IMG/VR virus record: IMGVR_UViG_3300050035_000110
Span: 1 to 26,166 of that record
Source: a virus
DNA: 26,166 nucleotides
Strand: one strand, 5' to 3'
In this document: piece by piece, positions 1 through 26,166 of the stretch
Numbering within the stretch: position 1 is the first letter of the stretch
How the letters are laid out: each line of letters opens with the position of its first letter
Program-made: the position numbers and the translations under genes
The notes under the pieces: generated by a model
Databases searched by the model: none
Seen by the model: the letters and a program-made list of their open reading frames with translations, nothing else
Told to the model about the DNA's origin: nothing

Positions 1-501
1 ATTGGGGATGAGGTCGCGGCCCTCTGTCTGTACTACGACTCGATCCGCTGTGCGCACCACGGACGGTCTATGCGGCATCAGGTCAAAGCGTTCGACAATG
101 GCTGCTGTGAGTTGCTCTTCAAAGATGTTGTAGAGCTTTCCGAACTCAGTGAAGTGTTTCAGGGGCCGCGCAAAGTCAGAGAGGTACGCTTCGGACGCGT
201 CGTGCAACAAACCCCACAACGCAATCTCACGGGCTGCTGTCACGCGGGCTGAGAGTGCGCCATGCTCCGCCATGGTCAACTGCTCTGCCAACTTGCTCAC
301 GTGCAGGCTGTGTTCCGCCACGCTGTAATGGCAATAGGTGTGCCCAGTCCAGCGGCATACAAGGCTCAGTGCGTGGGCAATGTCCTGTATGTCGATTTCC
401 TCTGCCCTGGGATCGAGCGGCCAAAACTTACGGCCGGTGAATGTGACGATAAAGTTCCTGTCGGTGCGCATCACGCGCGGTGCTTCGGAGACCATCAGCA
501 T
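1..501 (-). CDS. HD-domain phosphohydrolase (YfbR-like), 3' end cut by window edge
   Basis: The frame is open from an ATG at 501 to the left edge (167 residues seen, no stop), so the C-terminus is missing. Residues 21-48 carry a pattern typical of small phage HD hydrolases (FTGRKFWPLDP, then DIAHALSL). The metal-binding set is visible: H64 in SVAEH, H100-D101 in LLHDASEAYLSDF, and a likely final Asp at 153. Enzymes of this family remove phosphate from (deoxy)nucleotides, usually dNMPs, or dATP in the DatZ subgroup, so a role in the phage nucleotide pool is likely. The ATG at 501 has GGAGG seven bases upstream; another ATG lies at 495. The gene overlaps the end of the winged-helix gene by a few bases, so it is the last visible gene of the leftward early operon. 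Family confidence is high; the substrate is unknown. Confidence 0.85.
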   Translation of the reverse strand, partial: MLMVSEAPRVMRTDRNFIVTFTGRKFWPLDPRAEEIDIQDIAHALSLVCRWTGHTYCHYSVAEHSLHVSKLAEQLTMAEHGALSARVTAAREIALWGLLHDASEAYLSDFARPLKHFTEFGKLYNIFEEQLTAAIVERFDLMPHRPSVVRTADRVVVQTEGRDLIPN

Positions 502-857
502 GAGACGGCCTCCATCTTGACGGCGCGGTACTGATAGAGGCCACTGCCTGGGCGCGTGCGTTCGCGCTCAACCGTCCATCCGCGCCGGCGCATATCCCGC
601 AAGCGCGCGATGATCGAAGCCTCGCCGTGTTTGGTGCCGGGGTGACGGCGGCGCAGTTCGGCGCAGATGTTGGCGAGGGTCCGCCAATATCCATCAGCCA
701 TTACGGCCTCGACTTGATGCTGTTGGGAGGTGAGGCGTTCGCTGTCCTGTGCCGGTGAGAATGTCTCACCAAAGATTTGCGGCGTCTCGGAAGGATTGAA
801 CAGGTTGCCGTTCAGCGGATTGCCGCCCAGGGCGGTGCGGTTGTGTGCCAGTTTCAT
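495..857 (-). CDS. winged-helix / helix-turn-helix phage protein
   Basis: 120 aa. The N-terminal 40 residues look disordered. From about residue 43 (LTSQQHQVEAVM) there is a predicted helix-turn-helix: WRTLANICAELRRRHPG, then GEASIIARLRDMRRRGWTVE, then a short beta wing ending GLYQYRAV. This pattern (count residues, recognise, 'row' of helices, wing with an R-x-R) is common in small phage winged-helix proteins that sit among early genes. DNA binding is probable; the target is unknown. ATG at 857 overlaps the previous stop as ATGA, which implies translational coupling, and the stop overlaps the start region of the HD gene. It could be a regulator or a replication accessory protein; nothing in the sequence separates these. 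Confidence 0.7.
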   Translation of the reverse strand: MKLAHNRTALGGNPLNGNLFNPSETPQIFGETFSPAQDSERLTSQQHQVEAVMADGYWRTLANICAELRRRHPGTKHGEASIIARLRDMRRRGWTVERERTRPGSGLYQYRAVKMEAVSC

Positions 858-1072
858 CCCTGCACCGCCGTGTCTTGGTTGGCCGGAACGAGCTTGACTT
901 CATCCGGTAACCCGCATTGGTGCATGAATTCATCGAGCGCCCACTGGGCCTTGGAGACGGCGGCGTAGATTTCATCAAGCTCCGCTTTGCGTTGCCGATA
1001 GTGCGAAATGAGCACCCGGCGGGCCGCCTCACCGATGTCAACCTTGATGGTGATGCACGCTTGGCCGGCCAC
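854..1072 (-). CDS. small helical protein of unknown function
   Basis: I do not recognise a family. The start chosen is GTG at 1072, because the upstream stop and this start overlap as TAGTG, a typical coupled junction; this gives 72 aa. The frame is open further upstream to 1153, but that part lies inside the preceding gene. The protein begins with a short strand-like stretch (ACITIKVDIGEAARR) followed by a long charged helix (ISHYRQRKAELDEIYAAVSKAQWALDEFM), possibly a coiled coil. Its end overlaps the next ATG as ATGA. Membership in the four-gene operon is well supported by these overlaps; the function is unknown. Confidence 0.6.
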   Translation of the reverse strand: MAGQACITIKVDIGEAARRVLISHYRQRKAELDEIYAAVSKAQWALDEFMHQCGLPDEVKLVPANQDTAVQG

Positions 1073-1386
1073 TAGAGCACCGCCTTGAGAGACAGGGCAG
1101 CGGAGTTCGCGGCCACTTGGTGGGCGGACTGGGGGCAGACAGACTTCCGCCATTTGCCGATAAAAATACCGGCGTCGGCGTGCTCAAAATCGGTGTGGAA
1201 GAGGTACGGGCGGGTCGATCCGCAATCCAGGCAGGTTTGCTGATCGTTGAAAGGCAGGGTTGTGTGAGGGTGACGGCATCCGATGATTGGCCAGAGGAGC
1301 CAGGTAAGAACCGCCGCAAACACGGCCAAAGGACCCTTTTTGGGCATTTCGGCCGGTGCTCTAAATGAACTTCCAAGGGTAGGCAC
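1072..1386 (-). CDS. small membrane-anchored protein with CxxC motif, unknown function
   Basis: 104 aa from a GTG at 1386 preceded by AAGGAG at an eight-base spacing. An ATG at 1347 is an alternative start. After a short basic stretch (PKKG) comes one hydrophobic segment (residues about 19-36, LAVFAAVLTWLLWPIIGC), which could be a TM anchor or a lipoprotein-type signal ending in Cys. A CxxC pair follows (TCLDCGS), then an aromatic/acidic stretch and FIGKWRKSV. It is the first gene of the leftward operon and begins just left of the inverted repeat and tRNA-like sequence, so its promoter must lie in or beyond that region. No family is recognised. Confidence 0.55.
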   Translation of the reverse strand: MPTLGSSFRAPAEMPKKGPLAVFAAVLTWLLWPIIGCRHPHTTLPFNDQQTCLDCGSTRPYLFHTDFEHADAGIFIGKWRKSVCPQSAHQVAANSAALSLKAVL

Positions 1387-1401
1387 TTGACAATCTCCTT
1401 G

Positions 1402-1544
1402 AAAATTCAGAAGATTGCCAAACACATGGTAGGCGAGGTAGGGCTCGAACCTACAACCCCCGGCTTAGAAGGCCGGGGGTTGAACCCTTTTCAGCCGGTG
1501 CTCTAAACACCGACTGCGCCGCTTGGCAATTCATTCTGAATTTT
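1402..1544. other. candidate phage attachment region: inverted repeat enclosing a tRNA-like sequence
   Basis: The sequence at 1402-1421 (AAAATTCAGAAGATTGCCAA) recurs as its reverse complement at 1523-1544 with only two single-base gaps. These arms flank the tRNA-like sequence symmetrically, and the integrase gene starts about 390 bases to the right. Integrases often use tRNA 3' halves as core sites and bind repeated arm sites on both sides, so attP (or a prophage end) is the most likely reading. Crossover position and arm-site use are inferred. Confidence 0.6.
1427..1528 (-). tRNA. tRNA-Arg(UCU)-like sequence, intact 3' part but abnormal 5' half (likely non-functional att core)
   Basis: Read on the minus strand, the 3' part is excellent. 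It has an anticodon stem CCGGC/GCCGG around loop CTTCTAA (anticodon TCT), a five-base variable loop, a T arm GTAGG-TTCGAGC-CCTAC, then CTCGCCT, A and an encoded CCA. The expected 5' acceptor strand AGGCGAG is absent. Upstream lies a D-arm-like stretch ending GAGCACCGGC. It is separated from the anticodon arm by about 22 extra bases that end in a second CCGGC. A normal molecule therefore cannot fold. The best reading is a tRNA 3' fragment captured by the phage as its integration core, with degraded or rearranged tRNA-like sequence on the 5' side. Confidence 0.6.
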
Positions 1545-1937
1545 GGTCCAACTGTAATGCAGAATTGGGCTTGCGCCCGATTTCTGTGTTCAAGAATGGA
1601 ATGTCACAGCCATGTGTGTATGTGATGGAGGACACGCATGGTTGTGATTTCATACCTGTTTTGCAGGTTTTCTTTGGGTTTCTTCCGGGGGTTTCAGCTC
1701 GTTGTCGCAGATAACCCTAATGCAGTAACGTATCGCGTTCGTTCGATCGAACCCATACTTGGCCGCCAGCTTGTCCAAGTCTTTCAGCATGGGCATTGCA
1801 GCCCCAGGTTAATTCTCGTAAGTCCCATGAAGTCATCGTAGAAGCGTCTCAATGCACGCGCGGGCGTTACCAATGTGCATTTGCGACGCGCAAACGTGCC
1901 TCGGGTCACACCTGTTTGACAAGGGGGGCGGCCTAGA
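1545..1937. other. gene-free region before the integrase
   Basis: About 390 bases with no convincing coding region on either strand. It contains a perfect 12-bp palindrome (GTTCGATCGAAC, 1741-1752) and a small inverted repeat ACCTG/CAGGT near 1657-1672. No promoter with good -35 and -10 boxes was found. It probably forms the rest of the attachment region and the control region of the integrase. Confidence 0.45.
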
Positions 1938-3122
1938 ATGACGCGTATTCCAAAAAATTCATTGAAGAGCACACCGGCCAGCGCGGTGGCCTGCAAAAAA
2001 AGGCTACAACACACCGCCGACCACCATAACTGTCCTGCGTGTATCGAGGCTAACTTGCTTTTGATTCAAATTGATTCAGATTTTTCTCGGTTGCCTTTCA
2101 GTCAAGCGTCCACGCTTTGGATGGTCATACGGAGACAACGCCGGAACCTCAAGCCGCGCACCCACGAATCCAATCAGGGCTACATAGACGCACTGGAGAA
2201 ATTCTTCAGTGCGATCCGGCTTTGCGACATCACCCCCGGTCATTTGCGTGAGTATCAACTCGCGCGGGCTACCAACAGTCTCCACGTCAAAGGACGTGAG
2301 GAGCATCCATGGACCCGCGCCGCCGGGCATTCGATCATCAACCATGAAATCTCCGCGCTGGGCCAAATCCTCAAGCACTGCAAATTGTGGGAGAAGATCA
2401 AACCCTACTATTCGGCGGAGGGCATTCCGAAGTGGAGCCCGCGCGACATTCTTTCAGAAGAGGATGAGGAGGACTTGTTCAGCAAGGCGGCAAGCCATCC
2501 CGAGGCCGCGCTTGCCTACTGGGTCGCGTGCATCACGAACAACACGACGGCGGCCGGCTGTGAGCTGCGCGGCTTGCGGATCAAGAACATCTTTCTACGG
2601 GACAAAGACGACATCTCCGAAATCTACATCCCGGAAGATGCGGTGAAGAATAACTCGCGGCCCCGAAAGATCGCACTGAACCGTACGGCACGGTGGGCGG
2701 TTGAGCAGTGCTACAAGCGGGCGCTGGCGATTGGCTGCACAGATCGGGAGCACTACTTGTTTCCCTTCCGGCTCAACCGGGTGAAGAAAGGTCAGCGGGC
2801 ATCTGTAGGAAATGCCAAGTATGACCCGACGCGGCCGGCAACGCGCTGGTTTCTGCGCAAGAGCTGGGATAAGCTGCGGACGGCTACCGGATTCATACAC
2901 CTCAATCCGCACGACCTCCGGCATCAGTGCATCACGCGCCTCTTGGAAAACGGCGTGGAGCCGGAGACGGTGCGGGCCATTGCCGGCCATGTGACAGAGC
3001 AAATGATGCAGTATTACAGCCATCACCGCCGGCAGACAAAATATGACGCGGTGATGGCCATTGAACTCAACAAAAAGGACCGCATCAAACCGGGGCCGCG
3101 CATGGTGCGCAAATCCGCATAA
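1938..3122 (+). CDS. int: tyrosine recombinase, phage integrase
   Basis: 394 aa. The catalytic set of the tyrosine recombinase family is visible: Arg211 (CELRGL), a basic beta-hairpin residue near Lys244, His325-x-x-Arg328 (HDLRH), His351 (AGH) and the nucleophile Tyr360 in MMQYYSHH. Residues about 55-160 match a SAM-like core-binding domain. The first 50 residues hold a short Cys/His cluster (HHNCPAC) that may bind zinc or an arm site. ATG 1938 follows AAGGGGGG about ten bases upstream. The enzyme would integrate and excise the phage at a tRNA gene; the tRNA-like core and inverted repeat lie directly upstream. It is the only clear lysogeny gene in the window, with no repressor or excisionase recognised, so those may lie left of the window. 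Confidence 0.93.
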   Translation: MTRIPKNSLKSTPASAVACKKRLQHTADHHNCPACIEANLLLIQIDSDFSRLPFSQASTLWMVIRRQRRNLKPRTHESNQGYIDALEKFFSAIRLCDITPGHLREYQLARATNSLHVKGREEHPWTRAAGHSIINHEISALGQILKHCKLWEKIKPYYSAEGIPKWSPRDILSEEDEEDLFSKAASHPEAALAYWVACITNNTTAAGCELRGLRIKNIFLRDKDDISEIYIPEDAVKNNSRPRKIALNRTARWAVEQCYKRALAIGCTDREHYLFPFRLNRVKKGQRASVGNAKYDPTRPATRWFLRKSWDKLRTATGFIHLNPHDLRHQCITRLLENGVEPETVRAIAGHVTEQMMQYYSHHRRQTKYDAVMAIELNKKDRIKPGPRMVRKSA

Positions 3123-3148
3123 GCGAGACACTCAAGACAGGAGAAACA

Positions 3149-3460
3149 ATGAGACGCAAGACAATGGAATTTCCTTTGAACAACGAACGCATCGAAACCG
3201 GCCCGGTACGCTTTGGGGAAGACTGGCCAGGTGTATTCGTTCGCGGCGACGACGCAATCATGTTTGCGGTAGTGCTGAAAAAGTTCCTTCGATCCAAGGA
3301 ATTTGATGAGCAGAGCATAGAAGAGGCCGGCCAACGGCTGGAGTTGCGCCGCCTGACCGACCTCTTGAATTCATGCTTTGTTAAGCGCGACCCGCGCCTT
3401 GCGGGCCATATCACGCCGGAGACGGCACAGCACTACACCGCTCAACAGCCGCAGGTGTAA
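3149..3460 (+). CDS. small unknown protein downstream of integrase
   Basis: 103 aa, ATG at 3149 with AGGAG six bases before it and 26 bases after the integrase stop, so it is probably co-transcribed with int. It has no signal peptide, no TM segment and no clear HTH. The middle is helical and charged (VVLKKFLRSKEFDEQSIEEAG, with RRLTDLL after it) and the end is polar. Position suggests an excision or integration accessory role, but the sequence does not show the usual excisionase winged helix. No family recognised. The gene faces the next one convergently with a 40-base gap. Confidence 0.6.
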   Translation: MRRKTMEFPLNNERIETGPVRFGEDWPGVFVRGDDAIMFAVVLKKFLRSKEFDEQSIEEAGQRLELRRLTDLLNSCFVKRDPRLAGHITPETAQHYTAQQPQV

Positions 3461-3500
3461 CCGAACGGGCGCGCTGTCTCTGCATCGGCGGCGGCGCGCT

Positions 3501-3833
3501 CTAGGTAGACTCGTCTTCCAGGCCGGCGAAGTAGAACTCCATCATGGCGTTGAAGGCAACGGCGGCGAGTTGATGTCTACGGCTATGGAAGTGATCGTGC
3601 GGTAACCCGGCCAGGTACTCGGCGAAATGGTTCCACGCGTGGTTGGCGATCACCTCTGAATCTGTACGCGCCAGGCTACCGCGCGATTTGTCTCCAGCCA
3701 TAGCGCGTTGGTGGAAGCTATCCTTCCCGTACTTCTCATTCCCATATTTGCCAATTTCATCCATCGCCTCAAGGAACTTGGCGTTGAGGAATTGGTATTG
3801 CGTTAAGGTGCTCTCAAGCACAGCTTGACTCAT
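3501..3833 (-). CDS. MazG/MazZ-like dATP/dGTP diphosphohydrolase-type protein
   Basis: 110 aa from ATG 3833, with GAAGGGGAAAG directly upstream. It shows the layout of the small phage family related to dATP/dGTP diphosphohydrolase N-termini: a tyrosine/glycine motif (KYGNEKYGKDSFH) followed by two helices with His and Asn (IANHAWNHFAEYLAG and RRHQLAAVAFNAMMEF). Proteins of this all-alpha group often act on deoxynucleotides or are uncharacterised homologues. Metal-binding acidic residues are less clear than in true MazG, so activity is uncertain. It is the most downstream gene of the leftward run that begins at the endolysin and may work together with the HD phosphohydrolase at 1-501. Confidence 0.55.
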   Translation of the reverse strand: MSQAVLESTLTQYQFLNAKFLEAMDEIGKYGNEKYGKDSFHQRAMAGDKSRGSLARTDSEVIANHAWNHFAEYLAGLPHDHFHSRRHQLAAVAFNAMMEFYFAGLEDEST

Positions 3834-3872
3834 GCTTTCCCCTTCTTTGGTTTTGTATCGTACGAAACAAAG

Positions 3873-5171
3873 CTACTTACCCGAGCCGCTCATCTGGCCG
3901 GGCAAGATCGAGTAGGTCGCGCCGCCGATTAGAGCCTCAGTCTTCGACCAAACATGAGCCTCGGCAGCACGGATCGATTGGTACATGTTTTCCGCGCTCC
4001 ACGCGCATGGAGGCCGGAGCGATGACAAGATGCGCACAATACACCCAGGCTGTTCGATGGTCCGCTTTTGATGCTTATCGCCGGTGTGCGCCTCGCGCCA
4101 AAGCGTGCGGCCCCACATGGCGGGCTGTTCGGCGGCCATCGTCTTGCCGTAGTCTTCGAGCTTGCCGGCGTTCCCATGCGTCAACATGAGCATGTTGACG
4201 CCGTACTCCCACCACTTCCGCTGGGTGGGAGCATTGTCAATCGTCACGCGGGGATTGTTGCGATACCACGCGGAAAGCTCTTCACCCAGGTGCCACGCTG
4301 CTAGCGGATCGTGATTGCCGCGCACCACGGGCACGTGGACGCGGAGGCCCCTGGCCAACATCTGATCGATAGCCCACTTGGTGGCATCGCGCGAGATCCC
4401 GTACACCTTTTCGTAGCGCGTATCCATCGATTGCAGGGTGCCCTTTTCGGTTGTGCCGGCGCGATTGTCCGCGTTCTGTTGATCGTTGCCGATCACAAAG
4501 AGCGCGCCCTCAGGCTTGAAAGAGGCGGTGCGATCCAAAAGGCTAGAAAGCGCCTGGCCCCAGCAACGCTTGGCAATCGCGCAATCGTAATCGTCGTGGC
4601 CGGTTTCCTTGGCCCAGATCAGCGCGCCAAAGTGGTGATCGTAGAGGGACGGCTCAACCCACACGCCGGAGCTGTACTGCGAACGCATCCGCACGATGTG
4701 CGGGAACTTGGGAGCGTAGCGCGCGGCCTCGGCTTTGAAACGCTCTACCTCATCCTTGAGGCGTTGCACTTCGACTTTCTTTTTGAGCCAAACCTTGATC
4801 TGATACAGCGGCTCAACGATGATTCCCCGGAGCCGGCCGTCGCGCTTATCCGCCGCGCCCACTTCCCACTTATTGCAGACGTACCGCTCCACTTCCCAAA
4901 GGTCGCGGTCCACCTCGCAGAACTTCAACAGCTCATCGAGCGTGTGGATGCGCGTCTTTGGCATGGAAATGACGCGGCTATCCTTGCTCATATCGTCGGT
5001 GACGGTCTGCGCGGGCTTGGCATCGGCGCGCGGGCGCTTGGCGTCCTCCGGCATGTAGCGCAACACGGTGGTATCGTGATGGCCTACGAGCTTTGCAATC
5101 TGACGAGACGACTTTCCCTCGCGGGCTAGGCGTTCAATCTTGTGCCGCGTGCTTGCGGAGACGGTTGGCAT
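3873..5171 (-). CDS. phage HTH-metallophosphoesterase
   Basis: 432 aa. The start is ATG 5171, where the upstream stop overlaps as TGATG; the frame extends further but overlaps the previous gene. Residues 1-45 form a resolvase-like HTH (TRHKIERLAREGKSSRQIAKLVG). A coiled-coil stretch (KKKVEVQRLKDEVERFKAEAARYA) lies near residues 130-155. The rest is a calcineurin-like phosphoesterase with the expected metal motifs in order: DHHFG, GNDQ, RGNHDP, THGN and HTGDKH. Such proteins are frequent in phages and are annotated only as phosphoesterases; nuclease or nucleotide substrates are possible. The N-terminal HTH suggests DNA targeting. Family assignment is secure, the biological role is not. Confidence 0.82.
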   Translation of the reverse strand: MPTVSASTRHKIERLAREGKSSRQIAKLVGHHDTTVLRYMPEDAKRPRADAKPAQTVTDDMSKDSRVISMPKTRIHTLDELLKFCEVDRDLWEVERYVCNKWEVGAADKRDGRLRGIIVEPLYQIKVWLKKKVEVQRLKDEVERFKAEAARYAPKFPHIVRMRSQYSSGVWVEPSLYDHHFGALIWAKETGHDDYDCAIAKRCWGQALSSLLDRTASFKPEGALFVIGNDQQNADNRAGTTEKGTLQSMDTRYEKVYGISRDATKWAIDQMLARGLRVHVPVVRGNHDPLAAWHLGEELSAWYRNNPRVTIDNAPTQRKWWEYGVNMLMLTHGNAGKLEDYGKTMAAEQPAMWGRTLWREAHTGDKHQKRTIEQPGCIVRILSSLRPPCAWSAENMYQSIRAAEAHVWSKTEALIGGATYSILPGQMSGSGK

Positions 5172-5464
5172 CAGTGCCTCACGATGGTGACGATGTGATA
5201 GACCAGATCGGCACTGACAGCCACCACGGCGGCAATGCGCAGAATCATCCACCACGCGCCGGCTCCGCGCTGTTTCAAAGATTCGAGGCTATCGATCCGT
5301 TGCTCGTGATCGTCAACCTGCATTTCCAGGCGTGGCACGCGGCCGTGCGAGTTCTCGGCGGTCGCATCGCCGAACAGCTTGGTAAGTGTGTCGCGAAGAT
5401 CGCCGCGCATACCGCGCACCTCATTCGTCAATTCGTGGATGGCGGTAGTGTCATCGAAAGACAT
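5171..5464 (-). CDS. holin-like protein: coiled coil plus C-terminal TM segment (XhlA-like)
   Basis: 97 aa from ATG 5464, preceded by AGGGAG at seven bases. A longer frame to 5494 has no ribosome site. Residues 1-60 are polar and heptad-like (LEMQVDDHEQRIDSLESLKQ). Residues about 70-92 are a single hydrophobic segment (WWMILRIAAVVAVSADLVYHI) followed by a short tail. The same design, an N-terminal coiled coil and a C-terminal membrane helix, is seen in XhlA-type phage lysis proteins. Its position two genes after the endolysin supports a role in lysis. Its stop overlaps the phosphoesterase start, so the two are coupled. It could equally be another small membrane protein. Confidence 0.5.
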   Translation of the reverse strand: MSFDDTTAIHELTNEVRGMRGDLRDTLTKLFGDATAENSHGRVPRLEMQVDDHEQRIDSLESLKQRGAGAWWMILRIAAVVAVSADLVYHIVTIVRH

Positions 5465-5494
5465 GGCATAACTCCCTAAGTTCACTATGCCCAC

Positions 5495-5534
5495 AAACCC
5501 AAAGGCCCCGCGAGTTAGCGAGGCCTTTGGGTTG
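5495..5534. terminator. strong stem-loop between unknown gene and holin-like gene
   Basis: Arms AACCCAAAGGCC (5496-5507) and GGCCTTTGGGTT (5522-5533) pair perfectly, with a further CGC/GCG pair inside a short loop. It lies just after the stop of the gene ending at 5549. No T-run follows on either strand, so it may be a Rho-type boundary or an mRNA stability hairpin, not a classic intrinsic terminator. Confidence 0.6.
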
Positions 5535-5548
5535 TGAATGATGCGAAC

Positions 5549-5914
5549 TTACTGAACGTCCGCCTTGACTTCGGCGTACAGGGACTCCACGAGCGGAATG
5601 AACGTGCTCTTGAAGTAGTTGAAGAATGCCTCGGCGTCTGCAAGGGCCTTGGCATCGTCGGCAAGGTTGATGCCCTTTTCTGCCGTGGCCGTGGCGACGT
5701 CGCCAATCACGCCGGTGGCCTGTTTCACAAGGCCCAGCACGGCCGTCTTGACTTCCGGCGAATCCTTGACCGCTGAGGCAATCACCGCCTCAGCCTTGAC
5801 ACAGAACTCGATGGGGTGAACGATGGCAAACTCGACGGCCTTCTCGACGCCCTTGCCCACATCCTCGGCACCGACCTTGACATCGTGCCCGATAGTTTCA
5901 AAAACATTGCCCAT
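5549..5914 (-). CDS. small helical phage protein of unknown function
   Basis: 121 aa from ATG 5914, with AAGGAAGG about nine bases before it. The frame is open upstream to 6055, but that portion overlaps the endolysin and lacks a ribosome site. The protein is Ala/Val/Lys-rich, starts MGNVFETIGHDVKVGAEDVG and appears to be amphipathic helices throughout. A single Cys lies near residue 30. No signal peptide and no clear TM helix. It sits between endolysin and holin-like gene, so a lysis-linked role is possible, but nothing in the sequence proves it. Related proteins are common as hypothetical genes in prophages. Confidence 0.65.
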   Translation of the reverse strand: MGNVFETIGHDVKVGAEDVGKGVEKAVEFAIVHPIEFCVKAEAVIASAVKDSPEVKTAVLGLVKQATGVIGDVATATAEKGINLADDAKALADAEAFFNYFKSTFIPLVESLYAEVKADVQ

Positions 5915-5961
5915 GCGAATAACCTTCCTTTGGCCTGTTGGCCGGTTGATGGTTGAGGTTG

Positions 5962-6408
5962 TTATTTTGCCGGGATATGCCCGGTCCAAAGTTGGTACTC
6001 CGCCTCGCGGCGTGTCTTGAGCGCCGCACACTCCTTTGCGTCGGCGTGATCCCATTGCAAGAGCTGGAGGGCAGCCGCATCCGATTGCCCCGCGTTCAAG
6101 TCTTTGAGCAGCGTGGAGCTTGCCAGCCGGCCCTGGCCCAGGTTGAACACGAAATCAACCAACGCATCGAACTGCCCTTGCGTGAGCGCGACCCGCGCTA
6201 TGCGCGCAACAGCGCCCTCGGAGATGGCCACGTCGCGGCTCAATATCACCGTGGCTTCCGCCTCAGTGATTCCGTTGGGATAGCTTTCGCCGGGCAACAG
6301 GCGGTGACCGTAGCCGATGGTCGGAATGCCGGCAACGTCCAAATACGCGCTGCCACGAAAGCCCTCGGATTGTTTCAACAGTGCAAGCCCGGCCGCGCTC
6401 AGTTGCAT
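5962..6408 (-). CDS. T4-type lysozyme endolysin (GH24)
   Basis: 148 aa, the usual length of lambdoid GH24 lysozymes. The catalytic triad is present with T4 spacing: Glu15 in SEGF, Asp24 in AYLDVAG and Thr30 in PTIGYGH. The second signature, LTQGQFDALVDFVFNLG, lies at about residues 75-91. It cleaves the MurNAc-GlcNAc bond of peptidoglycan at the end of the lytic cycle. There is no signal or SAR anchor at the N-terminus (MQLSAAGLALL is too short and too early), so release through a holin is expected; a holin-like gene lies two genes downstream. ATG 6408 has GAGG at a seven-base spacing. Confidence 0.93.
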   Translation of the reverse strand: MQLSAAGLALLKQSEGFRGSAYLDVAGIPTIGYGHRLLPGESYPNGITEAEATVILSRDVAISEGAVARIARVALTQGQFDALVDFVFNLGQGRLASSTLLKDLNAGQSDAAALQLLQWDHADAKECAALKTRREAEYQLWTGHIPAK

Positions 6409-6548
6409 CGTTCAACCTCATCTAAACATCCCAGCGGCATAGACCCGCCGCCGGGAACCCTGTCTAGCCTGAGTGTGGCGCGGATCACGGAAAGCGGGCC
6501 ATTTTGGAGGCAGGGTGGGCAATCACTGGCGCGTTGCCGATAACGAGT

Positions 6549-6560
6549 TATACTGCGACC
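6549..6560 (+). promoter_or_regulatory. -10-type element before secreted gene 6574-7017
   Basis: TATACTGCGACC lies 13 bases before ATG 6574; a GGGGTGA ribosome site sits between. The same 12 bases, with one change, precede the Imm gene (15770-15781). No clear -35 box is seen at the right distance. Confidence 0.45.
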
Positions 6561-6573
6561 CTTGGGGTGAACG

Positions 6574-7017
6574 ATGAAGGCTTTTCTTTTTGCTCTTGTC
6601 TTGGTTTTCGCCAATGCGGGCTTTGCGCAGTCTTTGGCGGACGCGCCTACACCGCACCTTGACCGCGCGCAATGGGCACTCCTGGCCACCGATGCCGCTG
6701 CAAGGGGACTTGATGTGTACTCAACACATTGGGCGGAAACGGCGGGCAACAAAGAGGGAACGCTACCGGGATGGATTGCCAACCATCCGCCGGTAATGGC
6801 CCTCTACTCCGGTGGGATGGTCTACGCGCAATATTGGGTGGCGCGGAGGCTGTCCGCTCACCGTCACCGCAAGTTGGCCTATGCGATGACGGCGGCCGAC
6901 ATATCGATCACTGCCCCGTTTGCGATTCACAATCTATTTCTACCTGTATGCAAGGCCCCGGATGTGTATCTCTCCACAGGGTGCCAGGCTCCCGTGCCCG
7001 GCGTGATCTACAGGTGA
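6574..7017 (+). CDS. secreted protein of unknown function (moron-like)
   Basis: 147 aa on the strand opposite to the lysis and tail genes, flanked by the endolysin and the fibre gene. The N-terminus is a clear Sec signal peptide (MKAFLFALVLVFANAGFAQ, cleavage probably after Ala18 or Gln19). The mature part starts with polar residues, holds ALLATDAAARGLDVYSTHW, a weakly hydrophobic segment (VMALYSGGMVYAQYWVA) and two Cys near the C-terminus (PVCKAP and STGCQAP) that could form a disulfide in the periplasm. It has its own -10-like element and ribosome site. Opposite strand, own promoter and export signal are all typical of a lysogenic-conversion (moron) gene. No known family is recognised. Confidence 0.75.
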   Translation: MKAFLFALVLVFANAGFAQSLADAPTPHLDRAQWALLATDAAARGLDVYSTHWAETAGNKEGTLPGWIANHPPVMALYSGGMVYAQYWVARRLSAHRHRKLAYAMTAADISITAPFAIHNLFLPVCKAPDVYLSTGCQAPVPGVIYR

Positions 7018-7026
7018 TTGCCGGCC

Positions 7027-9204
7027 TTAGAAGACGCGCTGGAGCAACAATGTGCTCCCCACATATGATTGAAACGTAGCAGCGGACAAAGACGATTGCA
7101 GGTAAAAAGTCAGCGTGTGCGTGCCCGCTGAAAGCCCGGTCAAGCTGAGAATGAAGGCGTTGGACTGTGTGCCGTTTAACGTGGCATAGCTCACGGATAT
7201 GGACTGATTGAAATTTCCGTCCACGTATAGGTTGACGTTGCAAGTGGTTCCCACTGTGCCCGCCGTCTGCCCACCCGAGAGCGCCCCAAACATATTGAAC
7301 GTGTCCGCCGTGGATGCGGCGGTCACGCTGCAAGTCAGCCCTGCGATGGCCGTGCCTGGATTCCCGGCCCCGCTTGTGGTTGCCGTGGCTGTTTGATGGA
7401 GCATTGAGGTCTGCACGCGGGAGGCCGTGGTCAGAGCGGTGCCGTCAGCAAAAAGCACCTTGGATGCGCTCAGCGTGCCCGTGGTGATGTTGCTTGCGTT
7501 GAGGTTGGTTACAGCAACGTTGGCCGCGTTGAGCGTGCCTGTCGTAATCATGCTCGCGGTGATGGCCCCGGCCGCAATCTTTGACGCGGTAATGGAGCCA
7601 TCGACGATCAGAGAGGCATCATTGCAGCGGCGAAGCGTGAACGCACCCATGGAGATATTGCCCCCGGAGCCTACAGGGTTCGAGCCCTGACTTCCGATTG
7701 CAACATAGGCGGCGTTGGCGGGAGCGGGGGCGGATACGGAGCTAAGAATCCAAGCTCCGCCCGTGATCACAACATTCCCGGTTGGGTTCGTGAGTAGGTT
7801 CTTGTTGCTATCAAAAAATGCAAGCCACACGAAGCCGCTGCCTGAAGTGAGGTTGTAAACGTTGATGTACGCCTCACCGTAATAAGACTGCCCTTGCGTG
7901 CAGGAAACGTAGTTTAGATTGCTGCATGACGATGAGCTACTCCCGGCAAGAAGAGCGACGTAGCCTCCATGGCCGTTAGGTCCGGAAGCCACGGCCTCGC
8001 TTGCTGGCGTACAGACACAAAGGCCGAGTGCCCAATTATTCGAGCCATCAGAGAAGTCGTAGTTATAGGCAAGGTTGGTCAGGTCCGCGACGACTAGCTT
8101 GCTTGCTGCGATTGACCCCGCTGCAATCTGTGTGGCACCAATAGCACCCGCCGCAATCTGTCCCGCCGTGATGGTGCCCGCCGCGATCTGTCCCGCCGTG
8201 ATGGTGCCCGCCGCGATCTGTGTGGAGGTAATCGCATTGGCCGCAATCTTGTCGCCTGTGATGGTAGCAGCCGCGATGTTCGACGCCTGAATTGTGCCGG
8301 CGGCGATGTTGGCGGCGGTCACCGTGCCGGCCGCAATCTGAGTGGACGTGATGGCCCCGGCTGCGATCTGTGATGCCGTGATGGTGTTGGCTGCGATGGT
8401 TGCGGCGGTTACGGCCCCGGCCGCGAGTTGTGGCGTGCTAATGGACCCGTTTGAAATCTGAGTGCCAGTGATTTGTCCCGTGAGTTGCGCCGCGCTGATC
8501 GATGCAACTTGGGCGGAGGTGAGTTGCCCTGTAACCTGGGATGCGGCCACACTGGCAATCTGCGCTGCTGTGAGCGTGCCGCTTATGTCCGGGGCGGATA
8601 CAGTGAGCGGCGTCCATGCACTGCCTGTGCTGCGGTAGAGCTGCCCGTCTGCCGTGTTCCACACTAAGCGCCCGGACGGATAGGTTGCATTGGGCAAAGT
8701 GGGGAGACTCGACACCACAACGGGAGCCAGGCCCACCGCTGTAATTGCCGCGTTCATTTTGTTCGTTGCATCCGTGGCCGCCGCCGCGATTGCGGTCGTC
8801 TGTGCAGCCGCCGCCTGTGCATTCGAGATAACCGATTGCAACGCCGTGCGCTGGGTTGCCACCTGTGCCCATAGGTTGGCCAGTGATGTTTGTATGCCGG
8901 GCCACGGGCCGCTCGTGGTGCCATCCGGCCAGGTGGTTGCCCAGTTCGCCGGGGCACCGGCATTGATGAGCGCCGTACTGATTGCGGCGACCGCGTTGTC
9001 ATAGAAGGTGCTCGATACGCTCCACGTTGAAGTCAACGTGTCCAGCGAAGTCTTCATGGCCAACTCAGCGGTGTACTGCGCCATGAGGTTTATCTTGTCC
9101 TGATTGGATAGGTAGTTGACGTTTTCCGGGTCGCTGCCAATCGTGGTGGTTGTCGGTACTAGGCTGATCGAGCTTCCTGTTTCAGTCCAAGGGCTATTAG
9201 GCAT
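7027..9204 (-). CDS. tail fibre / receptor-binding protein with decapeptide repeats
   Basis: 725 aa from ATG 9204, with GAGGAG five bases upstream; it overlaps the end of the tip gene by eight bases. The N-terminus (about 1-190) is polar and Ala-rich with a coiled-coil stretch. Residues about 200-370 are tandem ten-residue repeats of the type IAAGTITAxQ, and a second shorter block lies at about 540-590. Between them is a domain (about 375-530) that starts NYDFSDGSNNWALG and has four or more Cys, resembling a carbohydrate-binding beta-sandwich. The last 120 residues form another beta-rich domain ending LLLQRVF. The place after the I-J tip gene is where lambda carries its side and central fibres. 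The repeats probably make a trimeric shaft and the two beta domains may bind host surface glycans. Confidence 0.8.
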   Translation of the reverse strand: MPNSPWTETGSSISLVPTTTTIGSDPENVNYLSNQDKINLMAQYTAELAMKTSLDTLTSTWSVSSTFYDNAVAAISTALINAGAPANWATTWPDGTTSGPWPGIQTSLANLWAQVATQRTALQSVISNAQAAAAQTTAIAAAATDATNKMNAAITAVGLAPVVVSSLPTLPNATYPSGRLVWNTADGQLYRSTGSAWTPLTVSAPDISGTLTAAQIASVAASQVTGQLTSAQVASISAAQLTGQITGTQISNGSISTPQLAAGAVTAATIAANTITASQIAAGAITSTQIAAGTVTAANIAAGTIQASNIAAATITGDKIAANAITSTQIAAGTITAGQIAAGTITAGQIAAGAIGATQIAAGSIAASKLVVADLTNLAYNYDFSDGSNNWALGLCVCTPASEAVASGPNGHGGYVALLAGSSSSSCSNLNYVSCTQGQSYYGEAYINVYNLTSGSGFVWLAFFDSNKNLLTNPTGNVVITGGAWILSSVSAPAPANAAYVAIGSQGSNPVGSGGNISMGAFTLRRCNDASLIVDGSITASKIAAGAITASMITTGTLNAANVAVTNLNASNITTGTLSASKVLFADGTALTTASRVQTSMLHQTATATTSGAGNPGTAIAGLTCSVTAASTADTFNMFGALSGGQTAGTVGTTCNVNLYVDGNFNQSISVSYATLNGTQSNAFILSLTGLSAGTHTLTFYLQSSLSAATFQSYVGSTLLLQRVF
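8161..8220. repeat. two identical 30-bp direct repeats inside the fibre shaft
   Basis: 8161-8190 and 8191-8220 are identical base for base. They encode two consecutive decapeptides of the shaft. Neighbouring units are diverged, so this looks like a recent duplication of one unit. Confidence 0.9.
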
Positions 9205-12200
9205 ACACACTCCTCACTGCGGCGTTGACGACGCTCATGGCGGCGGTTGGGCACACGGCGACGGTGTAAGACGTGGTGGTAGCGCCAACCGTGACCATGT
9301 CGAAAAGGTAGTTAGCCGCCGCCGTGGGATCGGACCCGGTGAAGGCGACAACATTGAAGGCCGAGGGCGTGGGGTAATTGCTGGGCCACGTCCAGGAGAT
9401 GGTGAGCCATACGATTGCAGCCGTTGTGACAGAACCGTTTGAGTTGACTGTGACGCCGGCGCTTGCCGTTGCGCTTCCGCCGCTGCCGCTTGTGTTGGTG
9501 GCGCTCTGCGAGATGGTGACAATCGGCGGATCGGGATACGGCGTGATGTACGCCGGGGTAAGACTCATGAGTCCGCCGGCCGCCACTGAAAGCACCGCGA
9601 CAATCATGTACATGCCCGTGCGGAGCGTGGTATCCGTCCACGTTGTGCCGGTTCCATCCCACAGCACGGCTGCCGTGTCCCATGGGTAATACGCCTGGCT
9701 GTCTTGGTAGCGAATCTCGTAGTGGTCCGCGCCGGTGACGGCCGCCCATGTGAGAACCGGCAAGCCGCTTGCATTGATCGCGCAACTAAATCCGGTCACA
9801 TTGGCGGGCACGTTGGTAGAGGCTTGCACCGTAATCAAGCCGGTAACCGGGCTGCCTAGCAAGTTTCCTTGCCAATCGAAGCCGGTCGCGCTCACGTTGT
9901 ACGTGGTCCCGATGGTGCCCGTGAATGTGCAGCTCTGCCCTTGGATGTTGCCCAGCGTGTTCCACGTTCCGCCGGAGGCTTGCACCTGCACCTGGGCACC
10001 CACGGCGGTGTTGTTGTTGCGCCAGCCAACGGAGACCACCGCCGAGTTGGATGAGCCGGTGAGGGTGCCATTCTGAAATTGCTCAACCAACGTGAGGTCG
10101 GTGATTACAGGCGAGGAATCGGGCACGCCTACAATTTCTCCGTAGTTGGGAACTACGTCGGTGTAGATGATGGGGTTGTACTCCATGGCTCCGATGTCAA
10201 AGGCGAAGTCTCCGGATTTCTTGATGCTCACCACGCGGAAGAGCTTGGCGGGTTGAGCGCCGGCGCTTTGTCCGTAGGCCCAGGCGCTGTCTTTCGAGGG
10301 CACGGCGGAGAACTGCCCCGAGATGGAAACAACCGCGCCCGATCCCGGTGTGACCGCAACGGCGGTGACGCTCATGTTGTCAATCACGTTGGCGTCGTAG
10401 AGCGTGAGCACGTTGCCGGCGGCAAGGCTGCCCGTGCTGCCTGTGAGCGTGAGGTTTGAGCCGGAGTAGCCGGTGACGATGTACTCGTTTCCCGGTGCGT
10501 CTACGGCCTTGACAATGCGCCCGGCGGGCAACGCGGCCGTCATGGTGACGTTGAGGCCAGAGACGGATTGCACCTGTGCGGTTCCGCGTTGCACCACGGG
10601 ATGCTGTACGCTCACCGTCCACCCGGCGGCGGTGGCAAAGGTTAAATCGGTGCGGTCAACGCTCAGCGTGTTGAGGGTGGAACCGGCTTGCACGCGGCCG
10701 CCCACGGCCCACTGAACAACATCGGATTGCATTGCTATCACAGAGCCAAGTGAGCAACACACGGCCTCAACGGGCGCACTGAATTGAATGGTGCGGAGCG
10801 TGAGCTTGGTGCTCATTAGATGGAAGTAGGCCCAGCGCCAGGCTTGGTCGCGGCTTGTGCATCCGGTGAGTTTGGTGCGCGTGATCTTGGGTTGCAAGCC
10901 GCTGTTGATGTCCGCCGCCGTCATAACGGATACGGGCAAGTCCATGCGGTAGTTACGGGCCGCGTCGGCGAAGTCAACCTCGATCAGCGTGCAACGATCA
11001 TCGAGAGCGACCCACGCTTCGGTGAAGCTGTCTTTCTTGGTGTTGCCCACGGTGAAGAGCTGTACGGGGTCGCCGGGCGCGTCGAGGATCACGCTGTAAC
11101 GCATCCCAAGCTGAATGATGGAGGCGCGGCTCATGCCGCCGATGACGCCCAGCGCGTGCCACGCATCTCCGGCCTGATCGAAAGTGCCCGAGAAGATGTG
11201 CCGGCGCGTCTGGCTGCCGTCTTGATTGGTCACCATCTGATCGTTAAACGCTGCCCACGCGACGAACGCGGGAACATCGATCATGTTGGCGGCGATGCCC
11301 ATGCCGTACAGCGGATTGGTGAGCATGTCATAAGCCACGATAGCCGGGTTGTCATGCTCGTAGGCGGAGAGTTGCGCGGGGATCACGGTATCCGCGCCAA
11401 TGTCATGGGTGATGGTGGCCATAAGCTGAATGCTTCCGCCGTTAAGCTGAGACGTGGCCAGGGCCTTGACGCCCACGAGGATCATGTTCGGGTAAGAGAG
11501 GTTCGACCAGAAAATCTCATTGATATTCCACAGCCAGCAATCGCAGACGGTTTGAGAGCTGGTTGCATCGCTGTAGAAAATGTAGTCGTTGTTATCCCAC
11601 TCCCACGCAACCTTGGTTACGCGCACATCCCATTGACCGGCGGCCAGGCCGTAGACGCTCACGGTGTCAAAGAATGCGGAGAAAGTGCAATTCTCGATCA
11701 CGCGGTAACCCTGCCACCAATTGGTGGCGAGAGCTTGATTGAGGTTGGGGTCGCATGGCTGCCACTCACCTCTAAATGTGGCGGAGGTGTTTGATGTGGT
11801 GCCGTCCACGTTGACAGTGGTCACCGTTTCTGTATTGCTCCACAGGTCGCCGGGCGTGTGCGTGCCGTTGTCACTGGCATAGACGATGCCCGATCCGGCA
11901 AAGCGATCCGTAGGCACCACAACCCACGCGGGCCAGGTCTGCGTTCCGTTGCTGTGCGTGGTGGCAACCGTCTGTGTGTTGTTCGGGAAGAGCGGAGATG
12001 TCCAGGTGTTTGTGTTGTGCGGCGAAACCTCGATCTTGTAAATCACCTTGAGCGGTACATCGTTGCCGTCGCCGGTGATGCGGTAGAGGCCCGAGGGGAA
12101 CTTGACGGTGATGTCCAACCCTTGGACGTTGGTTCCCGTGCCCTGCACCACGATAGGCCCGTTCGAGATGAGCATCTCAATCTCTTGCGGGTAGCCGTTG

Positions 12201-13033
12201 GTTGTGCGGTCAAAGCCGTCGATAGGTGCTTGATTGTTGGTGCCCAGGCGCACCTGATACGAGCAGTTGCTAAAGACGGAGATGGGCTGTTGATTGATGA
12301 GCACGTTGGAAATGCTCACGGCCTGGCCCCAGCCGTAGCAGACAAGGCAGTTGATGTAAGCGTCTTTGCCGTCGAAGTTCACATAAGACGAAATGACGTT
12401 GCCGCACCATCCCATGGTGCCGTACGCCTTGGGAACCGGAACGCCGGGCTGTGCGAGACCCTTGGGGCCGGTTGGATCGTAGGTTGAGGACCACGATGGA
12501 GAGCTGGGCTGGCCCGGTTGGAATGCCCAGGAGATGAGCATACTGCCGCCCATGAGAGCGGCAGCCCCGATCAAACCGGCGGCGGTGCCCGGCATGCCCA
12601 TCATGGCAGCGAATCCTGCAAAGCCAACGCCGACGCCGGTGAAGCACGCGACCAGCGTCAGTAGCGCAACCATGGAAATCATCTCCCACACACGGCCGCC
12701 GGCGGCGCGCGGAAAGAGGACTATCTCGTCTCCCGATTGCACCGCCGTTGACCACAATTCCTCATCCGGAATGCGTGAGCCGTTGAGGCAGCACTTGTAA
12801 TCGTCCAGATGGATGGCGGCGCGGGTGACCAGTGCAGCCGCGCTCTCATTGTCAAGCGGAGCTATCTGGATCACGCGGCGCTCTTCTACGTGAAACGGAT
12901 TCAGATTTTCAATGATGCGAACGGGGCGGAGGCTCAGCGTGTCTGGTATGTCAGGCAACACGTACGGCGCGGGCGCGGCCTCGGCGATAGAGACAATCTG
13001 CGGATTTAGAGCGGGGATGAGTCCTGTTTCCAT
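9197..13033 (-). CDS. tail tip attachment protein, gpI-gpJ fusion
   Basis: 1278 aa. Residues about 1-110 look like the beta-grasp part of lambda gpI (DEIVLFPRAAGG is its typical C-terminal strand). Residues about 110-170 are two hydrophobic Gly/Ala-rich helices (MISMVALLTLVACFTGVG, then GMPGTAAGLIGAAALMGG). The PG(V/Q)P-KAYGTMGW stretch begins the J-like hub, followed by repeated beta domains. The last 300 residues contain fibronectin-type III-like modules (LTLVEQFQNGTL..., then LPVLTWAAVTGADHYEIRY). J proteins form the tip hub and recognise the host receptor with their C-terminus. In lambda, I and J are separate genes; here they are one. The gene overlaps the NlpC/P60 gene (28 bases) and the fibre gene. 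Confidence 0.88.
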   Translation of the reverse strand: METGLIPALNPQIVSIAEAAPAPYVLPDIPDTLSLRPVRIIENLNPFHVEERRVIQIAPLDNESAAALVTRAAIHLDDYKCCLNGSRIPDEELWSTAVQSGDEIVLFPRAAGGRVWEMISMVALLTLVACFTGVGVGFAGFAAMMGMPGTAAGLIGAAALMGGSMLISWAFQPGQPSSPSWSSTYDPTGPKGLAQPGVPVPKAYGTMGWCGNVISSYVNFDGKDAYINCLVCYGWGQAVSISNVLINQQPISVFSNCSYQVRLGTNNQAPIDGFDRTTNGYPQEIEMLISNGPIVVQGTGTNVQGLDITVKFPSGLYRITGDGNDVPLKVIYKIEVSPHNTNTWTSPLFPNNTQTVATTHSNGTQTWPAWVVVPTDRFAGSGIVYASDNGTHTPGDLWSNTETVTTVNVDGTTSNTSATFRGEWQPCDPNLNQALATNWWQGYRVIENCTFSAFFDTVSVYGLAAGQWDVRVTKVAWEWDNNDYIFYSDATSSQTVCDCWLWNINEIFWSNLSYPNMILVGVKALATSQLNGGSIQLMATITHDIGADTVIPAQLSAYEHDNPAIVAYDMLTNPLYGMGIAANMIDVPAFVAWAAFNDQMVTNQDGSQTRRHIFSGTFDQAGDAWHALGVIGGMSRASIIQLGMRYSVILDAPGDPVQLFTVGNTKKDSFTEAWVALDDRCTLIEVDFADAARNYRMDLPVSVMTAADINSGLQPKITRTKLTGCTSRDQAWRWAYFHLMSTKLTLRTIQFSAPVEAVCCSLGSVIAMQSDVVQWAVGGRVQAGSTLNTLSVDRTDLTFATAAGWTVSVQHPVVQRGTAQVQSVSGLNVTMTAALPAGRIVKAVDAPGNEYIVTGYSGSNLTLTGSTGSLAAGNVLTLYDANVIDNMSVTAVAVTPGSGAVVSISGQFSAVPSKDSAWAYGQSAGAQPAKLFRVVSIKKSGDFAFDIGAMEYNPIIYTDVVPNYGEIVGVPDSSPVITDLTLVEQFQNGTLTGSSNSAVVSVGWRNNNTAVGAQVQVQASGGTWNTLGNIQGQSCTFTGTIGTTYNVSATGFDWQGNLLGSPVTGLITVQASTNVPANVTGFSCAINASGLPVLTWAAVTGADHYEIRYQDSQAYYPWDTAAVLWDGTGTTWTDTTLRTGMYMIVAVLSVAAGGLMSLTPAYITPYPDPPIVTISQSATNTSGSGGSATASAGVTVNSNGSVTTAAIVWLTISWTWPSNYPTPSAFNVVAFTGSDPTAAANYLFDMVTVGATTTSYTVAVCPTAAMSVVNAAVRSVYA

Positions 13034-13395
13034 CGATAGAAGCCCTCAATTCGAGCTTTCCACGGAAACGCGTTATACCGCTCTTTTGCCACCCCCGCGC
13101 CCTCACGCGAGTGCAGCATCCAACCATCTCCGCAGACCACGCCGATGTGCCAGCGCGGATCGAGAGAGCGAATCAAGATTGCATCGCCCGGTTGCGGGTC
13201 CGCAACTAAATCCCAATCCGCAACGGCAAGCTCAACGGCGTCCTCTTCGCTGGCGTATGCCGGGACGGGAAAGCCGAGGCGGCGTTCGATTTCAAGGACA
13301 AAGCCGACGCAATCGTAAGCATCCGGCCCGCGCGCATCTTTACGCCACGGCTTAGGCAGCAAGTCCGCCCACAGGGAGTACGGAATAGTCTGCAT
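13006..13395 (-). CDS. NlpC/P60 tail tip peptidase (gpK-like)
   Basis: 129 aa. It has the catalytic layout of NlpC/P60 cysteine peptidases: Cys29 in AYDCVGFVLE, His83 in WHIGVV and a third polar residue, His95, in GWMLHS. PGDAILIR precedes the His, as in the family. Lambda gpK joins a JAB domain to this one; here only the NlpC/P60 part is present. It probably cuts peptide bonds in peptidoglycan during DNA entry and sits in the tail tip. The gene lies between the L-like gene (one-base gap) and the I-J gene, which is exact lambda order. Confidence 0.87.
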   Translation of the reverse strand: MQTIPYSLWADLLPKPWRKDARGPDAYDCVGFVLEIERRLGFPVPAYASEEDAVELAVADWDLVADPQPGDAILIRSLDPRWHIGVVCGDGWMLHSREGAGVAKERYNAFPWKARIEGFYRWKQDSSPL

Positions 13396-14061
13396 CTAGT
13401 TTTGTGCCGCCAGCACTGTGCCGTTGGTTCCGATGCCGGGGAACGCTCCGAAGCGGCCGGCGTTGTTATGCACTTGGCAGCCGTTCGCGCCGTTGTACGT
13501 GCCATCGCAGTTGGTGAGCGCGCCGGTGTAGCCACACCAGATGCTCTTGTAGTGCGAAACGTACATGCAGAAATTGGCGCGGTAAAGGTACTTGGGAAAG
13601 AGTTGCCGCAATGGGCTGGGAGCGGAGAGAGAGAACGTGACCAGCTCCGCCGTGCAAACGGACTTCATGACCGTGGTAGACACTGCAAGATCGGGCTCGC
13701 CGGCGGGATGCGCCGTATTGTAGACGTACACGTTCGCAATGGCCCCGGCAATGCCGCCGTACTGCTCAATGACGCCTTGCAGGATGCGCATGGTATTCGA
13801 TGCCTTGAGAGCCATCGTGGGCAGTTGTCCTGAGCCTGGCTGCTCAGCGGAGAATTCAAAGTTGAATGGTTGATAGGTCTGTACGCCGTTGCCATCGCCG
13901 GCGTCGAATTGGATCGGGTCAATGTTGCGCGCAAAGCGCATGTGCTGTCCGTTCCAAATGATGTCGAGCAATAGAAGCCAAGCATCTCCGGAGGCCAACA
14001 CGAACTTATCGCGCTGGGCAGCAAGGGAGAGCACGGCCATGGGAGAGACGGCAGTGGGCAT
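13396..14061 (-). CDS. minor tail protein L-like, iron-sulfur tail tip protein
   Basis: 221 aa. The C-terminal part contains four cysteines with spacing CX10C-X8-C-X9-C (residues 165, 176, 185 and 195) in the setting FCMYVSHYKSIWCGYTG and NGCQVHNNAGRFGAFPG. This matches the gpL family, where the four Cys hold a [4Fe-4S] cluster and the motif YKG..CGYTG is typical. The N-terminal half is beta-rich (IWNGQHMRFARNIDPIQFD). The protein would form part of the tail tip ring between M and I-J. ATG 14061 is preceded by AGGAGG and overlaps the M-like stop as TAATG. Family assignment rests on Cys pattern and gene order. Confidence 0.82.
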   Translation of the reverse strand: MPTAVSPMAVLSLAAQRDKFVLASGDAWLLLLDIIWNGQHMRFARNIDPIQFDAGDGNGVQTYQPFNFEFSAEQPGSGQLPTMALKASNTMRILQGVIEQYGGIAGAIANVYVYNTAHPAGEPDLAVSTTVMKSVCTAELVTFSLSAPSPLRQLFPKYLYRANFCMYVSHYKSIWCGYTGALTNCDGTYNGANGCQVHNNAGRFGAFPGIGTNGTVLAAQN

Positions 14062-14999
14062 TAGACCTCCTGGAGTTCCATCTTGCAGCCGTAGACTTTC
14101 ACGCCGTTGCCCCAGCCGATGTCTGCGATTTCAGGTAGCGACGAAAAGCGCACAAGACAGCCAAGCGATTGCGATCCAACCATGCGGCCATAGGGCGTGA
14201 GCGGCGTGAGCAAGCCGCAACCCACCGTATCCCATGAGACTGAGGCGGAGCCGTCCAGCGTAATGGCCGACGCGGTGGAGTTGGTGAGCGTGACGAGGAG
14301 ACTCACTTTGAAACTGGCCGCGCTGGCCGGCACGGTGAACTGATAGCCGTACGTCTGCCAGCCGACGCCGATGGTTGCCGCCGTGCCGTTGACCGTTGAC
14401 AGCGCGCCGCCGGCGGCATTCAGGTAAGACACGCTCACTTGCGCGCCAAGCACTCCCGCCGCCAGCGCGCCCTGGATCGCATCCAAGGCCGCTGTGAAGA
14501 CGTACACCTCGCCGGGCTTGCATGGCACCGCCAGATCGCAGTTGAGAGCGCCTGTAACGGTTGTGTGCGCGGCAATGGTCTTTGTGGCCACGGTCCCGAA
14601 CTCGATTGCCTGGGTGCCGTCCGCAACCGGAGTAGTGCCAACGCCGATGGACTCCTGACCCGGCGCGCTGGAGATGTTCCACCCAAAGACAAGATCGGAG
14701 GCCGTGAGGGCCGGAAACTCAAAGGACCAATTGGGCAGGAGGTTGGGAAAGAGAAAGCTGTTGCCGCCGCGCGCCGCGTAGCTGGGTGACATGAAGAACT
14801 CATCCAATGCGCGGATGTCTTCCGCTACGAGGTTGCGGACGTTGAACGGCCAGGTGCGGCGGGCACGGGTCCCGCGCGGGCGCGTGGAGACATACCCGCT
14901 CTCCGCCGGATCGCGGATCGTGTCATCCTCGGTTTTCTTCGAGGTGTCCATCGAAGGTTGGCGCGAAAGTGACGGAAAGATGAGCGGGAATGTCGCCAT
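14061..14999 (-). CDS. minor tail protein M-like with a large internal carbohydrate-binding-type insertion
   Basis: 312 aa, about three times the length of lambda gpM (about 109 aa). The ends fit the M family: N-terminal FPLIFPSLSRQPSMDTS and RRTWPFNVRNLV...DEFF, and C-terminal GCLVRFSSLPEI...KVYGCKMELQEV. Between them, residues about 85-270 form an extra beta-sandwich that begins LLPNWSFEFPAL..FGWNIS and contains YGYQFTVPASAASFKVSLLV, a pattern seen in CBM4/9-type domains. So a sugar-binding module seems to be inserted into the tip protein. The start at 14999 has only a weak ribosome site. The gene diverges from the gpZ-like gene, with a 46-base gap. Confidence 0.75.
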   Translation of the reverse strand: MATFPLIFPSLSRQPSMDTSKKTEDDTIRDPAESGYVSTRPRGTRARRTWPFNVRNLVAEDIRALDEFFMSPSYAARGGNSFLFPNLLPNWSFEFPALTASDLVFGWNISSAPGQESIGVGTTPVADGTQAIEFGTVATKTIAAHTTVTGALNCDLAVPCKPGEVYVFTAALDAIQGALAAGVLGAQVSVSYLNAAGGALSTVNGTAATIGVGWQTYGYQFTVPASAASFKVSLLVTLTNSTASAITLDGSASVSWDTVGCGLLTPLTPYGRMVGSQSLGCLVRFSSLPEIADIGWGNGVKVYGCKMELQEV

Positions 15000-15045
15000 G
15001 TCTTGAGCATGTCCCGATTCATCGAAACCGCGCTAAGTTGAAGCT

Positions 15046-15753
15046 ATGCAACTCAAAGCGACGGTGGATGTGAGTGAGGCGGTGGCGGGATTGGATGAGC
15101 TACAACACAAGAGCTTGCCGTTTGCGGTGGCGAAGACGTTGACGGGATGCGCCAAGGCCGGCCAGCGCAAAGTGCAAGATAACCTGGGCAATAAATTTGA
15201 ACTCAAGAACACGTTCACAAGGCAGGGCATCCGCATCACGCCGGCGGAGAAGTACGCAGCCGACGGGGTGATGAAGGCAGATGTGCATACCTATCTCTCG
15301 ACTCATAGCCACCCTGATTACATGGAGCCGCAAGAGGAGGGCGCGGAGAAGGTTCCGTGGGGTGGTCACCACTATATCGCCGTGCCCACTAGGTATCTCC
15401 GGCGCATTGCCGGCCGGATACCTAGTCCCGAGCTGCGCATCGGCTCGATTATGGAGAACATCGGCACCGTCTACGAAAATGACCGTCGTGTCCGGGGCCT
15501 TGACCACGCGCCCAAAACAGGACACGCCATGGTGTTTTTCATTCAGGAATGGCAGGGACACAAATATGTCTTTGGCCGGTACTATAAAATGCGCCAGGCG
15601 ATGCCGATGTACCTGCTCATTCCCGACGCGCACATCAAGCCTGTGCTGGAGATGGAGAGGGATGTAGACGAGGCTGTGCAGGCGGCCTTCCCGGCCCTAT
15701 GGCAAGAGAATTGGCGGCAGATCATGGCGCGCGGGTTGCGCATCACATCGTAA
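15046..15753 (+). CDS. tail completion protein gpZ-like, inverted and displaced
   Basis: 235 aa on the plus strand within a minus-strand structural operon. The N-terminus resembles the gpZ minor tail family: KSLPFAVAKTLTGCAKAGQRKVQDN, a basic helical stretch, then TRQGIRITPAEKY. A middle strand region EEGAEKVPWGGHHYIAVPT and the C-terminal Y-K-M...YLLIPDAHIKPVLEME fit the usual layout, with a helical end. In lambda, gpZ joins tail to head and lies between FII and U. Here that slot holds SSB and a 45-aa gene instead. Family assignment is by pattern only; it may be a distant relative. Ribosome site is weak (GAAG before ATG). Confidence 0.65.
   Translation: MQLKATVDVSEAVAGLDELQHKSLPFAVAKTLTGCAKAGQRKVQDNLGNKFELKNTFTRQGIRITPAEKYAADGVMKADVHTYLSTHSHPDYMEPQEEGAEKVPWGGHHYIAVPTRYLRRIAGRIPSPELRIGSIMENIGTVYENDRRVRGLDHAPKTGHAMVFFIQEWQGHKYVFGRYYKMRQAMPMYLLIPDAHIKPVLEMERDVDEAVQAAFPALWQENWRQIMARGLRITS
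15388..15426. repeat. perfect inverted repeat inside the gpZ-like gene
   Basis: ACTAGGTATC (15388-15397) and GATACCTAGT (15417-15426) pair perfectly; inside them CCGGC (15399-15403) and GCCGG (15409-15413) pair around a five-base loop. Total stem 15 bp with a small internal loop. It is within coding sequence, so it could be a control hairpin or a protein-binding site, or may be chance. Confidence 0.85.
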
Positions 15754-15769
15754 CCCTTGGCGGGTGTGG

Positions 15770-15781
15770 TAGACTGCGACC
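15770..15781 (+). promoter_or_regulatory. -10-type element before the Imm gene
   Basis: TAGACTGCGACC, 11 of 12 bases identical to the element before the secreted gene at 6574. A GAGG ribosome site lies between it and ATG 15800. No good -35 box seen. Confidence 0.45.
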
Positions 15782-15799
15782 GAAGTTTACGAGGCCTCT

Positions 15800-16165
15800 A
15801 TGCGACGGATAATCTTGGCAGCATGTTTGATGTTTATGGCAATCCCGGCACTGGCTGACAAGGACGATGCAGCGCGCGCCGCACAACGCCGCGCAGAGGC
15901 GCAACAGCAAATTACTTATGCCCAGTCCAGTGACACAGTACAGCCCCACCATATCGTTTTGATTGGGATAGTAGGGGTGATTTATTTTCTTCCCCTTTGG
16001 GTGGCGTTTACACGCAAGTGCAAAGCTGGCGCAGGGATCGGCGTGGTGAACCTTTTCCTGGGTTGGACATTCATCGGCTGGGTTGTGGCACTGGCCTGGG
16101 CTGCGTGCGGGGAGCCAAAGCCGAATGCCCCCAACCTGCCTAGTGGTCAGTCAGTGTCGGCTTGA
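15800..16165 (+). CDS. superinfection immunity (Imm-like) membrane protein
   Basis: 121 aa. A signal peptide (MRRIILAACLMFMAIPALA) is followed by a charged, Gln-rich stretch and two hydrophobic segments: residues about 51-70 (IVLIGIVGVIYFLPLWVAF) and about 77-104, the second containing NLFLGWTFIGWVVALAWA. The motif N-x-x-LGWT-x-IGWV-x-AL-x-W and the preceding IYFLP are the signature of the Imm_superinfect family (related to T4 Imm), which blocks DNA entry of related phages at the membrane. Its position on the opposite strand with its own -10-like element fits a moron expressed during lysogeny. The short periplasmic N-terminal part is unusual. The 3' end overlaps the end of the convergent DUF2846-like gene by 26 bases. 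Confidence 0.85.
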   Translation: MRRIILAACLMFMAIPALADKDDAARAAQRRAEAQQQITYAQSSDTVQPHHIVLIGIVGVIYFLPLWVAFTRKCKAGAGIGVVNLFLGWTFIGWVVALAWAACGEPKPNAPNLPSGQSVSA

Positions 16166-16538
16166 GCTTGGCTACATCAAAGGCCCCTTGCTCTGGCATC
16201 ATCATCGTCAGCCGAAAGTGACCTTTCCAGAATCCGGTCTGAAGATCAGTCCGAAAGAAATACTCTTTCCCCGGCTCAAGCGTGACAACGGCACCGGCTT
16301 GTTTATCTTCAGCGTAAAACGTGTGCGGCCCCGGCGACAGCCTCACATCGAACACTGTGCCATTCTGAATCCTCCCAACCTCAGCCCCATCGCAGTAAAT
16401 CGAAGGCTTGAGGAGGCTGCCTACATATTGCTTGTAGCGGTAAAAATGGACCGTGGCATCCGCAACAGATGCCTGTTGCGCATCGCAGACAGCGCACAGA
16501 GAACAAAGGGCACACAAGAACAACAGAGTTTTTCGCAT
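16140..16538 (-). CDS. secreted DUF2846-like protein (moron-like)
   Basis: 132 aa from ATG 16538. An in-frame ATG at 16547 lies within the -10 box, so the later one is preferred. The signal peptide (MRKTLLFLCALCSLCAVCDA) is followed by a beta-rich domain with YRYKQYVGSLLKPSIYCDGAEVG and LSPGPHTFYAED, the usual layout of DUF2846 proteins (small secreted beta-sandwiches of unknown function). It sits at the end of the tape measure gene and is convergent with the Imm gene. Own promoter, export signal and accessory location suggest expression in the lysogen. Function not known; surface or periplasmic role is inferred. Confidence 0.7.
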   Translation of the reverse strand: MRKTLLFLCALCSLCAVCDAQQASVADATVHFYRYKQYVGSLLKPSIYCDGAEVGRIQNGTVFDVRLSPGPHTFYAEDKQAGAVVTLEPGKEYFFRTDLQTGFWKGHFRLTMMMPEQGAFDVAKLKPTLTDH

Positions 16539-16545
16539 GGGCAGC

Positions 16546-16551
16546 ATTATA
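16546..16551 (-). promoter_or_regulatory. consensus -10 box, likely leaderless transcript
   Basis: TATAAT on the minus strand, seven bases before ATG 16538 and with no Shine-Dalgarno sequence between. The start codon would lie close to the transcription start. The -35 region is not recognisable. Confidence 0.5.
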
Positions 16552-16560
16552 CCTCGACCG

Positions 16561-18648
16561 CTAGTGGCCGAACATGCCGCTAAACCCTTGCGTGATCGCC
16601 CCGTTGGTTTCCTGATCTTTCAGGACCACCTGGAGAATCATGGCCTCGGCCTGGCCGCTCGATTGCTGCGTTGAGTCAACCGTCTGCGGTGTGCCCATGT
16701 TGTTCAGGATGACTTGTACGCCGCCCGTACCCGATCCTGCACCTTTCCCTACCTGCAAGGCCCCAGCAACCGAACTGAGCACGGTTCCTGCCCCGGCGTT
16801 GCCGGTCCCGTTGGACACTGGGCCGGATTTCTTACCAAAGAGATTGCCGAGCAGCCCGCTCACTCCGCCGATGCCTTGATTGATAAGCCCGTTGTGCCCG
16901 CTCTTGCCGTCGCCTCCGGAGCCGTCCCAGCCTTTACCTCCTTTGCCGGAAGAGTCACCGAACAGCGCGCCGAATAGTTGAGACTCCGCCGTCTGCCCGA
17001 GGTCGCGGAGCATGTTGGCGCGAATCTGTTTCCATTGCTGATTCCACTTTTCGCCGAGGTTGAAGAGAGGATCAAAGATTCCATGCGCGAACTTTTCTGC
17101 CTCATTGTCGATTGCACTGTGATCCGCCTGAGAGGGGGCCAGCATAACGGTGGGTGTGTGAGCCTTGAACACTTCAGCAAGGACCTTTGCTTGCGCCGCG
17201 TCCGCGTCGGCAATCATCTTATCCCACGCGGCGGAGGCATCGGCGTCGGCTTTGTCAAGGGCGGCCACAGCGCGCCGCATGGTGTCTTGGTCGATCAGAG
17301 ATTGCTCATTTAACTCCTCAGTCTCCACCGTGAACGGTTGACCATCACGCGAACCAGAGCCCTTGCCTGAGCCTCCAGGGCCGGGAGGTGGCGGCGGGGT
17401 TGGGGGCTTGATGCGCTCGCTGGCGCTATCGATAGCATCCATTACGCGGGCTTGTTCTTTTAGCAACCGAGCAAGTTCATCTTGCTCCCCTTTTTGCCAC
17501 TTTGCACTGCCACCTGTCACGGTGTCCAAGGCGGATTGAGCGGTCGTAATCTGAGCTTGCAACGCCTTAAAGTATGCCTGATTCTCTTTAAGATCGGCCT
17601 GGTTCCATTTTTGCGCCAAGGCTGCTTTCTGTTTGAAATATTTCTCATCTGAGATGAGTTTCTTTGCGTGCTGATCTTCGAGGTCGGCTAACTCTTTTTG
17701 CAGTCCGAATTTGTTAGCGCCCGCCATGCGGGCCATCTGCCCCGGATTCCCCGCGCCTTCGATGTCATCGGGAATCATCTTGCCCATCTGGGCTGCGCGG
17801 TGTGCCTGATCGATTGCAGACCCGCCGGGGTTCATCAATCTGCCGAGCGCTTCAGCGGCTTTATCGGCCCCGGTGGCAATATTCTCCAATACCGGGGCAA
17901 GGTCAATAGTGAGCTTCATCGCAAGGCCCTGCATTGCGGCCGTTACCTCGGCTGTTTTCTCGTGCAGCGCCTCCATTTTCTTGATACCGGCCTCATCCCA
18001 CACGACGCCGAGCGCCTCGGCTTGGCTCTTGAGCGCATCCATTTTACCGCCCATGGCATCCAGCACGGGGATCATCTCCGCTCCCATGCGCGCGCCAAAT
18101 ATCTTAGCGGCTGTATCGCTCTTCATGATGCCATCGGGCATGGCGTGGAACTTATCGGCAACCAACGTAAGCACGCCGTACATATCATCACCTTTGGCGC
18201 GCAAGTCTTCTACGGAGATGCCGAGCTGAGAAAATCCCTTGGCGGCCATCTTGTTGCCGTTGTCCGCTTCATAGGTAGTGACAGCTAACTTTTTGAATCC
18301 CTTGGTAAGCGTCTCGAAGTCCACGCCAGTGGCTTGGGCGGCGTATTTGAGCACAGAGAGATTCTGCGCCGAGATTCCGGTTTGTTCGGAGAGGTGTCCA
18401 ATCTGGACAGCGGCCTCCATCGTTGACTGAATCATTTCCTTGAATCCGCCAACGAGTTCCCGCACGCCAATAGCGAGACCGGCTGCCTCTAGCCCATGTT
18501 TCAGCGTTTCGCCGATCTGGCCCATGGAGTCAGAGGCTTCTTTGGCATTGGACTTCGTATCGTCCAGGTGTTTCTTGATTGCGTTGAATACCTCGCCGGT
18601 TTTGTCTTCGCCGGATACGACAACGATCACGCCGCCTTTACTTGACAT
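16561..18648 (-). CDS. tail tape measure protein (gpH-like)
   Basis: 695 aa. The N-terminal 250 residues are the TMP core: FNAIKKHLDDTKSNAKEA, then LKHGLEAAGLAIGVRELVGGF, and a long helical region with SVLKYAAQATGVDFETLTKG and DTAAKIFGARMGAEMIPVLD, typical of phage tape measure repeats. The middle is coiled coil with charged helices; residues about 410-425 are Pro/Gly-rich linker; the last 90 residues are Gly-rich. It sets tail length and enters the host during ejection; family practice of about 1.5 Å per residue gives roughly 100 nm. It overlaps the assembly chaperone stop by 11 bases, as usual. Confidence 0.92.
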   Translation of the reverse strand: MSSKGGVIVVVSGEDKTGEVFNAIKKHLDDTKSNAKEASDSMGQIGETLKHGLEAAGLAIGVRELVGGFKEMIQSTMEAAVQIGHLSEQTGISAQNLSVLKYAAQATGVDFETLTKGFKKLAVTTYEADNGNKMAAKGFSQLGISVEDLRAKGDDMYGVLTLVADKFHAMPDGIMKSDTAAKIFGARMGAEMIPVLDAMGGKMDALKSQAEALGVVWDEAGIKKMEALHEKTAEVTAAMQGLAMKLTIDLAPVLENIATGADKAAEALGRLMNPGGSAIDQAHRAAQMGKMIPDDIEGAGNPGQMARMAGANKFGLQKELADLEDQHAKKLISDEKYFKQKAALAQKWNQADLKENQAYFKALQAQITTAQSALDTVTGGSAKWQKGEQDELARLLKEQARVMDAIDSASERIKPPTPPPPPGPGGSGKGSGSRDGQPFTVETEELNEQSLIDQDTMRRAVAALDKADADASAAWDKMIADADAAQAKVLAEVFKAHTPTVMLAPSQADHSAIDNEAEKFAHGIFDPLFNLGEKWNQQWKQIRANMLRDLGQTAESQLFGALFGDSSGKGGKGWDGSGGDGKSGHNGLINQGIGGVSGLLGNLFGKKSGPVSNGTGNAGAGTVLSSVAGALQVGKGAGSGTGGVQVILNNMGTPQTVDSTQQSSGQAEAMILQVVLKDQETNGAITQGFSGMFGH

Positions 18649-19390
18649 CGGTCACCGCCTGTTTCGATTGTGCCCTGAATGCGGTCACCAGCGCACGTGC
18701 CTTGTCTTCGTCACTGGAGAACACTGGCGCGGGCTTGCCGCGTTGCTTGCGGCCCATGAGTTGATCGGGTGTGATGGGATCGGCGTCGGCGTTCTTATAA
18801 GGCATGAGCAGCCAGCTCACCACCCATGCGGACTCTTCACGACGTTCGCGCATTTCGCGCCTATGGCGGGCGGTGCGGCCTTCCAAGATAAGAATCAACT
18901 CGCTGTACTGGAGACGATAGAACGCATCGGGCGTGAATTCCATTTCGCCACAGACGATGCGGAAGGCATCTTCCCATGTGGTTTGCTTGCGGGCGGCCCG
19001 CTTTGATTTCGCGGGCTTGGGAGCGGCCTGGCTAGCTCCGCCGTAATACTGATTGAGCGCGCGGCGCACAGCCACCACACCCTGTTGCGCCCAATTGTGC
19101 CGATCACTCAACCACCTCAAGTCTTCCAGGGTGAGCGTCTCGCTGTGCGCTTTTGCATCGTCTTGTAGGGCTGCCCACAGGTAGAGCCGGAGATTGTCTT
19201 CATTGACGGCCAGCGCCCATTCCTGTTCACCCGTGGCCGGGTTGATGCGCTGTCCCACCTCTTCCCATGCCGGTGCCTCTTTTCCGCCAGCGTTGCGGAT
19301 AAGTATCTCGGAGCCAAGATTGATTTCCACGCGCCGCCGGCGGTCGAAGTCAACAAAGATCGGTTCTTTGTAGAGCACCACGTTTTGCAT
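18638..19390 (-). CDS. tail assembly chaperone (gpG/gpGT-like), single reading frame
   Basis: 250 aa from ATG 19390, with GGAGA at a normal distance. An upstream in-frame extension would cross the terminator and is rejected. Residues about 1-125 are the G-like part (VVLYKEPIFVDFDRRRRVEINLG). After a basic linker (PAKSKRAARKQ), residues about 150-200 (WEDAFRIVCGEMEFTPDAFYRLQYSELILILEG) resemble the T-like part. In many siphoviruses these two parts are joined by programmed frameshifting. Here both lie in one frame and no slippery heptamer is seen at the junction. It would chaperone the tape measure during tail assembly. Position directly before the tape measure supports the call. Confidence 0.78.
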   Translation of the reverse strand: MQNVVLYKEPIFVDFDRRRRVEINLGSEILIRNAGGKEAPAWEEVGQRINPATGEQEWALAVNEDNLRLYLWAALQDDAKAHSETLTLEDLRWLSDRHNWAQQGVVAVRRALNQYYGGASQAAPKPAKSKRAARKQTTWEDAFRIVCGEMEFTPDAFYRLQYSELILILEGRTARHRREMRERREESAWVVSWLLMPYKNADADPITPDQLMGRKQRGKPAPVFSSDEDKARALVTAFRAQSKQAVTDVK

Positions 19391-19401
19391 TTGTCTCCAA
19401 T

Positions 19402-19436
19402 AAAAAAGAGGGCCAGCCTCCCCCGAAGCTGGCCCT
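19402..19436 (-). terminator. intrinsic terminator between tail tube and chaperone genes
   Basis: On the minus strand: stem AGGGCCAGC / GCTGGCCCT (19428-19436 with 19409-19417), ten-base loop, followed by CTTTTTT. It lies 12-20 bases before the chaperone ATG (19390). Confidence 0.85.
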
Positions 19437-19483
19437 TCCCTCAAATGGCGCGGGTGAAGGCATAACCCGCGCCGCCCATGAAC

Positions 19484-20227
19484 TTACTGCGCGGTGACGT
19501 TGAATCCGGTGTTGCTGGAGTTAGCCAGCGCAAAGGTTGAATCCTGCAAGTCCTTCATCTTGCCGGACCACTTGTAGCTGGGAATGACCACGGTGCCCGC
19601 GTACACATCGACGCCGGAGCCGGTGCCCTGTGCCGGGAAGAGATAGATTTGCAGCGGCGTGCGGTTGAGCAGCGCGGCCAGAAAACCTTCCTGCCCCGCA
19701 TCGCCGGCGATGTAATCGAGCTTGGCGGTTGCGGTGAAGTCAAGCATCCCCAACATGCGGCCCTTCCACGCTCCGCCGTGATCGCTGGAGTCCAACTCAT
19801 CCGCCTTGAACTCACCGTCAAGGTCCTTGACGCCGGCCAGAATCTGCATGGCTCCGCCGGCCGCCGGGACATACCCGAGCTGGGCCTTGTAGCCTTGCAG
19901 TTTGATCGGCACAACGGAGACGGCGGTTACCGTCACGTTGGCTGTGCCGGTGCCCCCGGTGTACACGCCGTCCGAGGTCACATCAGGCGTGTAGGTTGTA
20001 GCCAGGGCGTCAACGCCTACGGCCAATGTGCTGGGCGGGATGGCAATGACTGCGGACCCGGCCACCAAAGGCACGGAGGCGGAGGCGAAAGCGCCGCTGG
20101 TGATTTTTACGGAGCCGGTGGGTGTGGCACCTGTGCCGGTGACGGCAACAGTGACCGCAACCGCCTGCACTGCGGTGACGGTAGTAGGCGCTGGCGTGAC
20201 GGTTACTGTAGGCACAAGCAAAGACAT
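19484..20227 (-). CDS. major tail tube protein with N-terminal Ig-like domain
   Basis: 247 aa, ATG 20227 with AGGAGG at nine bases. Residues 1-105 form a Big/Ig-like beta-sandwich (VTVTPAPTTVTAVQAVAVTV, GTGATPTGSVKITSG, TYTPDVTSDGVYTGG). Residues about 106-247 are the tail tube domain (YKAQLGYVPAAGGAMQILAGVKDLDG, then WKGRMLGMLDFTATAKLDY and SYKWSGKMKDLQDSTFALAN). Ig domains of phage tubes are usually C-terminal, as in lambda gpV; here it is at the N-terminus. The strong ribosome site and the terminator behind the gene fit the high demand for tube subunits. Family call by gene order and tube-domain pattern. Confidence 0.78.
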   Translation of the reverse strand: MSLLVPTVTVTPAPTTVTAVQAVAVTVAVTGTGATPTGSVKITSGAFASASVPLVAGSAVIAIPPSTLAVGVDALATTYTPDVTSDGVYTGGTGTANVTVTAVSVVPIKLQGYKAQLGYVPAAGGAMQILAGVKDLDGEFKADELDSSDHGGAWKGRMLGMLDFTATAKLDYIAGDAGQEGFLAALLNRTPLQIYLFPAQGTGSGVDVYAGTVVIPSYKWSGKMKDLQDSTFALANSSNTGFNVTAQ

Positions 20228-20240
20228 TGGTCAGTTCCTC

Positions 20241-20693
20241 CTATGGAACTTGGTAAGTCATGTTAAGTGACGGGTCGTTCCGCCCTACCTCTACTTCAAC
20301 CCGAATCGTCATATCCACGCAAACCTGATCGCTTGCGGACTTATCCACGTAGCCTATCTCGATGTTATCGACGTAGACATCTTCCACGAGCTGGCCGAGG
20401 GTAGGATCGATGCGGATGCGCTGCCATGCCCACAGCACAATGGGATCGGCGGCCAGGTCAACTTCGCTGATTGCGGCGATGCTTGCGCGTACCACCATCG
20501 TGGCATCGATCTTTACGGAGTCCTGGGCGCACTCATACTTGCAATCGATCTTGGTGGGGTAGAGGTTGCCGGCGGTTTCAGTGTTGCCCACCGCCTCAAA
20601 GCGCGCCCGGTAGAACGTAGCGGGCGCGCCTGGGGCGTTGAGTGCGGTCATGATGGCCGTTGCGGCCTGGGTCCAGATGGTTTGGCGTGGCAT
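20241..20693 (-). CDS. tail terminator / gpU-like tail completion protein
   Basis: 150 aa from ATG 20693, where the preceding small gene ends as TAATG; a GTG at 20720 is an alternative. Pattern: N-terminal helix (TIWTQAATAIMTALNAP), strand region ATFYRARFEAVGNTE, a core TKIDCKYECAQDSVKIDATMVVRAS, then DPIVLWAWQRIRIDPTLGQLVEDVYVDNIEIGY and a final strand VDMTIRVEVEVGRNDP. This fits the alpha/beta tail-terminator type that stops tail tube growth and binds the head. Its place directly before the tube gene is the lambda U slot. Homology by position is stronger than by motif. Confidence 0.68.
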   Translation of the reverse strand: MPRQTIWTQAATAIMTALNAPGAPATFYRARFEAVGNTETAGNLYPTKIDCKYECAQDSVKIDATMVVRASIAAISEVDLAADPIVLWAWQRIRIDPTLGQLVEDVYVDNIEIGYVDKSASDQVCVDMTIRVEVEVGRNDPSLNMTYQVP

Positions 20694-20830
20694 TAGAAAT
20701 GCCTGCCTTTCCCAAAGCACTCACGAAAGCATGTGTGAGTGACATGCCACCGGACACGCCAGGTTGTGCGGCTTTGAAGAGCGCCGGTGAGCGCGCCGAG
20801 AAAGATAAAGAGGCGATTGGTAAAGCTCAT
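20693..20830 (-). CDS. 45-residue protein coupled on both sides, unknown function
   Basis: A frame from ATG 20830 to TAA 20693. The start overlaps the SSB stop as TGATG, and the stop overlaps the next ATG as TAATG. Such coupling at both ends strongly supports a real gene. The product begins MSFTNRLFIFLGALTGALQ, a hydrophobic stretch that could be a short membrane helix, and ends with a basic, Cys/His/Trp-rich tail (TWRVRWHVTHTCFRECFGKG). It may also serve mainly to couple translation from SSB to the tail terminator. No family recognised. Confidence 0.6.
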   Translation of the reverse strand: MSFTNRLFIFLGALTGALQSRTTWRVRWHVTHTCFRECFGKGRHF

Positions 20831-21216
20831 CAGAACGCCTCGCTGTACGCTTCGTCGGGCACTTTGGCCGGGCCGGCGTCCTTGCTGTCGAGCAACACAA
20901 GCTCCTCGGCAACGATGTTGGTTTTCCAGCGTTTCTGTTGGGTGTCGTCTTCCCAGGAGATGGTGCGGAGGCGTCCGGAGATGTAGACCTTGGAACCCTT
21001 GCGGAGATAGTCACGGGCGATTTCAGCCAGGCGGCCAAAGAAAATCACCGAATGCCACTCGGTGTGATCTTCCCATTTATCGCTGTTGGGAACTTTCTTC
21101 CGTTCGTTGGTTGCGATGGAGACCGTCGTCCGCTGTGTTCCATTTTGCGAGGCCTTCGATTCCGGCGGCTGGCCGACGTTGCCGAGTAGGGTAACTGAGT
21201 TCACGCTCTTGCTCAT
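20830..21216 (-). CDS. ssb: single-stranded DNA-binding protein (OB fold)
   Basis: 128 aa from ATG 21216, with AAGGA about ten bases upstream. OB-fold SSB signature: VNSVTLLGNVGQPPE, TVSIATNERKKV, WHSVIFFGRLAEIARDYLRKGSKVYISGRL and a final NIVAEELVLLD. The C-terminus is short and ends DEAYSEAF, an acidic tail with terminal Phe but without the classic DDDIPF. It coats single-stranded DNA during replication or recombination. It is out of place: SSB normally belongs to early replication genes, but here it sits in the late head-tail operon between the FII-like gene and the U-like gene. Being translationally coupled to the next gene, it is expressed with tail genes. Confidence 0.92.
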   Translation of the reverse strand: MSKSVNSVTLLGNVGQPPESKASQNGTQRTTVSIATNERKKVPNSDKWEDHTEWHSVIFFGRLAEIARDYLRKGSKVYISGRLRTISWEDDTQQKRWKTNIVAEELVLLDSKDAGPAKVPDEAYSEAF

Positions 21217-21276
21217 TGTTGACGTTCCTTTCAACGTGCGACATACGGTTGGTTGTTTCGGTAATCATGGGAACCT

Positions 21277-21579
21277 CTATGCGCGTTTGAGATACAGCTC
21301 TGTAACCTGCAAGTCTTTCTGCTCAGGCAGGGAGTGAACGGTGTACGAGACGCCGCCCACGGTGATGGGGTCGAGAGGCTTGGGAATGGCCGTGAAAGCG
21401 TTGTAAGGAATGTGAAGCATGACCGTGTTGCGCTCGAATCCGCCCGGCCCCGCGCCATGTGAGAACACATCGGTGGACGTGTCGAGGATTCCGTTCACGG
21501 CCGGCTCATTATTCCAGATCACGGGAGACTCTTTCCCGAAATCACCAAAGAACACGGACAGATCGGAATCCCCAAACAC
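21277..21579 (-). CDS. head-tail joining protein, gpFII-like
   Basis: 100 aa from a GTG at 21579 with AAAGG upstream; the gap to the previous stop is two bases. The layout is like small FII/neck proteins: VFFGDFGKES near residue 10, a loop, then beta strands ERNTVMLHIPYNAF and ITVGGVSYTVHSLPEQKDLQVTELYLKR. Such proteins close the capsid portal after packaging and form the docking surface for the tail. Gene order (after an FI-like gene and before the tail genes) supports the call. No catalytic motif is expected. The sequence similarity is judged only from overall pattern. Confidence 0.65.
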   Translation of the reverse strand: MFGDSDLSVFFGDFGKESPVIWNNEPAVNGILDTSTDVFSHGAGPGGFERNTVMLHIPYNAFTAIPKPLDPITVGGVSYTVHSLPEQKDLQVTELYLKRA

Positions 21580-21581
21580 GG

Positions 21582-21884
21582 TTAGTTACCTTTCTTTGCG
21601 GCGGCCAGTTCGGCTTCCAGGTTGGCAATGCGGGCCTTGAGGACATCGGAGTCGGACGGTTGCAGGGCGCGCTTGGCGGCGGCTTCCGTGGACTTGATTT
21701 CCGCCTTGACGGCGGCAATGTTCTCGGGGGTTGCCTCAGCTACGCGGTCATGCTGGAGCAGGTACTTGAAGTTGTGGCCGGACATTGTAACCACAGCTCC
21801 CTTCTCCTCGCGCTCACCGTCCACAACCATGTCAACGCGCAACACGGCTTGGACAGTCTTGTTTCCTTTATTCGTTGAAAGCAT
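21582..21884 (-). CDS. small head protein in the gpFI position
   Basis: 100 aa, ATG 21884 with AAAGGAGAG upstream. The N-terminal half is beta-like (KTVQAVLRVDMVVDGERE, then VVTMSGHNFKYLLQ). The C-terminal 45 residues are helical and heptad-like (ENIAAVKAEIKSTEAAAKRA and KARIANLEAELAAAKKG), probably a coiled coil. Position directly after the capsid gene and before the FII-like gene is that of lambda FI, but I cannot confirm FI homology. It may also be a capsid accessory or connector. Real gene: high confidence; role: low. Confidence 0.6.
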   Translation of the reverse strand: MLSTNKGNKTVQAVLRVDMVVDGEREEKGAVVTMSGHNFKYLLQHDRVAEATPENIAAVKAEIKSTEAAAKRALQPSDSDVLKARIANLEAELAAAKKGN

Positions 21885-21911
21885 CAGCTCTCTCCTTTGA
21901 GGGATGATGCA

Positions 21912-21925
21912 GGGCCTTGCGGCCC
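21912..21925 (-). other. small GC hairpin after the capsid gene
   Basis: On the minus strand GGGCC-GCAA-GGCCC, just behind the capsid stop and ahead of the next ribosome site. No T-run follows, so it is more likely an mRNA 3' stability or attenuation hairpin than a terminator. Confidence 0.45.
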
Positions 21926-21955
21926 CGCTTTGGTTGTTACTGTGTTGCGGTTGGA

Positions 21956-23986
21956 TTACGAGATTGCGATGTAGGGGTTAGCTGCGAATGCCGCGATGTG
22001 CCGGCAAGCAACGTCATGCAGCGCGCGCTGGGTGACAACAATCGCGCCGCTGGCGGCCTGGGTGTACGGATCGACAACCACCTCACGCGCGCCCCAATCG
22101 GCAACAATCAACTGGCTCCAATCGCCAAAGACGGCGTTGTGCAGGATGGAGCCGGCTACGCCCGCCTTGGTTCCGTTCTTGGCGAGCTGGTTGGTGACGG
22201 CCGCGCGATAGCCGGCGGGGCCTTCCGTGTCGATGCCGAGCGGATCGCGAGGTCCGTCGCCCCACACCGGGATCGCATAGCCGGAGGGGAACTTGGCGGT
22301 GTTGCGGAGCTGGGCGCGCACTTCCGGCGTGAACATGAATCCCGAGGTGGTTACATCCGCGTTCGCGGCGGCAACGGTGGATTCAAACGCCAGAATGTCT
22401 GCCCAGGTAAGCGGCTTGCCGCCGTCACCGAATGCGGAGCCGGAGGGCGAGAGCAGCGTGAGTCCGGTGATGTTCATCAGGCCAACCGGGTTTGCGCCGC
22501 CGGTGGGACCACTGAGCGCGGCCAGGTCAAGGGCAAGCATGATTACCTTGTCCTGATCGGCGCGGGCCAGGCCCTCGATGTCGGGCGCGGTTTCCGCCAA
22601 CAGTTCGACGGTCCATGCGGTCTGCGCGGAGATGCGGTGCGGAGTCACGGAGATAAAATCCATGGAGAGGTCGGCGGGAGTAACGGCCGCGCCTTCACCC
22701 ACCCACTGTGCAGTGCCGGCACCGGACTGGCGGGGCAACCGGATGATGCCGGTCAATCCACCCAGGCGGCGCGCGCCAAGCTGCTCAACGCGCGGACGAT
22801 TGCGCAGAATCTCGATGACTTCCGGCCGCGTGTAGGTTGCCACGGCGGCGGCCTCGGAGGTTACCGCAATCTGACCGGCTCCGCTACCGATGCCCTGCGT
22901 ACCGAGAGCGCGCGACATGGAGTCCGGAATCAGCGGGCCTTCCGTGGTGATCTTGAGGCGCTTTTTCAGTTCATCGCTGAACTCGCGCTCAAGGGCCGCA
23001 TCGCACAGGCTGGCAGAGAACGAGCCGGGGCGGGCCGCATTGGTGAGTGAACGAACCAACCGGAACACGGAGAACCGCTTCTGATCGGACTTATCCATCT
23101 CGCCGAAAAGGTTGCTGCCGGCGGTGCCCACCTTGCTGGCATCGTTGGCGGCGCAAATCTTGCGCGAGACCAGATCGCGGAACTTATCCGAGGAGGTGTT
23201 GTCGGCGATGGCTTTCTGAGCCTCGTCAATGGTGACGTACTTGCGGAAATCGGAATCGGTCGCAACGGCCATGATGTCATTGCGCCGCGCAAGCTCAAGT
23301 TCCGCTGCGGTTTTCTCAGCCGTTTCGGCCATGTTTCTTTTCTCCTGTTTCGGTTCGACAACGATTGCGGGTTGTGCAACGGGAGCCGGATCGACGCCCC
23401 GCCGCAAGACGGTTTCAATTTCAACCGGAAAGTTTTGGTCGCCGGATTCCGAGCGCCCCGCACCGACCGTGGTATCGGCGGGCACGGTAACAAGCGATGC
23501 GTCGAACGGCTCCCAATCGGTTACGCGGCATTCGTCGGGTGCATCGGGGTTATCCTCATCCTCAGTGCGCACCATCTTGTGAACGCGGTAACCAACGGAT
23601 GCGGACGTAAGAATCTTGTCGTCGTAGTCCTGGCGCTTTTCCTGCGCAAACGCCGAGCGGCTGAACGGCCCCTCAACCACAAGCCGGCCATCTTTGATTT
23701 CGTACTTGTCAACGACGCCGAGTTGTTTGTTGGGATCGTGATTGAAGTTATTGGGAACCTGGCCGGAATCGAGGCGATCTGTGCGAATGCTCTTCTTATC
23801 GTGCTGAAGAATCTCATTCGCCGCACCCTCCCAATAATTCCGCAGATACGGAGTTTCACTGGAGACGGCAAAGCGAAACCGGCCCGGATCGGGGCCAGAC
23901 AGCCGTTCGCCCTCTTTCGGCTCCGCATCGATTTTCGCGGCCCGATACTGCATCGGAAGCGCCGCCGGTATGCTCTTAGTGCTCAT
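21956..23986 (-). CDS. prohead protease - major capsid protein fusion (HK97 type)
   Basis: 676 aa from ATG 23986. An upstream in-frame ATG (24055) is rejected because the extension crosses a terminator hairpin. Residues about 30-175 are the S78-type prohead protease: His83 in NFNHDPNKQLG, the Ser region SASVGY (128-133) and WEPFDASLVTVPADTTVG. Residues about 176-290 are a linker and helical scaffold-like segment. The rest is an HK97-fold capsid protein (LGTQGIGSGAGQIAVTSE, LPRQSGAGTAQWVGEG, NPVGLMNITG, and DWSQLIVADWGAREVVVDPY near the end). In-frame Met219 (ATG 23332) has AGGAG nine bases upstream, so free capsid subunits of 458 aa may be made from the same message. No separate protease gene exists in the window. 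Confidence 0.88.
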   Translation of the reverse strand: MSTKSIPAALPMQYRAAKIDAEPKEGERLSGPDPGRFRFAVSSETPYLRNYWEGAANEILQHDKKSIRTDRLDSGQVPNNFNHDPNKQLGVVDKYEIKDGRLVVEGPFSRSAFAQEKRQDYDDKILTSASVGYRVHKMVRTEDEDNPDAPDECRVTDWEPFDASLVTVPADTTVGAGRSESGDQNFPVEIETVLRRGVDPAPVAQPAIVVEPKQEKRNMAETAEKTAAELELARRNDIMAVATDSDFRKYVTIDEAQKAIADNTSSDKFRDLVSRKICAANDASKVGTAGSNLFGEMDKSDQKRFSVFRLVRSLTNAARPGSFSASLCDAALEREFSDELKKRLKITTEGPLIPDSMSRALGTQGIGSGAGQIAVTSEAAAVATYTRPEVIEILRNRPRVEQLGARRLGGLTGIIRLPRQSGAGTAQWVGEGAAVTPADLSMDFISVTPHRISAQTAWTVELLAETAPDIEGLARADQDKVIMLALDLAALSGPTGGANPVGLMNITGLTLLSPSGSAFGDGGKPLTWADILAFESTVAAANADVTTSGFMFTPEVRAQLRNTAKFPSGYAIPVWGDGPRDPLGIDTEGPAGYRAAVTNQLAKNGTKAGVAGSILHNAVFGDWSQLIVADWGAREVVVDPYTQAASGAIVVTQRALHDVACRHIAAFAANPYIAIS
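23330..23346 (-). promoter_or_regulatory. internal ribosome binding site and start for free capsid protein
   Basis: Inside the fusion gene, CAGGAG lies nine bases before an in-frame ATG (23332) at the start of the helical scaffold-like segment (MAETAEKTAAELELARRND), where separate HK97-type capsid proteins usually begin. Confidence 0.65.
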
Positions 23987-24008
23987 ATCTTCACTGTGCG
24001 GCGGAATG

Positions 24009-24038
24009 GAAAAAGGCCGCCAATTTCGGCGGCCTTTT
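24009..24038 (-). terminator. intrinsic terminator between secreted protein gene and protease-capsid gene
   Basis: Stem AAAAGGCCGCC / GGCGGCCTTTT (24011-24021 with 24028-24038), six-base loop, T-run on the minus strand and also T's on the plus strand. It lies 25 bases before the fusion start at 23986. Confidence 0.88.
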
Positions 24039-24058
24039 GAGCGAGCGATCTGCATTTA

Positions 24059-24859
24059 TCAGCGGGCAGACACCTGCTGATAGCTGTAGAAATCGACCGT
24101 GTAAACGTCGGCGACGGAGCCGCCCGTTTCAACCACGTCGAACATGGGCGAAAGTACGACAGTGGGTAAGGTTGCGGTAAGGGTCGAACCGGCGGCGCCG
24201 ACCGTTACCGTGGAAGATGCCGGGGTGGTTGTGTCCACTACCTTGAAAATCACGGTGCCGGACACGTTGCTTGTAAGCCAAAACTGAACCCAATCGCCGG
24301 CGGTGGGAGCAACGCTTGTGGGCGTGCAGCTCTCGACGCCTGCTGAATCCGAACAGGCATTGATGAAAGTATCGGTTCCGTTGAGAAAGCGGAAATACAC
24401 GCCATTGGTGGGAATCGCGGTGATGCTATCGACCGTGCCAAACCCGACACGATAACTCCCCGTGGAAATCTGATTGACCTCCATGATGCTTTCCGTTTGC
24501 CAATTGGTCGTGTTGCCGGGGAATAGAATCCCCACTGCGTGTCCGAGGGATAGGTATACGCCCTGAGTCGCGGTGGTTGTGGTGGTGAGCGCAACCAGGC
24601 ACGGATGATTGGCGACGGAGGCAACCGCGCCAGACGTGGAAAGGGTGCCGACGATCTGCGTCAGATCCCAGCCATAATCGCCGATGGTGGTCGTGGTGGA
24701 CGGGGTTGCGCCGCAGAAATCCTCCTGGATGGCCGGGGTGGACGGGACGCTGTAAACGTAAGTGCCGTTGGTGTTTTGTCCGACGGGAACCTGAGCAGAT
24801 GCCGCCAGTGCCAGCGCGCAGATTGCGATCAAACCGAATACAGAAACTTTCAGCTTCAT
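24059..24859 (-). CDS. secreted beta-rich protein inside the head gene cluster, unknown function
   Basis: 266 aa from ATG 24859 with a very strong site (AGGAGG, four bases before ATG). The N-terminus is a clear Sec signal peptide (MKLKVSVFGLIAICALALAASA|Q). The mature part is Thr/Val/Gly-rich and looks like a concanavalin- or lectin-type beta-sandwich (YGWDLTQIVGTL, GILFPGNTTNWQTESIMEVNQISTG, GVYFRFLNGTDTFINAC, GDWVQFWLTSN). Four cysteines in the mature part could make two disulfides. It lies between portal and protease, in the same direction, and a terminator follows. Possible roles: an exported factor that binds sugars on the host, a virion decoration, or an acquired host gene. Not recognised as a named family. 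Confidence 0.72.
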   Translation of the reverse strand: MKLKVSVFGLIAICALALAASAQVPVGQNTNGTYVYSVPSTPAIQEDFCGATPSTTTTIGDYGWDLTQIVGTLSTSGAVASVANHPCLVALTTTTTATQGVYLSLGHAVGILFPGNTTNWQTESIMEVNQISTGSYRVGFGTVDSITAIPTNGVYFRFLNGTDTFINACSDSAGVESCTPTSVAPTAGDWVQFWLTSNVSGTVIFKVVDTTTPASSTVTVGAAGSTLTATLPTVVLSPMFDVVETGGSVADVYTVDFYSYQQVSAR

Positions 24860-24904
24860 ATTCCCTCCTCGGGAGTTTTGGTTGGGACCGTTGGTTAGGC
24901 GGCG

Positions 24905-26166
24905 TTACTCCTCTTCTTTGGTCAACTCCCACAGTGCCGCATTGGCGGGGTGCATTCCGCGCTCAAGACTCCGGCCCGGCTTCACTTTTGGTTTGGCCGG
25001 TGCGGGCTTTGTGTTGGCCTTTGGCTTGGCTGGCTTGGTTGTGCCGGGAGGGGCGGGCTTTTCTTCGTTGTCCTTTGGCTCTGCGCCGGTGGCATCTTCC
25101 GGCGTCTCATCTTCGTTATTGATTTCGCTTGTGCCCTGGCCGCGAATATCGGTGCCAAGCGCGATGCCTAATTCGTCCGCAAGTTCCTGTTCACGCGCCA
25201 GCGCCGTGTAGGTTTCTTCCAGATCCCGGCCGACGCTGTTGAGGATGCTTTCGTGCGTCTCAAAGCCGTTCTGCACAAGCAACGTATTCGCCTGCACATC
25301 TTTCAATGGATCGATCCAAGGCCAGCGGCGCGGCTCCCACTTGATGAACTCACCGCAGAACCGCTTGCGATCCGCAAAGGGTAGGGCGATAGCTTGATTG
25401 AGCAGACCAGCGCCGAGCCAGGCATCGTAGATAGGCTCCGTGACGTTATCGATAAACGAGGTCTGCATCTCCATCCAGAACTCACGTACCTCCATCTCGC
25501 CAATACGCGCGGAGCTGTAATTGACGCCGCTCAGATCGTTGAACAGCGAGTGATAGGGAACGTTGAAACCGGATGCGATCAGCCGGCCCGATTGCTTGGT
25601 GAACGGGTCAAAGGCGTTGGTGGGATGGGTTGGGGTGTGATTGTTGAGCGTGGCCCCGGTGCCCGTGAGGTCGAGGGCGCTGCCAATGCCGATGTCGATA
25701 GCCTTGGAACCATCGGCGTTGATGCCGTCGCCTTCAATTTCATCGGCGTCGGGATCGGCATCCTTGGCGGTCTCGATGGACATCACCATGGAAGCGCCGA
25801 TGCGCGCGGCGGCCAGCTCCGCCTGGAAGTATCCGTCAAGCATCCGCAACTGGCCCATGCCGGAGGCCATCCACGGATAACCGCGCGTCTGTCCGGTGCG
25901 GTGGGCAACGATCCAGTGAATGATTTGATCGGCGGGCACGCGCACGCGGTTAGACGAGCCGAACGACGCCTCATACGGATTGCCCTGAAAGATGTGATAG
26001 GCTAGCGCCTTTTGATTGGCATCCACCTCGACGCCCATCCGTATCTGCGTTCCATCGGCGCGGCCCATGAGGTTGTAATTGTCGTCAAGCTGATCGGCGT
26101 CAATGAGCTGTATCTGAAAGCCGAACGGGTTGACGGTTTTGGGCACGTAGACTTTGCGGATAAGCT
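24905..26166 (-). CDS. portal protein (lambda gpB type), 5' end outside the window
   Basis: 420 residues of the C-terminal part are visible; the frame continues through the right edge (LIRKVYVPK precedes the first internal Met), so the N-terminus is missing. Family marks: IQLIDADQLDD, GVEVDANQKALAYHIF, VPADQIIHWIVAHRTGQTRGYPWMA, GQLRMLDGYFQAELAAARIGA, then YHSLFNDLSGVNYSSARIGEMEVREFW. This is the lambda-type portal (dodecameric ring for DNA entry and exit). The last 80 residues are Pro/Lys/Thr-rich and low in complexity (GTTKPAKPKANTKPAPAKPKV), longer than usual. Terminase genes should lie to the right, outside the window. Confidence 0.9.
   Translation of the reverse strand, partial: LIRKVYVPKTVNPFGFQIQLIDADQLDDNYNLMGRADGTQIRMGVEVDANQKALAYHIFQGNPYEASFGSSNRVRVPADQIIHWIVAHRTGQTRGYPWMASGMGQLRMLDGYFQAELAAARIGASMVMSIETAKDADPDADEIEGDGINADGSKAIDIGIGSALDLTGTGATLNNHTPTHPTNAFDPFTKQSGRLIASGFNVPYHSLFNDLSGVNYSSARIGEMEVREFWMEMQTSFIDNVTEPIYDAWLGAGLLNQAIALPFADRKRFCGEFIKWEPRRWPWIDPLKDVQANTLLVQNGFETHESILNSVGRDLEETYTALAREQELADELGIALGTDIRGQGTSEINNEDETPEDATGAEPKDNEEKPAPPGTTKPAKPKANTKPAPAKPKVKPGRSLERGMHPANAALWELTKEEE

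Follow-up and report, generated by a model that had tools for sequence, protein, structure and literature searches.

A signal-bearing gene between the portal and capsid genes

The window (the whole 26,166-nucleotide stretch analysed here) comes from a 26-kb IMG/VR virus record that encodes a tyrosine integrase, which makes a temperate phage likely. The group to which this phage belongs probably comprises temperate soil siphophages infecting Acidobacteriota; a prophage-like region of Acidobacteriaceae bacterium TAA 166 encodes a 33% identical capsid. A tRNA-Arg gene located near the integrase gene is a candidate attachment site. The features discussed below are as follows.

1427-1496, minus strand: tRNA-Arg
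1938-3122, plus strand: tyrosine integrase
21956-23986, minus strand: protease-capsid fusion gene, downstream border (phrog_617, 1.1e-88; PF05065, 5.8e-28; start taken from relatives)
24011-24038, minus strand: terminator-like hairpin, part of the capsid leader and 24 nt upstream of the capsid start (compensatory stems in seven loci)
24059-24859, minus strand: gene for a predicted exported lectin-like cargo protein of 266 aa (ORF; payload unique among 44 contigs with both flanks)
24077-24730, minus strand: putative lectin-like jelly-roll domain, residues 44-261 (86.3 bits to a chromosomal profile; relatives match PF22237)
24794-24859, minus strand: Sec signal-peptide-like leader, residues 1-22, predicted cleavage ASA|Q (heuristic score; likeness to module B, a cargo protein of related phages)
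24864-24870, minus strand: ribosome-binding site GAGGAGG (from sequence; conserved in relatives with module B)
24905-26146, minus strand: portal gene, upstream border, with its 5' part running off the window (TIGR01539, 6.6e-73; PF05136, 2.9e-57)

The initial annotation had described a signal-peptide protein between portal and protease-capsid genes, with a strong ribosome site and four cysteines. We confirmed that the ORF lies on the minus strand, between an upstream portal of the lambda type and the protease-capsid fusion, with both flanks matched by profiles. The GAGGAGG directly before the ATG is a near-perfect Shine-Dalgarno sequence. The four cysteines are located in the mature part of the protein, and one more is present inside the signal.

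The N-terminus, MKLKVSVFGLIAICALALAASAQ, contains two lysine residues, an 11-residue hydrophobic core with a mean Kyte-Doolittle value of 2.9, and the ASA|Q motif. The basic n-region, the hydrophobic core and the small-x-small motif of a Sec signal were all found by a simple heuristic score, which was used for all signal calls here rather than SignalP, and the leader would be cleaved on export. Only three other genes in the window had a comparable heuristic score: those for an Imm_superinfect protein and a DUF2846 protein, and the gene at 6574-7017. No lipobox was apparent in the 266-aa protein. No sigma-70-like promoter was found in the region of the ORF, and expression in a lysogen is therefore doubtful.

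The portal-capsid gap in related phages

About 60 related loci were retrieved with the capsid and portal proteins as queries. Both flanks were present in 44 contigs, many of which are near copies of one another and do not represent 44 independent events. The distance between portal and capsid ranged from an immediate junction (L023, L024, L025, L029, L032 and L056) to 4.4 kb (L013). A signal-bearing ORF was present in the gap in 35 of the 44 contigs; 34 were identified by the gap scan, and the remaining one is L144, in which module A overlaps the portal end and was counted as signal-bearing cargo. The gap was empty in 6 of the 44 contigs, and three further gaps contained no signal-bearing ORF.

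The cargo at this site was module A, module B, an N6/N4 DNA methyltransferase or the lectin-like gene of the window, the last of which was found in the window only (1/44 contigs). Module A proteins are 288-1314 aa long and carry a signal and a conserved N-terminal part; their C-terminus varies, with repeats of the jelly-roll-like, collagen, CBM5/12-like or YadA-like type. Module B is a signal-bearing protein of 143 aa. The methyltransferase (PF01555, 2.1e-19) is a frequent gap cargo (7315-7998 in L002, and also in L008, L019, L125 and L144) and is possibly a defence-evasion gene. In L013, the plus-strand gene at 3564-7487 encodes a 1307-aa signal-bearing cargo protein that shows, by eye, long trimeric-adhesin (YadA-head-like) repeats and gave no Pfam match.

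The portal of L036 is 96% identical to that of the window, yet its cargo is a collagen-bearing module A. L124, L125 and L144, phages with a capsid identity of only approximately 33%, have module A and the methyltransferase at the same place with approximately 69% and 78% identity, respectively, which suggests exchange. Other phages carry module A elsewhere: L127 has it after the head-tail connectors, L139 before a terminase-like gene and L142 beyond the tail genes. Mobile cargo behaves in this way. The AF2 model of module A had a pLDDT of 58. Its best PDB match was a weak one to a cyanophage tail fibre (E 0.008), and the viral proteins that it matched, at low TM-scores, were of the tail and minor-tail kinds.

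The window gene itself lies between conserved phage genes and is replaced or absent in relatives, as is expected of a moron. These comparisons point to the portal-capsid gap as a swap site for signal-bearing cargo, with both export and swapping well supported.

A retained leader and an exchanged payload

Residues 1-36 of the 266-aa protein are 44-49% identical to the module B leader region of relatives. At the DNA level, the window and L008 are alike over the portal-to-ATG stretch, the ribosome site and the first codons, and then diverge. Searches of IMG/VR, GTDB genomes and INPHARED phages gave no full-length relative of the protein, and in the related phages the match was confined to the leader. 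The simplest reading is that the payload was swapped behind a retained export leader. Conservation of the leader while the payload is swapped lends further weight to the earlier description of the protein as exported, and on these sequence features we consider it very probably an exported cargo protein.

The payload domain and its chromosomal relatives

The window protein gave no direct family or PDB match in the libraries searched, Pfam included. A profile was then built from 13 chromosomal Acidobacteriota domains with the window excluded. Residues 44-261 of the window protein scored 86.3 bits (E 4.4e-25) against this profile, compared with 12.6 bits for the best of 1000 shuffles, and no other ORF in a set of 3899 viral ORFs matched it; the scored sequences exclude the window, and the profile members were first located by window-seeded searches, which introduces some circularity. 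The identity of the window protein to the chromosomal members is only 15-24% over the full alignment. Within the class of Acidobacteriaceae bacterium TAA 166, the domain was detected in 8 of 399 genomes by single-sequence search and in 16 of 399 by profile search.

Three of the relatives (L091, L093 and L100) exceeded the cut-off of PF22237 (SO2946-like_C), and the window protein itself did not match PF22237 at E up to 5, so that its predicted link to this family is transitive, via the relatives only. The profile of the payload domain family also matched neurexin and laminin G domains weakly. The profile evidence points to, and does not prove, a concanavalin-like jelly roll as the payload fold; an AF2 model from the single window sequence had a pLDDT of 30 and was discarded. 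In the alignment of 14 members, two columns carry cysteine in an identical set of four sequences, which is the pattern expected of a disulfide.

The chromosomal relatives mostly start with a signal-like sequence, and in the regions examined the gene that follows mostly encodes a secreted protein, some 1000-1300 aa long. Many copies in these regions adjoin exopolysaccharide genes (Pfam-confirmed in selected loci), with exosortase EpsH, UDP-glucose/GDP-mannose dehydrogenase, polysaccharide flippase, O-antigen ligase, UDP-GlcNAc 2-epimerase and glycosyltransferases among the neighbours. The occurrence of the domain in secreted Acidobacteriota proteins, and in exopolysaccharide loci, favours both the lectin-like character and the capture of a host gene that the initial annotation had proposed. 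The domain protein, its 1000-1300-aa partner and the exopolysaccharide/exosortase genes together resemble an undescribed surface operon (L087, L088, L107-L110 and L113); two of the partner proteins were searched against Pfam and gave no match.

Related domains were also present in phage proteins. Those of the podovirus-like phages L116, L118 and L119 are without signal and represent a weaker relationship. Another genome of the order contains a prophage that encodes a 384-aa domain protein (48 bits) with a signal-like start, directly downstream of a J-like tail-tip gene.

A conserved hairpin in the capsid leader

The conserved start of the capsid gene is 23986 and not 24055, because the stretch upstream of 23986 contains a stop codon in a relative. 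The hairpin at 24011-24038 has a 12-bp stem followed by a U-run (-21 kcal/mol, z -3.0). Seven loci retain it (the window, L013, L015, L017, L031, L058 and L061), each at 23-25 nt upstream of the capsid start, and the stems of 11-12 bp differ in sequence yet remain complementary, which argues for selection on the hairpin structure. Given the constant distance, the hairpin is best read as belonging to the capsid leader. There is no room for a promoter between the hairpin and the capsid gene, so that transcripts arriving from upstream can express the capsid only by way of read-through, antitermination or RNA processing. Since capsid transcription from upstream must cross the hairpin, the proposal that a terminator isolates the cargo from the capsid gene is untenable as written. 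The hairpin possibly acts within a leader by which the capsid mRNA is tuned or processed, rather than terminating the cargo transcript. Loci with the methyltransferase retain mainly its 3' arm.

Possible functions of the predicted exported protein

Our preferred reading, to which we give an even chance, is a cargo site for exported fibre- or lectin-like proteins that bind host glycans and hinder adsorption. At such a moron-like site, the strong ribosome-binding site and the Sec leader would be kept and the payload exchanged, the window payload being one putative lectin-like jelly-roll domain. The protein would probably be made with the late genes and then exported; disulfides would probably stabilise it outside the cytoplasm, where it would probably bind glycans of the host surface or of exopolysaccharide. 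Fewer receptors would then be free, and the phage would most likely benefit in that superinfection, and the re-adsorption of its progeny to cells and debris, would decrease. The parts of this explanation obtained by computation are the gene, the leader, the swap site and the domain family. Glycan binding by the window protein is somewhat favoured, and a block of adsorption by it is put forward tentatively. The presence of Imm_superinfect in the same phage fits a phage that invests in exclusion.

The window payload showed no detectable similarity to the phage's own tail-tip proteins, which argues against simple receptor mimicry, a mechanism that would predict likeness. For module A, the C-terminus was found at one place per record; mimicry of the phage's own fibres was found for neither payload. 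A bolder version of the proposal, which we regard as doubtful, is a dedicated export slot of very high variability within the head operon. Fibre or lectin domains of the receptor-binding type, detached from the virion, would be sent through Sec to the host surface to occupy glycan receptors late in infection, as a diversifying control of adsorption with a cargo turnover like that of tail fibres.

Other roles can be considered for the same gene. A lysogenic-conversion adhesin, which would mainly help the lysogen to bind exopolysaccharide or soil surfaces in aggregation or biofilm, would suit the integrase, the chromosomal relatives in exopolysaccharide loci and the precedent of PblB (PMC4508584), but the gene lies within the late head operon and has no detected sigma-70-like promoter; this role appears rather unlikely. 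The protein could also be a passenger, a piece of a host gene brought in by recombination from which the phage gains little or nothing, given that the payload occurs in 1/44 contigs (this phage only), that the domain is common to host chromosomes and that a modular junction follows the leader. Such a passenger is very improbable, as the ORF is intact with a strong ribosome site, the paired cysteines are retained at low identity, and the site repeatedly carries intact exported genes in other phages.

An accessory virion protein, namely a fibre or head decoration with a hydrophobic N-terminus that joins virions late, for example after lysis, is improbable in our estimate. Head assembly is cytoplasmic; the cysteine pairing suggests an oxidising compartment; the gene appears dispensable, as the site is empty in 6 contigs, and unrelated replacements have only the export leader in common. 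These points outweigh, in our view, the location among head genes, the related domains in phage proteins without signal, the prophage member that adjoins a J-like gene, and the resemblance of module A to tail fibres. The head decoration suggested earlier is disfavoured by the absence of the gene at the site in all near relatives, where nearly every replacement is signal-bearing. Head decoration was rejected as the leading idea: a conserved companion of the capsid would be expected in relatives, none of which has the gene at the site, and six sites are empty.

Comparison with known systems

PblB of streptococcal prophages is tail-fibre-related, has a predicted signal peptide and a galactose-binding C-terminus, and acts at the cell surface (PMC4508584). 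It would be the nearest known case in function, as both proteins are phage-encoded with a predicted signal peptide, and carbohydrate binding is proposed for the window protein. PblB is, however, a large tail-morphogenesis protein of phages with Gram-positive hosts, whereas the window protein is small, is encoded at a cargo site within the head operon and has no indicated tail role; it consists of the leader and the lectin-like domain only, and a PblB-type tail-fibre-related N-terminal part was not found in it. The secreted Acidobacteriota proteins L091-L103 share the signal-like start and the homologous domain, but they are about 330-710 aa long, have their own N-terminal domain and are chromosomal, often in exopolysaccharide loci and followed by the secreted 1000-1300-aa protein.

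T5 Llp and the Cor proteins of phi80 and N15 are small exported superinfection-exclusion lipoproteins that stop adsorption via outer-membrane receptor proteins. The window protein is likewise small and predicted to be exported, but it shows no apparent lipobox, and its domain is lectin-like. Lambdoid morons are similar in being extra genes between conserved structural genes and absent from relatives; they differ in that the window gene has no detected promoter of its own and the adjacent hairpin is part of the capsid leader.

Both morons and surface proteins encoded by prophages are already known. None of the open-access papers searched describes a constant position among head genes at which a leader is reused, time and again, for Sec-exported cargo of the fibre or lectin-like kind, and a term search for such proteins gave no match in PMC11924767, which deals with viruses of cultured Acidobacteriota. 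From an odd ORF, the analysis arrives at a rule that can be tested, namely that in this phage group exported fibre- or lectin-like proteins are swapped in the gap between portal and capsid genes, and links a phage payload to exopolysaccharide loci of the likely hosts. The cargo suggests that these phages dress or mask the host cell. Acidobacteriota are abundant in soil, and few studies have addressed their phage receptors or superinfection control; if receptors are masked, the site would readily supply proteins for glycan binding and adsorption control in this phylum.

Several other genes of the window were recorded. The Imm_superinfect protein (15800-16165, plus strand; PF14373, 4.8e-14) and the DUF2846 protein (16140-16547, minus strand; PF11008, 2.2e-9) are both small and signal-bearing, and their genes adjoin the tape-measure gene, forming what appears to be a second cargo spot for envelope proteins. 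The gene at 6574-7017 (plus strand), opposite the tail genes, encodes a small signal-bearing protein of unknown family, with a homologue in the related phage L142 near 7139-7864 (minus strand). A gene for single-strand binding protein (20830-21234, minus strand; PF00436, 4.8e-31) is located within the head-tail gene block, and relatives retain it in that block.
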